64,000 nucleotides of DNA from the NCBI GenBank assembly GCA_022821085.1, contig JAJEEG010000002.1:248001-312000 (forward strand). The letters run 5' to 3'. The position numbers were made by a program, and so were the translations under genes. Below, one piece after another: positions 1 to 64,000 of this stretch. This DNA comes from Candidatus Latescibacterota bacterium. GTDB lineage: Bacteria; JAAXHH01. Numbering within the stretch: position 1 is the first letter of the stretch; the number at the start of each line of letters is the position of its first letter. The notes under the pieces were generated by a model. That model ran no database searches, had not been told where the DNA came from, and was given only the letters and a program-made list of their open reading frames with translations.

Positions 1-1416
1 AACGGCGTACCGGTGCTGATCTTCGACGGCTATCGCTCGACCCCCGCGCTGTCCTACGCCGTCCGCGATCAGCGGGCCGCGACCGGGATCGTGATCAGTG
101 CCAGCCACAATCCGCCCGAAGACAACGGGTTCAAGGTGTACGGTCCCGACGGCGGGCAGATCGTGGCGCCACGGGACGAAGCCATCACGGAGGAAATTCG
201 CCGCGTCACCCGCATCAGGCGGACCGGCTACGAGGACGGCGTCCGGTGCGGCCTGATCCGGACCATCGGCAGGGACCTGGACGAGCGGTACATCGGCGTC
301 CTGTCGGAAATGACCCTGGCCGACGCCCGGGACGTCCGGGTGGTATACACGCCCCTGCACGGCGTGGGCATGACATCGGTGGCCGCGGCACTGGAGAAAC
401 TGGGATATCGGGACGTGCATCTCGTGGACGAGCAAGTCGCGCCGGACGGCGCGTTCCCCACGCTCGAAGGTGGTATCGCGAACCCCGAAAAACCGTCGGC
501 CTTCCGACTGGGCATTCGAAAAGCCGCGGAAACAGGCGCCGATCTCGTGCTGGCCAGCGACCCCGATGCCGACCGGATCGGCTGCGCGTTGCCGTTGCCG
601 GACCGGGGATGGGAGGCAGCGGAGGAAGATCTCGTGCTGAACGGTCACCAGATCGGCGTCCTCCTCTGTTACTATATGCTCAGCAGGAAACAGGCGGCGG
701 GAACGTTACCCGGGCGAGGACTATTCTGCAAGACGATCGTCACGTCGGACCTGGCCGCCCTCATCGCCCGATCCTTCGGCCTTCATGTCGTCGTCGACCT
801 GCCCGTCGGGTTCAAGCACGTCGGCGCGGAGATCGAACGCATGCCCGAGGGGACGACTTTCGTGTTCGGCACAGAGGAAAGCCACGGTTACCTGGCGGAC
901 GCCCGGATCCGGGACAAGGAGGCGGCCACCGGCATCCTGCTCGCCGAGTATGCCGCCCTGCTGAAGCGAGAAAACCGGACCCTGCGCGACGCACTGGACG
1001 AAATCCACCGAACTTATGGTTATTTCAGGGAAGTCCAGCGGTCCGTCGTCCTGCCCGGGGCGGCAGGCGCCCGCAGTATCGGATGCATCATGGCCGCGCT
1101 GCGCGCATCTCCTCCGGAGCGCATTGGCGGACGGGCTGTATGCCACGTGATCGACCGGCAAAGCGGGCAGGCGCTCGACCTGCGTACGCGCACGACCGGC
1201 CCCGTCGCGGGCGAACGGGTGAATATCCTGGTCTTCACCTTCTCGGAAGCGGGCCACACGCGGGTCATCATACGGCCCTCGGGCACCGAGCCCACGATCA
1301 AGTACTACGTCTCGGCCTCGACGGTCGACATGGACGGAGACCGGGATTCCATAGACAGCCTGGCGAAATCCGTCCTGGCCGCCACGATCGAATTATGCGA
1401 ACAAATACAGGGGTGA
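1..1416 (+). CDS. Phosphohexomutase (phosphoglucomutase/phosphomannomutase), 5' end missing
   Basis: Alpha-D-phosphohexomutase that interconverts hexose 1- and 6-phosphates in the cytoplasm. The reading frame is open from base 1, so the start lies outside the window. Numbering from the GTG at 13, the phosphoserine loop SASHNP is at 29-34, the metal-binding DPDADR at 183-188, the sugar-binding loop GTEESHGY at 286-293 and the phosphate-binding RPSGTEP at 421-427, so all four catalytic regions are present. The EESHGY form resembles the PgcA/Pgm2-type branch of about 560-600 residues, which would put roughly 100 residues upstream. The exact substrate (glucose or mannose phosphate) cannot be told from motifs. 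A 9-bp tandem repeat array starts 12 bases after its stop, before the BNR gene. Confidence 0.93.
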   Translation, partial: NGVPVLIFDGYRSTPALSYAVRDQRAATGIVISASHNPPEDNGFKVYGPDGGQIVAPRDEAITEEIRRVTRIRRTGYEDGVRCGLIRTIGRDLDERYIGVLSEMTLADARDVRVVYTPLHGVGMTSVAAALEKLGYRDVHLVDEQVAPDGAFPTLEGGIANPEKPSAFRLGIRKAAETGADLVLASDPDADRIGCALPLPDRGWEAAEEDLVLNGHQIGVLLCYYMLSRKQAAGTLPGRGLFCKTIVTSDLAALIARSFGLHVVVDLPVGFKHVGAEIERMPEGTTFVFGTEESHGYLADARIRDKEAATGILLAEYAALLKRENRTLRDALDEIHRTYGYFREVQRSVVLPGAAGARSIGCIMAALRASPPERIGGRAVCHVIDRQSGQALDLRTRTTGPVAGERVNILVFTFSEAGHTRVIIRPSGTEPTIKYYVSASTVDMDGDRDSIDSLAKSVLAATIELCEQIQG

Positions 1417-1428
1417 CCGGCCGATAAT

Positions 1429-1491
1429 CGGGCAAACCGGGCAAACCGGGCGAATCGGGTGAACCAGGTGAACCGGGTAAACCGGGTCCTG
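1429..1491. repeat. Seven-unit 9-bp tandem repeat after a stop codon
   Basis: Seven consecutive 9-mers of the form CGGGcaAAC: units start at 1429, 1438, 1447, 1456, 1465, 1474 and 1483, with increasing divergence to the right. The array lies between the phosphohexomutase stop (1416) and the BNR protein start (1555). It looks like replication slippage. One minus-strand frame reads as a collagen-like Gly-Pro run, but nothing else supports coding. Confidence 0.85.
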
Positions 1492-1554
1492 ACCGGATGG
1501 CGATCAGGATCCCCATCAACAAGGTTCCCAACAAATTATGAAAGGCCAATCTCC

Positions 1555-2661
1555 ATGCGCATCATAGACTCCGGCGTCATCAGCCGCAGCGTGCCCGGCA
1601 CCGATCGCGCCAACCTCACCTTCCCCGCCGTCCTCTGCAAGTCCGACGGCACGTTGATCGCCGCATGGCACAGCGGCACGACGAAGGACTGCGCGGATGA
1701 AGTGATAGAAGTCAGCCGCTCACAGGACCTCGGGAAGACCTGGAGCGCGCCCGAACGGCCCTTTGGCAGCCCCGTTCTCCGCGGTGTCCGTGGATCGATC
1801 AAGATCGTATACCTCACGGAACTGGCGCCCGTCCGGATCATCGCCGCGTCCATGTGGATCGATCGCGAGACCTATCCCGACGCCCCCGGCCTCTTCAATC
1901 CTGAGACCGAGGGATGCGTGCCCATGTACATCCTCCTGGCGGATTCGGAGGACGGCGGAGAGACCTGGACGGCGTGGCGCGAGGTGCCCATGCCGGAAGA
2001 GATCGGACCGGCGAGCCTGACCAATCCGATCATGCGACTGCCAGACGGCACCCTCGTCATGACCATCGAAACCAACAAGCACTACCTCGACGCTTCGAAG
2101 TGGTACCAGCGGGTCGTCGCCTTCCACTCCATGGACGAGGGTAGGACCTGGAGCGAGCCGGTGAACATCGGGTTCGATCCGACGGGCCGGATCTTCAACT
2201 GGGACCTGCGGTCGGCCGTGGCGCCGGACGGCCGGATTGGTGCCTTCGCGTGGACATACAACACCGAAACGGAATCCTACCTGAATATCCACCGCCGCGT
2301 CAGTTCCGACGGCGGGCGGACCTGGTCGGATCCGGAGGACCTCGGCGTCACCGACCAGGCCGCCCATCCCGCGGTGCTGCCGGACGGGCGCGTCGTCCTG
2401 CCGTGGGTGGACCGCTTCCAGGACCAGTCCATCAAGGCCCGTGTCGCGCCGTCCATCGACGGGCCGTTCGACCCGGAAACCGAAGTGACTCTTTATTCTC
2501 ACGAGGCGCCGAAGGAAGATCCCAAGGGCGCCCTGGGTTTTTCCGTGTGGTCCTTCGGCCTGCCTTACGCGGAAACCCTGTCCGACGGCACGGTCATGGT
2601 GGTCTACTACGCGGGGACCGAAGCTGCCATGGACATCCACTGGGCCAGGCTGGCTCCGTAG
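1555..2661 (+). CDS. BNR/Asp-box (sialidase superfamily) protein
   Basis: Six-bladed beta-propeller protein of the sialidase superfamily, 368 residues from the ATG at 1555. That ATG has AAAGG about 8 bases upstream; the frame is open further upstream to 1459, but there it would run through the 9-bp repeat. Asp-box motifs are visible as SQDLGKTW, SEDGGETW, SMDEGRTW and SSDGGRTW at spacing typical of propeller blades. The usual N-terminal RIP arginine of catalytic sialidases is not seen: the matching segment reads LTFPAVL. It may therefore be a related glycosidase or a glycan-binding propeller rather than a true neuraminidase. No signal peptide is evident. Confidence 0.85.
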   Translation: MRIIDSGVISRSVPGTDRANLTFPAVLCKSDGTLIAAWHSGTTKDCADEVIEVSRSQDLGKTWSAPERPFGSPVLRGVRGSIKIVYLTELAPVRIIAASMWIDRETYPDAPGLFNPETEGCVPMYILLADSEDGGETWTAWREVPMPEEIGPASLTNPIMRLPDGTLVMTIETNKHYLDASKWYQRVVAFHSMDEGRTWSEPVNIGFDPTGRIFNWDLRSAVAPDGRIGAFAWTYNTETESYLNIHRRVSSDGGRTWSDPEDLGVTDQAAHPAVLPDGRVVLPWVDRFQDQSIKARVAPSIDGPFDPETEVTLYSHEAPKEDPKGALGFSVWSFGLPYAETLSDGTVMVVYYAGTEAAMDIHWARLAP

Positions 2662-2804
2662 GATTGCCCTGTCCCTCCATGGCGCATCGACCACGGACTG
2701 CATCCGCAAGCCAGAAAGGTATAGCCGCTCCGCTCCAGGTTCGTATCTTTGGGAACGATGAGCCGTTTCCCTGAGGCCTATTCTCACCGCGGCAGCGCCG
2801 GACC

Positions 2805-5207
2805 ATGATCGGACACTATCTCCTCACCGCCTGGCGGAACATCCTCGCGTCCAGGTCCCACGCCGCGATCAACGTCATCGGGTTCGCCATCGGCATGGCC
2901 TGCTGCCTGGTCATCCTGCTCTACATCCGCGACGAATTGAGCTACGACCGCCATAACTCCCGCGGCGACCGCATCTACCGGGTCGTGACGGACCGTACGG
3001 CGCGTACGCCCGGCGCGCTGGGCGGATTCATCAGGACTCGGCTACCGGAAGCGGAGGAAGTGCTGCGCCTGAGAGCGACGATCGGCACCTGGCTGTTCAC
3101 GACCGAAGACAAGCAGTTCTACGAGCAGGGGGTATACTGGGCCGACGGCAACCTGTTCGACGTATTCGACGTGCCACTCGTCCGGGGAAATCCCGCCACC
3201 GCCCTATCGGCGCCGAACACTATGGTCATCAGCGCGTCCATGGCCCGCAAGTATTTCGGGGACGCCGACCCGATCGGCAAGGCGATCACCGGGGACCACC
3301 AGTTTACCTTCACCATCACCGCTATCATGGAAGATCCTACGGTCTATGCCCATTTCCATCCGGATTTCTACATTTCCATCGCCACCACAACGGGAAGAGG
3401 CGATCCGCTCCGTTTGCTGAGTAACTGGGCGAGTAGCGAGTACTACACCTACCTGCTGCTGGCGCCCGGAGCATCTTCGGAGGAAGTAGGCGGCCTGCTG
3501 CGGCAACGCCTGGAGGAACGCCTGGATACCGACGCCCGCGTCATCGCCTTCACCCATACCTATACGCTTCAGCCCGTTTTCGACATCCATCTTCATTCGC
3601 ACCTGGAATACGAAATGGAGACGAATGGAGACGTGTCCTTCATCTGGATGATGATCGCGGTCGCGGTCTTCATTCTCCTGATAGCCTGCATGAACTTCAC
3701 CAACCTCGCCACCGTCCGTTCCATGGGCAGGGCCAGGGAAATCGGCATGCGCAAAGTCGCCGGCGCGACCCGGGCGCAGATCGTCCGACAGTTCATGGGC
3801 GAAACCATGCTCATCTGTCTCCTGGCCTTCCTGGCGGCCCTGGCCGTCGTCTGGGTGGTTCTTCCCCTTTTTCGCACGCTGACGGGCCATCTGCTGTCTG
3901 TGCCTTCACTGGAGCCGTGGTCCATCCTCGGCGGCGCGGGTATCGTCATCGGAGTGGGCATCGTTGCCGGGAGCTATCCGGCCCTTGTACTGTCCCGGAT
4001 CAGTCCCGCCTCGATCTTCAGGTCCGCATCAGACACCGGCGCGGCCTCCCTGCGGAAAGCACTGGTGGTCGCCCAGTTCTCCATCGCCATTACTATGATG
4101 ATCGGAACCGCGGCCGTATATCAGCAACTCGAGTTCATGCGCAACAAATACCTGGGATTCGACAAGGAACACGTTGTGATCATGCCACACCTCCAGGGCA
4201 TGAACTGGGATATGATCATGGAACGGTTTCCCGGGCATGCGGGCGTTGTCAGCGTAGCCGGGGCAAACTACGTGCCCGGACGCGCCGCGGGACGAGGCAC
4301 GCTGCCGATCTTTCCGGTGCGAAGCGTCGATTCGCCCGCAGAGCCTCCCGTTACCGTGCAGATGCTGATCACGACCGGCGGATACGTGCATACGCTCGGC
4401 CTGAAGTTGCTGGCGGGACGCGATGTTTCTTTCGAACGGGATTTCAAAGAGGTAGAACAGCCGGACGGCAGCACGGCCTACACGTCGGTGGGATGCCTGA
4501 TCAACGAGGAGGCCGCCGGGCGCCTGGGATGGACAAACCCGGCGGAAGCGCTGGACAGGCTCGTGCAAGTTGCAGACCGGCGGATGAGCGTTGTCGGCGT
4601 AGTCGAGGACTTCCATCTCAGGACGCTGCACGACCGGATTGAACCGATGATGATTACCTTCGGCAGCGCCGGCGTGTTCGCCATACGGTTCGTTCCCGGC
4701 GATCCGCAGGTCATCCTTCGGGATCTGGAAGCGATGTGGAAGGCCGTCACGCCGCACATTCCCTTCACCTACTCATTCCTCGACGATGACGTGGAGCGGC
4801 TCTACCGGTCAGACCAGCTTCTCGGCCGGCTCGTTACCCTGTTTGCAGGACTCGCCGTCTTCACCGCCTGCCTCGGCCTCTTCGGCCTGGCGGTATTCAC
4901 GGCGAAGCAGCGTACAAGGGAAATCGGCGTGCGGAAGGTCCTTGGCGCGTCGGTACGCGGGCTCGTCATGCTGCTCTCCCGGGAGTATACCGTCCTCGTG
5001 GCCATCGCCAATGTGATCGCCTGGCCTGCGGCCTACTTCGTTATGCAACAGTGGCTCAGGACGTACGCGTATCACACCGAGATCTCGCTGCTGCTGTTCC
5101 CCGCCGCCGGCCTGCTCGGGCTGTTGATCGCGTGGATCACGGTCAGTTCCCAGACGCTGCAGACCGCCGCCAGGAACCCGGTGGACTCGTTGCGGCGCGA
5201 TCCGTAA
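2805..5207 (+). CDS. Orphan MacB/FtsX-like ABC transporter permease (paralogue 1)
   Basis: Inner-membrane protein of 800 residues with the double FtsX layout. A first membrane helix at about residues 20-42 is followed by a MacB-type periplasmic domain and three helices at about 280-420. Then come a second periplasmic domain and three C-terminal helices at about 675-790. The FtsX signature occurs twice, as REIGMRKVAGAT after helix 2 and REIGVRKVLGAS near the C-terminus. Such permeases normally pair with an ABC ATPase for lipoprotein, peptide or drug export or for mechanotransmission, but no ATPase gene is next to it or anywhere in the window. Three paralogues of the same size lie at 29-39 kb. 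The substrate is unknown. The 3' end, including the stop codon, is tandemly duplicated downstream. Confidence 0.92.
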   Translation: MIGHYLLTAWRNILASRSHAAINVIGFAIGMACCLVILLYIRDELSYDRHNSRGDRIYRVVTDRTARTPGALGGFIRTRLPEAEEVLRLRATIGTWLFTTEDKQFYEQGVYWADGNLFDVFDVPLVRGNPATALSAPNTMVISASMARKYFGDADPIGKAITGDHQFTFTITAIMEDPTVYAHFHPDFYISIATTTGRGDPLRLLSNWASSEYYTYLLLAPGASSEEVGGLLRQRLEERLDTDARVIAFTHTYTLQPVFDIHLHSHLEYEMETNGDVSFIWMMIAVAVFILLIACMNFTNLATVRSMGRAREIGMRKVAGATRAQIVRQFMGETMLICLLAFLAALAVVWVVLPLFRTLTGHLLSVPSLEPWSILGGAGIVIGVGIVAGSYPALVLSRISPASIFRSASDTGAASLRKALVVAQFSIAITMMIGTAAVYQQLEFMRNKYLGFDKEHVVIMPHLQGMNWDMIMERFPGHAGVVSVAGANYVPGRAAGRGTLPIFPVRSVDSPAEPPVTVQMLITTGGYVHTLGLKLLAGRDVSFERDFKEVEQPDGSTAYTSVGCLINEEAAGRLGWTNPAEALDRLVQVADRRMSVVGVVEDFHLRTLHDRIEPMMITFGSAGVFAIRFVPGDPQVILRDLEAMWKAVTPHIPFTYSFLDDDVERLYRSDQLLGRLVTLFAGLAVFTACLGLFGLAVFTAKQRTREIGVRKVLGASVRGLVMLLSREYTVLVAIANVIAWPAAYFVMQQWLRTYAYHTEISLLLFPAAGLLGLLIAWITVSSQTLQTAARNPVDSLRRDP

Positions 5208-5282
5208 GGTCGGACCGGTCGAATCGCTGCGGCGCGATCCGTAAGGTCGGACCGGTCGAATCGCTACGCCGAGATCAGTAGG
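5187..5282. repeat. 37-bp tandem repeat duplicating the permease gene tail
   Basis: Unit 1 (5187-5223) overlaps the last codons and stop of the permease gene. Unit 2 (5224-5260) matches it at 36 of 37 positions. A degenerate third partial unit runs 5261-5282, up to the stop of the convergent SCO gene. Each unit carries a copy of the SLRRDP-stop coding tail (SLRRDQ in the third), although 37 is not a multiple of 3, so the copies lie in different frames. Confidence 0.9.
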
Positions 5283-5924
5283 CTATTCGAAGAGCAGTTT
5301 GACGCCCGCAGCGATGAATTCGGGCGTATCGCTGGGATGGAACCGGTAGCGCAGCCTGCCCTCCTGGTCCACCAGGAACAGCGTGGTCGTGTGGGCGACC
5401 AGGTAGTGTCCGGCTTCGTTCGGCTCCTGCAGCTTGTACAATACGCTGTACTTTTCGGCGACCTCGTCGATTTCCTCCCGCGAACCGGTCAGCCCACGGA
5501 CGTCCACCGTCGAGAAGTACGCCAGGTACTCCCTTAGCTGCTCAGGCGTGTCCCGTGCGGGATCGACCGTGATATAGATCGTCCGCACGATCTGATCGGG
5601 TTGGAGATCGAGCACGTCGTACACGGCCGCCAGCCTGGAGAGCATGAGCGGGCAGGCGTCCGGGCAGAAGGTATATCCGAAGAAGATCAGGAAGGCGTCG
5701 CCGCGGTGCTGCGACAGGTCGAACGGTTCTCCGTCCTGGTCCGTCAGCGTGAAATCGCCGCCGAAGCGTTCGCCGTAGTCCAGGAGTTCGGGAAGGTCGA
5801 TCGGGGGCGGCTGCGGGGTTTCGTCCCGGCAGCCGGGCAAGGTCAACAGCAGCACGGCAACGAAAGCCAGGACTCCCTTTACGTGGATGCTTGATTCTGC
5901 CACCGGATACTCTCCCGGGTTCAT
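5283..5924 (-). CDS. SCO1/SenC/PrrC-family copper chaperone lipoprotein
   Basis: Thioredoxin-fold lipoprotein that helps load the CuA site of cytochrome c oxidase. The N-terminus has a hydrophobic stretch and a lipobox ending at Cys32 (LTLPGC), so the protein should be anchored outside the inner membrane. The copper ligands of the family are in place: CPDAC with Cys87 and Cys91, and His178 in the segment YLVAHTTT. Length (213 residues) is normal. The ATG at 5924 overlaps the stop of the upstream cytochrome c-PCuAC gene by 4 bases (ATGA), which fixes the start and suggests translational coupling. Both products would act on the same oxidase. Confidence 0.93.
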   Translation of the reverse strand: MNPGEYPVAESSIHVKGVLAFVAVLLLTLPGCRDETPQPPPIDLPELLDYGERFGGDFTLTDQDGEPFDLSQHRGDAFLIFFGYTFCPDACPLMLSRLAAVYDVLDLQPDQIVRTIYITVDPARDTPEQLREYLAYFSTVDVRGLTGSREEIDEVAEKYSVLYKLQEPNEAGHYLVAHTTTLFLVDQEGRLRYRFHPSDTPEFIAAGVKLLFE

Positions 5925-6799
5925 TCGGTCGGCCGCCGGTTCTTCGACACTTCGGCCGTAACGGTTTGGGTCTTCGCGTCCGCGAAGCGCAGTGTCAGGC
6001 TAACCGAATCCCCTTCCGCCAGCGAACGCTTCACGCCAAACAACATGATGTGATTTCCGCCGGGTTCCAGGGCCGCCTCTCCACGCGGCGGGACCGTCAG
6101 GCGTTCGATTTTCTCCATCTCCATCATGTCGTCGACCATCCGCATGGTATGCAGTTCGGTATACTCCGCGGCCGGCGTCTCGACGGCGATCAGTTCCCTG
6201 GACTGGCCCGACCGGTTCATGATCACCAGGTAGGCGGCGGTGACGTCCCTGTTCGGCGGCGTAGCCCGGACCCAGGCGCCGTCGATTTCCAGGTCGTCCG
6301 CCGGCTGAAGCGAGGCCACGTACATGGCGATCTTGAAGCGCTCTTCCTCCTTGATATGGGGAAAGGGCACCATGGACGGGCTGTCGGGCATGCCGTCCGT
6401 GAGCGTGCCTGCGATGGTGACCACGTCGCGGCCGATGCGATAGGCCCCCGGGTCCCGGAAGTCGCGGGGCGGAGGTTTCAGCGTGTAGGAAACCGGTCCG
6501 TCGCCGTGGCCTTCCAGGCCGTGGCACACCGTGCAGCCGTACCGGGAATACAACGCCTTTCCTTCCTGCACAAACTTCTCCGGTATTTCGTGGAAACCGA
6601 TGGTTCCCGGCGTTATCGTACCTTCCACCAACTGGGCCATAAACGCCTGGGCTACGGCTTCTTTATCTTCCGGGTCCACCTCCGGATCAGGCGAGCCGCA
6701 GCCGGCCTGAAGGATCAGCAGCCCGCAGATGACTGACCATCTGCCGCAGAACCCGGAGACCCGGGACGGCGAATACCGTGTCTTTGCCTTCCAGAACAT
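5921..6799 (-). CDS. Lipoprotein fusion: cytochrome c domain + PCuAC copper chaperone
   Basis: A 292-residue lipoprotein with two domains. The lipobox LQAGC ends at Cys34. A class I cytochrome c domain follows at about 55-165, with haem motif CTVCH at 89-93 and a candidate axial Met in the DGMPDSPSM region. A PCuAC (DUF461) domain occupies about 175-285. Its Cu(I) site fits the family pattern exactly: His217, Met228 ten residues on, His250 after another 21, and Met252. PCuAC proteins pass Cu(I) to the CuA centre, working with SCO, whose gene overlaps the 3' end here. The haem domain may supply electrons for the thiol or copper chemistry; that is inference. The only good start is the ATG at 6799, which falls at the predicted transcription start. 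Confidence 0.92.
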   Translation of the reverse strand: MFWKAKTRYSPSRVSGFCGRWSVICGLLILQAGCGSPDPEVDPEDKEAVAQAFMAQLVEGTITPGTIGFHEIPEKFVQEGKALYSRYGCTVCHGLEGHGDGPVSYTLKPPPRDFRDPGAYRIGRDVVTIAGTLTDGMPDSPSMVPFPHIKEEERFKIAMYVASLQPADDLEIDGAWVRATPPNRDVTAAYLVIMNRSGQSRELIAVETPAAEYTELHTMRMVDDMMEMEKIERLTVPPRGEAALEPGGNHIMLFGVKRSLAEGDSVSLTLRFADAKTQTVTAEVSKNRRPTE

Positions 6800-6805
6800 G
6801 GTTTT

Positions 6806-6834
6806 ATCCTATTCGTATTCCAGCTCCCTGTCAA
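6806..6834 (-). promoter_or_regulatory. Sigma70-like promoter for the cytochrome c-PCuAC/SCO pair
   Basis: On the minus strand TTGACA (6834-6829) is followed by a 17-bp spacer and TAGGAT (6811-6806). Transcription would begin about 6-7 bases later, at or next to the ATG at 6799, giving a leaderless or nearly leaderless message. No in-frame ATG or GTG follows before the lipobox. Confidence 0.6.
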
Positions 6835-6974
6835 CGACTACAACTCGCCGGTTTCTCCACGTATTCACGTCGAGCCGTGCTCGTGGACGGCGCGCACGTG
6901 GACGGCGGTGGACGGCGTTGCATCGCGCACGTGAAGCACGCGGTCGCGTGTGTTCCGAATCCCCTGCAATTCAA

Positions 6975-7003
6975 TTGACGATGCATGTGGGGGGGCATAC
7001 ATT
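6975..7003 (+). promoter_or_regulatory. Sigma70-like promoter for the MFS-uxuA operon
   Basis: TTGACG (6975-6980), a 17-bp spacer containing a run of seven G, and TACATT (6998-7003). The expected start near 7010 leaves about 60 bases of leader before the TTG start at 7072. This argues against the longer frame that begins at 6985, inside the promoter. Confidence 0.5.
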
Positions 7004-7071
7004 CCCGTCGTCTTCAACACCTCATCCCGACCACGGCCGGATCGGGCACGAACCGCAACCGGGGAGCCACC

Positions 7072-8490
7072 TTGCGAAGCTTCAGGGAATCGCTGTCGAT
7101 CTACTTCGAGCGCCGCATGGCCCGCATACTGCTGCTCGGGATCATCAGCGGATTCCCCTGGGTGCTCATCGGCAGCTGCCTCAATCTCTGGTTGAAAGAA
7201 GACGGGCTTTCCCGCACGGCCATAGGCTGGGCCAGCCTGATCTTCGGCGTGTATGCCTTCAACTTCCTCTGGGCGCCGCTGATCGACCGCATCCGGTTGC
7301 CGCTGCTGACGGGATGGCTCGGCCACCGGCGGGCCTGGATCGTCGCGCTCCAGGCCGTCATCCTGGCTTGCCTGGTGCTCTGGAGTCTCGCTCAACCGAC
7401 AGCTGACCTCAGCCTGGTCGTAGCCATCGGACTCGTCATCGCCATCGCTTCCTCCACCCAGGACATCGCGATCGACGCGCTGCGCATCGAGCAGATCGGC
7501 ACGTCGGAATCGGAAGCCATGGCCGCCGGCGCGGCCACGGCCGTCGTCGGGTGGTGGACGGGGTTCAAACTCGGCGGCGTGATCGCCCTGGAGACCGCGC
7601 AGGCCCTGCAGAACGCCGGCGTCGAAGACTACTGGCAGACCACCTTTCTCTTTCTCGGGGCGGTGGTCATACTCTGCAACATCGGCCTCGCCTTCGTTCG
7701 GGAGTCCACCGCCGCCGATCGCATCGCGGCACAGGCCGAGGACGACGAACGCATCGTCTCCGGCCTGGCGCTGCCGAGTACATTCGGACGCGTCGTCGCC
7801 TGGTTCGCCGGTACCGTGGCCAATCCGTTGACGAGCTTCTTCCGGCGCAACGGATTCGCCATCGCCGCCGCCGTGCTCGGATTCGTATTCCTGTTCAAGA
7901 TCGGCGAAGCGTTCCTGGGCCGCATGTCCCTCATCTTTTACAGGGAGATCGGATTTACCCTGTCTGACATCGCCCTCTATTCCAAGGGGCTGGGATGGAT
8001 CGTCACCGTGGCCTTCACCGTGCTGGGCGGTTTCTTCGCCATCCGGGTCGGACTGGTGCCGGCCATGTTCGCGGCAGGGATCGCCATGGCGGCCACCAAT
8101 CTGTTGTTCGCCACCCTGGCCTGGACCGGCAAGTCCGAGTTGATGTTCGCGACCGCGGTCGTGGCGGACGATATTACGGGCGCCTTCGCGACAGTCATAT
8201 TCGTCGCCTTTATCTCGATGCTCGTCGACCGGACCTATACGGCCACGCAATACGCGTTGCTGGCTTCGATCGGAACGGCGGGACGAACCCTATTCGCGGC
8301 GTCCTCCGGCGCGATGGTCGACGGACTCGATGGCGACTGGGGAACCTTTTTCATCATTACGGCGTTGATGGTGATCCCTTCTCTCGCATGCCTCTGGGCC
8401 ATCCGGACCAAGCTGAGGGACCTGCTCGCCGGCAAGCGCGTACGGATTTTCGGCAAGACCATGCAGGAAGAACCCGAAGAAGCGACCTGA
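7072..8490 (+). CDS. AmpG-like (PAT family) MFS transporter
   Basis: Integral inner-membrane carrier of 472 residues with about 12 helices. The start ILLLGIISGFPWVLIGSCLN, followed by a LWAPLIDR segment, is characteristic of the AmpG/PAT branch of the major facilitator superfamily, whose known members import muropeptides or acetyl-CoA. I chose the TTG at 7072 because GGGGAG lies 7 bases upstream and a promoter ends near 7003; an ATG at 7117 is the alternative. The mannonate dehydratase gene begins 23 bases after the stop, so the pair probably forms an operon and the cargo may be a uronic acid or an oligosaccharide containing one. That cargo is inferred from context only. Confidence 0.85.
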   Translation: MRSFRESLSIYFERRMARILLLGIISGFPWVLIGSCLNLWLKEDGLSRTAIGWASLIFGVYAFNFLWAPLIDRIRLPLLTGWLGHRRAWIVALQAVILACLVLWSLAQPTADLSLVVAIGLVIAIASSTQDIAIDALRIEQIGTSESEAMAAGAATAVVGWWTGFKLGGVIALETAQALQNAGVEDYWQTTFLFLGAVVILCNIGLAFVRESTAADRIAAQAEDDERIVSGLALPSTFGRVVAWFAGTVANPLTSFFRRNGFAIAAAVLGFVFLFKIGEAFLGRMSLIFYREIGFTLSDIALYSKGLGWIVTVAFTVLGGFFAIRVGLVPAMFAAGIAMAATNLLFATLAWTGKSELMFATAVVADDITGAFATVIFVAFISMLVDRTYTATQYALLASIGTAGRTLFAASSGAMVDGLDGDWGTFFIITALMVIPSLACLWAIRTKLRDLLAGKRVRIFGKTMQEEPEEAT

Positions 8491-8513
8491 TCACCAAACC
8501 ATGGAGGACCTAC

Positions 8514-9500
8514 ATGTACATCGGAACGCAGACCCGGTGCCGAAACGAAACGGACATCGAGGTCCTGGCACAGCTGGGCGTATTCAACGTGGACCAGACG
8601 CCGGCGGAACCCTGGGCCGAGTGGACGGCCGACCTGCTGAAAGCCCTGCGCGAACGGTTCGACCGATACAGGATCAACCTCGAGATGATCCATATCCCCC
8701 TGGGCTCCGCGAGCGCCTTCCACAACGAGGCCGGCGCCATATTCCTGGGCAAGAGCGATGCGCGGGACCGCGCGCTGGACCGCATGTGCGAGACCGTGCG
8801 CATGGCTTCGGAGGCCGGGATACGGGGGCTGAACTACAACATCACCCTGCTGGGCCACCTGCGTACCGAGCCCGGGTACGGCCGCGGCGGCGCGAAGCTG
8901 TCGTCCTTCGATTACGACAAGCTGGACCAGTCCCGGCCTGAATTCGAAGGCGGTCCCGCCGACGAGGACGAGATGTGGGAGCGCATCGACCATTGGCTGA
9001 AGACGATCATCCCCGTGGCCGAGGAATACAAGGTACAGATGGCGTGCCACCCTTCGGACCCGGGCATTGGGCACGGCAGGACGTACCGCGGCGTCGCCCG
9101 CGTGCTGGGCATGTCGGACGGCTTCAAGAAGCTCATCGACCTGTACGACAGTCCCTACAACGGGCTGAACTTCTGCCAGGGCTGCATGTCGGAAAGCCTC
9201 GAGAACCCCGCGGAGGAGATCTTCGACGTGATCCGCTATTTCGGCACCCGGAAGAAGATCTTCAACGTCCACTTCCGGAACATCAAGGGACGGCTGAACA
9301 AGTTCGTGGAGGTCTTCCCCGACGAGGGCGACGTGGACATGCTGAAGGCGATGCGTACCTACAAGGAAGTGGGATACGAGTACATGATCATGCCGGACCA
9401 CGTACCCGGAATCTCGGGGCCCGAAGCCGGCCAGGTGGGATTCGCCTACGCCTACGGGTACATCCACGCGGCGATCCAGGCGGCGAATGCGGCGGACTAG
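8514..9500 (+). CDS. uxuA: UxuA-family mannonate dehydratase-like protein
   Basis: TIM-barrel, metal-dependent enzyme of 328 residues, resembling D-mannonate dehydratase of the glucuronate pathway (D-mannonate to 2-keto-3-deoxygluconate). UxuA-type segments appear in order: MACHPSDP, FCQGCMSE, FNVHFRNI, DEGDVDM and MPDHVP, which hold the Cys, His and Asp metal ligands. The ATG at 8514 is preceded by GGAGG at 8503-8507. At 328 residues it is shorter than the 360-394 of classic UxuA, so it may be a divergent sugar-acid dehydratase. It sits in a probable operon with the AmpG-like carrier, consistent with uptake and dehydration of a sugar acid. Confidence 0.85.
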   Translation: MYIGTQTRCRNETDIEVLAQLGVFNVDQTPAEPWAEWTADLLKALRERFDRYRINLEMIHIPLGSASAFHNEAGAIFLGKSDARDRALDRMCETVRMASEAGIRGLNYNITLLGHLRTEPGYGRGGAKLSSFDYDKLDQSRPEFEGGPADEDEMWERIDHWLKTIIPVAEEYKVQMACHPSDPGIGHGRTYRGVARVLGMSDGFKKLIDLYDSPYNGLNFCQGCMSESLENPAEEIFDVIRYFGTRKKIFNVHFRNIKGRLNKFVEVFPDEGDVDMLKAMRTYKEVGYEYMIMPDHVPGISGPEAGQVGFAYAYGYIHAAIQAANAAD

Positions 9501-9531
9501 GCTGAATCAGACTGGTCTAGACTGTTCTGGA

Positions 9532-10347
9532 TTAGCGAGCCGGGGTGGCCTCCGCGGCATTGTAAGTCCGCAGCCCATCATCCCCGATCGGCTCCAGGGG
9601 CGTGAAGTCCCGGTTGTTCTGGTACCAGGGCCGGACCTCGCGCGTGCAGGCGTTGCCGACGGCGTTGTAGATCAGGTAGAAGATGGCCCGCCGCCACGGC
9701 GAGACGTTGTCGGCCGAACCGTGGACGATGTTGCTGTGGATCAGGGCGACCGAGCCCGCCGGGCCGATCAGGGGTTCGATGCCGTTCTCATCGGCCAGTT
9801 TCTCCAGGGTCGGCCTGTCGATATTGAACAGATGGTAGCCCCGGCCCTTGGCGTCCGCGTGAAGCTCCGAATCCAGCAAACCCCAACGGTGGGACCCCGG
9901 AATGATCATGAGCGGCGAGGTGACGGGCGTGCAGTCGTCGATGAACACTGACGCCATGATGCAATTGGGCGCGGGCATGCCGTCGACCTTGTACCACGAC
10001 GGGTAGTCCTGGTGCCAGGTCCACGACGCCCCGCTTCCGAAGCCCTGCTTGGGGTTCATGCGGGTCTGGTGCAGGTAGACCTCGTCACCCAGCAGTTGGC
10101 GGACCGGATCCATCAGACGGGGCAGGCGCGCCAGCCGTCCGAAGGGCTCGGAGTAGGTATGCGCCCCGAAAGCCAGCCGGGCGGCCGTGGGATCGTCCTT
10201 CTCCCGCACCACCTCCGGTCCCTGGCGGCTCAGCACGTCCGGAACCGCCTCCTGCAGTGCTTTCACTTCCGCTTCGTCGAGTAACCCCGAGAAAAACAGG
10301 TAGCCGGATTCGTGGAAGGCGGCGATCTGCTGGTCGTTAAGCGTCAT
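9532..10347 (-). CDS. Phytanoyl-CoA dioxygenase (PhyH) family protein
   Basis: Fe(II)/2-oxoglutarate-dependent oxygenase of 271 residues with a jelly-roll fold. The 2-His-1-carboxylate triad is visible: His112 and Asp114 in WHQDYPSW and His209 in SNIVHGS. The 2-oxoglutarate-binding arginine is in SPWRRA just after. The N-terminus (FHESGYLFFSGLL) is typical of the family. The start at 10347 has GAGG about 6 bases upstream. Homologues hydroxylate ectoine, phytanoyl-CoA or small amines; the substrate here cannot be read from sequence. It is transcribed away from the glycosylasparaginase gene's promoter side and could follow it in one transcript (63-base gap). Confidence 0.88.
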   Translation of the reverse strand: MTLNDQQIAAFHESGYLFFSGLLDEAEVKALQEAVPDVLSRQGPEVVREKDDPTAARLAFGAHTYSEPFGRLARLPRLMDPVRQLLGDEVYLHQTRMNPKQGFGSGASWTWHQDYPSWYKVDGMPAPNCIMASVFIDDCTPVTSPLMIIPGSHRWGLLDSELHADAKGRGYHLFNIDRPTLEKLADENGIEPLIGPAGSVALIHSNIVHGSADNVSPWRRAIFYLIYNAVGNACTREVRPWYQNNRDFTPLEPIGDDGLRTYNAAEATPAR

Positions 10348-10410
10348 TCCTTACCTCGATATTTGCGGTCGTCCGGATTCCCTTCGGTGCCCCAGGTCAG
10401 GCCGACAGGT

Positions 10411-11562
10411 TTATCTCTGCTGCCGCTCCAACTTCCTCTCTTCCACCCGCTCCATCAACCGTTCCATCGTCGGCCCAGGGATCTTCGATTTGTCGTAGAC
10501 GTACGCCAGGGGTACCAGCCGGGCGCCGTCGGCGTTGGCCACGGCGTAACTGTCCCGCCCGGGGAAGTACTCCAGGTATTCATCCGGCATCTGGTACATG
10601 GTCGCGCCGCCGAAGCGGCCGTCCTTGGCCACGGCGTAGAAGTTCAGGCTGAACATCGGCCGGCCGTCGTCCGTCAGCAGGCGGTCCTCGGTCATGGCCA
10701 CGGCCCGTTCGAGCGTTGCAAGGCAGGCTTCCTGGGGTGATTTGCCCTGCCGCATGAACTCCACGATCAGGAACGCGCCGCAGACCTTGATGTTCGCCTC
10801 GCCACGACCCGTGGAACCTGCGGCGCCGACTTCGTTGTCGCAGTACTGCCCCGTGCCGATGATGGGGCTGTCGCCCACGCGGCCCGGGATCTTCCAGGAC
10901 AGGCCGCTCGTGGTCGTCACGCTGCCGATGTCGCCGTTGGCGTCCACGCCGCACATGTTGATCGTGCCGCCCGGCCGATCGATCACGATATCGTCCTCGT
11001 GGTCCAGCCAGTCGTCGTCCGGACTGAGCTGGGACCGCCAGCGCAACCAGTCCTGCCTGCTCTCCTCGGACAACAGGTCCTGTTCCTTGAAACCCATGCC
11101 CAGGGCGAAGCGCTTCGCGCCCTTGCCGACCAGCATGATGTGATCGGTGTAATCCATGATGGCTTTCGCCACCAGTGACGCCGAGGCGATATCCTCCAGC
11201 GCGGCGACCGAACCGGCACGCCGGGTGGGTCCGTGCATGACGGACGCGTCCAGGGTGACAACGCCGTCCGCGTTCGGACGCCCGCCCAGCCCCACGGACT
11301 GGTCATTCGGATCCAGCTCCTGGATGTTCACGCCGGCAATGACCGCATCGAGGGGGTCGGCCTGGTCGTTCGTCATCATCTCGTAGGCTTTGGCGACGCC
11401 GCGAATACCGTTGCGAGACGCGACGATGGTCGGCGGCGCGGGGACGCCGTGATTGGTGGGTACAGATGCGGCGTGGGCCTTCGCGGACGCGGCATGACCA
11501 GCAGCGAGGCCGGTCAGCGCGAGGGCGGAGGTTTCCAAAAAGGCGCGGCGGGTGACTGGCAT
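10411..11562 (-). CDS. Exported glycosylasparaginase (N4-GlcNAc-asparaginase family)
   Basis: Ntn-hydrolase of 383 residues that cleaves beta-aspartyl or glycosyl-asparagine bonds. A twin-arginine signal is clear: TRRAFLE at residues 4-10 followed by an alanine-rich hydrophobic stretch to about residue 32, so the enzyme should be exported folded. The autoprocessing site is GGTINM, with Thr200 as the nucleophile freed at the start of the beta chain. The conserved GRVGDSPIIGTG segment (substrate binding) follows. GAGG lies 7 bases before the ATG. Isoaspartyl peptidase activity is an alternative, but the GTIxM sequence and GDSP motif favour the glycosylasparaginase branch. Confidence 0.92.
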   Translation of the reverse strand: MPVTRRAFLETSALALTGLAAGHAASAKAHAASVPTNHGVPAPPTIVASRNGIRGVAKAYEMMTNDQADPLDAVIAGVNIQELDPNDQSVGLGGRPNADGVVTLDASVMHGPTRRAGSVAALEDIASASLVAKAIMDYTDHIMLVGKGAKRFALGMGFKEQDLLSEESRQDWLRWRSQLSPDDDWLDHEDDIVIDRPGGTINMCGVDANGDIGSVTTTSGLSWKIPGRVGDSPIIGTGQYCDNEVGAAGSTGRGEANIKVCGAFLIVEFMRQGKSPQEACLATLERAVAMTEDRLLTDDGRPMFSLNFYAVAKDGRFGGATMYQMPDEYLEYFPGRDSYAVANADGARLVPLAYVYDKSKIPGPTMERLMERVEERKLERQQR

Positions 11563-11962
11563 GGGAGGACCTCTTCGTTGCAGATTGATTATGCAGGAAT
11601 AGCCGAAGTCAGGCCGGTATTATACGTCGGCTGGAGTATCCATGACAAGGAAAAGAAGCGATCATGAATTCACCAATCCGCCGCAATACCGATCGCCATG
11701 CAGCCATGTCGATGGCGAATCCTGTGCCGTTTGACGTAGACGCAAAACGGTGGATCGGCTAGTTTCGCGTGCACGAAACTTAAATCGGTGCGTTCTGGAT
11801 GTATGAGGAACCGGTTACGATCTGTGCGTTGGGAAGACGGACGAACAAACGGAACGTTGGCAGGAGGCCGTCTGCCTACAAAAGCCGAGTGGGAGAATGC
11901 GGAGTGAGGTCCGGAAGGATTAGCCTTACCATCGGGGATCTACGTTTAACTGAACATCATCA
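11563..11962. other. Intergenic region (400 bp) without a supported gene
   Basis: Lies between the start of the glycosylasparaginase gene and the stop of the secreted hypothetical gene. The only structure I see is a perfect inverted repeat, AGTTTCG (11761-11767) and CGAAACT (11774-11780), around a 6-base loop and without a T tract. A 32-codon frame at 11664-11762 has no ribosome binding site or recognisable product. Base composition is lower in GC than the flanking genes. Confidence 0.6.
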
Positions 11963-12529
11963 TTAAAGTCGGGCACGGACTCCCACCCAGAGGGTTTGTC
12001 CTGATTGTTCGTTATACACTACGTTCAACATCGGGGCTAACCTTATCCCGCTGGTTCTCGTGCTGGAGATTCTCTCCCATTGGTCACTTTCGACCACCGC
12101 GCCGATCGCGAAGCCAACCGCCCCACTGATTAATCCGAAATAGCCAGTGAGCATGGCGGTCGTTTCGAGTCTTTCCTGGGTACCACAGAAGAAAGAAATC
12201 CACCCGCAGTCTTCTTCGGCCAACAAACCTGCCGTTATCCCGGCTACTGCTCCTACCCCGCCACCTATCAGAAATCCGCGTTTCTTATAGGTCCGCTTCC
12301 CCGTGTAGCGTTCCAGCATCACGATATCTTCTCGCGGTACCGAAAGCAGGTTACTGTCGGTCAGCCTCAATTGTAAACTGTCCGAAGGACTTTCCAGTAC
12401 ATATCCATCGAAACGCGCATCGGGTGGCGAAGTAGTGACCCTCACGCGTTCTCCCAAACTCTGAGCTACTGCAACCGAGGATACAACGCTAAAAACCAAG
12501 AACATGCAAAGACGAAGTAACCAGTGCAT
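11963..12529 (-). CDS. Secreted or membrane hypothetical protein with glycine-rich hydrophobic segments
   Basis: I do not recognise the family. The product (188 residues) begins with a cleavable signal peptide (hydrophobic to about residue 20, then VAVAQS). A small beta-rich region follows with DxFDGYV and SVPREDIVMLE segments, resembling the short SH3-like RNA/ligand folds of other envelope proteins. Two glycine-rich hydrophobic stretches (about 85-105 and 125-145, GGGVGAVAGITAGLL and GLISGAVGFAIGAVV) look like glycine-zipper helices. The ATG at 12529 has AAGGGG 7 bases upstream; a GTG at 12547 is less likely. It has its own promoter near 12745. GC content is lower than in its neighbours. 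Confidence 0.75.
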   Translation of the reverse strand: MHWLLRLCMFLVFSVVSSVAVAQSLGERVRVTTSPPDARFDGYVLESPSDSLQLRLTDSNLLSVPREDIVMLERYTGKRTYKKRGFLIGGGVGAVAGITAGLLAEEDCGWISFFCGTQERLETTAMLTGYFGLISGAVGFAIGAVVESDQWERISSTRTSGIRLAPMLNVVYNEQSGQTLWVGVRARL

Positions 12530-12871
12530 CGGGAAGCCCCTTGTCACTGACGAATGACTGAATACGAACCCACCGAACTACTGATCAATACCTGTAGCCT
12601 GGTTCTGCCGCAGCGTTAACGCGAATCATACGACAACCGCGTGCAACGCTCGTTAATGTTTTGGTCTGATTCAGAATTGTGATCAATTGGTCACGAGGGG
12701 TGTCGGTCTGTACGAGACCTTGGATATTTCATATAATGACACAGTTGTTTAGAAGTCAACATTTTAGTGCGGAGGTCGCCATTGTCCCGATGCATTCCTG
12801 TGGTTTTACTACTGATCCTGAAATGGAATCGGCCAGATTCCAGGTCCCGGTACTTGACATGCCTGGATCGA
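12530..12871. other. AT-richer intergenic region with a long leader
   Basis: Holds the minus-strand promoter at 12731-12759 and about 195 bases of untranslated leader before the ATG at 12529. A perfect 10-bp palindrome GCGTTAACGC occurs inside the leader at 12613-12622. The stretch 12760-12871, next to the stop of the RNA methylase gene, shows nothing I can name. Confidence 0.5.
12731..12759 (-). promoter_or_regulatory. Sigma70-like promoter for the secreted hypothetical gene
   Basis: On the minus strand TTGACT (12759-12754), a 17-bp spacer, then TTATAT (12736-12731). The predicted start is near 12724, well upstream of the ATG at 12529. Confidence 0.6.
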
Positions 12872-13681
12872 TCAGCGCGTGTCCCGCACCCGGTTCAACA
12901 CCTCGTACAGCATCACGCCGGCGGCTACGGCCAGGTTCAGCGAATCGGCCCGGCCGGCCATGGGAATGCGCACCACGGTGTCGCAGGCATCCATGAACTT
13001 TTTAGAGAGTCCGTGCTGCTCGCTACCCAGGCACAGGAGGAGGGGTGGGGCGTAGGTCGCGGACCGGAAGTCGGTCGATGCGGCGTCCGAAGTGCCTATC
13101 ATTGGGATTTCAACCCGCCGCTTCCACTGGATCAGCGCTTCGAGGGAGGAACCAACCACCTGCTGTGAGAAGACGGCGCCCATGCTGCCGCGAACCGATG
13201 CGGGATCGTACGGATCCGCCGTATCGCCCAGCAGGATGACGCCCGTCGCGCCAGTGGCATCGCTTGTCCGCAGGATCGAACCCAGGTTGCCCGGGTTGCC
13301 CACGTCTTCGAGGACAACCCAACCGAGCGAATGGTTTAAAGCGGCTGCGCCAGCTTCGTCGAGGGCGGTCCACCTTTGCCGAACGACAGCCCCGAGACCC
13401 TGCGGACCGTCCTTTCTGGACAATGACTGAAACACATCGTCGCTGACGTACAGTACTTCGACGCCATCGTGCTCCGCCCGGTGCACCGTATCCCGTCCGA
13501 AGTCGCTTCTAAGCAGTTTCGGCGCGACGACGAGGGTCTCGATGTCCGCCGCGGTCTGCACCGCCTCGCCGACGAGCCGGATGCCTTCGGCGAAGAACAG
13601 CGCGGTTTCCCGTCGTTTCTTGCGCTGTGAGAGTGCGCGGATGGCCTTGATTCGGGGATTCTGCAGACTGGTAATGTCCAT
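12872..13681 (-). CDS. TrmH/SpoU-family RNA 2'-O-methyltransferase
   Basis: SPOUT-fold methylase of 269 residues that transfers a methyl group from SAM to a ribose 2'-OH of rRNA or tRNA. The N-terminal part (LQNPRIKAIRALSQRKKRRE) matches the substrate-binding L30e-like domain of the TsnR/RlmB group. The knotted SPOUT domain shows motif 1 in LEDVGNPGNLGSILRTSDATG, motif 2 in CLGSEQHGLS and motif 3 in IPMAGRADSLNLAVAAGV. I take the ATG at 13681; a TTG three codons earlier is possible. The exact RNA target (23S rRNA is most common for this layout) is not determinable. The gene stands alone, facing away from the large membrane-protein operon. Confidence 0.92.
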   Translation of the reverse strand: MDITSLQNPRIKAIRALSQRKKRRETALFFAEGIRLVGEAVQTAADIETLVVAPKLLRSDFGRDTVHRAEHDGVEVLYVSDDVFQSLSRKDGPQGLGAVVRQRWTALDEAGAAALNHSLGWVVLEDVGNPGNLGSILRTSDATGATGVILLGDTADPYDPASVRGSMGAVFSQQVVGSSLEALIQWKRRVEIPMIGTSDAASTDFRSATYAPPLLLCLGSEQHGLSKKFMDACDTVVRIPMAGRADSLNLAVAAGVMLYEVLNRVRDTR

Positions 13682-13910
13682 GGTTGACAACCGTATAGAA
13701 GTACCTGGGCAGCGTCAAGTCTATCTTCCGGACCTCCAGGTACCCCTCCCGCGCCGCGGTGTCGCGCGCCCGCACCTCGACTCCGCGCTTCCGCGCCGCG
13801 GACAATCACCTTGACACGGGCTTTCGGCGGGCTATACCCTCTTCCTTTACCGGTCGTCCCCGATGACCGACCGCGAACTGTTCGCTTTGCGCCGGCCCGA
13901 AAGGCTCCCC

Positions 13911-15866
13911 ATGTCGGTCACCCCGCCGGAAACAGCCCGGGAAGCACATCGCGTATCTACGCCGAGGGAGATGGTCACGCCCCGTGCCGTGGCTGTCGGC
14001 ATGGCCTGCTCGCTGATCCTGGGGATCGCCGATCCCTACTCCAACATGATCATCCAGGGTTCGTACCTGGGCAGCAACTTCACACCCATCGGCGTGGTCT
14101 TCCTCTTCGCCGTCCTCGTCGGGATCGTCAACACGCTGCTGCGTACCTGGTCGCCGGGACACGCGCTCACACAGGGCGAACTGGCCGTCGTCTACATCAT
14201 GTCGCTCATTGCGTCGGCCATCCCGTCGTACGGATTGACCGAGGTCCTCCTACCGGCCATGGCGTCGATGTACTACGCCACACCGGAAAACCGCTGGCTG
14301 GAGACCGTCACGCCCCACGTGGAACCGTGGCTGATGCCGCAGGATCCCGAGTCCGTGCGTTCGTTCTTCGAAGGCCTGCCCCGCGGCGGCGTCATCCCCT
14401 GGGGCGAGTGGGCCGTACCGCTCGCCACCTGGCTCAGCTTCGTCCTGGTACTGTACTTCGTGGTGTTCTGCATCACGGTCATCCTGCGCAAGCAGTGGGT
14501 GGAGCGGGAACGCCTGGTCTTTCCCCTGGTCAAGCTGCCGGCCGAGATGATCGATCCGGGCGAAGACGGTGCCCGTTCCCGCCTGGCGCCGTTCTTCCGC
14601 AACCGGATGATGTGGGCGGGTTTCGCCATTCCCTTCCTGATCAACGCCTGGAACGCCGTACACAACTACATCTACTTTTTTCCCACCATCTACTTCCAGG
14701 AGACGATCAGTCTCTTCGGCAACCAGTTGGTGCTGCCCATAAACCTGTCTTTCCCGCTGGTGGGTTTCGCCTATCTGCTCAGCCTCGAGATCTCCTTCAG
14801 CCTCTGGCTCTTCTTTCTCATCGGCCGGCTTCAGAACCTGGCGAACGCGAGCTTCGGCATCGACCTGGCGGGCAGCACCACGTTGCCCGGCGAGTACCAG
14901 ATGTTCGGCGCCCTGCTGGTGCTCGCCCTCTTCAGTCTCTGGCTGGCCCGGGCCCATATCCGCGAGATCATGGGCAAGGCGTTTCGCGGGGGAGCCACCC
15001 CGGACGATGCCAACGAACCGCTCTCCTACCGGTTCGCCGTGATCGGCGGCGGGCTGGGCGTGCTGTTCCTGCTCGGATGGCTGTGGGCGATCGGCCTGTC
15101 CGCCTGGCTGGCCATCATTCTGCTGATCCTCGTGCTGGCGGTCTACGTCGGTTTCGCGCGGATCGTGGCCGAAGGGGGCGTCCTCTTCGCGGAGACCTTC
15201 AATCCGCAGGAGTTCATGATCCACGGGTTCACCGGACCCGTCCTCGGCGCGCGCAACCTGGTCGCCATCGGGCTGACCAAGTTCTGGTTCACCCACACCC
15301 GCACGCTCATCATGCCCTCCATGGCCAACGGCCTGAAGCTGGCGGATACCGCGGGGCTCAGGAACCAGCGCTGGCTCACCGCGGCCATCGGCCTGGCCAT
15401 TCTATGCAGTCTGGCCAGTTCGATCTACACAGTCATGTACCTGGCCTACGAATACGGAGGCATCAATCTCAACTGGCAGTTCTTCGGGGAACTTCAGCAG
15501 AACCGGTTCAACTACTACGCGACGACCATCACCGCAACGTCCGAACCCGCCGGCCGGTGGTTCTTCTTTGGTCTGGGCGCCGCCATCATGTGGGCCCTGA
15601 TGTTCCTGCGGCAGAAGTTCATCTGGTGGCCCCTTCATTTCATCGGGTTTCCCGTGGGCGCCTCCGCTCCGCTTCTCACCGCCTGGTTCTCCATATTCCT
15701 GGCCTGGATGGTCAAAGGGCTGATTCTCAAATTCGGCGGGATCGACATCTACCGCAAGATGCTGCCCTTCTTCCTGGGTCTTATCCTCGGTGAGTTCGTC
15801 AGCGCGGGCCTGTGGGTCATCATAGATGGTTTGACGGGGATAACAGGGCATATCATATTCAACTGA
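13911..15866 (+). CDS. Large OPT-like membrane protein (DUF6785/DUF6784-type)
   Basis: Polytopic membrane protein of about 651 residues with some 14-16 hydrophobic segments. The layout resembles the DUF6785-DUF6784 proteins found in Planctomycetes and Latescibacteria, and more distantly oligopeptide-transporter (OPT) carriers; this assignment is from memory of conserved segments such as QGELAVVYIMSL and ERLVFPLVKLP. I prefer the ATG at 13911, which has GAAAGG 6 bases upstream, over the ATG at 13863. It is the first gene of a probable three-gene operon: the sialidase starts 34 bases after its stop and RmlA 30 bases later. A transport role for a peptide or glycan is plausible but unproven. Confidence 0.8.
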   Translation: MSVTPPETAREAHRVSTPREMVTPRAVAVGMACSLILGIADPYSNMIIQGSYLGSNFTPIGVVFLFAVLVGIVNTLLRTWSPGHALTQGELAVVYIMSLIASAIPSYGLTEVLLPAMASMYYATPENRWLETVTPHVEPWLMPQDPESVRSFFEGLPRGGVIPWGEWAVPLATWLSFVLVLYFVVFCITVILRKQWVERERLVFPLVKLPAEMIDPGEDGARSRLAPFFRNRMMWAGFAIPFLINAWNAVHNYIYFFPTIYFQETISLFGNQLVLPINLSFPLVGFAYLLSLEISFSLWLFFLIGRLQNLANASFGIDLAGSTTLPGEYQMFGALLVLALFSLWLARAHIREIMGKAFRGGATPDDANEPLSYRFAVIGGGLGVLFLLGWLWAIGLSAWLAIILLILVLAVYVGFARIVAEGGVLFAETFNPQEFMIHGFTGPVLGARNLVAIGLTKFWFTHTRTLIMPSMANGLKLADTAGLRNQRWLTAAIGLAILCSLASSIYTVMYLAYEYGGINLNWQFFGELQQNRFNYYATTITATSEPAGRWFFFGLGAAIMWALMFLRQKFIWWPLHFIGFPVGASAPLLTAWFSIFLAWMVKGLILKFGGIDIYRKMLPFFLGLILGEFVSAGLWVIIDGLTGITGHIIFN

Positions 15867-15900
15867 AAACCAGGGAACCGTCACAAACCGGGAACCACGA

Positions 15901-16968
15901 ATGACCGGCAAGTGTGAACAATCCGCCCTGTGGACCAGCAGCACAGACGGCTACGATACCTACCGCATACCCGCGATTATCGTGACGGTCCGTGGAACGG
16001 TCCTCGCCTTCTGCGAAGGCCGGAGGAACAGCCGGAGCGATACGGGCGACATCGACCTGCTGGTGAAGCGCAGCGAGGACGGCGGGCGCACCTGGTCGGA
16101 CCAGAAGGTGGTATGGGGGGACGCCGGGAACACCTGCGGCAATCCCTGTCCCGTGGTCGACCGGGTGACCGGGACCGTCTGGCTTCTGATGACCCACAAT
16201 CTGGGCATCGACCACGAACCCCGGATCATCGACGGGACGAGCCAGGGCACGCGGACCGTGTGGGTCACGGCGAGCGAGGACGACGGCCGCACGTGGCGCG
16301 AGCCGCGGGACATCACCGCCACCGCCAAGCGACCGGACTGGACCTGGTACGCCACCGGGCCGGGCAACGGCATCCAGCTTTCGTCGGGCCGGCTCTTGAT
16401 TCCCTGCGATCATATCGAGGCCGGGACGAAGCGCTACTATTCCCATGTCGTCTATAGCGACGACCACGGGGAAACCTGGCGTCTGGGCGGTTCCACTTCG
16501 ATAGACCAGGTCAACGAATGCTGCGTCGTCGAGCTGGCGAACGGGGACGTGCTGCTCAACACGCGAAACTACGACCGGACCCGGCGCACCCGGCAGGTCA
16601 CCCTCAGCAGCGACGGCGGGATGACCTGGCGGGACCAGCGCCACGACGAAACCCTGATCGAACCGATCTGCCAGGCCGCCATGGTCCGCTATCCCGGCAA
16701 AGGCGGCCACCCGGACGGGAGCGGCCGGCTGCTGTTCTCGAATCCGGCCAGCCGGGAGGAGCGGTGCAACCTGACCGTGCGTCTCTCCGAAGACGGCGGC
16801 GAATCCTGGCTACACAGCCGTGTGTTGCATCCGGGGCCCGCCGCCTATTCGTCCCTGGCCGTGCTACCGGACCGGACCGCCGCGTGCCTGTACGAATGCG
16901 GGGAAGAACATGCATACGAGACGATCACCCTGGCCCGGTTCGACCTGGCGTGGTTGATGGATGGGTGA
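15901..16968 (+). CDS. Exo-alpha-sialidase (neuraminidase)-like glycosidase
   Basis: Six-bladed propeller enzyme of 355 residues that is a good candidate for a true GH33-type sialidase. The RIP motif is present (YRIPAI at about 20-25), with an acidic cluster RSDTGDID where the catalytic Asp lies. Asp boxes read SEDGGRTW, SEDDGRTW, SDDHGETW, SSDGGMTW and SEDGGESW. A Tyr near AAYSSL and a Glu in CEYGEE-like ECGEEH correspond to the nucleophile pair region near the C-terminus. There is no signal peptide, so it may act on imported sugars. Position between a transporter-like protein and RmlA suggests glycan uptake and processing. Confidence 0.88.
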   Translation: MTGKCEQSALWTSSTDGYDTYRIPAIIVTVRGTVLAFCEGRRNSRSDTGDIDLLVKRSEDGGRTWSDQKVVWGDAGNTCGNPCPVVDRVTGTVWLLMTHNLGIDHEPRIIDGTSQGTRTVWVTASEDDGRTWREPRDITATAKRPDWTWYATGPGNGIQLSSGRLLIPCDHIEAGTKRYYSHVVYSDDHGETWRLGGSTSIDQVNECCVVELANGDVLLNTRNYDRTRRTRQVTLSSDGGMTWRDQRHDETLIEPICQAAMVRYPGKGGHPDGSGRLLFSNPASREERCNLTVRLSEDGGESWLHSRVLHPGPAAYSSLAVLPDRTAACLYECGEEHAYETITLARFDLAWLMDG

Positions 16969-16998
16969 AAGCACAGAACCGATAACCGGAGACCACAG

Positions 16999-17865
16999 AT
17001 GAAGGGCATCATCCTCGCGGGCGGCCACGGGTTGCGCCTCTACCCGCAGACCCTGGCCATATCCAAGCAGATCATCCCCATCTTCGACAAGCCGATGATC
17101 TACTACCCGCTGTCCGTGCTCATGATGGCGAATATCCGGGATATCCTGGTCATCTCATCCCCCGAGCACATCGACCTGTACCGGCGGCTGTTCGGAGACG
17201 GAAGCGCGCTGGGGATGCGTTTCGAGTATGCCGTGCAACCTGCGCCGGAGGGGGTGGCGCAGGCCTTCCTGATCGGCGAGTCGTTCATCGGGAATGATCC
17301 CTGCGCGCTGATTTTCGGCGACAACTTCTTCTACGGAAGCAGCCTGTCAGAACTGGTCGAGCGGGCCGCGCTGCACAGGGAGGGAGGCCTCGTCTTCGCC
17401 TGCTACGTCAAGAAGCCGGAACGGTACGGCGTGGTTGAATTCGACGAGCGCCAACGGGCCGTCAACATCGAGGAAAAGCCCCGGCAACCGCGGTCCAACT
17501 ACGCGGTGACGGGCATGTACTTCTACGACAACGAAGTCGTGTCCATCGCGAAAACCCTGCGCCCATCGGGACGCGGCGAGCTCGAGATTACCGACGTCAA
17601 CAACATCTATCTGCGCAGGGGCATGCTGAAGGTGGAGCGTTTCGACGAAGGGATCGTATGGATGGATACAGGCACGCCGGAAAGCCTGCTGGAGGCGAGC
17701 AATTTCGTACAGGCCGTTGAAAACCGACAAGGGCTGAAGATCGGATGCGTGGAGGAGATCGCCTACCGGAAGGGCTTCATCGACCGGGACCAGGTGCTGA
17801 GGACCGGCAACCTGGTGGAAGACAACCCGTACTGCGAGTACCTGCGCCGCCTGGTCGAAGAGTAG
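16999..17865 (+). CDS. rmlA: Glucose-1-phosphate thymidylyltransferase (RmlA/RfbA)
   Basis: Makes dTDP-glucose from glucose-1-phosphate and dTTP, the first step towards dTDP-rhamnose and other deoxysugars. It is 288 residues, the normal length. The nucleotide-binding loop and Lys signature are recognisable (LAGGHGLRLYP then SKQIIPIFDKPMIYYPLS), as are FGDNFFYG, EEKP, the WMDTGTPESLLEASNF segment and the C-terminal EEIAYRKGFI. The loop usually reads GxGTRL; here it is GHGLRL, with Leu for the conserved Thr. No rmlB, C or D is nearby, so the rest of the pathway must be elsewhere. It is the last gene of the operon, followed by a hairpin shared with the convergent pentapeptide gene. Confidence 0.94.
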   Translation: MKGIILAGGHGLRLYPQTLAISKQIIPIFDKPMIYYPLSVLMMANIRDILVISSPEHIDLYRRLFGDGSALGMRFEYAVQPAPEGVAQAFLIGESFIGNDPCALIFGDNFFYGSSLSELVERAALHREGGLVFACYVKKPERYGVVEFDERQRAVNIEEKPRQPRSNYAVTGMYFYDNEVVSIAKTLRPSGRGELEITDVNNIYLRRGMLKVERFDEGIVWMDTGTPESLLEASNFVQAVENRQGLKIGCVEEIAYRKGFIDRDQVLRTGNLVEDNPYCEYLRRLVEE

Positions 17866-17900
17866 CCCGCGAATGGACGAATGAGCAGCCCGCGGCTACT
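17861..17900. terminator. Possible hairpin between convergent genes
   Basis: AGTAGCCCGCG (17861-17871) can pair with CCGCGGCTACT (17890-17900) with one bulged base, leaving an 18-base loop. It spans the stop codons of rmlA and the pentapeptide gene. No T tract follows on either side, so intrinsic termination is only a guess. Confidence 0.35.
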
Positions 17901-18480
17901 CCGCCTGGACCGTCCGCCGCTTCAACCGGACGCCGGTCAGGTCCGCGCCGTCGAGCAGGGCGCTGCGCATCTCCGTCTCGTACATGTGGGCATGGGACAG
18001 GTTGGCGTTTCGCAGGTCCACCCCCGTCAGGTCCGCCTCGCCGAAGAGACACCAGGTCATGTCCGCGCCGTCGAAACACGTGGCGGCGGCGAAGGGATCG
18101 TCGGACTGGAACTTCGGCACGCCGATGCGGGCCGCCCGCAGGTCCGCCTTCCTGAAACTGGCGCCCGACGCGGCCGCGCCGTTGAGAAACGCGCCGACCA
18201 TGTGGGCGCCGTCGAACCGGGCTCCCACGATGTGGGCGCCGATCAGCACTGCCCGCTCGAGCTTCGCGCCCGATAGATCCGCGCCGCTCATCTTCGCGTC
18301 GCGGAACTCCGATTCGGTCAGGTCGGCCCCCCTGAAATTCGTCCCTTCGAGGTTGGCGTCCCGGAAATCGACACGGGGAAGAATGGCTTCCGACAGATCC
18401 AGGCCGCCCAGGTCCACGCCCGTGAGGTCGCCCGTTTCCGCCGCCCGGGCCAGCGCCTGTTCCCTATTCAGTTTCTCCAT
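17896..18480 (-). CDS. Pentapeptide-repeat protein
   Basis: 194-residue protein made largely of A(D/N)LxG-type pentapeptides, for example GVDLG GLDLS, ANLEG TNFRG ADLTE SEFRD and, near the C-terminus, ADLTG VDLRN ANLSH. Such repeats fold as a right-handed quadrilateral beta helix. There is a short helical N-terminus (NREQALARAAETGDL) and a break in the repeat at about residues 120-138 (IGVPKFQSDDPFAAAT). Some relatives mimic DNA and protect gyrase, but the repeat alone does not show this. Its ATG lies 9 bases after the stop of the FAH-family gene, so the two are likely co-transcribed. Confidence 0.9.
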   Translation of the reverse strand: MEKLNREQALARAAETGDLTGVDLGGLDLSEAILPRVDFRDANLEGTNFRGADLTESEFRDAKMSGADLSGAKLERAVLIGAHIVGARFDGAHMVGAFLNGAAASGASFRKADLRAARIGVPKFQSDDPFAAATCFDGADMTWCLFGEADLTGVDLRNANLSHAHMYETEMRSALLDGADLTGVRLKRRTVQAE

Positions 18481-18489
18481 GATTATCCT

Positions 18490-19335
18490 CTATCGCACGT
18501 GGTTCTTCAGCGTACCGATGCCTTCCACCCAGGTTTCCATGTAGTCACCGGCCTTGAGCAGGATCTTCGGATCGCGGAACACGCCCACGCCCGCGGGCGT
18601 TCCGGTCGAGATCACGTCGCCCGGAAGCAGGGTCATGGCGCTCGATATGCGTGACACCAGCGTGGGCACGTTGAAGATGAGGTTGTCCGTGTTGCTGTCC
18701 TGCAGGACTTCCCCATTGAGCGTCAGTTTCACGGCGAGCGCGTTCGGATCGGGAATCTCGTCCTTCGTAACCAGCCACGGGCCCATGGGACAGAACGTGT
18801 CGTAGCTCTTGCCCTGGTGCCACTGCTGCTGCCGGAATTGGATGTCGCGGGCGCTGACGTCGTTGGCCACCGTGTATCCCGCGATATGGTCGTACGCGTC
18901 CGCCTCGGGGACGGCCGTCGCGGTCTTCCCGATCACCACGGCGAGTTCCACCTCGTAGTCCACCTGCTCGCTTTCGGCTGGCAGCACCACGTCGTCGTAC
19001 GGACCGACCACGGACGAGGTGGCCTTGGAGAAGAGCAGCGGGTGTTCGGGCAGCGGCACGTTCTGCTCCGTCGCGTGATCGAGGTAGTTGAGCCCGACGC
19101 ACACGATCTTGGGCGGACGGGGTATGGGAGAGGCCAGCCGCGCGCCTTCCAGGGGCGTCCGGGTACCGGCGCCGCTTTCCACCGCGCCGGAGACCGCTTC
19201 GACGGCATCCGCTTCCAGCACGCCCAGCACGGTGCCGGGCAGCGATTCATCGGCGGATCGCAGATCGACGATCTCATCGCCGACAACGGCACCGATCCGT
19301 TCCTGTCCGCTTTCTCCATAGGTCACTAGCTTCAT
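18490..19335 (-). CDS. Fumarylacetoacetate hydrolase family protein
   Basis: 281-residue metal-dependent enzyme of the FAH superfamily (acylpyruvate hydrolases, 2-keto-4-pentenoate hydratases and 2,4-diketo-3-deoxy-fuconate hydrolases). The conserved core is clear: CVGLNYLDHATE, divalent-metal ligands Glu128 and Glu130 in DYEVELAVVIGK, Asp159 in ANDVSARD, and the C-terminal LLPGDVISTGTPAGVG. The N-terminal 70 residues form the usual small domain of the acylpyruvase type. It precedes the pentapeptide gene and lies close to a D-2-hydroxyacid dehydrogenase. With UxuA elsewhere, a sugar-acid or aromatic degradation role is plausible, but the substrate is open. Confidence 0.9.
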   Translation of the reverse strand: MKLVTYGESGQERIGAVVGDEIVDLRSADESLPGTVLGVLEADAVEAVSGAVESGAGTRTPLEGARLASPIPRPPKIVCVGLNYLDHATEQNVPLPEHPLLFSKATSSVVGPYDDVVLPAESEQVDYEVELAVVIGKTATAVPEADAYDHIAGYTVANDVSARDIQFRQQQWHQGKSYDTFCPMGPWLVTKDEIPDPNALAVKLTLNGEVLQDSNTDNLIFNVPTLVSRISSAMTLLPGDVISTGTPAGVGVFRDPKILLKAGDYMETWVEGIGTLKNHVR

Positions 19336-19421
19336 TACGCGCTCCTGTATCTGGTTATTACGGTGGTGTTGGCCGGTCTCGTGCCGGGCTATCCCGGCCG
19401 ATTCGGTGCCTGCCGGTCAAT

Positions 19422-20402
19422 TCAGGTACGATACTGCTTCCATTCCGGGTTCACACAGTTCGGCGGGGCCTGTCCGCTGACCATGGCGATCAGGTTGGCC
19501 GCGGCCGTGTTGCCCATCTTGATGCGCGTGGCGACCGTCCCGCTGCCGACGTGGGGCAGCATGACCACGTTCTCCAGGTCCGCCAGCCCCGGTTCCAGTT
19601 CCGGCTCCCGCTCGAAGACGTCGAGACCGGCGCCGGCGATGACGCCTTCGCGCAGCGCCCGTACCAGGGCTTTTTCGTCGACCACGGGTCCGCGGGTCGT
19701 GTTGATGAGGTAGGCCGTGGGCTTCATCAGGTCCAGTTCGCGTTCGCTGATGAGGTGCGTGGTTTCGGGCGTGAGCGGCACGTGCAGCGACACGAAATCC
19801 GATTCCCTGAGCAGGTCGTCCAGCGGGAGGAACCGCGCGCCCAGTTGCTCGATGGCCTCGTTGCGCCTGCGGCTCGCATAGACGACGGGCATGGAAAACC
19901 CGGCGGCCCGCCGGGCCGTGGCCGTACCGATGCGGCCCGCGCCGATGATGCCCAGCGTCTTGCCCGTGACGTCGCTGCCCAGCATCAGCAGGGGACCCCA
20001 TCCCGCAAAGCGCCCCTCCCGCACGAAGCGGTCGCCTTCCGCGACCCGGCGGGCCGTGGCGAAAATCAGGGCCCAGGCGATGTCGGCGGTCGTGTCGGTG
20101 AGCACGTCCGGCGTGTTCGTCACCGGAATGCCGCGCCGCGTGCAGGCGTCCACGTCGACGTTATTGTACCCGACCGCGTACATGGCAATGCCCTTCAGGC
20201 CCGGAGAGATGTCCAGGACCTCGTCGTCGATGTCCTCGGTCAGCAGGCAGAGCAACCCGTCGCGGCCGCGGACCGCCTCGAGAAACTCCCCGCGGGTCAT
20301 CGCCCGGTCATGGGGGTTGACGTCCACCACGCCGCAGGCCGCATCCAGCATCCCGATGGATTCGTCGGGAATGCGCCGGGTAACGAGTACGTTAGCGCTC
20401 AC
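19422..20402 (-). CDS. D-isomer-specific 2-hydroxyacid dehydrogenase
   Basis: NAD(P)-dependent oxidoreductase of 326 residues, related to glyoxylate/hydroxypyruvate reductase and D-3-phosphoglycerate dehydrogenase. The Rossmann motif is GAGRIGTATARR. The catalytic Arg is in NTTRGPVVDE, the Glu in DVFEREPEL and the His in MLPHVGSGT. I set the start at the GTG at 20402 (VSANVLVTRR), which overlaps the 3' end of the MocA-like gene by 11 bases; the frame is open to 20480 but that part would lie inside the neighbour. It lacks the ACT domain of SerA. A role in glyoxylate or 2-keto-gluconate reduction is likely. Confidence 0.93.
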   Translation of the reverse strand: MSANVLVTRRIPDESIGMLDAACGVVDVNPHDRAMTRGEFLEAVRGRDGLLCLLTEDIDDEVLDISPGLKGIAMYAVGYNNVDVDACTRRGIPVTNTPDVLTDTTADIAWALIFATARRVAEGDRFVREGRFAGWGPLLMLGSDVTGKTLGIIGAGRIGTATARRAAGFSMPVVYASRRRNEAIEQLGARFLPLDDLLRESDFVSLHVPLTPETTHLISERELDLMKPTAYLINTTRGPVVDEKALVRALREGVIAGAGLDVFEREPELEPGLADLENVVMLPHVGSGTVATRIKMGNTAAANLIAMVSGQAPPNCVNPEWKQYRT

Positions 20403-21003
20403 CGGATTCGGATTCCTCTTTCCATCTTCGCAGGGCCTCTTCGTAATCGCTCCGGTAGTCCAGGTCGACGAGTACCGCATCCGTGTCCACCGGTACCGCG
20501 CGGACGCTGCCTGAGTGCCTGTCGCGCAGCGACTTCAGACCGCCCGGCATGGCTTCGAACAGGATTTCCTCGCGGTACGCGGGCGACAGGATCATGGGAT
20601 GTCCCCGCTTCCCGTCGTGCACCGGGAGTACCATGCCTTCGGGACGCCCTTCGTACTCGCCGATCAAACGGTTCACGATCCCGGTCGTGACCAGGGGCTG
20701 ATCGCCGAGGGCGATCATGATGGCCTGGTCGGGTTCGATATACGCCAGGCCGCATCGGATCGAGGAAAGCATGTCGCCTTCCGGGTCCGGGTTGTACGCG
20801 AGGCGGACCGGCAATCCCGAGATCCGCTTTACGATGTCCATGGCGCGGTAGCCCAGTACGACGACGACTTCCTTCCCCAGGCGCGACCGCGTCAGCGTGC
20901 GGACCACCTGTTCGATCAGCGTGGCGCCGCCGAAGGGCAAAAGCTGCTTCGGCGTCCCCATGCGCTCGGACCGGCCGGCGGCGAGAACGAGTCCCGTAAT
21001 CAT
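20392..21003 (-). CDS. MocA/MobA-like nucleotidyltransferase
   Basis: 203-residue cytoplasmic NTP-transferase. The N-terminal signature LAAGRSERMGTPKQLLPF is that of the MobA/MocA family (CTP:molybdopterin cytidylyltransferase and relatives). GDQPLVT in the middle carries the metal-binding Asp. The MocA branch matures cofactor for xanthine-dehydrogenase-type enzymes, yet no molybdoenzyme is nearby, so a sugar-nucleotide or glycerol-phosphate substrate is an alternative. The 3' end overlaps the hydroxyacid dehydrogenase start. A 30-bp tandem repeat lies just upstream of its ATG. Confidence 0.88.
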   Translation of the reverse strand: MITGLVLAAGRSERMGTPKQLLPFGGATLIEQVVRTLTRSRLGKEVVVVLGYRAMDIVKRISGLPVRLAYNPDPEGDMLSSIRCGLAYIEPDQAIMIALGDQPLVTTGIVNRLIGEYEGRPEGMVLPVHDGKRGHPMILSPAYREEILFEAMPGGLKSLRDRHSGSVRAVPVDTDAVLVDLDYRSDYEEALRRWKEESESGER

Positions 21004-21030
21004 CGGACCGGCAGAGCCATCGCCCGCGGG

Positions 21031-21101
21031 CCGTTCATCAGAAGGTTCGTCGCCCGTAGCCCGGTCTTCAGAAGGTTCGTCGCCCGTAGCCCGTTCATCA
21101 G
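21031..21101. repeat. 30-bp tandem repeat upstream of the MocA-like gene
   Basis: Units at 21031-21060 and 21061-21090 match at 28 of 30 positions, followed by 11 bases of a third copy. The period keeps frame: a minus-strand reading frame through it encodes a 10-residue repeat containing LRATNLL, and its stop overlaps the ATG at 21003 (ATGA). No start signal supports translation. Confidence 0.85.
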
Positions 21102-21127
21102 CGTAATCTTCATCCTCGGCGCGCCCA

Positions 21128-21418
21128 TCAATCGTCCGCGTGCGCGGCGTCTATGAAATACACCTTGTCGCGATCGTACCATTGCTGGTCCTCTTCCCGG
21201 AACCAGGTGTAGACGGTCTTCCCGTCGGGGCTGGCCGTGATGAAACGCTGTCCCATATTCGTGATCGTGGATCCCATGACGATGTTCTTGGCCATGGCCG
21301 GCCGGGGATTCAACGGGGTGGACACGCTGGACAGTTCGTCCTTGAATACGTTCAGCAGCAGGCCGACGGCGATCAGTGACAACACCACTTTCGTGTATCG
21401 ATCGACTTTGATTTCCAT
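21128..21418 (-). CDS. Small single-helix membrane hypothetical protein
   Basis: 96 residues from the ATG at 21418, which has GGAGG about 11 bases upstream. One transmembrane segment near the N-terminus (KVVLSLIAVGLLLNVFKD, about residues 9-26) follows a short basic-mixed start. A soluble tail contains TNMGQRFITASPDGKTVYTWF, a pattern suggesting one small beta-rich unit. I know no function for it. The frame extends to 21502, but the upstream residues look non-coding. It lies between the repeat array and the promoter region of the E2 gene, and is transcribed away from the latter. Confidence 0.7.
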   Translation of the reverse strand: MEIKVDRYTKVVLSLIAVGLLLNVFKDELSSVSTPLNPRPAMAKNIVMGSTITNMGQRFITASPDGKTVYTWFREEDQQWYDRDKVYFIDAAHADD

Positions 21419-21746
21419 GTGGCTTGGATCCTCCACGCAGGTAAGGTGAGCAACCGCCGAACAGGGCCTCGGATCAGTGCGTCCGAGCACCTGTTCATAC
21501 ATTCGTACCGCGGAGAAGATGCCGTACCTCGGGACGGTTTTCCTTCCGCGAATTTCGAATGCGGAATCGGGGTGAATCTATCCCTACCCGCCGGTTCAAG
21601 TCAATCAAAAAATGCTTGACGCCAACCCCGTGGAAGTGTATGCTCTACGCACTTTTTACCGTGTTGTAAGTCAGTTACACACATAGGGTTTAGCACGACG
21701 AATACCGAACTGATCCGTGCGTTGCGGAGTACCCAGGGGAGCCGTC
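21419..21746. other. Divergent intergenic region (328 bp)
   Basis: Separates the small membrane-protein gene from the E2-nitrile hydratase operon. It carries the E2 promoter at 21616-21644 and becomes AT-rich from about 21590. I see no RNA gene or further frame in it. Confidence 0.6.
21616..21644 (+). promoter_or_regulatory. Sigma70-like promoter of the E2-nitrile hydratase operon
   Basis: TTGACG (21616-21621), a 17-bp spacer and TATGCT (21639-21644). Transcription would start near 21651, about 95 bases before the ATG at 21747. Confidence 0.6.
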
Positions 21747-23075
21747 ATGGCCACTGAAATCATCATGCCCGTTCTCGGCATGACCATGGAATCCGGAATC
21801 ATCGTGGAATGGATGAAAAAGGAAGGCGATTCCGTCACGGAAGGCGAAGTGCTCTTCAACGTCGAAACGGACAAGAGTGTGATGGAAGTGGAGGCTAAGG
21901 CCTCCGGCACGCTGCTCAAAATTGTGCACGGTCCGGGGGACGACGTGCCCATCCAGCAGGTCATCGGTTACATCGGCGAAGCGGGCGAGGCCATTGCCGA
22001 CCCCGGCGACGGCGACGGCAGCGCGGCAACGGACAGCACAGCGAATGGCACCACAGGTGGCGAGGATGCCCTGGCTGCAGCGGGCACGGCGGACGGCACC
22101 GCGGGCGGCCAGGATGTCCCGGCGGCAGCCGGCGCCGGAACGCCCGGACCACCCGGCCGCGTGAAGATCTCACCGAAGGCACGGCGACACGCCCGCGACC
22201 TCGGCATCGCCGTCGAGCACATCGCGGGTACGGGTCCCGGCGGGCGGATCGTATTCTCAGACGTGGAGGCTTTCGCCGCCCGGACCGCCGCGGCAGCACC
22301 TGTGCCGGCTCCCGCAGTGGCCCCGGCTCCCGCAGCGGCCCCAGCCGCAGCCGGCCCGGGTACGAAACGCGTCCAGCGCCGCGCCCCCTTGAGCGGACTG
22401 CGCAAGATCGCCGCGACGCGACTGGCCGAAAGCGCGTCTACCGTTCCCCACTTCTACCTCACCATGGACGTGGACATGACGCGCCTCACGGGGCTTCGGG
22501 AACAACTGATCGCCTATGGCGAGAAGCGCGGCCTGGCCAGGGTGTCCGTGAACGATCTGATCATCAAGGCCGCCGGCATTGCCCTGCGGTCCTTTCCCGC
22601 CGTCAACGCCTCCCTCGAGGGCGGGGAGATCGTGGAATATGCCGACGTGAACGTGGGCTTCGCCGTCGCCCTCGACGACGGACTGGTCGTGCCCGTGGTG
22701 GCCTCCGCCGATCAGAAATCGGTCTTCGACATCGCCGCGGCGACCCGGTATCTGGGCGAGAAGGCCCGCGCAAAGGGTCTGGGTCCCGAAGACTATGGTT
22801 ACGGCACCTTCACCATCTCCAATCTCGGCATGTTCGGCGTAGACCAGTTCACCGCCATCATCAATCCGCCGGAAGCGGCCATTCTCGCCGTGGGGCGGGT
22901 CAAGGACACCCCCGTCGCGGTGGACGGCAAGGTCGAAATCAAGGACATGATGTCGATAACCCTTTCCTCCGACCACCGGCTCATCGACGGCGCGGTCGCC
23001 GGCCAATTCCTTGCCCACCTCAGGGAAATCCTCGAGCAGCCGCTCGAACTGCTGATCGGTCAGGACGGCGCATAA
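21747..23075 (+). CDS. Dihydrolipoamide acyltransferase (E2 of a 2-oxoacid dehydrogenase complex)
   Basis: 442-residue E2 core protein. The lipoyl domain (about 1-78) has the lipoylated Lys43 in [12 protein letters not shown]. An Ala/Gly/Thr-rich linker with short repeats ([10 protein letters not shown]) leads to the E3/E1-binding domain at about 140-175 ([14 protein letters not shown] to GTGPGGRI). A Pro-Ala linker precedes the catalytic domain, which ends with SSDHRLIDG containing the active His410. The ATG at 21747 has GGGGAG 6-7 bases upstream. The motifs fit pyruvate, acetoin or branched-chain complexes alike. No E1 or E3 gene is in the window; instead the nitrile hydratase genes begin 37 bases downstream, an unusual partnership. 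Confidence 0.93.
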
Positions 23076-23112
23076 ACCCCTCCCGCGGCGAGCAATAGCA
23101 CAGAAGTACCAC

Positions 23113-23749
23113 ATGGCCAACGATCATCGGCACGATCAAGACCGTACGGACCCGCCCCCGGAAATCGAGTTGCGCGTGAAAGCGCTCGAATCGTTGCTCG
23201 TGGAGAAAGGCCTCGTCGATCCGGAAGCGCTGGACACACTCATCGACCTGTACCGGGACAAGATCGGCCCGGCGAACGGGTAAACACGTCGTGGCGCGTG
23301 CATGGACGGATGAAGCGTTCAAACGCTGGCTGCTCGACGACCCGGATGCCGCCATCGCATCGATGGACTACGTGGGGGCGCAGGGTGAGCAGATGCGTGT
23401 CGTGGAGAACACGGACGACGTGCACAACCTTGTTGTCTGTACGCTCTGCTCCTGCTACCCGTGGCCGCTTCTAGGCCTGCCGCCCGTCTGGTACAAGTCC
23501 GCGCCTTACAGAGCGCAGGCTGTTGTCGATCCGCGTGGCGTGATAAGACAGTTCGGTACGGAAGTTGCCGAACGGAAAGAGGTGCGGGTGTGGGATTCCA
23601 CGTCCGAGATGCGCTACCTTGTGTTGCCGCAGCGTCCCGAAGGCACGGAGGGATGGAGCGAGGAGGAGCTCATGGAACTCGTGACGCGCAACGCCATGAT
23701 CGGGGTCGAGGAGGCGCGGCATCCGGCAGCGGAGGGCAACAAGGCATGA
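23113..23749 (+). CDS. nthA: Nitrile hydratase alpha subunit (cobalt type), interrupted by a +1 frameshift
   Basis: Hydrates nitriles to amides using a non-corrin Co(III) site. The family's N-terminal part is encoded at 23113-23283 (56 residues, with [20 protein letters not shown]) and ends at TAA after GPANG. The rest continues in the +1 frame from 23282 to 23749: KHVVARAW and onward, including the metal claw VCTLCSC followed by [19 protein letters not shown]. The Thr in CTLCSC indicates a cobalt rather than iron enzyme. Skipping the single T at 23281 restores one continuous alpha subunit of about 211 residues with no missing conserved residue. It may be a sequencing error, a real mutation, programmed frameshifting, or two polypeptides with a GTG restart at 23291. 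The 3' end overlaps nthB by ATGA. Confidence 0.88.
23272..23291 (+). other. Frameshift site GGG-TAA-A in nthA
   Basis: The zero frame reads GCG AAC GGG TAA (stop at 23281-23283). Reading one base further on after GGG gives AAA CAC GTC GTG GCG, which continues the conserved alpha-subunit sequence. A stop codon at the slip point recalls the layout of the prfB +1 frameshift site, but no strong Shine-Dalgarno-like stimulator stands just upstream. The GTG at 23291 could alternatively restart translation. Confidence 0.7.
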
Positions 23750-24417
23750 ACGGTGTACACGATCTGGGCGGGATGCGTGGGTTCGGACCGGTACGGCCTG
23801 AGCCGGAGTCAGAAGAGCCGGTCTTCCACGAAGAATGGGAGGGCCGGGTATACGGGATCGTCCGGCTCATCGGGCTGCTGGGACTGTGGAACATCGACAT
23901 GTCGCGCAACAACAGGGAACAGTTGCCTCCCGCCGACTATCTCGCCAACTCCTATTACCAAAACTGGTTCGCGGGCGTGCGGAAGCAACTGGTCGGGTCC
24001 GGCCTCGTTACGGAGGAGGAACTGCAGACGGGCAGGGCGTCGACCCCGGTACCGGAACACATCATGGAGAAGGTTGTGCATGCCGGACAGGTGCGTGCGG
24101 CACCCTACATGACCACGAGCTACGTCCGTCCCTCGCCCGCACCGCCCCGGTTCTCTCAGGGCGACCGTGTGCGCGCACTCAATCGCTATCCGCGCGGGCA
24201 CACCCGGGTGCCGGGCTATGTCCGAGGCCACACGGGGATCGTGCACGAGTACTACGGATCGCAGGTGTATCCGGACCTGAGCGCTCAGGGCGTGGACGAG
24301 GGCAGGCATCTCTACAACGTACGCTTCGAGGGGCGCGACCTGTGGGGGGAATCGGCCAACATGAACAGCGCAGTATACGTCGACCTCTGGGAGTCCTACC
24401 TGGAGCCCGCACCTTGA
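23746..24417 (+). CDS. nthB: Nitrile hydratase beta subunit
   Basis: 223-residue partner of the alpha subunit; together they form the alpha-beta heterodimer that binds the metal and shapes the substrate channel. The N-terminus [14 protein letters not shown] is the family hallmark. The C-terminal SH3-like domain follows: [27 protein letters not shown], then [15 protein letters not shown], in the usual order. The ATG at 23746 overlaps the alpha stop (ATGA), and the TGA at the end overlaps the TTG start of the accessory gene (TTGA), so the three genes are translationally linked. Length is normal and there is no sign of decay, which argues that the cluster is in use despite the alpha frameshift. 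Confidence 0.95.
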
Positions 24418-24911
24418 CTGACCCGCAACCGAACGCCGGGACGAATGCGGACCCGCGATTGCCCGGTGATTCAAAGGCAGATCCGCAACTGCCCGGCGGT
24501 ACGAATGGGCCGGGGGACATCCCGCTGGGGGACGATGGCGCGCCGGGGGACGCTCCCCTGGGCGACATCCCCCTGGGCGACGATGGCTCGCCGGTGTTTG
24601 CCGCGCCATGGGAGGCGTCGGCTTTCGCGCTAGCGGTGCGTCTCTCCGGTGAAGGGCATTTCACCTGGAGCGAGTGGGCCGCCACACTGAGCGAGGAAAT
24701 ACGCGCGGCGCAGCAGGAAGGCGATCCCGACCGTGGCGATACGTATTATAAGCACTGGATCCGGGCCCTGGAACGCCTCTGCAGGGAGCGCGGGCTCGTG
24801 TCGCGGGAGGAGGCGTCAGACCGCAAGGAGGCGTGGCGAAGGGCGTTTCTAGACACGCCGCACGGAATGCCGGTCGAACTCGCGCCACGTCACAATCATA
24901 ATACCCCGTAA
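24414..24911 (+). CDS. Nitrile hydratase accessory (activator) protein
   Basis: Small chaperone-like protein that in cobalt nitrile hydratases binds the alpha subunit and helps insert and oxidise the metal. The conserved domain covers about residues 60-135: FAAPWEASAFALAVRLS, FTWSEWAATLSEEI and DTYYKHWIRALERLC, resembling the beta-subunit N-terminal half. The first 60 residues are a low-complexity Gly/Asp/Pro linker with repeated GDIPLGDDG units, not usual in this family. No ATG is available; TTG at 24414, overlapping the beta stop, is the likely start, and a GTG just before the conserved domain is the alternative. 165 residues from the TTG. Confidence 0.87.
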   Translation: MTDPQPNAGTNADPRLPGDSKADPQLPGGTNGPGDIPLGDDGAPGDAPLGDIPLGDDGSPVFAAPWEASAFALAVRLSGEGHFTWSEWAATLSEEIRAAQQEGDPDRGDTYYKHWIRALERLCRERGLVSREEASDRKEAWRRAFLDTPHGMPVELAPRHNHNTP

Positions 24912-25149
24912 GAGCCATTCATGCGCCGCTGAACGCGGATTCTGCCAGAACCAGTGATCCATCGCGATCCGGCGACCCCTTACAGGTCCGGTGACCCTTC
25001 CCGATCTGACGACTCTCCAGGTCAGGCAATCCATCCGGCGCAGGCAGATCTTCCATGGCAGGCGAAGTTCAGATACGAGGTTTGGTGAGACGACGCACAC
25101 TAATCCATTAAGCGGAATGCTCATTCAACCTCAATGAAAGGACCTGACC

Positions 25150-25407
25150 ATGGAAATCATCGGCATTTTCATACAGGGAACCACGGCCGTAGGCGTACTC
25201 GTCCTGGCTATCCTGACATTCATGGGTCGTTCGACGAATGTGCTGCGGGAGGACATTGCCTCCTTGCGAGGTGATGTTAAGGAATTGCGAACTGAGATGA
25301 ACGTAAAGTTCTCAGAAGTTTGGACCGAGATACACAATATGAATACCCGCCTGGGTCGGGTCGAAGGACATCTTCGAATTTCCGACGACCATCAGGTCGA
25401 CCGCTGA
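25150..25407 (+). CDS. Small membrane-anchored coiled-coil protein
   Basis: 85 residues: one N-terminal transmembrane helix (IIGIFIQGTTAVGVLVLAILTF, about 3-24) followed by a charged helical region with heptad-like spacing (LREDIASLRGDVKELRTEM and onward to VWTEIHNMNTRLGRVEGHL). This shape is typical of short proteins that oligomerise at the membrane. The ATG has GAAAGGA 7 bases upstream. I do not recognise a function. It precedes the Gfo/Idh gene by 21 bases and may share its transcript. Confidence 0.78.
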   Translation: MEIIGIFIQGTTAVGVLVLAILTFMGRSTNVLREDIASLRGDVKELRTEMNVKFSEVWTEIHNMNTRLGRVEGHLRISDDHQVDR

Positions 25408-25428
25408 TCTCGTAATTGGAGAACCCCG

Positions 25429-26511
25429 TTGCCGGATTCCGGAGGCGAAGCCTTTCTAACCGTGCGAGACACCGCACCGGAGCAAACCTATCGCGGCGCC
25501 GTGGTGGGATGCGGCAGGATGGGCAGCACCATCGACGACGAGCACGTCGGCCAGCCCCATTACCCCTGGCCGTGGGCGCACGCACCCGCCATGATCGAAG
25601 CCCGAGGGATCGATCTGATCGCCGCCGCGGACGATGACCCGGCTAAACTGGAGGATTTCAAGCGACGCTGGGGCGTTTCCGCCCTGTACACCGACTACCG
25701 GGAGATGGTTGAAAAGGAAGAGATCGACGTGGTCTGCCTGACCACCCGGCCCGAACCGCGTGCAGAGATCACGGCGGGATTGGCCGAACTGGGCGTAAAG
25801 GCCATCTTCGCCACCAAGCCCATGTGCCGGACGCTGGCCGAAGCAGACGCCATGATAGATGCCTGCACCCGGCACGGCGTCATCCTCGCCATGGCCTGCC
25901 ATCTCAACTGGTACGGTTATTACACGACCGCGCGCAATCTCATTGCCGAAGGGGCCATTGGTCCGTTGAAGACCATGGTCTGCCACAGCCCGTCGACGCT
26001 GTCCAACATCCAGAGCCACACCCTCGCCTTATTGCGACTCTTTGCAGGCGCTCCGGCCCAGTGGGTGGTCGGTCTGATCGACACGGACGAACAGGCCATG
26101 AGCGATGCCGATATTCCCGGAACAGGGATCGTTGTATATGAAAACGGGATCCGGACCATACTGAACTCCCGATCCGAATCGCATATCTATTCCTGGTCCC
26201 TCGAGTTCATTGGCGAGACCGGCCGCATCGTATCCCGGCATTCCCACGCGCAGTTCGAGTTGTGGACGCCCCATCCGGACACGGGCGCGCCGACCCAGAC
26301 GCATCTACCCGGGCCGTGGCATCCCAGGAGCTCCATGGTCGATGCGATAGAGGGCGTTTGCCGTTCCATCGAACTGGGAAAAGAGACGACCTGCCCGGGC
26401 GAGTTCGGCCGCGAAACCCTTGAGATCGCCATCGCCATACGGGAGTCCCACCGGCGGGGAAACGTGCGGGTCGACCTGCCGCTTGAGGATCGTGGTTTGA
26501 GGATGGGGTAG
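25429..26511 (+). CDS. Gfo/Idh/MocA-family oxidoreductase
   Basis: 360-residue NAD(P)-dependent sugar or inositol dehydrogenase-like protein. The Rossmann loop reads VVGCGRMGSTIDDEH and the two-domain layout is typical. The family's EKP motif, whose Lys takes part in catalysis, appears as TKPMCRTLAEA, so the Glu is replaced by Thr while the Lys is kept. The start is a TTG at 25429 with TTGGAG 9 bases upstream; no ATG lies near the Rossmann fold. The insertion GQPHYPWPWAHAPA after the loop is less usual. The substrate is unknown. Confidence 0.88.
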   Translation: MPDSGGEAFLTVRDTAPEQTYRGAVVGCGRMGSTIDDEHVGQPHYPWPWAHAPAMIEARGIDLIAAADDDPAKLEDFKRRWGVSALYTDYREMVEKEEIDVVCLTTRPEPRAEITAGLAELGVKAIFATKPMCRTLAEADAMIDACTRHGVILAMACHLNWYGYYTTARNLIAEGAIGPLKTMVCHSPSTLSNIQSHTLALLRLFAGAPAQWVVGLIDTDEQAMSDADIPGTGIVVYENGIRTILNSRSESHIYSWSLEFIGETGRIVSRHSHAQFELWTPHPDTGAPTQTHLPGPWHPRSSMVDAIEGVCRSIELGKETTCPGEFGRETLEIAIAIRESHRRGNVRVDLPLEDRGLRMG

Positions 26512-26576
26512 GGGATGAAACTACAGCTTCGTGTAACGGAGCAGCTTACTTCGGCATCTCTGGAAACACAACTGTC

Positions 26577-26648
26577 AACCAAATTTACGTGTAATCCCAC
26601 GACATAATAAACTTGCGGTTCCACAACACAATTTACTTGTACTTCCAC
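26577..26648. repeat. Three imperfect 24-bp tandem repeats
   Basis: Units of 24 bp at 26577-26600, 26601-26624 and 26625-26648, in an AT-rich gap. On the minus strand each translates to an octapeptide with Val at positions 1, 5 and 8 (for example VEPQVYYV). The frame continues antisense into the Gfo/Idh gene and is probably not translated. Confidence 0.65.
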
Positions 26649-26728
26649 GGCTTTTTAAATCTGCAATCGCAAGCAACAAGGCCGCGCGGCGTCCGAAGTT
26701 TTGGATCGACGCCCTTTCCAACTCCCCA

Positions 26729-27091
26729 TCACAAATCCTCGACCTCGTCCGGCTCCGGCATCTCTTCAAACCGCACCGCCTTGACCGTCTTCCTTCCCTC
26801 GATCAGCGCCCGCGCCAGGCGATGACCGCCGTCCATCAGCCGTCCGTTGTCGTTTATGATGACGGGGATTTCGAGGTCCGTCTCGTTGATGCGCCGGCAG
26901 TGTCCGGCCACTTCCCTTATCGTCGGTGGCTTGCTCTCACTGAACCAGCAGTCCCGGTCCAATTCCTCGAACTGTCCGACGTCTACCTCATAAACCGGCA
27001 GGTCCTTCGCAAGCTGCCACAGCCGCTCGGTGTACCAGATGTACCGTTTGCCGTCGCGTTCCGTCGAATGGGTTTGGACGGGTCTATTCAT
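26729..27091 (-). CDS. Small ParB-like domain protein
   Basis: 120-residue protein resembling the short stand-alone ParB/sulfiredoxin-fold proteins that are common in bacteria. The recognisable core is IPVIINDNGRLMDGGHRLARALIEGR, where the (D/N)G-GxHRLxA segment corresponds to the ParB-type nucleotide-binding box GxHR. The upstream part includes RYIWYTERLWQLAKDLPVYEV and a conserved DCWF. There is no helix-turn-helix, so it is unlikely to be a chromosome-partitioning ParB; a nucleotidase or CTPase switch is conceivable. It lies 25 bases downstream of the ankyrin gene on the same strand. Confidence 0.78.
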   Translation of the reverse strand: MNRPVQTHSTERDGKRYIWYTERLWQLAKDLPVYEVDVGQFEELDRDCWFSESKPPTIREVAGHCRRINETDLEIPVIINDNGRLMDGGHRLARALIEGRKTVKAVRFEEMPEPDEVEDL

Positions 27092-27115
27092 GGTCCGGGG
27101 TCCTTTGGCAATTCG

Positions 27116-27538
27116 CTATTTCTCCGATTGCTTCGGCTTCTTGTCCAGGGATCGCAGCAGTTTCACCACCTCCGCGGCGTCCTTGCCTCCCTTTCTCGCG
27201 TGGGCCATGAGCGAGATCCCGTGGGGACCCGGCTTGTCTTTTTCAGATAGATTGTCGGCGAGAACGGCCTGCACGATGCTCAACTTCCCCAACATGGCCG
27301 CGGCATAAAGGTCGATGCGCGCCCCATGCTGCAGCAGGTATTCCGCGATGTCCCTGCGTCCCATATGCGCGGCCGCCCCGAGCCCGGTTTCCCAGTCGCC
27401 GCCGCCCCAGTCCCAGCAGGCGTTGACCAGTTTGGGTTCTTTGTCGAGCAGTGCCTTGACGCTATCGAAATCGCTATGGGCGTCGTAAACGAATCGATGT
27501 ACCATTTCCGTATCTAATGCTGCCTTCTTGGGAGACAT
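27116..27538 (-). CDS. Ankyrin-repeat protein
   Basis: 140 residues holding about three ankyrin repeats: DFDSVKALLDKEPKLVNACWDWG, then ETGLGAAAHMGRRDIAEYLLQHGA, then LYAAAMLGKLSIVQAVLADN, and a C-terminal half repeat (GISLMAHARKGG). The helix-turn-helix pattern with LLxxGA and VxALL is clear. Such proteins bind partner proteins, so no catalytic role is implied. The ATG at 27538 has AAAGG 9 bases upstream; longer starts at 27547 or 27583 lack that spacing. It is likely co-transcribed with the ParB-like gene. Confidence 0.85.
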   Translation of the reverse strand: MSPKKAALDTEMVHRFVYDAHSDFDSVKALLDKEPKLVNACWDWGGGDWETGLGAAAHMGRRDIAEYLLQHGARIDLYAAAMLGKLSIVQAVLADNLSEKDKPGPHGISLMAHARKGGKDAAEVVKLLRSLDKKPKQSEK

Positions 27539-27648
27539 ATGCTGCATCCTTTCTCTCTGTGTTAGTTTCGTACGACGGATCATTGTGTAGAAATGGTGTA
27601 TCTTCTGTTAATCCGTTCGCAATACAAATTCAGATCTGGTCTAATACG

Positions 27649-27677
27649 TTGCGTTCCTGCACCATTCAAGTTAATTT
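27649..27677 (+). promoter_or_regulatory. Candidate promoter of the DUF433 gene
   Basis: TTGCGT (27649-27654), a 17-bp spacer and TAATTT (27672-27677) in an AT-rich stretch. The predicted start at about 27684 is 35 bases before the first ATG. Confidence 0.42.
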
Positions 27678-27718
27678 AGATTAGTCGTTTTCAAGATAAA
27701 CGTCCCCGGTTAGGAGTA

Positions 27719-27952
27719 ATGATGAATGCATATGAAAGGATTTCCATCGATTCCAATGTCTGCCATGGTCAGGCATGCATCAAAGGTACCCGCATCCCGG
27801 TACACCTCATCCTTCGTATGCTGGCTAATGGGGATCGGGTCAAAACCATCCTCGATGAATATCCCTCGCTGACATTGGCCGATATTCATGCATGTTTCGA
27901 ATACGGAGCCTCGCTCGCGGAAGAACGTGTATCACCTCTTGAAACGTCGTAA
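27719..27952 (+). CDS. DUF433 antitoxin-like protein
   Basis: 77-residue protein of the DUF433 (VapB-like antitoxin) family with a winged helix-turn-helix fold. The family core CHGQACIKGTRIPVHLILRMLANG is followed by ILDEYPSLTLADIHACFEYGA, both well conserved. DUF433 genes usually sit directly before a DUF5615 PIN-like toxin gene, as here, with an 8-base gap. TTAGGAG precedes two adjacent ATG codons; the second (27722) has the better spacing. The protein is intact, unlike its partner. Confidence 0.9.
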   Translation: MMNAYERISIDSNVCHGQACIKGTRIPVHLILRMLANGDRVKTILDEYPSLTLADIHACFEYGASLAEERVSPLETS

Positions 27953-27960
27953 GGCGATTC

Positions 27961-28294
27961 ATGAAGATCGTGGTCGATGAACATATTCCATTGATGATAG
28001 TGAAGGCTCTCCGTGAGTTGGGACATTAAGTACGGGATATTCGCGGAACCTCTTTGGAAGTTTGCCCAACAACATCACTGTATGTTAATCACCACAGACA
28101 GAGGATTTACAAGGTACCGTTTTTCAGAACACCATGGAATGCTGATTGTTCTACTTCGCCAACCCAACCGGCAGAGGATTCATCAACGGATCATGCAAGG
28201 ATTGAGTCAATTCTCCGAAGCTGATCGCTCGGGTTTATTGGTCGTCATGCGTGACCGAGTACAAAGTATTTGGAAAAGCGTCTCGCAGTCATAG
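27961..28294 (+). pseudogene. Decayed DUF5615 (PIN-like/Mut7-C) toxin
   Basis: The start MKIVVDEHIPLMIVKALRELGH is the standard DUF5615 N-terminus. A TAA at 28027-28029 then stands where GAT/GAC (Asp of GHDVRDIRGT) is expected, and the conserved VRDIRGT continues in the same frame beyond it. Near 28048-28050 the frame shifts, and the rest (PLWKFAQQHHCMLITTDRGF, later MLIVLLRQPNRQRIH and LLVVMRDRVQSIW) is read one base later to the stop at 28294. About eight residues between RGT and LW are also missing compared with relatives, consistent with a deletion. Two separate lesions make sequencing error unlikely and inactivation likely. Confidence 0.85.
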
Positions 28295-28317
28295 AGCCTC
28301 CATCCCTTCGTCTTCCT

Positions 28318-28668
28318 CTAGCAGTTAAGGTACCTGACCGGATTTGCTGCGCCTTGGGCGTGTAGATGCCAGATGGACTTGTGTACGAGTTGTTTGCGAA
28401 TAACTTCATTCGCCACAACGCCGTTTATAGCCCATCTCGTTTTTCCTTGATGCTCTACCGGATACCAGTTCTCAATGAAATACGCCTCGACGGTCCTACC
28501 GTGGTAGGCAGGCACCAAGTATTTCACCTTCTCTCTTCGTGGACCGACGACCCAGTATTGCCTTGAAACTTTGTATAGTTCCTCTGATGACATACCCGGA
28601 CGGTATTTCTGGTTGAGCTTCACGATCAAGATGGGTTCGTTGGTTTCAATTTTTTCGATTCTGTTCAC
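28318..28668 (-). CDS. Hypothetical protein, small PUA/EVE-like domain
   Basis: 116 residues. Segments such as PILIVKLNQKYRPGMSSEEL, YWVVGPRREKVKYLVPAYHG and VEAYFIENWYP resemble a small domain found in many hypothetical and endonuclease-associated proteins. The AxYxGxVxExYxI pattern there suggests a PUA-like barrel; I name this only tentatively. The start is a GTG at 28668, three bases after the stop of the methyltransferase gene, whose last codons (GAG GGG) supply the ribosome binding site. It is the last gene of the five-gene minus-strand operon that begins at 35658. Confidence 0.72.
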   Translation of the reverse strand: MNRIEKIETNEPILIVKLNQKYRPGMSSEELYKVSRQYWVVGPRREKVKYLVPAYHGRTVEAYFIENWYPVEHQGKTRWAINGVVANEVIRKQLVHKSIWHLHAQGAANPVRYLNC

Positions 28669-28671
28669 ACT

Positions 28672-29439
28672 TCACCCCTCTTTCACCGCCGCAAACCGCA
28701 ACCGGATGTAGTCTGCCGTCCACGCGCCGTTCTCGTCACACAGTCTGGGTCTCATGGCTTCCCGGACTTCGTCGAGAAACCCCGGTCGATCCGCAGCAGG
28801 CACCCTGGACGTAAAGCTCTCTGCGAAGGTCTCGAGCCATCCTCCGATATCTCCGGGCAGCGGGGTGGGCCGGGGGATCAGCGCGATGTACTGCACGTCG
28901 AACCCCTGCCGGACCAGCCGGTCCCGGTACTCCTCGTCGGTGGCAAAATACCAGGGATTTACTCCATCCTCCCACAGGCCGCGCCGCTTCAGCGCCGCGG
29001 TGAGCGCTTTCACGATGGTGTCCACGCACCCGTGTCCGCCGCATTCGGCCACGAATCTTCCGCCGGGTCTCAACGCGCGCCGGACGCCTGCGATCACTTC
29101 GTCGGGATGACCCATCCAGTGAAGGGCGGCATTGCTGAACACCGCGTCGAATTCTGCTTCGTACGTCAGCCGGTGCCCGTCCGTGACGTGGGCGTCCAGT
29201 CCGAGCCCGCGCGCCGCCTCGATCTGATCCGCGCTGCTGTCCACGCCGACGACCCTGCAGCCCATGTCGACCAGCTTCGCCGTCAGCGCGCCGTCGCCGC
29301 ATCCCAGGTCGAGAATGCGTTCGCCGGGTTGCGGATCCAGCAGCTTGACCACGGGCATGCCCAGGTCCGCTACGAAACGGGCGTTCCTGGCGTAGCGTGC
29401 CGGATCCCAGGATTGCGATGAGTTCGTTCGTTCCTCCAT
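28672..29439 (-). CDS. Class I SAM-dependent methyltransferase (Tam-like)
   Basis: 255-residue cytoplasmic methyltransferase. Motif I is ILDLGCGDGALTAKL, motif II begins VVGVDSSADQI, and NAALHWMGHPDEVI with LRPGGRFVAECGG follow in the order of trans-aconitate 2-methyltransferase and its relatives. The substrate is not determinable. GGAGGGG is 5 bases before the ATG at 29439, which is 12 bases after the stop of the orphan permease gene, so it belongs to that operon. Confidence 0.88.
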   Translation of the reverse strand: MEERTNSSQSWDPARYARNARFVADLGMPVVKLLDPQPGERILDLGCGDGALTAKLVDMGCRVVGVDSSADQIEAARGLGLDAHVTDGHRLTYEAEFDAVFSNAALHWMGHPDEVIAGVRRALRPGGRFVAECGGHGCVDTIVKALTAALKRRGLWEDGVNPWYFATDEEYRDRLVRQGFDVQYIALIPRPTPLPGDIGGWLETFAESFTSRVPAADRPGFLDEVREAMRPRLCDENGAWTADYIRLRFAAVKEG

Positions 29440-29451
29440 CAGTCCCCTCCA

Positions 29452-31845
29452 TCACTCACTCCTCAACACCTCCGCCGGACTGGTGTACGCGGTCCGGGTC
29501 ACGTGATATCCTATGGTGACCAGGGTAATCGCCAGTGCCACGCCGCCCGACGCGAAGAATATGCCCCATCCCACCTCGATCCGATAGGCATAGTTCTCGA
29601 GCCAGCGGCTCATGATCAGCCACGCCGCCGGCCAGGCGAAGACGTTGGCGACGAGGGCAAGCACTACGAATTCGGCGGAAAGCAGGACGAGCAGCCGCCG
29701 CACGGAAGCGCCCAGTGACTTGCGTATGCCGACCTCCCGCATGCGCCGCTCGACCGTGAACGAAACCAGCGCGAAGAGGCCCAGGCAGGTAAGGATCAAC
29801 GCGACCAGGGCAAAGACGCCGAAAAAGTATCCGATGCGCATTTCATATCGGTACAGGCGGTCGATGTCATCGTCGAGAAACGTGAAGGCAAAGGGGAAAT
29901 CGGGGAAGAACTCCGACCAGGTCCTTTCGATCAATTCCAGCGTGCGCGTAACGTTTTCCGGCCGGATCCGGACCACCAGGTGCAGGCCGGTGCCGTGAAA
30001 GAGCACGAGCGGTTCGATTTCCAGGTGCATCGTCCGAAAGTGAAAGTCCCGTACCACGCCGACCACCGTCTGCGTCACACCGCTGGCGAAGCGGACCTGC
30101 CGGCCGATGGCCTCTTCGGGCGATTCCCAGCCCAGGACGCGGAGCGCCGCTTCGTTGATCACGATGTTTTCCGTCTCCGCGTCGTTTCTGAATGCTCCGC
30201 GATGGGTCCTGCCCGCCAGCAATTCTATCCCCATCGTCTCCACGAAGTCCACGGCGGCCTGGAATCCCTGGACGCCATGCCGGACGTGGTCCGGGTCCTC
30301 GACACGCTGTATCGTACCCGTCGATGAACGGCCGACCGTTCCGAACAGACCGGGCAGGGTGATGGCCTGGCTCACGCCGTCCACCCCGGTGTATTGCAAG
30401 AGGGCATCCTTCCACGGCTGGTAGTTGACCGCCACCTCCGCAACCGTGGGGATCACGATGACCTGGTCCTTTTCGAAACCCAGTCTCTTGTCCTGAATGA
30501 AGGTCAACTGGCTGAACAGGATACCCGTGCCGATGATCAGCGCGATGGATATGACGAACTGGACGATGACCAGGATCTTCCGGGACCACGCGCCGCCCGG
30601 TCGGTAATGCTGTCCTTCCTTGAGTCCCGGGATGGCCCGCATGGAGGAGAACAAAAGAGCCGGGTATCCGCCCGCCAAAAGCCCGATGAGGATCGCAACG
30701 GCCGGCAGGGCAAGCCACCACAGGGGGTGCAGCGCATGGACCGCGGTTACCGGAAGGCCCAACAGGTTGTCGAAATAGGGCGCAATAAAATAGACCGCCG
30801 CCAGGGCGATCGACAGGGCCGCGATGGTCATCAGGACCGATTCGCCCAGGTACTGCCGGATCAGCTGTCCCCGAGACGCCCCGAGGACCTTGCGCATGCC
30901 GATCTCGCGTCCCCGGTGCGCGAATTGGGCAGTGGACAGGTTTACATAATTAACCGAAGCGATGACCAGGATGAACAGCCCGATGGCGGACAGGATGTAG
31001 ATGTAGGAAACGTCGGTATTGGCGCCGGCCTCGTCCTCGAGATGGGAATACAGGTGGATGTCGGTGACAGGCTGGAGCGTCAACTCGAAACGGCCGAGAT
31101 CTTCCAGGAAACTCGCGTCGACGTGTTTTTCCACGAAACCGGGCAGCTTTTCCTGTGTCTCCGACGGTGGGTGGCCTTCAGGCAAAACGACATACGTATA
31201 GAAAAGGTTGCTGTACCAGATTCTCGGGTTCTCGCTCCACCCGAATTTGTCATATCCGCTGGCCAGGGAAATCATGAAGTCGGCATGGAAATGGGCGTTT
31301 TTCGGAATGTTTTCCATGACGCCGGTTACGGTCAGTACCATGTAGCCGTTATCTGCGACAATGGTTTTCCCCATGGGATCTCCCTCGCCGAAGTATTTCC
31401 GGGCCGTATCCTCGCTGATCACCACCGTGTAAGGCGCTTCAAGAGCATGATCCGGGTCGCCTCTGACGAGGGGAAAGGTAAATACGTCGAACAGTGCTTT
31501 GTTGACCCAGAACACGTTCTTTTCATAGTAAATCCGGTCTTCGTGTTTCATGATCCAGGTGCCGATCGTGGGCAGCATCCGGGCGAACTGCCGGACTTCG
31601 GGGAAATCGGCCTGCAGCAAGGGACCCAGTTCACGGGGCGACCGGGCCGTGTCGTTGAGCGTTACCCGGTAGATGCGGTCGGCTTTTTCGTGGAAGCGGT
31701 CGTAACTGAGTTCGTAGCGCACGTACAGGAAGATCAGGATGGCGCAGGCCAGGCCCACGGCCAGGCCGAAAACGTTAACCGCGGTATATCCTCGTTGGCG
31801 GCTCATGTGACGCAGCGCTATGGCGATCTGGTTACCGAGCATCAT
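29452..31845 (-). CDS. Orphan MacB/FtsX-like ABC transporter permease (paralogue 2)
   Basis: 797-residue inner-membrane protein with two FtsX permease units and two periplasmic domains, as in its three paralogues. The N-terminus IALRHMSRQRGYTAVNVFGL precedes the first helix; FtsX signatures are REIGMRKVLGAS and REVGIRKSLGAS. It is closest to the paralogue at 33274-35658 by eye (shared segments such as HFHADFMISLAS versus HLQADFIISLAT). The ATG at 31845 overlaps the stop of the NDH-2 gene (ATGATG across TGA), so the two are translationally coupled. A longer upstream frame would lie wholly inside the NDH-2 gene. No ATPase partner is nearby. Confidence 0.93.
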   Translation of the reverse strand: MMLGNQIAIALRHMSRQRGYTAVNVFGLAVGLACAILIFLYVRYELSYDRFHEKADRIYRVTLNDTARSPRELGPLLQADFPEVRQFARMLPTIGTWIMKHEDRIYYEKNVFWVNKALFDVFTFPLVRGDPDHALEAPYTVVISEDTARKYFGEGDPMGKTIVADNGYMVLTVTGVMENIPKNAHFHADFMISLASGYDKFGWSENPRIWYSNLFYTYVVLPEGHPPSETQEKLPGFVEKHVDASFLEDLGRFELTLQPVTDIHLYSHLEDEAGANTDVSYIYILSAIGLFILVIASVNYVNLSTAQFAHRGREIGMRKVLGASRGQLIRQYLGESVLMTIAALSIALAAVYFIAPYFDNLLGLPVTAVHALHPLWWLALPAVAILIGLLAGGYPALLFSSMRAIPGLKEGQHYRPGGAWSRKILVIVQFVISIALIIGTGILFSQLTFIQDKRLGFEKDQVIVIPTVAEVAVNYQPWKDALLQYTGVDGVSQAITLPGLFGTVGRSSTGTIQRVEDPDHVRHGVQGFQAAVDFVETMGIELLAGRTHRGAFRNDAETENIVINEAALRVLGWESPEEAIGRQVRFASGVTQTVVGVVRDFHFRTMHLEIEPLVLFHGTGLHLVVRIRPENVTRTLELIERTWSEFFPDFPFAFTFLDDDIDRLYRYEMRIGYFFGVFALVALILTCLGLFALVSFTVERRMREVGIRKSLGASVRRLLVLLSAEFVVLALVANVFAWPAAWLIMSRWLENYAYRIEVGWGIFFASGGVALAITLVTIGYHVTRTAYTSPAEVLRSE

Positions 31846-33281
31846 TTCACCTTTTCTTTTCCGAATCGCCACTCGCGCTCGACGATAAGCCGGGCGCCGC
31901 GGCGGAAGGTCACGTAGGACCAGGCCCAGTGCAGCACGACGAGCAACCGGTTCTTGAAGCCGACGAGGAAATAGACGTGGACCACCAGCCACGCGACCCA
32001 CGCGAACCAGCCGGAGAATCGCAGTCTGCCGATTTCCACGATGGCGCGGCTGCGGCCGATGGTCGCCATCTGGCCCTTGTCGACGAACCGGAAGGCCTCG
32101 CGTGGTTTGCCCTCGAGGTCGCGGCGAATGGTTTCCGCCACGAAACGGCCCTGCTGTATGGCCACGGGCGCCGTGCCAGGGAGAGGGTTGCCGGTCTGGT
32201 GGGTAAAGCAGGCCTGGTCGCCCGCGACGAACACGTTGTGATGGCCGGGTATACTGAGGTCTTCGGTTACAATCACGCGGCCGCCGCGGTCCGTCATCAT
32301 GCGATCTCCCCGGTCCGATTCGCGGTCATCCTGCCCGTGCGGCCCGTGCGGCCCGTGCGGCCCGTGCTTGCCGTGCTGGCCGTGCGGCCCGTGCTGGCCG
32401 TGCGGCCCGTGCTGGCAAAGCAGGCCGCCGACTTCAACTCCTTGCACGCCAGCCGCCCAGAGTACGGTCGAGGTCCGGATGCGCTCCGGATCCACATGAA
32501 CCGCCTGCTCGTCGATACTGGTGGCCTGGGTGTTCGGCCGGACCTGCACGCCCTGCTCGTCGATATCCGTCGCAAGGGTGCTGGGCTGGATCTGCACGCC
32601 GAGCTTCTCCAGGTCCCGCGCCGCCCGCGCCGCCTGCTGCTCGGAGAACATGGAGAGGATGCGCGGCCCGGACTCGATCAGGATGACCCGCGTGAGCCGG
32701 GTGTCGATGTTGCGGAAATCCCGCGCGAGCGTGAAACGGCTCATCTCCCCGATGGCGCCCGCCAGCTCGACCCCGGTGGGCCCGCCGCCGATGACGACGA
32801 AGGTCAGGAGTTGCCGGCGCAGATCGGGATCTTCGGTTCGTTCCGCCGCCTCGAAGGCACTCAGCAGGCGGCGCCGGATCTCGGTGGCCTGCGGAATCGT
32901 CTTCAGGCTCGGCGCGTGCTCCTCCCACCCTCCGTGTCCGAAATAACTCGGCAACGACCCGCAGCAGAGCAACAGGTAGTCGTAATCGAGCCGGCCGAAA
33001 TCGGCCGATACGGTCCGCGCCTGCAGATCGACCCGCTCCACCGATCCCTGCAACACAGAAATGTTCCGGCAGCGGGCGAGCACGCTGCGAATGGGCGTGG
33101 CGATGTCGGCGGGCGACAGGCCGGCCATGGCGACCTGGTAGAGCAGCGGTTGGAACAGGTGATAGTTCTGCCGGTCGACCAGGGTGACGCGGACGCCAGC
33201 CCGGCCGCCGAGCTTCTTGGCCGCGTTCAGTCCGGCGAAGCCGCCGCCCACGATGACGACGCGTTTCGTGGCATCACTCAT
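31842..33281 (-). CDS. ndh: Type II NADH dehydrogenase (NDH-2) with a His/Gly repeat insertion
   Basis: Single-subunit flavoprotein that passes electrons from NADH to quinone without pumping protons; it sits on the inner face of the membrane. The FAD loop is [16 protein letters not shown], the NADH loop [19 protein letters not shown], with VFVAGDQA near the flavin and a C-terminal hydrophobic anchor ([18 protein letters not shown]). At 479 residues it is longer than the usual 400-440, because of two in-frame expansions: a 16-residue tandem duplication (codons in 32505-32600) and a stretch rich in GPH/GQH tripeptides (32330-32415). The ATG overlaps the upstream permease stop by 8 bases. Both neighbours in the operon are orphan permeases, an odd setting for a respiratory enzyme. 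Confidence 0.93.
32330..32415. repeat. In-frame 9-bp array encoding Gly-Pro/Gln-His tripeptides
   Basis: About nine units of GGCCCGTGC type (minus strand GCACGGGCC) inside the NDH-2 gene. Each unit adds one Gly-(Pro/Gln/Lys)-His tripeptide in the region between the NADH-binding and C-terminal parts. The array sits where homologues have a short loop, so it probably forms an exposed His-rich, possibly metal-binding loop. Confidence 0.85.
32505..32600. repeat. In-frame 48-bp tandem duplication in the NDH-2 gene
   Basis: Units 32505-32552 and 32553-32600 agree at 38 of 48 positions. They encode two 16-residue copies with the shared core DIDEQ/SIDEQ, lying just upstream of the WAAGVQG segment in the protein. 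Confidence 0.85.
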
Positions 33282-35658
33282 TACGCAGCACCTCGGCCGG
33301 ATTGGCCAGCGCGGTCCGGGTCACGTGGTATCCAATGGTCAACACCGTAATCAGCAGGGCCAGGCCCCCCGCCAGGAAGAAGACGCCCCATCCCACCTCC
33401 GCGCGGTATGCGAAAGACGCGAGCCAGCGCTGCATGAACAGCCAGGCGGCCGGCCAGGCGAAGACATTGGCGAGGAGCACGAGACCGACGAACTCTCCGG
33501 AAAGCAACGCAAGCATACGATACACGGAAGCGCCGAGCGATTTGCGTATGCCGATCTCTCTCGTCCGCAGTTCCGCCGTGAAGGAAACCAACGCGAACAG
33601 TCCAAGACAGGCAAGACAAACAGCCACCATGGCGAATATGCCGATCACATAACCGATAGCGACTTCCGACCTGTACAGCCGGTCGATGTTTTCGTCGAGA
33701 AACGCATAGGTAAAGGGTAAATCGGGAAAGAACCGCGACCACTGATGCTCGATGATATCCAGCGTTTGTCTCATTTCGCCGGGATGGAGCCTGATTGCCA
33801 GATGTGGGCCGCCTCTCAGAGACAGCACGAGCGGTTCGATCTTCAGATGCAACGTCCGAAAATGGAAATCCCCGATCACGCCGATAACCTTAGCGGTAGA
33901 GCTGTCGCCGAACCGGACCTGCTGGTCTATGGCCGCCTCCGGCGTATCCCAGCCCAGCACCCGCCGCGCCGTATCGTTGATCAAGATGTTCTCCCGCTCG
34001 GCATCCTGGTTGAATGCACCGCTGTGCGTCCGGCCGGCAAGCAGTTCCATGCCGAGCGTTTCCACGAAATCCAGTGCCACGCTGAGGCCCTGCACGTCAT
34101 GCCTGATGTTTTCCGGATCATCGACGCGCTGTATCGTACCGGTAGATACCTGGCCTATGTTGCCGGCAAGGCCCGGCAAGGACCTGGCATGGGTCACCCC
34201 GGCCACGCCTGGATGCTGCAGCAGGGCTTCTTTCCAGGGCTCAAATTTATCCATAACCACGTTCAGCGTGGGTATTACAATCACCCGGTCTTTATTGAAG
34301 CCCAGTTTCTTGTTCTGAATGTAATCCGCCTGGTTGAACAGAATGCCCGTGCTGATGATCAGCGCGGTGGAAATCGCGAACTGAACGACAACCAGGATCT
34401 TTCGCGACATTGCGCCGGACGCATCGAGCCGGCGGCCTCCCTTCATGCCTTGAACCGGTTGCATGGAGGACAGCAAGAACGCCGGGTAGCTTCCGGACAA
34501 CAACCCGACGATCAGCGCAACCGCCGGCAGGACGAGCAACCAGAGGGCATGGCCGGGCTGGCCCAGGAAATCCGCGGTTACCGGCTTTCCCGCGAAGTCG
34601 TCGAAATACGGTGAGATCGCCCAGGCCGCCGCCAGGGCGATGGTCATCGCCAGCACGGACAGCAGGACCGATTCGCCCAGGAACTGACGCATCAACTGGG
34701 TACGGTACGCTCCCAGCACCTTGCGTAATCCCACTTCTCGAGCCCGGGCGGCAAACCGGGCGGTGGACAGGTTGATGAAATTGATGCAGGCGACGACCAG
34801 AATGAAGACGGCGATGGCCGAAAGGATGTAAATGTAATTGATGTCGCTGTTCGCGCCCGGTTCATGCTCTAGATTGGAACGGAGATGGATGTCCGTTACC
34901 GGCTGCAGGAAGAGGTCGAAACGGCCGCCGCGTTCCTCGAGCTGTTCCCCGATGTGCCGGTTCACGAAATCGGGGAGCTTGCGCTCGGTGGCGGCAGGCG
35001 ACTGGCCTTCAGACAACAGGATGTAGGTGTAGAAATTGATCCACGACCAGGAGCCCAGGTCTTCCTGGAATGCCGTGGCAAGGGATATGATGAAATCGGC
35101 CTGCAAGTGGGTATTCGCCGGCGTGTTTTCCATGACGCCCGTGACGGTCAGCAGCAGGAACCCGCTGTCGGCGTTGATCGTCCTGCCCATCGGATCTGCG
35201 TCGCCGAAGTACTTTCGGGCCGTATCTTCGCTGATCACCACGGATAAGGGCGCCTCGAGCGCGGACCGGGCATCGCCCCGGATCAAAGGAAAGTCGAAAA
35301 CGTCGAACAGGGCGTTGTCCGCCCAGTAGACCCGGTTCTCGTAATAGATGTGCTCTTCGTGTTTCATGACCCACGTGCCGGTCGTCGGCAGCAGGCGCAC
35401 ATAACGCACGACCTCGGGGAAATCTTCCTGCAATGCGGGCGCCATGGCCGGAGGCGTCCGGGCGTCGTTGTTGACCGCTACCCGGTAGACCCGGTCCGCC
35501 TTCTCGTGATACCGGTCGTAGCTGAGCTCGAAATCGACGTAAAGGAAGATCAACATGGCGCAGGCCATGCCCACGGCCAGTCCGAGCACGTTGATCGCCG
35601 TGTAACTCTTCTGCCTCGACATATGGCGGAGCGCTATGGTCAGGTAGCTTCTAAGCAT
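33274..35658 (-). CDS. Orphan MacB/FtsX-like ABC transporter permease (paralogue 3)
   Basis: 794-residue member of the same family, first gene of the five-gene operon. The N-terminus IALRHMSRQKSYTAINVLGL leads into helix 1 and a MacB-type periplasmic domain containing EDTARKYFGDADPMG. FtsX signatures are REVGLRKVLGAY and REIGIRKSLGAS. The stop (TGA at 33276-33274) overlaps the NDH-2 start by 8 bases. The EDTARKYFG(D/E)xDPMG segment is shared with paralogues 2 and 4 and appears as ASMARKYFGDADPIG in paralogue 1. As in MacB, this region may contact a periplasmic partner. No ATPase or adaptor gene is adjacent. Confidence 0.93.
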   Translation of the reverse strand: MLRSYLTIALRHMSRQKSYTAINVLGLAVGMACAMLIFLYVDFELSYDRYHEKADRVYRVAVNNDARTPPAMAPALQEDFPEVVRYVRLLPTTGTWVMKHEEHIYYENRVYWADNALFDVFDFPLIRGDARSALEAPLSVVISEDTARKYFGDADPMGRTINADSGFLLLTVTGVMENTPANTHLQADFIISLATAFQEDLGSWSWINFYTYILLSEGQSPAATERKLPDFVNRHIGEQLEERGGRFDLFLQPVTDIHLRSNLEHEPGANSDINYIYILSAIAVFILVVACINFINLSTARFAARAREVGLRKVLGAYRTQLMRQFLGESVLLSVLAMTIALAAAWAISPYFDDFAGKPVTADFLGQPGHALWLLVLPAVALIVGLLSGSYPAFLLSSMQPVQGMKGGRRLDASGAMSRKILVVVQFAISTALIISTGILFNQADYIQNKKLGFNKDRVIVIPTLNVVMDKFEPWKEALLQHPGVAGVTHARSLPGLAGNIGQVSTGTIQRVDDPENIRHDVQGLSVALDFVETLGMELLAGRTHSGAFNQDAERENILINDTARRVLGWDTPEAAIDQQVRFGDSSTAKVIGVIGDFHFRTLHLKIEPLVLSLRGGPHLAIRLHPGEMRQTLDIIEHQWSRFFPDLPFTYAFLDENIDRLYRSEVAIGYVIGIFAMVAVCLACLGLFALVSFTAELRTREIGIRKSLGASVYRMLALLSGEFVGLVLLANVFAWPAAWLFMQRWLASFAYRAEVGWGVFFLAGGLALLITVLTIGYHVTRTALANPAEVLRNE

Positions 35659-35853
35659 CCGGGGCCTCGCCGATCATGTTTTTACACGGATGAATGCCAT
35701 TCGTACCGGTATTGATACCAAACTCCAGACGCACAATGTATATTGCGTTTACTTTGGTGATAACCGAAATGAACGCCGATCGGGAAGTTGAGGTCGAGAA
35801 GAACAATGTGCCGAATCGCTGAACGGACCGAAAGGTAGAATGGAGTACCCGTA

Positions 35854-36861
35854 ATGCCAGAACCCGCAATCAAGACGACCGTGGTCGGCAGCTATCCCAT
35901 CCCGGACTGGCTGGCGGCCTACCCCACCACGCCCAACCTGATCGACGCGGCCAAGGTGATCCTGAAGACCCAGGAACTGGCCGGGATCGACGTGCTCACC
36001 GACGGGGAATTGTCCCGCTTCGACGTCGGCCACCCGGAGACCAACGGGATGATCGAGTACTTCATCCGGCCCATGTCGGGGATCACGACAGAGGTTTCCC
36101 GTGAGGTCCTTGCCCAGTTCAGAAAGCGCGAGGGCATGGCCTTTCGGAGTACTCCGGGCGGCATCGTGACGAACTGGATCGAAGAAGGCTCGCTGAATCT
36201 GCCGGCCGCCTGGCAGACGATGCGGCCGCTTACGGACCGGCCGCTCAAGTTCACCGTCACCTCGCCCTACATGCTGGCCAAGACGCTGCTGGACGAGCAC
36301 TACGGCGATCTGCAGAAGATGACGATGGACATCGCGGAGGTACTGCGCAGACAGGTCGCCGATATCGACTCGCCGATCGTGCAGGTGGACGAGGCCAACC
36401 TGACCGGCCACCCGGAAGACGCGGGATGGGCCCACGAGCCCGTCAACCACGTGTTGGGGGCCGTGCAGGGCGAGAAGGGGCTGCACCTCTGCTTCGGCAA
36501 TTACGGCGGCCAGAGCATCCAGTCCGGCCTGTGGAACGACCTGATGGTGTTCCTGAACAACCTCGACGTCGACCATCTCGTTCTGGAGTTCGCCCGGCGG
36601 GGGTACGACGAACTGCCGTTGTTCAAGGAGTTGCGCGACGACATCGCCCTGGGCGTGGGCGTGATCGACATCAAGGACAACGGGGTGGAGTCGCCGGACG
36701 AGGTCGCCCGGCGCATCGATCATGCCGTCGACGTGCTCGGACCGGAGCGCGTGCGCTGGGTACATCCCGACTGCGGGTTCTGGATGCTGCCTCGCAGCGT
36801 GGCGGACCGCAAGATGGTCAGCCTGGTGGCGGGCCGGGACCTCGCGCTGGGGCGGGCGTAG
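35854..36861 (+). CDS. Core-MetE-type cobalamin-independent methionine synthase family protein
   Basis: 335-residue zinc-dependent methyltransferase matching the C-terminal catalytic half of MetE (TVVGSYP at the start). Family zinc ligands are seen as His and Cys in LHLCFGNYGG, Glu in LEFARRG and Cys in HPDCGFWMLPR. Archaeal-type core enzymes of this size take the methyl group from a corrinoid protein or another donor rather than folate, so a function other than methionine synthesis is possible. GGAG is 8 bases before the ATG. It is the only plus-strand gene within this permease-rich stretch and is followed after 7 bases by a tandem repeat array. Confidence 0.88.
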   Translation: MPEPAIKTTVVGSYPIPDWLAAYPTTPNLIDAAKVILKTQELAGIDVLTDGELSRFDVGHPETNGMIEYFIRPMSGITTEVSREVLAQFRKREGMAFRSTPGGIVTNWIEEGSLNLPAAWQTMRPLTDRPLKFTVTSPYMLAKTLLDEHYGDLQKMTMDIAEVLRRQVADIDSPIVQVDEANLTGHPEDAGWAHEPVNHVLGAVQGEKGLHLCFGNYGGQSIQSGLWNDLMVFLNNLDVDHLVLEFARRGYDELPLFKELRDDIALGVGVIDIKDNGVESPDEVARRIDHAVDVLGPERVRWVHPDCGFWMLPRSVADRKMVSLVAGRDLALGRA

Positions 36862-36868
36862 GCCTACT

Positions 36869-36944
36869 CGCGCCAGCCTGAATCGCACCAGCCTGAACCT
36901 CACCTGCCGCGCCAGGTTCCGCGCCTGCCGCGCCAGGTCCGCAC
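36869..36944. repeat. Short tandem repeats between converging genes
   Basis: Two 15-bp units (36869-36883, 36884-36898) are followed by two near-identical units of about 21 bp from 36903. The array fills the gap between the MetE-like stop and the stop of the orphan permease gene. Confidence 0.7.
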
Positions 36945-36945
36945 C

Positions 36946-39333
36946 TCACTCGCCGCGCAGTACTTCGGCCGGATTGGACAGCGCGGTCCGGGTCACGTGG
37001 TATCCGATGGTAAGCAGCGTGATCAGCAGGGCCGCGGCGCCGGAAGCGAAGAAGATCCCCCACCCCAGCTCGATCCGGTAGGCGAAGGATTCGAGCCAGC
37101 GGCTCATGATATACCAGGCGGCCGGCCACGCGAAGGCATTGGCCAGGAGCACGAGACCGACGAATTCGGCGGACAGCATGGCGAGCATGCGGCGCGAGGA
37201 AGCGCCCAGCGCCTTGCGGATGCCGATCTCCCGGACGCGGCGTTCGACCGTGTAGGAGACCAGCGCGAAGAGACCCAGGCAGGCGAGCAGGACTCCGACA
37301 GCGGCGAAAACCGCGAATATGTACCCGATGCGCTGTTCGGCCCGGTACAGCCGGTCGATGTCCTCGTCGATAAAGGAAAAGGCGAAGGGGAAATCCGGGA
37401 AGTGCCGCGCCCAGGCCTCCTCCATGAACTCCAGCGTGCGCATCGTATCGCCGGGCTGGATCCGGACCGCGATGAGCTGACCGCGGCCGTACATGATGGC
37501 AAGGGGCTCGATGGGCAGGTGGAGCGAGCGCAGGTGGAAGTCCCGGATCACGCCGATCACCGTCTGGATCATGCCGATGCCGAACTCGACCCGGTTTCCC
37601 AGTGCTTCTTCCGGCGTTTCCCATCCCAGTAGCCTAAGCGCGGACTCGTTGATCAGGATTTTATCGGATTCGGCCTGACTATCCAGCGGACCGCTGAACG
37701 ACCTTCCCGCGAGCAATTCCAGTCCCAGCGTCTCCACGTAACCCGCCGCGACGATGATCCCCTGCAAGTCGTGCTTGACCTGGTCCGGATCATCCAAGCG
37801 CCAGGCCGTTTCCGTGGTAATACGGCCGATGTTGCCCGTCAGGCCGGGCAGGTAGATGCCCTGGCTCACGTCCGCCACCCCGCTGTACCGGAGCAATTCG
37901 TCCTTCCAGGGTTGGTACTTGTAGGCCACCTCCGCGATCGAGGGAATGACGATCGCCTGCTTCCTGTCGAATCCCAGGTGCTTGTGCTGGATGTAGCCGA
38001 TCTGGCTGAACAGGACGCCCGTACCGATGATGAGCGCGATGGAAATGGCGAACTGGACGACGACGAGCAGCTTCCGGGAAAACGCCCTGTCCGTTTCGAT
38101 CGACCGGCCTTCCTTGAGCCCGGGAATCGTCCCGAAGGCGGAGAGCCTGAGCGCCGGATAACCGCCGGACAACAGGCCGATGAATACCGCCGCGGCCGGC
38201 AGGGCTACCCACCAGAGGACGTGCCCCATGAATCCGGCGGATGCCGGCATGCCCGTCAGCCCATCGAACCGGGGAGATACGAGCCATACCGCCAGCAGGG
38301 CGATCAACAGGGCCGCGGCGGCCAGCAGGACGGACTCTCCCAGGTACTGCCGGACCAGATGCAGGCTGGACGCGCCGAGGATCTTGCGCATGCCGGTTTC
38401 CCGCAGCCGGTGGGCGAACTGCGCGGTAGACAGGTTCACGTAGTTGATGCAGACGATTACGAGGATGAAGAGGCCCATGGCGGACAGAATGTAGACATAG
38501 CTGACGTCGGTGTTGGCACCGGGCTCGTTCTCGAGGTGGGAATAGAGGTGTATGCCGGTGACCGGCTGAAGGGAAAACTCGTAGCGGCCGCCGCGCACCC
38601 GGAGCTGCTCGCCCACGTGCCGGTTCACGAATTCGGGGAGCTTCGCCTCCAGGTCCTCCGGGGAATGCCCGTCGACCAGCATGATGTAGGTATAGTAGAA
38701 AAACGAGTCCCAGTTCTCCCGCGACCAGTGCCCGTACTCTTCAAATCCCGATGCCAGCGAAATGAAGAAATCGGCCTGGAAATGGGTGTTCGCCGGCATG
38801 TTTTTCATGACGCCGGTGACGGTCAGCAGCATGAAGCCGTTGTCCGCGATGATCGTCTTGCCCATAGGATCTTCGTCGCCGAAGTACCTGCGGGCCGTAT
38901 CTTCGCTGATGACCAGCGTGTACGGCGCCACAAGCGCGGTTTCCGGATCCCCCTGAACCAGGGGTAGCGTGAAGAAATCGAACAGCGAACTCTCCGCCCA
39001 GTACACCGCTCTTTCGTAGAAAACCCGGTCGTCGTACTTCATGATCCAGGTGCCGGTCGTGGGGTGCATGCGAAGTTGGCTTTGAACTTCGGGGAAATCG
39101 GCCAGGAGCGCGGGTCCCACGCTGAGGGACGTTTTGGCGTTGTCGTTGAAGGCGACCCGGTATATCCGGTCGGCCTGCGCGTGGTAGCGGTCGTAGCTCA
39201 GCTCATGGCCGACATACAGGAAGATCAGGATGGCGCAGGCCATGCCGACCGCCAGTCCCAGGACGTTGATCGCCGCATAGCCCTTGTTGCGGCCCAGGTG
39301 CCGCAATGCTATGGTTATGTCAGTGCTGAGCAT
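36946..39333 (-). CDS. Orphan MacB/FtsX-like ABC transporter permease (paralogue 4)
   Basis: 795-residue double-FtsX permease in its own transcription unit. Helix 1 begins at about residue 20 (AINVLGLAVGMACAILIFLY). The FtsX signatures are RETGMRKILGAS and REIGIRKALGAS. GGAG lies 6 bases upstream of the ATG at 39333. It resembles paralogues 2 and 3 closely in the first periplasmic domain (EDTARRYFGDEDPMG) and probably arose with them by local duplication. The four copies in the window have no ATPase, so they may share one encoded elsewhere, or work without ATP. Confidence 0.92.
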   Translation of the reverse strand: MLSTDITIALRHLGRNKGYAAINVLGLAVGMACAILIFLYVGHELSYDRYHAQADRIYRVAFNDNAKTSLSVGPALLADFPEVQSQLRMHPTTGTWIMKYDDRVFYERAVYWAESSLFDFFTLPLVQGDPETALVAPYTLVISEDTARRYFGDEDPMGKTIIADNGFMLLTVTGVMKNMPANTHFQADFFISLASGFEEYGHWSRENWDSFFYYTYIMLVDGHSPEDLEAKLPEFVNRHVGEQLRVRGGRYEFSLQPVTGIHLYSHLENEPGANTDVSYVYILSAMGLFILVIVCINYVNLSTAQFAHRLRETGMRKILGASSLHLVRQYLGESVLLAAAALLIALLAVWLVSPRFDGLTGMPASAGFMGHVLWWVALPAAAVFIGLLSGGYPALRLSAFGTIPGLKEGRSIETDRAFSRKLLVVVQFAISIALIIGTGVLFSQIGYIQHKHLGFDRKQAIVIPSIAEVAYKYQPWKDELLRYSGVADVSQGIYLPGLTGNIGRITTETAWRLDDPDQVKHDLQGIIVAAGYVETLGLELLAGRSFSGPLDSQAESDKILINESALRLLGWETPEEALGNRVEFGIGMIQTVIGVIRDFHLRSLHLPIEPLAIMYGRGQLIAVRIQPGDTMRTLEFMEEAWARHFPDFPFAFSFIDEDIDRLYRAEQRIGYIFAVFAAVGVLLACLGLFALVSYTVERRVREIGIRKALGASSRRMLAMLSAEFVGLVLLANAFAWPAAWYIMSRWLESFAYRIELGWGIFFASGAAALLITLLTIGYHVTRTALSNPAEVLRGE

Positions 39334-39438
39334 GTCTCGCTCCGCGGTTGGGGACGCGGCAAACGCGGGGTCCGGCCGGGTCGCTTCGAAGGCGACGGCG
39401 CGGCGAACGTACGGTTCCGCTGTCTGCTGACCTCCGCC

Positions 39439-41004
39439 TCAGACCCCGAGCATCCGCATCATCACCGTGTACACGAGCAGGGTAATCAGTACGACGCCGG
39501 TAAGGTTCAGCCAGAATCCCGCGCGGATCATCTGCTGGATGGTGACGTGTCCTGACCCGAATATGATGGCGTTGGGCGGCGTGGCGACGGGCAGCATGAA
39601 GGCGCAACTGGCGGCGACGGCGGCCGGTACGATCAGCATGTAGGGGTGCAGGTCGAATACCGGCGACAGGGCGGCCAGGATGGGAATGAACGTGGCCGTG
39701 GTTGCGGTGTTGCTGGTCAGTTCCGTCAGGAAGATCACCAGCGCGATGACGGCCATGACGAAGAGCAGCGTGGGGATGCCGGAAAGGAAGGCCAGCTGGT
39801 GCCCGATGTACTCCCCCACGCCGTTGGCCCGGATGGCCGCCGCCAAGCTGAGCCCGCCTCCGAAGAGCAGCAGGATCCCCCAAGGCAGTTTCACGGCCGT
39901 CTCCCAGTTCATCACGAACACCCGCCGTTTCACGTCCACCGGCACGACGAAGAGCGCCAGCGCCGCGACCATGGCGATGACCGGGTCGGACAGGCCCGCC
40001 AGCGGCTGCAGGCCCCCGATCTGTACCTGGACCAGCACCGGACGGGCGATCCAGGACAGGGCCGCGAGGAGGAATACGACCAGCACGGCCTTCTCACCCC
40101 GGGACATGGCCCCCAGCTCCCTGTACGCCCTTTCCGTCACCTCTCTGCTTCCCTCGATGCGCATGCCTCGGACGGGATAGAGGACACGGGTCAGCAACAG
40201 CCACGTCAACGGCAGGAAAACGGCCACCAGAGGAAGTCCCACCCCCATCCACCGGACAAAACTGATCTCCTCGCCCAGGTTGGACTGGATGAAAGACGCC
40301 AGGAAGACGTTGGGCGGAGTGCCGATGATCGTGCCGATGCCGCCGATGGACGCCGCGTAGGCGATACCCAGGAGCAGGCACAGGGCGAAATGAGGCCGCG
40401 TCTTCGATCCGGATCCGCCGTACCCGGCGCCGTCTTTTCCTTTATCGTCGTTCCCGGCGCCGACTCCCATACTGCCGGGTTCAACCTGCTCCACGAGACC
40501 GATGATGCTGAGCGCGATGGGCAGCATCATGACTGCAGTGGCCGTGTTGGACACCCACATGCTGAAGAAAGCCGTCACGCCCATGAAGCAGGCCACGATA
40601 CCCGCCGGGTGGTCGCCGGCCGCACGAAGGGCCTTGAGCGCCAGGCGTTTGTGAAGTCCCCAGCGCTGCATGGCCAGCGCGATAAGGAAGCCTCCCATGA
40701 ACAGGAAGATCAACTCGTGGGCGTAAGGCGCGGCCGCCTCCCGCACCGCCGACGCGCCGGTCATCGGAAGCGCGACCAGCGGCAGGAGGGCCGTGGCGTA
40801 CAGCTCGACGGCCTCCGTCATCCACCAGACCGCCATCCACACCGCCAGGGCCATCGTGGCGCGCCCGGCGTTCGAAAACTCGATCGTCTCACCCGAGCTG
40901 TTCGCGTACGCGTGGGGTAGTTGGCTGTAAAGGAGGAACGCGAGTAGTGGACCGGCTACGAGGCCGATCCATTGGACGGTGGTTTTAAGGTTTTGGGGAT
41001 TCAT
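39439..41004 (-). CDS. SLC13/DASS-family sodium:dicarboxylate or sulfate symporter
   Basis: 521-residue inner-membrane carrier with about 11-12 helices and two helical hairpins. The paired family motifs SNTATAVMMLP and SNTATTATFIP mark the sodium and carboxylate sites, and GGxGTxIGTPPN-like GGIGTIIGTPPNVF is present. Substrates in the family are succinate, citrate, tartrate or sulfate; sequence alone does not decide. A polar Gly-rich insertion (GVGAGNDDKGKDGAGYGGSG) in a cytoplasmic loop at about 180-200 is not usual. It stands alone between a permease gene and the rhodanese gene. No clear ribosome binding site precedes the ATG. Confidence 0.92.
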   Translation of the reverse strand: MNPQNLKTTVQWIGLVAGPLLAFLLYSQLPHAYANSSGETIEFSNAGRATMALAVWMAVWWMTEAVELYATALLPLVALPMTGASAVREAAAPYAHELIFLFMGGFLIALAMQRWGLHKRLALKALRAAGDHPAGIVACFMGVTAFFSMWVSNTATAVMMLPIALSIIGLVEQVEPGSMGVGAGNDDKGKDGAGYGGSGSKTRPHFALCLLLGIAYAASIGGIGTIIGTPPNVFLASFIQSNLGEEISFVRWMGVGLPLVAVFLPLTWLLLTRVLYPVRGMRIEGSREVTERAYRELGAMSRGEKAVLVVFLLAALSWIARPVLVQVQIGGLQPLAGLSDPVIAMVAALALFVVPVDVKRRVFVMNWETAVKLPWGILLLFGGGLSLAAAIRANGVGEYIGHQLAFLSGIPTLLFVMAVIALVIFLTELTSNTATTATFIPILAALSPVFDLHPYMLIVPAAVAASCAFMLPVATPPNAIIFGSGHVTIQQMIRAGFWLNLTGVVLITLLVYTVMMRMLGV

Positions 41005-41086
41005 TGGATGGCATAGTGTCTTTGTGGTAAGAATATGTGTGGATTCCAGGCGGTTCTTCGGAATCCGGGCACTGTTTCAAGAGATT

Positions 41087-41116
41087 ACTAAAGAAAGGGT
41101 GGTTCGGGGTAGTCAA
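41087..41116 (-). promoter_or_regulatory. Candidate promoter of the SLC13 gene
   Basis: Minus-strand TTGACT (41116-41111), 18-bp spacer and TTTAGT (41092-41087). It would start transcription near 41080, about 75 bases upstream of the ATG at 41004. The -10 is weak. Confidence 0.35.
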
Positions 41117-41175
41117 GGCAATAAGAATCCTTCCCGGAACAAGGGTATGAGCCACTAGACTTCAAGATTTTCCGC

Positions 41176-41204
41176 TTGATTTCCGGGTACGGACCGAGTA
41201 TGTT
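41176..41204 (+). promoter_or_regulatory. Sigma70-like promoter of the rhodanese gene
   Basis: TTGATT (41176-41181), a 17-bp spacer and TATGTT (41199-41204). Transcription should begin near 41211, so in-frame ATG and TTG codons at 41176-41200 are upstream of the message and the GTG at 41269 is the start. Confidence 0.6.
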
Positions 41205-41268
41205 CTTCGACTCGAAAAAGCACTTTGCAGATGCGCAGTCAGGTTTCCATCAGACCGGAGGAGATCCA

Positions 41269-41664
41269 GTGAAAGATCAGATCGCACACTACGAGAACAA
41301 GCTGAAATACGAGATCGATTCCTACGACCTGTGGGAATCCATCACCCTGGGCAAGGACATCGTCGTGGTGGACGCGCGGTCTGCCGAAGCGTATGCGGAA
41401 CGGCACATCCCCGGCGCCGTCAACATACCTCACCGGACCATGGACCCTGAGAACACAGCAGATCTGGACAAAGATGCGCTGTACGTGACGTATTGCGACG
41501 GGATCGGCTGCAACGCGTCGACCAAGGGCGCGCTCAACATGGCCCGGCTGGGTTTCAACGTCAAGGAACTCATGGGCGGGTTGGACTGGTGGGTCAGGGA
41601 CGGTTACGAGACCGAAGGCCTGCACGCCACCGAGGGCAGGGCACTGGTGTGCGGCTGCGGATAA
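41269..41664 (+). CDS. Rhodanese-like sulfurtransferase domain protein
   Basis: 131-residue single rhodanese domain. The persulfide loop is YCDGIGCNAST, with a Cys at the position of the active-site cysteine and a second Cys four residues on. VVVDARSAEAYAERHIPGAVNIPH is the standard domain centre and the end LMGGLDWWVRDGY the C-terminus. A GTG at 41269 preceded by GGAGGAG with a 5-6 base spacer is the start. The C-terminus carries two further cysteines (VCGCG), possibly a metal or thiol site. The physiological sulfur acceptor is unknown. Confidence 0.9.
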   Translation: MKDQIAHYENKLKYEIDSYDLWESITLGKDIVVVDARSAEAYAERHIPGAVNIPHRTMDPENTADLDKDALYVTYCDGIGCNASTKGALNMARLGFNVKELMGGLDWWVRDGYETEGLHATEGRALVCGCG

Positions 41665-41667
41665 GTT

Positions 41668-41805
41668 CTATTCCCGTCTCCCCATCTTCCTGAACAGTGC
41701 CCGGATATCCCCGATAGCACCCACGCTGACATAAACCGCCACGACCGCGAAAACCAACAGGCAGAGGGCGAACACCACCGCCCACAGCGTGCTCCAGAAT
41801 TCCAT
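41668..41805 (-). CDS. Symporter small accessory protein (45 residues)
   Basis: A 45-residue single-helix protein: a short start, one hydrophobic helix (TLWAVVFALCLLVFAVVAVY) and a basic tail (IRALFRKMGRRE). Its ATG overlaps the stop of the SSF symporter gene by one base (TAATG), so it is translated with it. Small proteins of this kind are encoded directly after SSF symporters in many bacteria and are thought to act as accessory subunits. Too small for most gene finders; support is the overlap, the helix and the shared operon. Confidence 0.8.
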   Translation of the reverse strand: MEFWSTLWAVVFALCLLVFAVVAVYVSVGAIGDIRALFRKMGRRE

Positions 41806-43418
41806 TACGCTTCCTCCTTCCGGTCCGGGCGCTTCGGACGGTCCGGTTGTCCTTCCCGGCCCTCCTGCTGCGCCCGTTCCGCCCAACTCGCGTGGTCCAG
41901 GCGGTCCTTCCTGTTTGGAAACACCAGCGATCCAACGAACATGAGGACCAGGGCCAGCGCGGTGATGGCCAGTCCGATCTCGTCGCTCCGGTACATGCCC
42001 AGTCCCAGCGCCTTATTCACGGGTCCCAGGCCCGCCACCGCGCCGATGCCGGCGATGAGCGCCAGGTAGGCCCCCACGGTGCTCGCCCGCTTCCAGTACA
42101 GGCCCGCCAGCAGCAGCGTGAAGGCGCCGGTGAAGTAGATGGCGCCGCTCACGGCCATGTAGTCCCACAGGTCCTGCCCCAGGTCGTACCAGAGTCCCCA
42201 GACGAGCAGGAACAGTCCGATCAACAGGATGAACACGCGCGACAGCGTCAGCCGCCAGCGGGTGGAGAGCCGCTCGTTCGTGGCCGGCGCCACCACGTCG
42301 TGGGTCAGCACCGACGCCCAGCAGAGCAGGTAGCTGTCGTGGGTCGACATGAAGGCGGCGAGGAGTCCCGCGCCCACGAGGCCGATGATTCCGGTGGGCA
42401 GGACCTGGAACAGGAAGAGGGGCATGGCCTGCAGGGTCATCGTGGGGTCGGCGGTGGGCGACCCGGTTTCGTCGAAGAAGAACCCGCGGAACTCAGGCAT
42501 GTTGAAGAAGTACGTGAGGGCGCAGATGCCGAGGAACTGGGGTATCATGAAGCGGATCAGGAAGCCGATGGACGACCACCGGTACAGCCTGCGCACCACG
42601 GCCACGCTCTCGGCCGCGCAGGCACGCATGACCGAGGTCTGCCACACGGCACAGGACACGAGTCCCGCCGTGAAGATCATCCACATGATGTAGGAGGGGC
42701 CGAAGCCGCTGCCCTCGAGTAAGGGATTGAAGCCGGACTCGCCGTGGACCGCCGCCACAGTCTCGACGATGGTCGACCAGCCGAGGGCATAGACGGCCAT
42801 GCCGCAGGTGAGGATCATGCCGAAGGAGAGGACCACGAACTGGATGTAGTCGGTGATCACCACCGAGACCATCCCGCCCATGATGGTGTAGGCGATGACC
42901 AGCGCCAGCATGACGGTCATGACCACGGCGACGGAGCCGGGATCGGTCAGGCCCGTCAGGCCCGTCACGAACAGGGCGCCCGCCTTGAGGAACAGGCCCA
43001 TGTTCAGGATGCCGGCGAAGGCGAGGAGTAGGCCGCCGAAGACGCGCACGCCGCGGCTGAACCGCTTCTCGTAGAACTCGGGGATGGTCATCACGCCGAG
43101 GCGCCGCAGGGGCACGACGATGAAGCCCGTCATGCCCACGATGAAGGTGACCACGCCGGCGATGACCGCGATGTGGAAGGCGGCGAACCCGCCCGTGAAT
43201 CCCTTCTGGGCCGAGTACATGACCGTTACCAATCCCAGTTCGCTGCCGATCATGGTCGCCACGGCGAGGCGGGACTTGAGCGACCGGCCCGCCACGATGT
43301 AGTCCCCCATGTCCCGGATGTACCGGTTCATGTACAGGCCCACCCCGACGGTGGCCGCCATGTATACCGCGACGATCAGCCAGTCCAGGGTACCGAAATT
43401 CGTGGGGAGAGACGGCAT
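41805..43418 (-). CDS. Sodium:solute symporter (SSF family)
   Basis: 537-residue carrier with about 13 helices of the LeuT fold. Recognisable family segments are GDYIVAGRSLKSRLAVATMIG near helix 1-2, and VGAGLLAAFMSTHDSYLL with the Ser/Thr of the Na2 site in helix 8. The C-terminal tail is highly charged (RKDRLDHASWAERAQQEGRE). The ATG abuts the TAA of purB with no gap, and the small accessory gene overlaps its own stop, so purB, symporter and accessory protein form one transcript. The substrate cannot be told. Confidence 0.92.
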   Translation of the reverse strand: MPSLPTNFGTLDWLIVAVYMAATVGVGLYMNRYIRDMGDYIVAGRSLKSRLAVATMIGSELGLVTVMYSAQKGFTGGFAAFHIAVIAGVVTFIVGMTGFIVVPLRRLGVMTIPEFYEKRFSRGVRVFGGLLLAFAGILNMGLFLKAGALFVTGLTGLTDPGSVAVVMTVMLALVIAYTIMGGMVSVVITDYIQFVVLSFGMILTCGMAVYALGWSTIVETVAAVHGESGFNPLLEGSGFGPSYIMWMIFTAGLVSCAVWQTSVMRACAAESVAVVRRLYRWSSIGFLIRFMIPQFLGICALTYFFNMPEFRGFFFDETGSPTADPTMTLQAMPLFLFQVLPTGIIGLVGAGLLAAFMSTHDSYLLCWASVLTHDVVAPATNERLSTRWRLTLSRVFILLIGLFLLVWGLWYDLGQDLWDYMAVSGAIYFTGAFTLLLAGLYWKRASTVGAYLALIAGIGAVAGLGPVNKALGLGMYRSDEIGLAITALALVLMFVGSLVFPNRKDRLDHASWAERAQQEGREGQPDRPKRPDRKEEA

Positions 43419-44783
43419 TTATTGGGCGATGTGCCTGGCCAGTACCGGCGCGAGACCGACGTAGTCCGGGGGGGTCAGGGCGAGCAGGCGAAGCTTGTCG
43501 TCGTCCGGCAGGTCCAGGTCGCGGATCAGGTTCTCCATGATCTCCTGCGTAATGACCTGTCCCCGGGTCAGCGCCTTCATCTGCTCATAGGGGTTCTCGT
43601 GGCCGGCCTTGCGCATGACCATCTGCACCGCTTCCGCCAGCACCTCCCAGGCCCCGTCGAGGTCGGCGCTCACCGCGTCCCGGTCCACATCCACCCGGCC
43701 CATGCCCTGAATGGCCGAATGGATCGCCAGCAGCGAGTGGCCGATGGCCACGCCAACGTTCCGCAGGGCGGAGGAGTCGCTCAGGTCGCGTTGCTGGCGC
43801 GACACCTGCAGCTTTCCGGCCAGGTGTTCCAGCAGTGCGTTGCTCACGCCCACGTTGGCCTCGGAATTCTCGAAATCGATGGGGTTCACCTTGTGGGGCA
43901 TGACCGAGGAACCCGTCTCGGTGCCCACCACCTTCTGGCGGAAGTAGCCCAGGGAAATGTACGACCACATGTCCCGGTCGAAATCGAGCAGCACGGTATT
44001 GAAACGTATCAGCCGGTGGAAGAGCTCCGCCAGGTAGTCGTGGGGCTCGATTTGAATGGTGATTGGATTGAAGGTCAGACCGAGGCGGTCCTCGACGAAG
44101 TGCCGGGCGACAGACTCCCAGGGCACGTCGGGATACACGACGAGGTGGGCGTTGTAGTTCCCCACCGCCCCGTTAAACTTGCCGAGGTATTCGCTGCGGG
44201 AGACCTGGTCGAGCTGGCGCCGCCAGCGGGCGACGAACACGGCGAGTTCCTTGCCGACGGTGGTGGGCGTAGCGGATTGCCCGTGGGTGTGGCTGAGCAT
44301 CGGGATGTCCGCCGTCTCGCCGGCGAGGGCGGCCGCGGCGGAGATCAGGTCCTGGCTCACGGGCAGCCACTCCTGCTGGATCCCGTCCCTGAGCATGAGA
44401 GCGTAGGCAAGGTTGTTGATGTCTTCGGAAGTACAACAGAAATGGACTGATTCGGTGACGTCCTCCACGGAAGATCCGGCAATGGCTTCCCGTACGTAGT
44501 ACTCCACCGCTTTTACGTCATGCCGGGTCTCCCGCTCGATTTCTTTGATCCGCAGCGCCTGCGCGTCGGTGAAATCAAGGACCAGCGCCCGCAGGAAACC
44601 GGTCTCTTCCTCGGAGAAAGAACGCACGTGTTCGATTTCGGGCCGCTCCGCCATGGTGATCAGCCACTCGATCTCCACGTGCAGCCGGTACTTGATCAGC
44701 GCCCATTCGGAGAAATAGGAGGAAAGGCCCATCAGCCGGTCGCCGTAGCGGCCGTCCAGGGGAGATAGTGATCGTAGAGACAT
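43419..44783 (-). CDS. purB: Adenylosuccinate lyase
   Basis: Splits SAICAR to AICAR and adenylosuccinate to AMP in purine synthesis. The 454-residue product is of the E. coli-like type: LSPLDGRYGD at the N-terminus, HFCCTSEDINN, HTHGQSATPTTVGKEL with the catalytic His, and the mobile signature loop SSVMPHKVNPIDFENSEAN near residue 290. All catalytic segments are present. It is the first gene of an operon with an SSF symporter and its small partner, which could import a purine-related solute; that link is inference. A promoter is visible 65 bases upstream of the ATG. Confidence 0.96.
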   Translation of the reverse strand: MSLRSLSPLDGRYGDRLMGLSSYFSEWALIKYRLHVEIEWLITMAERPEIEHVRSFSEEETGFLRALVLDFTDAQALRIKEIERETRHDVKAVEYYVREAIAGSSVEDVTESVHFCCTSEDINNLAYALMLRDGIQQEWLPVSQDLISAAAALAGETADIPMLSHTHGQSATPTTVGKELAVFVARWRRQLDQVSRSEYLGKFNGAVGNYNAHLVVYPDVPWESVARHFVEDRLGLTFNPITIQIEPHDYLAELFHRLIRFNTVLLDFDRDMWSYISLGYFRQKVVGTETGSSVMPHKVNPIDFENSEANVGVSNALLEHLAGKLQVSRQQRDLSDSSALRNVGVAIGHSLLAIHSAIQGMGRVDVDRDAVSADLDGAWEVLAEAVQMVMRKAGHENPYEQMKALTRGQVITQEIMENLIRDLDLPDDDKLRLLALTPPDYVGLAPVLARHIAQ

Positions 44784-44854
44784 GAGTCGCCCCGAATCCG
44801 GAACTTGCCTGTTTTCGCGTTCCCTTCGCGTTCCCTTCGCATTCTCGCGATTTC

Positions 44855-44884
44855 AGTATACCTTGCCACCACGGGAGTCGGCAA
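44855..44884 (-). promoter_or_regulatory. Promoter of purB
   Basis: Minus-strand TTGCCG (44884-44879), 18-bp spacer and TATACT (44860-44855). The leader would be about 65 bases. It is divergent from the promoter at 44938-44966. Confidence 0.5.
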
Positions 44885-44937
44885 GGTTCTTTATCCCGGT
44901 GCCAGGCGAAAGCGTCGTTTCATGCAAGTTGATCTGC

Positions 44938-44966
44938 TTGATTCGGTACGCACCGCGGTCTATATT
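44938..44966 (+). promoter_or_regulatory. Promoter of the sarcosine-oxidase-like gene
   Basis: TTGATT (44938-44943), a 17-bp spacer and TATATT (44961-44966). The predicted start near 44973 leaves a leader of about 87 bases before the GTG at 45060. Confidence 0.6.
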
Positions 44967-45059
44967 CAGCCCACCTTTTACATCTCCCAACGTGTATCCT
45001 TTGTGACACCGCGCGTGTTCTCTGGGCTTCGCGCGCGTGTTCCCTGGAGCGTCTGATCC

Positions 45060-46199
45060 GTGGACCGTCCATCCTCCTCATACGACGTCATCGTGATCGG
45101 CGTGGGCGGCATGGGCAGCGCCGCGGCCTGGCACCTGGCCCGCCGCGGTTGCCGGGTCCTGGGCCTGGAGCAGTTCAACATCCCCCACGACCTGGGTTCT
45201 TCCCACGGACAGACGCGCATCATCCGCCTGGCCTACTCCGAGCACCCGTCCTACGTACCGCTGCTCCGGCGCGCGTACGCGCTGTGGCGGGATATCGAGG
45301 AAAAGGCGGGCGAGCGGCTGCTGCATGTCACGGGGGCGCTGGACGCGGGCCCCGCGGACGACTGGGTCTTCCAGGGGTCGAAGCTTTCCTGCGAGGAGCA
45401 CGGCCTGCCCCACGAGATCCTTACGGGCGCGGAAGTGAACCGGCGGTTTCCGGGCTACCGGTTGCCGGAGGACATCATGGCCGTGTTTCAAACGGACGGC
45501 GGCTATCTATTGCCCGAGCGGTGCATCGTCGCCCACGTGGAGGCAGCCCAGGAGGAAGGCGCCGAGATCCACGGATGCGAACCGGTGCTGGAATGGACGT
45601 CCGATGGGCGCGGCATCACCGTCAAGACCGCAAAATCGACCTACACGGCCGGCCGGCTCGTCATCACCGCGGGCGCCTGGATCGGCAAGGTGGTGAAACC
45701 CCTGGATGGGCTGGTGCAACCGGAACGACAGGTGCTGGGCTGGTTTCAGCCGAAGCGACTGGAGCTTTTCCAGGCCGACCGGTTTCCGGTGTTCAATCTG
45801 CAGGTAGCCGAGGGCCGGTACTACGGACTTCCCGTCCACGGAGTGCCGGGGTTCAAGATCGGCCGGTACCATCACCTGGACGAACAGGTCGACATGGACC
45901 GGATCGACCGGTACGCAAACCCCCGCGACGAGGCCGTGCTCCGGGCGTTCGCCGAACGCTACTTCCCCGACGGGTCGGGCCCCACCACGAGCCTGCAGGT
46001 CTGCGCCTTCACCAACACCGCCGACGGCCACTTCATCCTGGACGCCCATCCGGAGTATGGAAACGTATTCGTCGCCTCCCCCTGCTCCGGCCACGGGTTC
46101 AAGTTCTGCAGTGTCATCGGAGAGGTCATGGCCGACCTGGCCACTACGGGGGAAACGCCGCACGACATCGCCCTGCACGGACTGGCGCGGTTCGCGTAA
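45060..46199 (+). CDS. Monomeric sarcosine oxidase / N-methyltryptophan oxidase-like flavoenzyme
   Basis: 379-residue FAD oxidase that demethylates N-methyl amino acids, making formaldehyde and hydrogen peroxide. The FAD loop is VIGVGGMGSAAAWHLARRG. Cys315, in LQVCAFTNTADGHFILDAHP, corresponds in position and context to the cysteine that binds FAD covalently in monomeric sarcosine oxidase. SGHGFKF near the C-terminus is also typical. The start is a GTG at 45060 with GGAG 10 bases upstream. Sarcosine, N-methyltryptophan and pipecolate are all possible substrates. It stands alone next to a thioesterase gene on the other strand. Confidence 0.92.
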   Translation: MDRPSSSYDVIVIGVGGMGSAAAWHLARRGCRVLGLEQFNIPHDLGSSHGQTRIIRLAYSEHPSYVPLLRRAYALWRDIEEKAGERLLHVTGALDAGPADDWVFQGSKLSCEEHGLPHEILTGAEVNRRFPGYRLPEDIMAVFQTDGGYLLPERCIVAHVEAAQEEGAEIHGCEPVLEWTSDGRGITVKTAKSTYTAGRLVITAGAWIGKVVKPLDGLVQPERQVLGWFQPKRLELFQADRFPVFNLQVAEGRYYGLPVHGVPGFKIGRYHHLDEQVDMDRIDRYANPRDEAVLRAFAERYFPDGSGPTTSLQVCAFTNTADGHFILDAHPEYGNVFVASPCSGHGFKFCSVIGEVMADLATTGETPHDIALHGLARFA

Positions 46200-46210
46200 A
46201 GCGTTGGTGC

Positions 46211-46633
46211 CTACCCCCGCGGCTCGTAGTTCAGTCTGAGATAGGTGACCGTGGCGTGGGCGACTCGAACGCCGGAGTCGTTGGTGATCACCACTTCGCC
46301 GTAAAGGACCTTGCGCCCGTTCTTGATGACGCGGGCCTCCGCGTTGAGGGCTTCCTCGCTGGCGGCGTGCAAATACGTGACCGTCAGGTTGGTGGTGACC
46401 GTGTCCCGCGTGATCCCGTTCAGCGTGGCGTGGGCCATGTACGCCATGGTATCGGCCAGGGAGGCCGTCACCCCGCCGTGCACGAGGTTGTAGGACTGGG
46501 CGAAACGGGGCTGATACGGCAGCCGGCCGTGGCATACCCCGTCCTCCACCGCGACGATCCGCAGTCCGAGATCATGGACGTAGGGCACGCCATCAATGAA
46601 GGTCTGCAGTTCGGCTGCGGTTACCTTGGGCAT
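46211..46633 (-). CDS. PaaI-family hotdog thioesterase
   Basis: 140-residue acyl-CoA thioesterase-like protein. The segment LVHGGVTASLADTMAYMA holds the HGG...D core typical of the PaaI/YbgC hotdog family, and the strands after it (DTVTTNLTVTYLHAA, GRKVLYGEVVITN) complete the single hotdog fold. Length is normal. The acyl-CoA substrate is unknown; phenylacetyl- or benzoyl-type thioesters are usual for PaaI. It converges on the sarcosine-oxidase-like gene with an 11-base gap. Confidence 0.9.
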   Translation of the reverse strand: MPKVTAAELQTFIDGVPYVHDLGLRIVAVEDGVCHGRLPYQPRFAQSYNLVHGGVTASLADTMAYMAHATLNGITRDTVTTNLTVTYLHAASEEALNAEARVIKNGRKVLYGEVVITNDSGVRVAHATVTYLRLNYEPRG

Positions 46634-46739
46634 GGGTAGGGGTGGCCTGCTTAGGCTTCCTGTGAGAATGGGACGAACTGTTGACGCTCAACGGGTGAAA
46701 CGCACGTCGGATGATAACCAGAACGCCCCGGCCTGTCCA

Positions 46740-47591
46740 TCACAATATGGGCCGACCGGCGGCCTGGACCGACCGGTTGAACCCCTCCTTGCTGTACGCG
46801 ACGCGTTCGGCGCCGAGGGAAGCCGTCAGCGCGTCCACCAGGGCGTGATGGGCGCCGAGCCGGTACCATTCCCCGTAACCGGACCGCTCGTACATCTCCC
46901 GCACCCGGAGGCGTTCGGTCCGCATGCCGCCCGAACCGTCTCCGTCGAAATACGTATCCACGACAACGGAATGGCAGCGGTCCCGGAGCACATCCACGAA
47001 CGTGCCCGGGTCGTTGGGCAGCATGGGACTGATCGTAACGCGGACCGGAAGGCCGGTTTCCATGGCGGCGTCGAGGGTCTTGAGCCGCGAGGCCACGGTG
47101 GGGGCATGGGGCGTGAGATTGCGGCGGACGGTCTCGTCGTGGGTTTCAAGCGTCAGGTTCAGTTCGACCTCTTCGATGCGCTTCAGCACGTCGAAGTCCC
47201 GGCGGACCATGGGGCTGCGGGTCTGCACGACGAGCCGGTCCGGCTGCAGGCCGGCGAACACCTCCAGGCACTTGCGCGTGATCCGGTACTTCGACTCGGC
47301 GCCCTGGTAGGGGTCCGTGGCGGAACTCAGGAATACCCGCACCGGTTTGTCCCGCTTCTTCAGACGGGCCATCTCGGCCTCGAGCCGTTCGGGCGCGTTG
47401 ATCTTGACGTCCACGTAGTCGCCCCAGGCCCCGCCGTGGTAGAGGTGGACGGGCAGGGCCTGCACGTAGCAGTAGGGGCAACGGTACACGCAGCCGACGT
47501 AGGGCTGCAGGGTATGGGTATAGCCCTCAAGGAACCCGCCCGTGCGGGTCAGGATCGTCTTGCAGGATATTTCACGTACACTCGTTTTCAC
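46740..47591 (-). CDS. SPL-family radical SAM protein
   Basis: 283-residue radical SAM enzyme resembling spore photoproduct lyase and its non-sporulating relatives (Rv2578c-type). The iron-sulfur motif is CVYRCPYC (C-x3-C-x2-C) at about residues 34-41, followed by LSSATDPYQGAESKYRITRK and NLTLETHDETVRR, the usual second and third conserved blocks. The function of these proteins outside spore formers is unsettled. The ATG at 47591 overlaps the priA stop by ATGA, so it is coupled to a replication-restart gene, which hints at DNA repair; that is inference. Confidence 0.9.
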   Translation of the reverse strand: MKTSVREISCKTILTRTGGFLEGYTHTLQPYVGCVYRCPYCYVQALPVHLYHGGAWGDYVDVKINAPERLEAEMARLKKRDKPVRVFLSSATDPYQGAESKYRITRKCLEVFAGLQPDRLVVQTRSPMVRRDFDVLKRIEEVELNLTLETHDETVRRNLTPHAPTVASRLKTLDAAMETGLPVRVTISPMLPNDPGTFVDVLRDRCHSVVVDTYFDGDGSGGMRTERLRVREMYERSGYGEWYRLGAHHALVDALTASLGAERVAYSKEGFNRSVQAAGRPIL

Positions 47592-50047
47592 ATCAACCCC
47601 ACCGGGTCCACGTCGATCTTCAAGTTAACGCGCCGGCTGTCGGCGGCGCGCTCCCAGTGCAGCCGGGCTTGACGCACGGCGTCCCGCAGGCGCCCGGAAT
47701 GCCTGCTCCGCGCGATGATCTGCCAGCGGTACAGGTTGCGCACCCGGGCGATCACCGGCGGAGCCGGGCCGAGTATGTTCAGATCCGCCGCGTGCTTCCG
47801 CAGGAGCTCGGCGAACCGGCGCGCCTCCCGCATCACGTAGTCGTCCCGTTCCCCCTGGAACTGGATCCCGACCATGCGTCCGAAGGGCGGATAGCCGAGC
47901 GCCTTCCGGTCGTTGATTTCCCGGGCGTAAAAGGTATCGTAGTCGTGCGCCTGCGCGCTGGTGACGCTGTGATGGCCCTGCGAATAGGTCTGGACGATCA
48001 CCTCGCCGCCCAGCTTACCCCGCCCGGTCCGGCCGGCCACCTGCGTCAGCAACTGGAAAGTCCGCTCGCTGGCCCGGAAGTCGGGCAGGTTGAGGGAGGT
48101 GTCGGCCGAGATGACGCCCACGAGCGTCACGTTCGGGAAATCGAATCCCTTGGCCACCATCTGCGTGCCTAGCAGGATGTCCGCCTCGCGGTTCAGCACG
48201 CGGTGGAATATGTCCTGGTGGGAACCCTTCCGCGTCGTGGTGTCCATGTCCATGCGGACGATCCGGGCGTCCGGGAACCGTTCCCTCAGTTCCTCCTCGA
48301 CGCGCTGGGTACCGACGCCCCGGTATCCGATCGACCTGGAACGGCACTTGGGGCAGACCTCCGGCGCCTCGTCTCTATGATCGCAGTAGTGGCACCGCAT
48401 GAACAGGCTGTCGGCGTGGTAGGTCATGGTCACGCTGCAGTGGGGACAGGACACGGAGAGCCCGCAGTCGTAGCACTGGACGAAGGGCGAGAAACCGCGC
48501 CGGTTCAGGAAGAGGATGATCTGCTCCTCCCGCGCGAGCCGGTCCTTGATCCGGTCGGCCAGGGGGCTGGAGAAAATCGAAAGGCGGCCCAGCCTGCGCT
48601 CTTCCCGCATGTCCACGATCCGCACGCCCGGCAGGGGGCGCCGGTCCACCCGCTCGGTCAGGCGGCAGCAGGTGAATTTGCCGGTCTGCGTATTGGCGTA
48701 GGTCTCCAGGGAGGGCGTTGCGCTGCCCATGACCGTCACGGCGTTCACCGTGCGCGCACGGACGACCGCCACGTCCCGCGCATGGTAGAGCGGAGGGTCG
48801 TCGAACTGCTTGTAGGACGGTTCGTGTTCCTCGTCGATGACGATCAGGCCGAGGTCCGACAGCGGCGCGAACACGGCGGACCGGGCGCCCACCACGATGC
48901 GGTAGTCCCCGGCACGGGTCCGCCGCCAGGAGTCGTACCGCTCTCCCGGGGACAGGCCGCTGTGCAGGACGGTCACGAGATCGCCGAAGTGGGCGCGGAA
49001 CTGCCGCACGGCCTGCGGGGTCAGGGCGAGTTCCGGCACGAGCACGATGGCCGACCGGCCCGCTTCCAGGGTCTTTTCTATGGATTTTACATAAACGTGC
49101 GTCTTCCCGCTGCCGGTGACGCCGTAGAGCAGCAGGGACTTGAACGCGCCCTGGCTGATGGCGCCGTGGATCGCCCGCAGCGCTTCGGCCTGCTCCTCCG
49201 TGGGATCGACCTCGTCCGGTTCGGGCAGTTCGGCGTCCCGGTAGGGGTCCCGTATCGTCTCCACCTCCCGGAGCGACACCAGGCCCTTCTTCTCCAGTCT
49301 CCGCACCACGGCCCGTTCGATCCGCCCCAGGTGACGAAGCTGCTCCGTGGTCAGCCTTCCACCGTGGCGCGCCAGGAGGTTGATGCAACTGGCCTGCCGG
49401 GTGGCGCGGGGGATCAGCCTGGTCACGATCCGGTCCGCCTCCTCCTTCGGCGGGACCAGTTCGACCCAGGTCTCGTACCGGATGCCCGGACCGGTGCCGG
49501 TTTCTCCGATCGAAATCGTTACCAGGCCCTTCGCCTCGAGGCCGCGAAGGGCCGCGAAGGGCTGCCGGATGCGGGTCCGGCGCCGGAGGCTCGACAGGGT
49601 GACGGCGCCCTGTTCCGGAACCTGGGCGAGCAGTTCGGCCTGCCGGGGCGCGGCGCGTCGGAGCCGGTCCATGCACTCGGGGGGGCACGGCTCGTCCCGG
49701 CTGACGATCTGTTCGCTCTCCGACAACATGCCCGCGGGGAGGGCGGCCTTGATCGCTTCCCCCCACGGGCAGAGATAGTACCGGCCGATCCACCGCGTGA
49801 GTTCGAGCAGCGAGGCGTCCAGGACCGCGTCGCTGTCGAGGACGTCCGACAGCGGCCTGTGCCGCTGCACGGGACAGGTGTCCGAAAGCGCCGTGATGAC
49901 GCCGGTCATCCTGCGGTTCGTGAAGACGACGGACACCCTGCGTCCCGGCAGGGCCGTGTCGAGGAGATTGTCCGGAATGCTGTAGGAAAATACCTGGTCG
50001 ACCGGAAGAGGGAGGGCTATTTCGGCAAACCGGACGGAAGCCGCCAT
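47588..50047 (-). CDS. priA: Primosomal protein N' (replication restart helicase PriA)
   Basis: Superfamily 2 helicase that reloads replication forks. From the ATG at 50047 it is 819 residues. The N-terminal DNA-binding domain contains ALPLPVDQVFSYSIP; the Walker A loop is GVTGSGKTHVYV; the DEEH box is VIDEEHEPSYKQ. A zinc-binding insert has eight cysteines in paired CxxC motifs (CYDCGLSVSCPHC, then CHYC and CPKC). Helicase motifs V and VI (GTQMVAKGFDFPN, QVAGRTGRG) complete it. A TTG at 50068 overlapping the GWxTD stop is an alternative start. The downstream SPL gene is coupled by ATGA. Confidence 0.96.
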   Translation of the reverse strand: MAASVRFAEIALPLPVDQVFSYSIPDNLLDTALPGRRVSVVFTNRRMTGVITALSDTCPVQRHRPLSDVLDSDAVLDASLLELTRWIGRYYLCPWGEAIKAALPAGMLSESEQIVSRDEPCPPECMDRLRRAAPRQAELLAQVPEQGAVTLSSLRRRTRIRQPFAALRGLEAKGLVTISIGETGTGPGIRYETWVELVPPKEEADRIVTRLIPRATRQASCINLLARHGGRLTTEQLRHLGRIERAVVRRLEKKGLVSLREVETIRDPYRDAELPEPDEVDPTEEQAEALRAIHGAISQGAFKSLLLYGVTGSGKTHVYVKSIEKTLEAGRSAIVLVPELALTPQAVRQFRAHFGDLVTVLHSGLSPGERYDSWRRTRAGDYRIVVGARSAVFAPLSDLGLIVIDEEHEPSYKQFDDPPLYHARDVAVVRARTVNAVTVMGSATPSLETYANTQTGKFTCCRLTERVDRRPLPGVRIVDMREERRLGRLSIFSSPLADRIKDRLAREEQIILFLNRRGFSPFVQCYDCGLSVSCPHCSVTMTYHADSLFMRCHYCDHRDEAPEVCPKCRSRSIGYRGVGTQRVEEELRERFPDARIVRMDMDTTTRKGSHQDIFHRVLNREADILLGTQMVAKGFDFPNVTLVGVISADTSLNLPDFRASERTFQLLTQVAGRTGRGKLGGEVIVQTYSQGHHSVTSAQAHDYDTFYAREINDRKALGYPPFGRMVGIQFQGERDDYVMREARRFAELLRKHAADLNILGPAPPVIARVRNLYRWQIIARSRHSGRLRDAVRQARLHWERAADSRRVNLKIDVDPVGLM

Positions 50048-50064
50048 AGGCTGTAACCGCCGTT

Positions 50065-51480
50065 TCAATAAACCCGGTAGAGCTGATACCTGCCATAGCC
50101 GTCGAAGTCGACGAAGACGAAACTACGGCTTATGTTGTTGTAGTGCCATACCTGGTACGGATGGGAGTAGGACCGGTCCCAGGTGTGCCGCTCCACCTCG
50201 TCCGGCGGGCCGTAGACGATATAGACCCGGCCCTGGTCGCTGCGCCAGCCTTTCCGGAGTCCGTCGTCGAAATGTTCGTTCGCGTACGCGATCCGCCGGT
50301 AATAGGTGATCATGTGCTCGTTCCGGTCCGTATCGGGTGTGGGGTCGCGGCGTTTCCAGAACGCTTCCAGGGCGACTTTCTGTTCTCCCGCGGGCGCGTC
50401 CCTGTACTTTTTCAGCGTATCCAGCTCGTCGTTCTTGGCGATATACCGGAGCTGCTCGGTGATCTCCCTGAAGTTCCTGGCCGTCGTCAGGGGCAGCAGG
50501 AACTGCCAGGTGATATGGAATTCCGAGCTGGCCTTCGCCCGGTTTCGAACGGCGCGGTCATCGACTTCGATCTCGAGGGTGTATATCCCCTGGGGCAGGT
50601 CGCTGGTATCGAACCGGCCGCTGTACGCGCCGATATGGCCCTGCCGTTCCAGGGGTTCCTCCCGGTCCAGCATCACCTTGCCCGACGGCGACTTGATCCT
50701 GTATACCACCGACAGCGGCTGTTGCGCCTCCCCGGCCGCGTCCGAATACACCTCGTAGTAGATGTACATGTCGGTATGGTCTTCGCCGAAGGCCCGGGTC
50801 AGGTTGGGAACGATCCGGATGCCCCTGCGTTCCAGGCCGACGTTGGAAGACCCTTCGAGGACCAGTCCGGCGAACTGTATGTCGCTTACGCTCAGCCGGT
50901 CCTTGTAGTAGTCGGGCACTTCGAAAGGCCTGGCCATGTCATGCTGGCTGCCGGTATCCTGGTCGTAGAGCTTGATCTCGAGGTCGTACTCGCCCGGGGG
51001 AAGGTAGGTTGTGTACAGTTTTGCGCGGGAATGGTCCATCACCCGCATCTCGACTTCCGTATCCACCAGGACCGAATCCCGGATGGTCTCGGCGGTAACC
51101 TGGTAATCGTCATCGTCGATCACGATCAGCGAGAGTTCGAAACGGGCGGCGTAGCGGTCCCCGGACCGGACGAAACTGAACAGTTCGTTCGAAAGGCGGT
51201 AGTAGCAGTCTACGCGCGTGCTGTCGACCGTCCCGCCGCGCGAAGTGACGATATCCACCACGGCGAGACTCGGGTTGATCCTGCCCGACTGATCGGGAAC
51301 GCGGACCGCCGGAGCCGCCGCTGGAGCAGCCGGAGCCGCAGCAGGAGCAGCCGGAGCGGCCGCTGGAGCAGCCGGAGAAGCCGCAGGAGCAGCCGGAGCG
51401 GCGAGCAAAACTACCGCCGACACCGCGGACAGCTTCGCGAATCCTGAAAACACCTTGAACCACCTTCCAGCGTCCAACAT
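50065..51480 (-). CDS. GWxTD domain protein, exported
   Basis: 471-residue protein of the GWxTD family, seen in many Acidobacteria-, Latescibacteria- and Gemmatimonadetes-like genomes, of unknown function. The name-giving C-terminal segment reads GWRSDQGRVYIVYGPPDEVE, with Ser for Thr. It is followed by the Tyr-rich end (YQVWHYNN...FVFVDFDGYGRYQL). A signal peptide (SAVSAVVLLAAPA) leads to an Ala/Pro repeat tract at about 30-58 and then beta-rich domains. The ATG at 51480 has GGAGG 4-5 bases upstream; the frame extends further, but that part is unlikely to be coding. It probably acts in the periplasm or at the outer membrane. priA follows with overlap. Confidence 0.88.
   Translation of the reverse strand: MLDAGRWFKVFSGFAKLSAVSAVVLLAAPAAPAASPAAPAAAPAAPAAAPAAPAAAPAVRVPDQSGRINPSLAVVDIVTSRGGTVDSTRVDCYYRLSNELFSFVRSGDRYAARFELSLIVIDDDDYQVTAETIRDSVLVDTEVEMRVMDHSRAKLYTTYLPPGEYDLEIKLYDQDTGSQHDMARPFEVPDYYKDRLSVSDIQFAGLVLEGSSNVGLERRGIRIVPNLTRAFGEDHTDMYIYYEVYSDAAGEAQQPLSVVYRIKSPSGKVMLDREEPLERQGHIGAYSGRFDTSDLPQGIYTLEIEVDDRAVRNRAKASSEFHITWQFLLPLTTARNFREITEQLRYIAKNDELDTLKKYRDAPAGEQKVALEAFWKRRDPTPDTDRNEHMITYYRRIAYANEHFDDGLRKGWRSDQGRVYIVYGPPDEVERHTWDRSYSHPYQVWHYNNISRSFVFVDFDGYGRYQLYRVY
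51317..51400. repeat. Two 42-bp in-frame units encoding Ala/Pro repeats
   Basis: Units 51317-51358 and 51359-51400 inside the GWxTD gene are nearly identical and are themselves made of smaller Ala-Ala-Pro blocks. They give a flexible 14-residue x2 linker right behind the signal peptide. Confidence 0.8.
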
Positions 51481-51793
51481 CAAACCTCCGCTGCGCATAA
51501 AAGAGGCACGCGGCCTTGCCGGCGCGGACCTCGATCGAAAACGCCCGCCAAAGCGCCTTCCCTGGTGCTTTGATAGAGTTGTGTCGGGGTTTACCATGCA
51601 ATATATTTGCATTTCGTCGACCGGCCAAAGCATTATTTGCATCCGCGCGCGTAGCGCATTCACAACGATCAATCCCTATAGTATTGAATACAAATGCATC
51701 TGTTCGGTTCCCCGTATCGGCTTGCCCCTCGACGAATCAGGCGTGACGGTACATTGGGATACGTGGTCCGCAGCATGAAGAAAGGATGGCAGT
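51481..51793. other. Divergent promoter region (313 bp)
   Basis: Lies between the GWxTD gene and the Gfo/Idh gene, which face away from each other. AT content rises from 51580 on. It holds a palindrome at 51596-51612 and further ATTTGCAT/ATGCAT octamers near 51630 and 51690. I could not fix a -35/-10 pair with confidence. Confidence 0.5.
51596..51612. promoter_or_regulatory. Palindrome ATGCAA-TATAT-TTGCAT
   Basis: A 17-bp inverted repeat with 6-bp arms and a 5-bp centre in the divergent control region. Related TTGCAT and ATGCAT words occur again 30 to 95 bases downstream, suggesting a binding site for a dimeric regulator. Confidence 0.4.
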
Positions 51794-52843
51794 GTGGCTA
51801 AGACGAAGGTCGGTTTCATCGGTGGGGGCGGCATCGCCCGCGAACACATGAAGTACCTGTCCGAAATGGACGACGTGGAATTGGCGGCGGTCGCCGACAT
51901 CAGCGGCGCCGCCCTGGATACCTGCCGGGAAATGTACGGCATCCCCCACTGTTTCGAGGACTACCGGGAACTGCTGGCGATGGATTCGATCGACGCGGTC
52001 ACCGTGGGCACGCCGAACAGCGCCCACTACGAACCGACCATCGACGCGCTCCGGGCCGGCAAGGACGTCCTGGTGGAGAAACCCATGGCCATCACGGCGG
52101 ACGAAGCCGCGGAAATGGTCAAGGCAAGCCGGGACACGGGCCGCATCCTGGTGATCGGTTTTCAACACCGGTTCGCGCCCGAGGCCCGGATGCTCAAGCG
52201 TTTCATCGACCGGGGAGAATTCGGGAAGATCCTGTACGGACGATGCCTGGCCCTCCGACGACGCGGGATACCGAACTGGGGCGTCTTCGGCCGCAAAGAC
52301 CTTCAGGGCGGGGGCGCGTTGATCGATATCGGCGTGCACATGATCGAAGCGGCCCACTATCTCATGGGCTCCCCCCAGCCCGTAAGCGCCTTCGGCAGTG
52401 CCTACACCTACCTGGGAGACCGGCCCAGCGACACGGTTTCCATGTGGCCCGGCTGGGATCACGAAACGTACTCGGTCGAGGACCTGGCGGTGGGGATGAT
52501 CCGGTTCGACAACGGCGCCACGCTCTCCGTGGAGGCATCCTTCGCGGCGCATATCGGGAAGGGAGAATGGACTTTCTCGCTGATGGGCGAAAAGGCCGGC
52601 GGCCAGTTCAGTCCGCCCCGGGTCTTCAAGGACCAGTCCGGCACCATGATCAACATCAAGCCGGACTATCTTCCCGATATGGATGGATTCCGCTTCAAGA
52701 TGGAACATTTCATCGACTGCGTCCGGACCCGGAAACCGTCCGAGGCGCCGGGTGAGCACGGCCTCCTCGTGCAACAGATTTTAAACGGCATCTACCGGTC
52801 CGCCGAGACGGGCCGTGAAGTGCCCATAACGCCCCTGATCTGA
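51794..52843 (+). CDS. Gfo/Idh/MocA-family oxidoreductase
   Basis: 349-residue NAD(P)-dependent dehydrogenase-like protein. The Rossmann loop is VGFIGGGGIAREHM and the catalytic EKP motif is intact (VLVEKPMAITADEA). GGGALIDIGVHMIEAAHYLMG holds the DxxxH catalytic block. Family members act on inositol, glucose-fructose or amino-sugar substrates. The start is a GTG with AAAGGA 7 bases upstream. It is followed 45 bases later by a PhyH dioxygenase gene on the same strand and may be co-transcribed with it. Confidence 0.92.
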   Translation: MAKTKVGFIGGGGIAREHMKYLSEMDDVELAAVADISGAALDTCREMYGIPHCFEDYRELLAMDSIDAVTVGTPNSAHYEPTIDALRAGKDVLVEKPMAITADEAAEMVKASRDTGRILVIGFQHRFAPEARMLKRFIDRGEFGKILYGRCLALRRRGIPNWGVFGRKDLQGGGALIDIGVHMIEAAHYLMGSPQPVSAFGSAYTYLGDRPSDTVSMWPGWDHETYSVEDLAVGMIRFDNGATLSVEASFAAHIGKGEWTFSLMGEKAGGQFSPPRVFKDQSGTMINIKPDYLPDMDGFRFKMEHFIDCVRTRKPSEAPGEHGLLVQQILNGIYRSAETGREVPITPLI

Positions 52844-52888
52844 GTCACGGGAAAGACCTGACTGGCCAGGCAAACGGGAGGATACGCA

Positions 52889-53710
52889 TTGTTCACCGAC
52901 GATCAGTGGTCCTGCTGGGACGAAAACGGCTACGTGATCATACCCGATGCCGTACCCGCCGCTCACCTGGAAGCCACGATTTCGGCCATCGCCGCGTTCC
53001 TGGACCTGGACCCCGGGGATCCGGAGACCTGGTACGCCGATCCGCCCCGCCGTCTCGGCTTCGTCGAAATGTACCATCACCAGGCGATGTGGGACAACCG
53101 GCAGCATGAACGGGTGTACGAGGCGTTCAAGACCGTGTGGAACGAGGAAAAACTGTGGGTGAGCATCGACCGGGCCAACATGACCCCGCCGGAGCGGGAA
53201 GACCGGCCGCACGGGTTCAACGAGTCACTGATTCACTGGGATATGGACACGTCGGCCCATGCCGAGGTGTTCAAGGTCCAGGGCGTGCTGTACCTGACCG
53301 ATACGGACGTCAACCAGGGCGGCTTCCAGTGTGTACCGGGGTTCCACAGGCGGTTTTTTGAATGGGTGAAGACTCAGCCTCCCGACCGCGATCCCATGCG
53401 GCCGGACATGACCGGGCTGGAACCGGCCGCCATCCCCGGAAAGGCCGGCGACCTGCTCATCTGGCACAGCCTGCTGCCCCACGGGAACAGCCGCAACACC
53501 TCCGACAAGCCCCGCTGGTGCCAGTACATATCCGCGAGCCCGAGCGCGGAGGATGACGAAAATCAACGGCAACACCGCATCTCGCTCTGGAGGAACCGCA
53601 AGAACCCGGACGCCTTCCCGGGCGATCCGCGCGGCGTCGAGCGCAGAAGCGGCCCCGCGCGCCTCACCGCGCTGGGACGCCGGCTGCTGGGCCTGGACCG
53701 CTGGGCGTAA
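52889..53710 (+). CDS. Phytanoyl-CoA dioxygenase (PhyH) family protein
   Basis: 273-residue Fe(II)/2-oxoglutarate oxygenase. The iron triad is His116 and Asp118 in HWDMDTS and His198 in LLPHGNSRN; Arg209 follows to hold 2-oxoglutarate. The DQGGFQCVPG-like NQGGFQCVPGFH segment is standard. The start is a TTG at 52889 with GGGAGG 7 bases upstream. It shares little beyond the fold with the PhyH protein at 9532-10347, so the two should have different substrates. A role in the same pathway as the preceding Gfo/Idh enzyme is likely. Confidence 0.9.
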   Translation: MFTDDQWSCWDENGYVIIPDAVPAAHLEATISAIAAFLDLDPGDPETWYADPPRRLGFVEMYHHQAMWDNRQHERVYEAFKTVWNEEKLWVSIDRANMTPPEREDRPHGFNESLIHWDMDTSAHAEVFKVQGVLYLTDTDVNQGGFQCVPGFHRRFFEWVKTQPPDRDPMRPDMTGLEPAAIPGKAGDLLIWHSLLPHGNSRNTSDKPRWCQYISASPSAEDDENQRQHRISLWRNRKNPDAFPGDPRGVERRSGPARLTALGRRLLGLDRWA

Positions 53711-53757
53711 AGCCCTGTATCGGGGACCGGAATGTGTATCCATGGAGCGGGCAGGAT

Positions 53758-54780
53758 CTAATCCTTGTTCCCGCCGCAGGACTCCCGGACGATGAGGCGG
53801 GAGCGGAGCGTGACCTGCTCGGTCGTGTCTTCTCCGCCGATCTTGCGCAGCAGCAGATCCATCGCCGTCCCGGCGATTTCCTGGTAGGGGACGGCCATCG
53901 TGGTCAGCGCGGGCGACAGGTAGGCCGATACGTCTATATCTCCAAAACCCACCACGGCCACGTCTTCCGGAATTCGAAGCCCCCCGTCGCGCAGGCCGCG
54001 GCATACGCCGATGGCCGTGTAGTCATCCCTGCATAACAACGCGGTGAACCGGTCCCGCAGGTTCAGTCCCTGGATGTAGCCGCCTTCGCCGCGGCTGCCC
54101 AGGGGCGGGACGATCTCGTGGGGCAGGTCGTTGTCCCCCATCGCCCTGCAGTAACCCCGTCCCTTGGACGAAACCGGGCTTTCGAGGTCCAGTTTCCGGC
54201 CGATGTACCCGATCCTCCGGTGGCCCAGTTCGATCAGGTGGTTCGTCGCGTGATAGAAGTCGGCCTCGAGATCCAGCACGACACCGCTGATATGTTCGGT
54301 GGGATAGTGGTACGTCACCACGGGTATGTGGTTCCGCACCATGCCCAGAATCCGGTCCGATTCCCCCCGGTCGCCCCGCGTGTTGATCAGGAGCCCGTCC
54401 ACGCCTCTTGAGATCAACTGCCTGATCTGCACGCCCTGGTCGTCCTGCGAAGTCCGGGAAGTCCGGTTCACGGCCATGCCCATCAGCAGTTGATAGTGCT
54501 CTCGCTCGGCCGCCCTGAGAATCTGTTCGGTCTGGTTTCCGTACGTTTCAAGGGAAATCTGGTAGGTGAGCAGGCCCAGCGTGCCCGTCTTGCCGGTTAC
54601 GAATCCCTGCGCCATCAAATTGGGGGTATACTGCATCTCGTCCGCGGTCTGCTTCACGAGCATCCGGGTCTTCTCGCTGACGAGATAGGCCGCGCTGCGG
54701 GACAAGGCCCGCGAGACCGTGGAGTGGGAAATCCCGAGTCTCTGCGCAATGTCCTTGATGGTGACCTGCTTGACTCTCAT
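53758..54780 (-). CDS. LacI-family transcriptional regulator (1 of 3 tandem paralogues)
   Basis: 340-residue repressor. The helix-turn-helix VTIKDIAQRLGISHSTVSRALS is at the very N-terminus from the ATG at 54780; the frame extends upstream but without the conserved start. The hinge is followed by a periplasmic-binding-protein-like sensor domain: GVDGLLINTRGD, HLIELGHRRIGYIG and CRDDYTAIGVCRGL are typical. The effector sugar is unknown. A promoter (54967-54994) and a palindrome (54917-54931) lie upstream, consistent with autoregulation. Both other copies follow in the same direction with 146-346 bp gaps that look regulatory. Confidence 0.93.
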   Translation of the reverse strand: MRVKQVTIKDIAQRLGISHSTVSRALSRSAAYLVSEKTRMLVKQTADEMQYTPNLMAQGFVTGKTGTLGLLTYQISLETYGNQTEQILRAAEREHYQLLMGMAVNRTSRTSQDDQGVQIRQLISRGVDGLLINTRGDRGESDRILGMVRNHIPVVTYHYPTEHISGVVLDLEADFYHATNHLIELGHRRIGYIGRKLDLESPVSSKGRGYCRAMGDNDLPHEIVPPLGSRGEGGYIQGLNLRDRFTALLCRDDYTAIGVCRGLRDGGLRIPEDVAVVGFGDIDVSAYLSPALTTMAVPYQEIAGTAMDLLLRKIGGEDTTEQVTLRSRLIVRESCGGNKD

Positions 54781-54916
54781 GGACCGATCCGATCTAACCG
54801 TGGGCCGATCTGGCATAGACTGCAATCCCACGCCGTAACGGGTGAACGGTACGGCCCGTGACCGCGCAAGAGTCCAAAACGGCCGAGTTAGGACGTGAAC
54901 GCACGGGTTGGAATGA

Positions 54917-54931
54917 CGAAACGCGTTTTCG
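54917..54931. promoter_or_regulatory. Candidate LacI operator CGAAA-CGCGT-TTTCG
   Basis: A 15-bp inverted repeat with CpG-rich centre, about 30-45 bases downstream of the predicted transcription start and 137 bases before the ATG at 54780. Its position fits roadblock autorepression, but no binding evidence exists. Confidence 0.35.
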
Positions 54932-54966
54932 AATCAGTACGTTAGCGGAGAATGACACCACTTTAA

Positions 54967-54994
54967 AAGATAAAATGGGAAGGTTCCGTGTCAA
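54967..54994 (-). promoter_or_regulatory. Promoter of LacI paralogue 1
   Basis: Minus-strand TTGACA (54994-54989), 16-bp spacer and TATCTT (54972-54967). The predicted start is near 54960. Confidence 0.5.
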
Positions 54995-55126
54995 GGACGT
55001 TGAGACCACGGTCGGAAGGACGGGCGCCGGCGGAATCCCGGGCGGCCACGGAAGGACGGGCGGCGGCGGAATCCCGGGCGGCGGTGGAACCCCCGGCGGC
55101 GGCGGATCCCCCAGACCCCGCGCAGA

Positions 55127-56170
55127 TCACCTCGGCATCGTAGTGGGGTCCACGGCGCCGGATCCACAGGATTCCCTTACGATCAGATTGGACGCCAGCA
55201 CGATCTGGCACGCCACCTCCCGGCCCTCGAGTATCTTCACCATCAATTCCATCGCCGCACGGGCGATTCCCCTGGTGGGCGTAGACTGCGTCGTGAGTGC
55301 GGGCGTTACGAAAGCCGATACGTCCGAATCGCCGCTGCCCACGATGGCCACGTCGGCGGGCACACGGATCCCCGATTCACCCAGGCCGCGGAATACGCCG
55401 ATGGCCGTGTAGTCGCTGCAGCACAGGAGGGCGGAAAAACGGCCCTTCACCTCCCGGGACAGCCGATAGCCGGACTCCGTCTGCTGGCGGCCGACAGGCA
55501 GGCAGACGGGGTGCAGACCGTGTTCGGTCATGGCCTTGAAATATCCCCGGCCCCGGGCGGCGTCATGACCGCGGCCTTCCCAGTTCTCGCCGAGGAATCC
55601 TATGCGCCGGTGTCCCAGTGCGATCAGGTGCTCCGTCGCCCGTTGAAACCCCGCCGCGTAGTCCAGCACCACGCCGGGAAAGCCCGGGGCGGGATAGTGA
55701 AATGTCACCACAGGTACCCGGTCGTCGACCGCGGCCTGGATACGCTCCGACTCTCCCGCGTCGCCCATGGTCTGGACCAGGAGTCCGTCAATACCACTTG
55801 ATATGAACTGCTCCATCTGCGCGGCCTGGCCGGTCTCCGGGGACGAGGCACCCCATTCGGCGGACATGCCCACCAGGAGCCGGTAGTTCCGTTCGTCCGC
55901 GGCCCTGAGGAAGCTTTCGATCTGCGTGCCGGCCTGATCCTGGTAACTTTCGCTCGCCAGCAGGCCCAACGTGCCCGTCCTTCCCGTGGCAAATCCCTTG
56001 GCCAGCAGGTTGGGCCGGTAGGAAAACTCCTCGGCAACCTGTTCCACCCGCCTGCGGGTTTCCTCGCTCACCATGTGCGACTTGTTCCGGGACAGGGCGC
56101 GAGAGACCGTGGTGTGGGAGACGCCCAGTGTTTTCGCGATGTCCTTGATCGTCACCCGCTTCTTTCTCAT
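55127..56170 (-). CDS. LacI-family transcriptional regulator (2 of 3)
   Basis: 347-residue repressor with the helix-turn-helix VTIKDIAKTLGVSHTTVSRALS starting at the ATG at 56170. The sensor domain carries SGIDGLLVQTMGD, HLIALGHRRIGFLG and CSDYTAIGVFRGL, the same three blocks as its two neighbours. Overall similarity suggests a local duplication followed by divergence of the ligand site. The C-terminus has a short extension (SGSGAVDPTTMPR). A CACACGTTTG palindrome-like word lies about 100 bases upstream of its start. The effector is unknown. Confidence 0.92.
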   Translation of the reverse strand: MRKKRVTIKDIAKTLGVSHTTVSRALSRNKSHMVSEETRRRVEQVAEEFSYRPNLLAKGFATGRTGTLGLLASESYQDQAGTQIESFLRAADERNYRLLVGMSAEWGASSPETGQAAQMEQFISSGIDGLLVQTMGDAGESERIQAAVDDRVPVVTFHYPAPGFPGVVLDYAAGFQRATEHLIALGHRRIGFLGENWEGRGHDAARGRGYFKAMTEHGLHPVCLPVGRQQTESGYRLSREVKGRFSALLCCSDYTAIGVFRGLGESGIRVPADVAIVGSGDSDVSAFVTPALTTQSTPTRGIARAAMELMVKILEGREVACQIVLASNLIVRESCGSGAVDPTTMPR

Positions 56171-56270
56171 CGGCCCATCCGCACCGGTTTCCCGGACGCT
56201 TACCGGGCATCCGGTTACCCGCCTGAAGGCAGGGACCGGCACCCGTTTTGCTGATTTGTGCAGTGTATTA

Positions 56271-56280
56271 CACACGTTTG
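56271..56280. promoter_or_regulatory. Candidate LacI operator CACACGTTTG
   Basis: Matches the perfect palindrome CACACGTGTG before LacI paralogue 3 at 9 of 10 bases. A second short palindrome, GTGTA-T-TACAC, overlaps it at 56263-56273. It sits in the upstream region of LacI paralogue 2. Confidence 0.4.
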
Positions 56281-56340
56281 CAAAAACGAATTTGACCAGA
56301 CCGGTTGCGTGTGTCAAACAGTTTTTTCTAAGGGGTGGTC

Positions 56341-57420
56341 TTATCCCGCGCCGCAGGATTCCCGGACGATAAGATGGGGCTTGAAGACGCTCCTCCGAGG
56401 GCCGGGATGGCCGTGGATCTGGCGAAGGATGCCCTGTACCGTCCGGGCGGCCATATCCTCGAAGGGGATGGATAGCGTAGTCAGGGACGGCCTGACATAA
56501 GCCGATACCTCGCTGTTTCCGAAACCGGTTACCGCCATGTCGTCGGGAACCCGCACGCCGGATTCGATCAGTCCCCTGCAGACGCCGAGGGCCGTATAGT
56601 CAGAGCAGCATACAAGGGCCGTATACCGGCCGCGCAGCGCCCTGCCGAGGTTGTATCCGGACCTGGCGCTTCCGGTTTCGACAGGAACGATGCGGGGTGC
56701 CAGTCCGTGCCTGCGCATCGCGTTGCGATAGCCCTTCACCTGGGACAACGGACCGCCCGAGCCGATCGGGTCTTCACCGAGGAAACAGATCCGTTCATGG
56801 CCAAGCCCGATGAGATGTTCGGTAACCGCTTCCATGCCCGGGGCCGGATTCAGGAGCACGCTCGAGACATCGTCCACGGTGTATCCAAAGGCGGCTACGG
56901 GCAGTTTGCCTCCCGCGGCGTGGACGATACGGGCCGGCTCGTTTGCGTCGCCGAGCGCCTGGACCAGGATGCCGTCCACGTCGCGGGCCTTCAGGTGCAT
57001 GAGCTGATCGGCCTGTGCGGACCGTTCGGCCTGTGCGGACCGTTCGGCCTGCGCGGACCGTTCAGCCCCTTCGGCACTTTGGATTCTCCCGGAAGTCAAG
57101 GTCCGGCTCGAGACCGCCCCGACCAGCACCTGGTAACCTTCTCGAGCGGCGGCCCGCACCAGGTGGCTGATCTGCCGGCCGGTGTATTCCTGGCCGATCC
57201 GGCTGGATACCAGCCCCAGTACGCCTTCCGCACCCTGCACGAAAGCCTGGGCCAGAAGATTGGGCGAATAGTCCATCTCCGCCGCGGTCCGCCGCACAAG
57301 CAGACGTGTCTGTTCCTTTACGAGGTGGGACATGCGGGGAGACAGCGCCCGTGAGACCGTGGAGTACGAAATGCCCAGCCGCCTGGCGATGTCCTTGATC
57401 GTGACCGGCCTGTTCGTCAA
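56341..57420 (-). CDS. LacI-family transcriptional regulator (3 of 3), with a repeat insertion
   Basis: 359-residue repressor starting at a TTG at 57420 with GGGAG 8 bases upstream. The helix-turn-helix is VTIKDIARRLGISYSTVSRALS. The sensor domain resembles its neighbours (HLIGLGHERICFLG, CSDYTALGVCRGL). After TSGRIQSAEGA it contains three copies of the hexapeptide AERSAQ, encoded by 18-bp units at 57009-57062, giving an insertion of about 20 residues that the other two lack. The insertion lies near the effector or dimer interface, so it may alter response. It is divergent from the APC permease gene, a candidate target. Confidence 0.92.
   Translation of the reverse strand: MTNRPVTIKDIARRLGISYSTVSRALSPRMSHLVKEQTRLLVRRTAAEMDYSPNLLAQAFVQGAEGVLGLVSSRIGQEYTGRQISHLVRAAAREGYQVLVGAVSSRTLTSGRIQSAEGAERSAQAERSAQAERSAQADQLMHLKARDVDGILVQALGDANEPARIVHAAGGKLPVAAFGYTVDDVSSVLLNPAPGMEAVTEHLIGLGHERICFLGEDPIGSGGPLSQVKGYRNAMRRHGLAPRIVPVETGSARSGYNLGRALRGRYTALVCCSDYTALGVCRGLIESGVRVPDDMAVTGFGNSEVSAYVRPSLTTLSIPFEDMAARTVQGILRQIHGHPGPRRSVFKPHLIVRESCGAG
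57009..57062. repeat. Three in-frame 18-bp units in LacI paralogue 3
   Basis: Units 57009-57026, 57027-57044 and 57045-57062 differ only by one base. They encode three hexapeptides AERSAQ and preserve the frame. Confidence 0.9.
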
Positions 57421-57739
57421 GGGTCTGGCTCCCGTGGCCGTTCGCGGTTCACGACGGCAGATCGAGTCAATGGTTTGTCCAGCCAGCGCACACGTGTGTA
57501 TAGATAGCCGTGGCGATACGCCGGTTCATGGATTGGGAATCTCGAGTGCATTTACGGTGATCCGGATCTTAAGGAGTGGGTAAGCGGTGTGGGTATCCTG
57601 CGAAAGGTAGGTATCTGCCGGGACGCTTGTCAAGCGGCAAGGTGGTTGCGCGCCCGGCCGGCCGGCCAGTCCGTTGTCCGTTGCCCGCCGGGAATAAAAC
57701 TGTGGCGTACCTTTCCCATCGGATGGTATCTTCTTTTTC
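57421..57739. other. Divergent control region (319 bp) between LacI 3 and the APC permease
   Basis: Contains the palindrome at 57489-57498. A TATACA word directly beside it could be a -10 for the LacI gene, but no matching -35 is seen. Nothing else is clear, apart from a GGCCGGCC-rich stretch near 57655. Confidence 0.5.
57489..57498. promoter_or_regulatory. Perfect palindrome CACACGTGTG (candidate LacI operator)
   Basis: A 10-bp perfect palindrome centred on CpG, 69 bases upstream of the LacI paralogue 3 start and 242 bases upstream of the APC permease start. A near copy occurs before paralogue 2. Confidence 0.45.
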
Positions 57740-59116
57740 GTGAAACCCGATTCATCCAGTCCTTTCCAACTCGAAACCGAACTCAGACGCGATCTGGGCG
57801 TCGTATCCGCCACGACCATCATCGTCGGCGGCATTATCGGTTCCGGCATCTTCGGCGCGCCGGCGGGCATCGCCCAGCAGCTCGGCAACCCCGGCCTGTT
57901 CCTCCTGGTATGGATCCTGGGCGGCGCGCTGGGCTTCGCCGGCGCCCTTTGCTTCGCCGAGCTCGGTACCATGATGCCCCGGAGCGGCGGGCAGTTCGTC
58001 TACCTCAACGAGGCCTTCCCGCCCATCATCGCTTTCCTCTACGGATGGGTGGAGTTTGTGCTGCTCCAGAGCGCCGGCATGGCCGCCATCGGCGCCATAT
58101 GCATCAGCTACATGGGGTATTTCATCCCGGCGATCTCGTCCCAGATCATCGTGCTGGAACTCGGCCCCCTGAGCATCTCTTCCCAGCAGGTCGCCGTCTG
58201 GGCGCTGATCCTGTTCCTCTGCTATGTCAATTACGTCGGCGTCCGTTTCGGCGGTCTGGTAATGAACCTGACGACCTTTGCCAAGGTAACGGCCCTGATC
58301 GGCCTGGCGCTGCTGGCCGCCTGGATCGGCGGGAACAGCGAACACTTCGTGCCGCTGGTGCCGCCGGACTTGGACATGAGCATCCTGGCCGTGCTCGGTC
58401 CGGCGATGATCGGCGGGCTCTTCGCCTACCAGGGCTGGGTCAACACCAATATGGTCGTGGGCGAAGTAAAGGATCCTCAGCGTATCCTGCCCCGGGTGAT
58501 CTTCTTCGGCCTGGGCCTTTGCACGCTCGTATATCTCGCGGTCAACTGGTCCTACCTGTACGTCCTGAGCATCGACGAAATCGCGGCTTCCGAGCGCGTT
58601 GCGGCCGACGCGGCAAGCCGGCTGATCGGCCCCGTGGGCGCGTCGCTGATCTCGGCGGCCGTCATGATCTCGACCTTCGGCACCATGAACGGCACCATGA
58701 TCATCACCCCCCGGATCCCTTATGCCATGGCGAGAGCGGGCCTGTTCTTCAAGTGGTTCACCCACGTCCATCCCCGGTACCGGACGCCGTCCCGCGCCGT
58801 CGTGGCCGTGTCGATCATGGGTTTCGTGTGGACCTTCCTGGGCGGCTTCCAGGCCATCATCAACGCCTTCGTCTACGTCGTCTACCTGTACTACGGGCTC
58901 AACGTCCTCGCCCTCATCGTGCTCCGGCGCAAGCATCCGGACGCCCGCAGGCCGTACAAAGTCCCCGGCTATCCCTACGTGCCGGTGCTGTTCCTGGTGG
59001 TGGTGGCATGGGTGGTGGTGACCGTCGTCACGCAGAACTTCATCCAGGCGCTGCCCGGACTGGGATGCCTCGGCCTTGGGGCCGTGGTGTACCTGGTCTG
59101 GTTCCGGAAAGCCTGA
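57740..59116 (+). CDS. APC-superfamily amino acid permease
   Basis: 458-residue inner-membrane carrier with about 12 helices of the LeuT fold. The first helix carries the unwound GGIIGSGIFGAPAGIA motif that binds the amino-acid backbone. The segments AELGTMMPRSGGQFVYLNEAF and, in the C-terminal half, RRPYKVPGYPYVP are typical of the LAT-like branch of the family. The start is a GTG at 57740. It converges on the MFS gene with a 9-base gap. Divergent LacI paralogue 3 may control it. Confidence 0.93.
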   Translation: MKPDSSSPFQLETELRRDLGVVSATTIIVGGIIGSGIFGAPAGIAQQLGNPGLFLLVWILGGALGFAGALCFAELGTMMPRSGGQFVYLNEAFPPIIAFLYGWVEFVLLQSAGMAAIGAICISYMGYFIPAISSQIIVLELGPLSISSQQVAVWALILFLCYVNYVGVRFGGLVMNLTTFAKVTALIGLALLAAWIGGNSEHFVPLVPPDLDMSILAVLGPAMIGGLFAYQGWVNTNMVVGEVKDPQRILPRVIFFGLGLCTLVYLAVNWSYLYVLSIDEIAASERVAADAASRLIGPVGASLISAAVMISTFGTMNGTMIITPRIPYAMARAGLFFKWFTHVHPRYRTPSRAVVAVSIMGFVWTFLGGFQAIINAFVYVVYLYYGLNVLALIVLRRKHPDARRPYKVPGYPYVPVLFLVVVAWVVVTVVTQNFIQALPGLGCLGLGAVVYLVWFRKA

Positions 59117-59125
59117 CAGGCTCAC

Positions 59126-60340
59126 TTACCCCGACGCGCTCTTTCCCGCCTTGAATCCCGCCGCGAACAGGATCAGGACCAGAATGACCAGGGCGGCGGG
59201 CAGGATCCAGAATACCTGCCAGTCCGACAGGCTGAGGCTCCCCGTCGAACCGAGAAAGGCATTGTAGACCCGGCCGGCGATCTGGGCGCCGATCAGCATG
59301 CCCAGTCCGCTGGAAACGAGGACGAACAGCCCCTGTGCCTGTCCGCGGTTCGAGGGCGTCGCCTGCTGGTCCATGTACACGTGGGCGGTCACGAAGAAGA
59401 AGTCGTAGCAGATGCCGTGGAGGATGATCCCCGTAACGATCAGGGTCCACAGGGCGTCCGGCGCACCGAGGGAGAACAGCCCGTACCGGATGATCCAGGC
59501 GGCCATGGCGATCAGCAGCATGCGCTTCACGCCGAGCCGCCGGAAGAAGAAGGGCATGCACAGCATCAGGAACACTTCGGAAAACTGGCCCAGGGTCTGC
59601 GTGCCCGCAATGTTCGTGAATCCCGTCGCGCCGAGGTAGATCTGCGTGAAGTTGTAGTAGAAGGCCAGCGGGATGCAGAGGAGCAGGGCGCTCAGGATGA
59701 ACAGGTAGAACGAACGGCTTCCCAGTTCCTGCAGGGCGTCCAACCCGATCACGGACCGCAGCGACGCCTTCCTCCCCGCGGCGGCCGGCGGCGTACGGCC
59801 GAGCGTGAAGCTGTACAGCCCCATGACCAGGCCGGCGACCCCGGTCGTGTAGAGCGGCCAGGCCGTCTCTTCGGGAATGACCCCGCCCGTGAACAACCCC
59901 AGGACGAAGCTGATGAAGAGTCCCGCCGCGATCCACCCGACCGTACCGAACACCCGGATCAGCGGATACTGCGCTTCCCGGTCCTCGACCCGGTGAAACG
60001 TGATGGCGTTCACCAGGCCCAGGGTCGGCATGTAGCAGATGTTGTAAGCCAGCAGGAGGAGGATGAAGAGGAGCGGCAAATCCACGGCCCGGGGAACGAG
60101 CAGCATGACGCCGCCTGCCAGGATGTGCAGCCAGCCGAGCATCCGCTCCGGCGCGAAATACCGGTCCGCCACCAGGCCCAGGAAGAAGGGGGAGATGATC
60201 GCGGCCACCGGGTTCACCGTATAGGGCCAGTGGGTCAGGTCACCCATCCCGTGGGCGCTCATGTAGACGGCGATCGTCGTGAACCAGGCCCCCCAGATGA
60301 AGAACTGGAGGAACATCATGAGACTAAGGGATGGGGACAT
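59126..60340 (-). CDS. MFS transporter, nucleoside permease (NupG/XapB)-like
   Basis: 404-residue 12-helix carrier. The opening LSLMMFLQFFIWGAWFTTIA is the hallmark of the nucleoside:proton symporter (NHS) branch. Further NHS-like segments include SPFFLGLVADRYFAPERMLG and GICYDFFFVTAHVYMDQQA near helix 10. Nucleosides are the likely cargo, although similar proteins in sugar operons may carry other solutes. It starts at the ATG at 60340 and is preceded by the TonB gene on the same strand with a 56-base gap. Confidence 0.9.
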   Translation of the reverse strand: MSPSLSLMMFLQFFIWGAWFTTIAVYMSAHGMGDLTHWPYTVNPVAAIISPFFLGLVADRYFAPERMLGWLHILAGGVMLLVPRAVDLPLLFILLLLAYNICYMPTLGLVNAITFHRVEDREAQYPLIRVFGTVGWIAAGLFISFVLGLFTGGVIPEETAWPLYTTGVAGLVMGLYSFTLGRTPPAAAGRKASLRSVIGLDALQELGSRSFYLFILSALLLCIPLAFYYNFTQIYLGATGFTNIAGTQTLGQFSEVFLMLCMPFFFRRLGVKRMLLIAMAAWIIRYGLFSLGAPDALWTLIVTGIILHGICYDFFFVTAHVYMDQQATPSNRGQAQGLFVLVSSGLGMLIGAQIAGRVYNAFLGSTGSLSLSDWQVFWILPAALVILVLILFAAGFKAGKSASG

Positions 60341-60396
60341 GGAATCCTGGTTCTATGGCCAGACCGGGACGCGGCCGGCTGAGGACACCGAAACGA

Positions 60397-61305
60397 TCAG
60401 TCGACCTTGTAGCCGTAGCCTACGGCGATCCACGCCTTGACCGGCTGCTGCCTCAAGGTGGCGGGATGATACCGGGAAGCGAAGATCTTCTGAAGCAGCA
60501 AATCGTCGATCTCGGCGTACCCGGTCGATTCGATCATGGTGGCGTCCACGACCTCCCCCTGTTCATCGATCAGCAGTTCGAACCGGACGATGCTGTCCTT
60601 CACGTGGCGCAGATTCCGCGGGATTTCCCTCCGGGAGATGCTCATGTTGAGGCGGCGAGGAATGGGCGGCGTGTCGTATTTCCAGGTGCCGTCGCCTCCT
60701 TCGCCGAGGCCGCCCGTACCGCCGCTCCCGCTTCCCCCTTCGACGCCTCCCTCGACGCCCGATCCGGCCATGCCCGTCTCGTCGCCGGGTTCGCTGTCAG
60801 TATCCATGGCGACCGCCACGGCCCTTTCCATTTCCTCCTGGGAAGCGATCTCGTGTTCCTCGGCGATCAGGCTGTCGTCGATCGGTTCGGGTATCCCCAC
60901 GACCACGGGAACGGGCACGCCCTGGCTCATGATGTCGTCACCGGGGTCCTCCGGCGGTTCGAGCCGACCGGGCCGGCCGCCGCCCCGCTCCGACGTGAGC
61001 AGCCTGGCCGGATCGATGAGGTCGATCAGGTGATCGGGATAGGGCAGGATCTCAAGCTCCACCATGGGCTCGAAGTCGATCTGGCTGTAGACGTAGATTC
61101 CGCCCGCGGCGAAGAAATGCAGGAAGGCGGCAAACCAGACCCCGGCACCGAGAAACCGGCGCGAGAACCGCTTGAGCGGGTGGGGAACCAGCTCTTCGAT
61201 CTCGTACCGATCCAGGAACTGTCCGATCCGGTGTGCGGACCGTGTGAACCATGCGGACCATGCGGACCTTGCGGTCCGTTCGGATCGTGCGACTCGCCTG
61301 TTCAT
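60397..61305 (-). CDS. TonB-family energy transducer
   Basis: 302-residue protein that transmits proton-motive force to outer-membrane receptors, so the cell has an outer membrane. One transmembrane helix (FLGAGVWFAAFLHFFAAGGI, about 51-70) is followed by a long periplasmic spacer rich in Glu, Asp and Gly (GSGVEGGVEGGSGSGGTGG) and the C-terminal TonB domain: VKDSIVRFELLIDEQGEVVDA and IFASRYHPATLRQQPVKAWI. The cytoplasmic start is unusually long, with repeated RS/AW residues from a 9-bp array at 61234-61296. No ExbB/D genes are nearby. Confidence 0.9.
   Translation of the reverse strand: MNRRVARSERTARSAWSAWFTRSAHRIGQFLDRYEIEELVPHPLKRFSRRFLGAGVWFAAFLHFFAAGGIYVYSQIDFEPMVELEILPYPDHLIDLIDPARLLTSERGGGRPGRLEPPEDPGDDIMSQGVPVPVVVGIPEPIDDSLIAEEHEIASQEEMERAVAVAMDTDSEPGDETGMAGSGVEGGVEGGSGSGGTGGLGEGGDGTWKYDTPPIPRRLNMSISRREIPRNLRHVKDSIVRFELLIDEQGEVVDATMIESTGYAEIDDLLLQKIFASRYHPATLRQQPVKAWIAVGYGYKVD
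61234..61296. repeat. Seven 9-bp units in the 5' end of the TonB gene
   Basis: Units TGCGGACCA-like at 61234, 61243, 61252, 61261, 61270, 61279 and 61288, in frame with the TonB gene. They encode tripeptides of the type RSA/WSA in the cytoplasmic N-terminus. Confidence 0.8.
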
Positions 61306-61642
61306 GGGAGGTCTTCTCGGGGGCCGGCCGCGAAAGGCCCGACGGGAGAAATCTGACGGCTCGGTTTATGCTCATAAGTTCCACCGCACCTGTTGTACTG
61401 TCAAGGTTTTTGCCCGTATCGGCAGGGCGTCCCAACCCCGCTGGATACAACCATAAAACGCTTGACAGAGACCCACCCCGGTTTCATCATCATGCCTTAC
61501 GTTTTAAGGTTCGTCCCGCCTTGCCGGACGAACCGGTATCCGCTGCTGCTTCCACGTATTCACGACGGTGTTCATCCCACGGTCATCCGGACCGGGCGTC
61601 ACGGGTGGCCGTGATGACGTTTACCGGACGGAGATCATGCTC
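61306..61642. other. Divergent region (337 bp) between TonB and the cyclophilin gene
   Basis: Contains a minus-strand TTGACA at 61404-61399 and a plus-strand TTGACA at 61462-61467, each without a convincing -10 at the right distance. These probably belong to the TonB and cyclophilin promoters, respectively. Nothing further is seen. Confidence 0.5.
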
Positions 61643-62296
61643 ATGAGCATTCCGACTACTGGAATGAAACGCGTCCTGGCCGGCCTGCTGCTTTGCGGTC
61701 TTTTCGGCGGACCGGGCGGCCTTGCCATCCCTGGCGGACAGGTCCACGCCCAGGAAGAGGACATCACCCTGGAGATGACCACGGAAGCGGGGACCATCGA
61801 AATCGTCCTCGATCCGGTCCGGGCGCCGGTCACCGTGGCGAATTTCATGCGGTACGTGGACGCCGGGCAATACAACGGCGGGGTGTTCCACCGGACGGTG
61901 ACCATGGACAACCAGCCGAACAACGACGTGAAGATCGAGGTGATACAGGGCGCCGTAAACCCCGATTTCCGGGACGACAGCTATCCGCCCAACAGCGGGT
62001 ACGATCCGATTCCCCTGGAACGGACCTCCGCGACCGGACTGAAACACGTCGACGGGGCCATTTCCATGGCGCGCATGGGTCCCGACACGGCGACCTCCGG
62101 GTTCTTCTTCTGCATCGGCGACCAGCCCGAACTGGATTTCGGCGGCAAGCGCAACCCGGACGGGCAGGGATTCGCCGCTTTCGGCCGCGTGACGAAGGGC
62201 ATGGACGTGATCAGGAAGATCCAGATGTCCCCCCGCGAAAACCAGCGTCTCACGCCGCCGGTCGTGGTCACCAGGGTGGAGCGAAAGACCAGGTAG
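61643..62296 (+). CDS. Cyclophilin-type peptidyl-prolyl isomerase, exported
   Basis: 217-residue PPIase that isomerises proline peptide bonds in the periplasm. A signal peptide (MKRVLAGLLLCGLFGG... to VHAQ) precedes the cyclophilin fold. Catalytic and binding residues are recognisable: VANFMRYVDAGQYNGGVFHR with the conserved FHR arginine, and GFFFCIGDQPELDFGG near the end. ATG at 61643 (GGAG 9 bases upstream) is preferred; ATG at 61637 and 61664 are possible. The loop around VTMDNQPNNDVKIEVIQGAVNPD is longer than in short cyclophilins. A chaperone role for envelope proteins is likely. Confidence 0.9.
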   Translation: MSIPTTGMKRVLAGLLLCGLFGGPGGLAIPGGQVHAQEEDITLEMTTEAGTIEIVLDPVRAPVTVANFMRYVDAGQYNGGVFHRTVTMDNQPNNDVKIEVIQGAVNPDFRDDSYPPNSGYDPIPLERTSATGLKHVDGAISMARMGPDTATSGFFFCIGDQPELDFGGKRNPDGQGFAAFGRVTKGMDVIRKIQMSPRENQRLTPPVVVTRVERKTR

Positions 62297-62350
62297 CTGG
62301 TAAGACCAGGCAGGCAGCACCGACAGGACAACCACGGACAGGAGCGTTTC

Positions 62351-64000
62351 ATGGCCGACCGCGTTGAGCGGCCGGAATCCTTCTTCGGCTTCCGGCTCGG
62401 CGACGACTACAAGATGGCCCGATGGGACCGCATCGCGGAGTATTTCTACCTGCTAAGCCAGCAGAGCGAGCACATCCGCGTGGTCAACCTGGGTCCCACT
62501 ACGGAGAACAACCCCTTCCTGCTGGCCATCATCACCTCCGCGGAAAACCAGGCCAGACTGGAGGAGCATCGGGAAGTCAACGGGCGGATCGCCGATCCGA
62601 GGGGCCTGTCCGATGCCGAAATCGACGGCCTGGTACAGGAAGGCAAGGTCATCGTCTGCCAGTCCATGAGCCTCCACGCCAACGAGATCGCCGCGACGCA
62701 GATGGCGCCCCAGCTCGCCCACGACCTGGTGACGGGCGAAGATGAAGCCACGAAAAACATCCTGGAAAACGTCATCTTCCTGATGGTGCCCTGCTTCAAT
62801 CCCGACGGGCAGCTCATGGTGACCGACTGGTACAACAAGCATCTGGGCACGGACTACGAGGGATGCGACCTGCCCTGGCTGTACCACAAGTACTGCGGCC
62901 ACGACAACAACCGGGACGCCTTCATGCTGAACCTGGTGGAGTCGAGGTACATGGCCCGGATCATGTTCCAGGACTGGCATCCCCACGTCTTCCAGGACCA
63001 CCACGAAATGGGCGGCTATCAGCCCCGCCTGTTCGTCTGCCCCTACTGCGAGCCCATTCATCCCCACGCCGACCCGCTCGTATGGCGCGAGATCAACTGG
63101 TACGGTGCCCACATGGTCTACAAGCTGGAGGAAGCGGGCCACCAAGGCGTCATCAGCGGCGCCATGTTCCCGGCCTGGTACCACATGGGGTTTCACTGGC
63201 TCGGCAACTACCACAACATCGCGAGCCTGCTCTCCGAAACGGCCCAGGCGAAACTGGCCAGTCCGCTGTACGTCCACCCTCACCAGCTCAGGGGAGAGGA
63301 CGGGAACACCCTGCACACGCTGCCCCATTACAAGCCGCAGACGAACTTTCCGAATCCGTGGCCGGGGGGCTGGTGGAGGCTGCGCGACATGGTGGACCAG
63401 CAGCTCGTTGCCGCCATGGGGATCATGGACATCGCGGCCCGGTGCCGGGAAACGGTGCTGCGGAACGCCGTGCAGAAGGCCCTGCACCAGACCCAGCGGG
63501 GCCGGGAGGACGATTCGGCAGGTTTCTTCATCCGCCCGGACCAGCATGATCCGGCCGTCGTGACCCTCCTCGTGAACGCCCTGCTTCGCCAGGGCATCGA
63601 CGTGCAGCGCACCCGGACCCGGGTGACGGTGGGAAGCCGGGTCTATCCCGCGGGCACCTGGTTCATATCCAACGCCCAGCCCAAGCGCGGCGTGGTCAAG
63701 ACGCTGCTGGAGCGGACCTTCTGGCCGGACGACGCCTGGGCGCGCAAGGCCGACGGCTCGCCTACGAGAATCTTCGACACGACGACGGATACGCTGGCGG
63801 AGATGATGGGCGTCCATGCGGAACCGGCGGAAGTGCCGCTCGACGCCCTGGACGAGGATGCCCTGAATCTGGATACCGTGACCGAACCGTCGCCGGCAAG
63901 CGGATCGGTGACCGGAGACGGCGCGCACGGCATGGCCGTCGACCCCCGCCTCAACGCCGCCTTCGCCGCGGTCAACGCGGCGCTCGAAGCGGGCGCCGAA
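62351..64000 (+). CDS. M14-type zinc metallopeptidase (3' end missing)
   Basis: 550 codons are open to the end of the window, so the C-terminus is missing. The segment SLHANEIAATQM carries HxxE, the zinc-binding pair of M14 carboxypeptidases in place of HGNE. NxDxN-like FNPDGQ, CGHDNNRDAF with the substrate-binding Asn-Arg, and QDHHEMGG follow in order, the last probably giving the third zinc ligand. A second domain from about residue 370 (DPAVVTLLVNALLRQGIDVQRT, GTWFISNAQPKR) resembles those of large M14 enzymes from soil and marine bacteria. No signal peptide is seen at the ATG at 62351. It follows the cyclophilin gene by 54 bases. Confidence 0.85.
   Translation, partial: MADRVERPESFFGFRLGDDYKMARWDRIAEYFYLLSQQSEHIRVVNLGPTTENNPFLLAIITSAENQARLEEHREVNGRIADPRGLSDAEIDGLVQEGKVIVCQSMSLHANEIAATQMAPQLAHDLVTGEDEATKNILENVIFLMVPCFNPDGQLMVTDWYNKHLGTDYEGCDLPWLYHKYCGHDNNRDAFMLNLVESRYMARIMFQDWHPHVFQDHHEMGGYQPRLFVCPYCEPIHPHADPLVWREINWYGAHMVYKLEEAGHQGVISGAMFPAWYHMGFHWLGNYHNIASLLSETAQAKLASPLYVHPHQLRGEDGNTLHTLPHYKPQTNFPNPWPGGWWRLRDMVDQQLVAAMGIMDIAARCRETVLRNAVQKALHQTQRGREDDSAGFFIRPDQHDPAVVTLLVNALLRQGIDVQRTRTRVTVGSRVYPAGTWFISNAQPKRGVVKTLLERTFWPDDAWARKADGSPTRIFDTTTDTLAEMMGVHAEPAEVPLDALDEDALNLDTVTEPSPASGSVTGDGAHGMAVDPRLNAAFAAVNAALEAGAE

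Follow-up and report, generated by a model that had tools for sequence, protein, structure and literature searches.

A predicted cytochrome c-PCuAC fusion lipoprotein encoded with SCO, probably from a leaderless mRNA, in a Candidatus Latescibacterota bacterium

We analysed a window of 64,000 nucleotides from a Candidatus Latescibacterota bacterium (contig JAJEEG010000002.1, positions 248,001 to 312,000 of the forward strand), in which a gene on the reverse strand (5921..6799 (-)) encodes a predicted lipoprotein of 292 amino acids that joins a cytochrome c to a PCuAC domain. Both domains lie in this one ORF above their Pfam cut-offs, as the preliminary description had proposed: Cytochrom_C (PF00034) covers residues 77-164 (32.9 bits, cut-off 21.3) and PCuAC (PF04314) residues 172-280 (5960..6286 (-); 129 bits, cut-off 29.4). 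The haem c attachment motif CTVCH (residues 89-93, 6521..6535 (-)) falls within the Cytochrom_C match, and M143 in SPSMVPF (6371..6373 (-)), probably an axial haem ligand, is retained in all 11 cytochrome c sequences of the genus. The PCuAC copper motif follows the H-x10-M-x21-H-x-M rule to the residue, again as claimed earlier (H217-x10-M228-x21-H250-x-M252). Among solved structures matched by sequence, the nearest to the PCuAC half are PCuAC proteins (1x9l, E 6.4e-20) and the best for the cytochrome half is a cytochrome (6h5l, E 7.6e-18), followed by a weaker match to the cytochrome subunit 6lod_E (6.8e-4), which we take to be an alternative complex III (ACIII) entry. The AlphaFold model gave pLDDT block means of 86-98 over residues 171-290, the PCuAC part, and of about 29-71 over residues 71-170, the haem part, where the alignment is shallow and the haem is absent from the model; the whole fusion has a mean pLDDT of 66.4 and a pTM of 0.52 (30 sequences). 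The haem part was thus modelled with low confidence, and the model supports no particular placement of haem relative to copper. The predicted lipobox LQAGC, recognised by eye, puts the Cys34 codon at 6698..6700 (-); the Gly at -1 and the Cys are present, and the -3 position is atypical and variable among relatives. From these motifs we infer that the protein is lipidated and binds copper.

The ORF directly downstream encodes a SCO lipoprotein (SCO1/SenC, PF02630; 141.3 bits, cut-off 22.8), which bears out the linkage of the fusion to SCO. Numbered from an ATG at 5924, C87 and C91 form its copper motif CPDAC and H178 is likely to be the third ligand. This ATG overlaps the end of the fusion gene by ATGA; the overlap noted in the preliminary description is thus present in the window, yet SCO probably does not start there. 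In G001, the closest relative (fusion 92% identical), the frame from the overlapping ATG hits TAA after 5 codons, so that SCO there must start at the GTG equivalent to window position 5903. GGGAG precedes this GTG by 8 nt in the window, and we consider the GTG the more likely start, which gives a SCO gene of 5283..5903 (-) from the Pfam match and the comparison with the relative, with the ATG at 5924 as the alternative. In G004, fusion and SCO do overlap by ATGA; the coupling is close in other genomes too, and its form is variable. In the SCO export region of G002 (L008), units resembling GLVTLVGLATLT are repeated in a row; this stretch is shorter in the close relative G008 (L006). Next to SCO in the window, a 37-bp tandem repeat of 2.8 copies (5178-5280) lies at the 3′ end of a convergent ABC permease gene, whose last codons and stop the copies repeat; inspection by eye of the corresponding site in five relatives revealed no such repeat.

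We searched 59 genomes for the fusion protein; 12 of them, counting the window's own, belong to the genus. The fused form was found in four of these 12 (G000, G001, G004 and G005) and a split form with adjacent genes in seven (G002, G003, G006, G007, G008, G010 and G011), while G009, which is 87% complete, had no match to the fusion protein. In the split genomes of the genus, a signal peptide and a lipobox are predicted for cytochrome c and again for PCuAC, SCO comes next, and the gene order cytochrome c, PCuAC, SCO is identical to that of the fused genomes. The same gene order with two separate lipoproteins occurs in G015, a genome of the same taxonomic order and another family. In two genomes of the same family as the window, G012 and G013, PCuAC is its own lipoprotein followed by SCO, and no such cytochrome lies within the sequence fetched around the pair. 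The preliminary description had raised the case of relatives with separate domains in another order; the domains are indeed separate in the seven genus members and in G015, and the order is unchanged. The split genes in the genus and in G015 place the association of cytochrome c, PCuAC and SCO before the fusion, and, as most relatives have separate proteins, the physical fusion is not essential. Hence, these are known parts in a new arrangement, and one genus shows both the joined and the separate forms.

Alignment with the split relatives located the fusion junction at CAGCCG (Q165-P166, 6302..6307 (-)), where the end of the cytochrome runs into what was the N-terminus of mature PCuAC. The split cytochrome ends in ...MYVASLQP(S/P).., followed by a tail and a stop, and split PCuAC carries QPADD or close variants right after its lipobox Cys. 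The fused genomes read ...MYVASLQP-ADDLEI or SDDLEI, the junction residues QPADD being those found just past the lipobox Cys of split PCuAC. In the DNA of the split genomes, CAGCCG(nnn)GCGGACG stands at the cytochrome end and CAGCCGGCGGACG at the PCuAC start, with some variation between genomes, and the fused forms are 116 or 146 nt shorter. Since both repeats are in the same codon phase, one deletion between them suffices to fuse the genes in frame, and the junction looks like such a deletion between short direct repeats rather than an insertion. The ancestor would have had two adjacent lipoprotein genes, from which the deletion would have taken out the cytochrome stop codon together with the PCuAC signal peptide and lipobox, leaving PCuAC anchored through the lipid anchor of the cytochrome. 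A literature search on gene fusion by repeat deletion returned nothing relevant.

The change thus appears to have run from split to fused. The opposite course, in which insertion of a stop and a second signal peptide split an originally fused gene, would fit a PCuAC tree that intermixes fused and split rows and a PCuAC signal peptide in G011 that differs from that of the other split genomes. We regard it as very improbable, however, as G015, in another family of the same order, is split, the same-family genomes G012 and G013 have PCuAC as a separate lipoprotein, and a repeat deletion takes one step whereas an insertion would less easily supply a functional export signal. How often the deletion took place is a separate matter, and the trees do not establish that it happened just once. 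The tree of the concatenated operon has a branch (76/88) that sets the four fused rows apart, and the SCO part is silent on this grouping (0.48; 0.375). Taken by itself, PCuAC rejects it (p-AU 0.0068 unrooted, 0.0063 with an outgroup), the rooted cytochrome c part rejects it weakly (0.033), the outgroup of the rooted trees being very distant, and in a COX1 tree of 10 rows, which excludes G004, G010 and G011, the three fused rows tested do not group (p 0.00016). The trees taken together do not point to one clean event, and these bacteria may have recombined or undergone the fusion more than once.

The fusion is rare among the genomes sampled. A PF04314 profile search matched 37 of 384 genomes at 40 places, all of whose loci were fetched, and 70 of 301 genomes of another phylum, from which 30 loci were fetched as those with the best score or the longest frame, the remaining frames being at most 229 aa; the two samples overlap slightly and represent Pseudomonadota unsystematically. 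Among the fetched loci of both samples, PCuAC is joined to CxxCH only in the four genus members. Outside the genus we counted 133 loci, many of them with only about 1.5 kb of flank, and 131 of these have a PCuAC ORF by phmmer. Of these 131, SCO lies near PCuAC on the same strand in 45, a cytochrome of the fusion's kind lies near it in two (L012, which is G015, and L160), and the same frame as PCuAC contains a cytochrome in none and SCO in three. A count by motif alone recognised PCuAC at only 23 of 83 loci and was dropped for the phmmer count. The shared frames of SCO and PCuAC, at L204 (G673), L208 (G582) and L209 (G494), come from another phylum and join parts of this copper module in a different way; in L204 and L208 the translations have SCO preceding PCuAC. 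No cytochrome c-PCuAC fusion was found in the largely open-access literature searched.

Two known PCuAC systems come close to the fusion. The PCuAC and SCO pair that serves CuA in Thermus and Bradyrhizobium, as described in PMC6696091 and PMC9145763, likewise has an H(M)X10MX21HXM PCuAC adjoining a CXXXC...H SCO, the host genome also encoding a CuA oxidase, whereas here PCuAC is joined to haem c and anchored by the predicted lipobox of that joint protein. The DUF1775(YcnI)-PCuAC fusions of proteobacteria also place PCuAC in a two-domain protein (PMC8424229), but there the partner is the copper-binding DUF1775 and here it is a haem domain; Pfam detected no DUF1775 in the fusion protein.

Upstream of the fusion gene, a promoter scan identified a -35 hexamer TTGACA (6829..6834 (-)) and, 17 nt after it, a -10 hexamer TAGGAT (6806..6811 (-)) that ends 6 nt before the ATG at 6799. 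The scan of 5000-7200 gave 2 promoter-like sites, where shuffled sequence gave 0.4 on average, with no second site on the strand of the fusion. The other one is a divergent TTGACG-17-TACATT at 6975-7003 (+), within a block conserved across the genus; as it overlaps ATG 6985 of a listed MFS ORF, translation of MFS probably begins downstream of this ATG. Across the 11 genomes of the genus that have the fusion gene or its split counterpart, all columns of TTGACA (6/6) and TAGGAT (6/6) are invariant, as are the 7/7 columns of GTAGTCG, the 7 bases directly preceding the -35. The spacer, constantly 17 nt long, is invariant in 3/17 columns, the 6 bases preceding the ATG in 3/6 and the 18 columns further upstream in 2/18. 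The difference between hexamers (12/12) and spacer (3/17) has a Fisher p of 1e-5; at the rate of fourfold-degenerate sites in the same genes (28/116 invariant), 12/12 would arise with a chance of 4e-8, assuming independent columns. For the GTAGTCG block, a genome-wide count gave 3 copies of TAGTCNTTGACA and 1 of a control, which showed no regulon behind the block. In G015 the -35 and a preceding TTAGTCC are recognisable, and no TANNNT stands just before the ATG.

This conserved geometry argues for transcription starting here, probably at the A of ATG 6799. With a start at the ATG or within a base or two of it, the operon mRNA would be leaderless for its first gene, as had been proposed, and in all 11 genus members a conserved -10 lies about 6 nt before the start codon. 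The earlier statement that no downstream ATG or GTG precedes the lipobox also holds and extends to TTG, none of the three being in frame between 6799 and Cys34. The -10 hexamer allows a dual reading: TAGGAT contains AGGA 7 nt from the ATG, a Shine-Dalgarno spacing inside the genome's own peak at gaps of 5-12, and AGGA could serve a longer transcript from further upstream, if any. That the mRNA is not leaderless at all, AGGA being the Shine-Dalgarno of a transcript begun upstream, seems unlikely to us, given that 11/11 genomes share TTGACA at a constant 17 nt as well as the T, A and T beyond AGGA while the spacer diverges, and that the scan of 5000-7200 detected no other promoter-like site on this strand.

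We surveyed start signals over 464 kb with 351 called genes, in which Shine-Dalgarno motifs peak strongly at gaps of 5-12 and are the main start type in the genome. TANNNT at a gap of 6 was found at 8 of 499 candidate ATGs in the 464 kb (1.2 expected) and at 5 of 422 in G008 (0.4 expected), several of the matches being without a -35. The pattern TTGACA-N16-18-TANNNT-N0-30-ATG had 122 matches in the genome compared to 8 for the reversed pattern. The excess of ATG distances of 4-8 nt is modest (26/100 against 16 expected, p 0.013; 87 strings among the matches listed, a set that omits strings repeating the same promoter with a nearer ATG because the script counts every ATG). With Shine-Dalgarno starts dominating, a genome-wide leaderless habit is not supported. 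Leaderless genes of Deinococcus-Thermus likewise have TANNNT a few bases before the ATG, and about one third of D. radiodurans genes are leaderless with an adjacent -10, according to PMC12340547; here, by comparison, such genes are a small minority, and the fusion promoter has a full TTGACA -35.

The 3.75-Mb genome encodes one PCuAC, two SCO and one COX2, and this sole COX2 carries a CuA motif and a haem c domain (caa3-type). At L174 (G000:C1:2583000-2602000), ACIII genes, the second SCO, COX2, COX1, COX3 and COX4 form one run, in which all labels other than the COX2 and SCO matches were assigned by eye. SCO and PCuAC cooperate to fill CuA, with a division of labour that depends on the organism, as PMC9145763 and PMC6696091 report. 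From family membership, the fusion and SCO are likely to load copper into the CuA of this caa3-type oxidase: a lipid-anchored haem c and PCuAC Cu(I) chaperone would be made together with a SCO thiol/copper protein, as a periplasmic copper-loading unit for the cell's only CuA-bearing subunit II. Copper delivery to CuA by this unit is what the family matches suggest, and with the second SCO lying beside the oxidase genes, it may not be the sole route. The caa3 subunit II also joins haem c to a copper-related periplasmic domain, although there the copper site is the CuA centre of the enzyme and the haem is C-terminal, whereas the fusion has a chaperone copper site and an N-terminal haem. Building on the observed domains, fused and split states, junction and promoter geometry, we consider the whole explanation, a CuA copper-loading unit with a deletion-born fusion and a leaderless operon mRNA, to be quite probable. 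The best-supported new results are the comparison of fused and split genomes, with its legible junction, and the conserved promoter.

The role of the haem is a more tentative part of it. The domain might be unrelated to copper, an electron carrier from ACIII to caa3 that a neutral deletion joined to PCuAC; we see this as possible, if somewhat doubtful. The genome has an ACIII-caa3 operon, the cytochrome matches 6lod_E weakly (besides 6h5l), and such cytochromes are scarce beside PCuAC outside the genus. On the other hand, cytochrome c, PCuAC and SCO stand in this order in every one of the 11 genus members with a match and again in another family, and this points to a joint function that predates the fusion. 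Alternatively, in the sense of the redox-assisted copper delivery suggested in the preliminary description, the haem could be a built-in reductant that takes electrons from the respiratory chain and holds the PCuAC copper as Cu(I) or passes them to SCO, an idea we hold to be speculative and rather unlikely. If true, CuA assembly would be coupled to respiratory electron flow, and the fusion would make this coupling intramolecular, kept in part of one genus.

A literature search found no paper on leaderless mRNA in the host phylum, and the locus offers a clean leaderless promoter, as predicted from sequence, in such a phylum. The electron supply for Cu(I) and for the reduced cysteines in CuA assembly varies among bacteria. 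A haem protein encoded with a copper chaperone, or joined to it, is a candidate electron source that can be tested, and in the genus fused and separate forms occur side by side, a natural comparison in which the joining is still legible at the junction.
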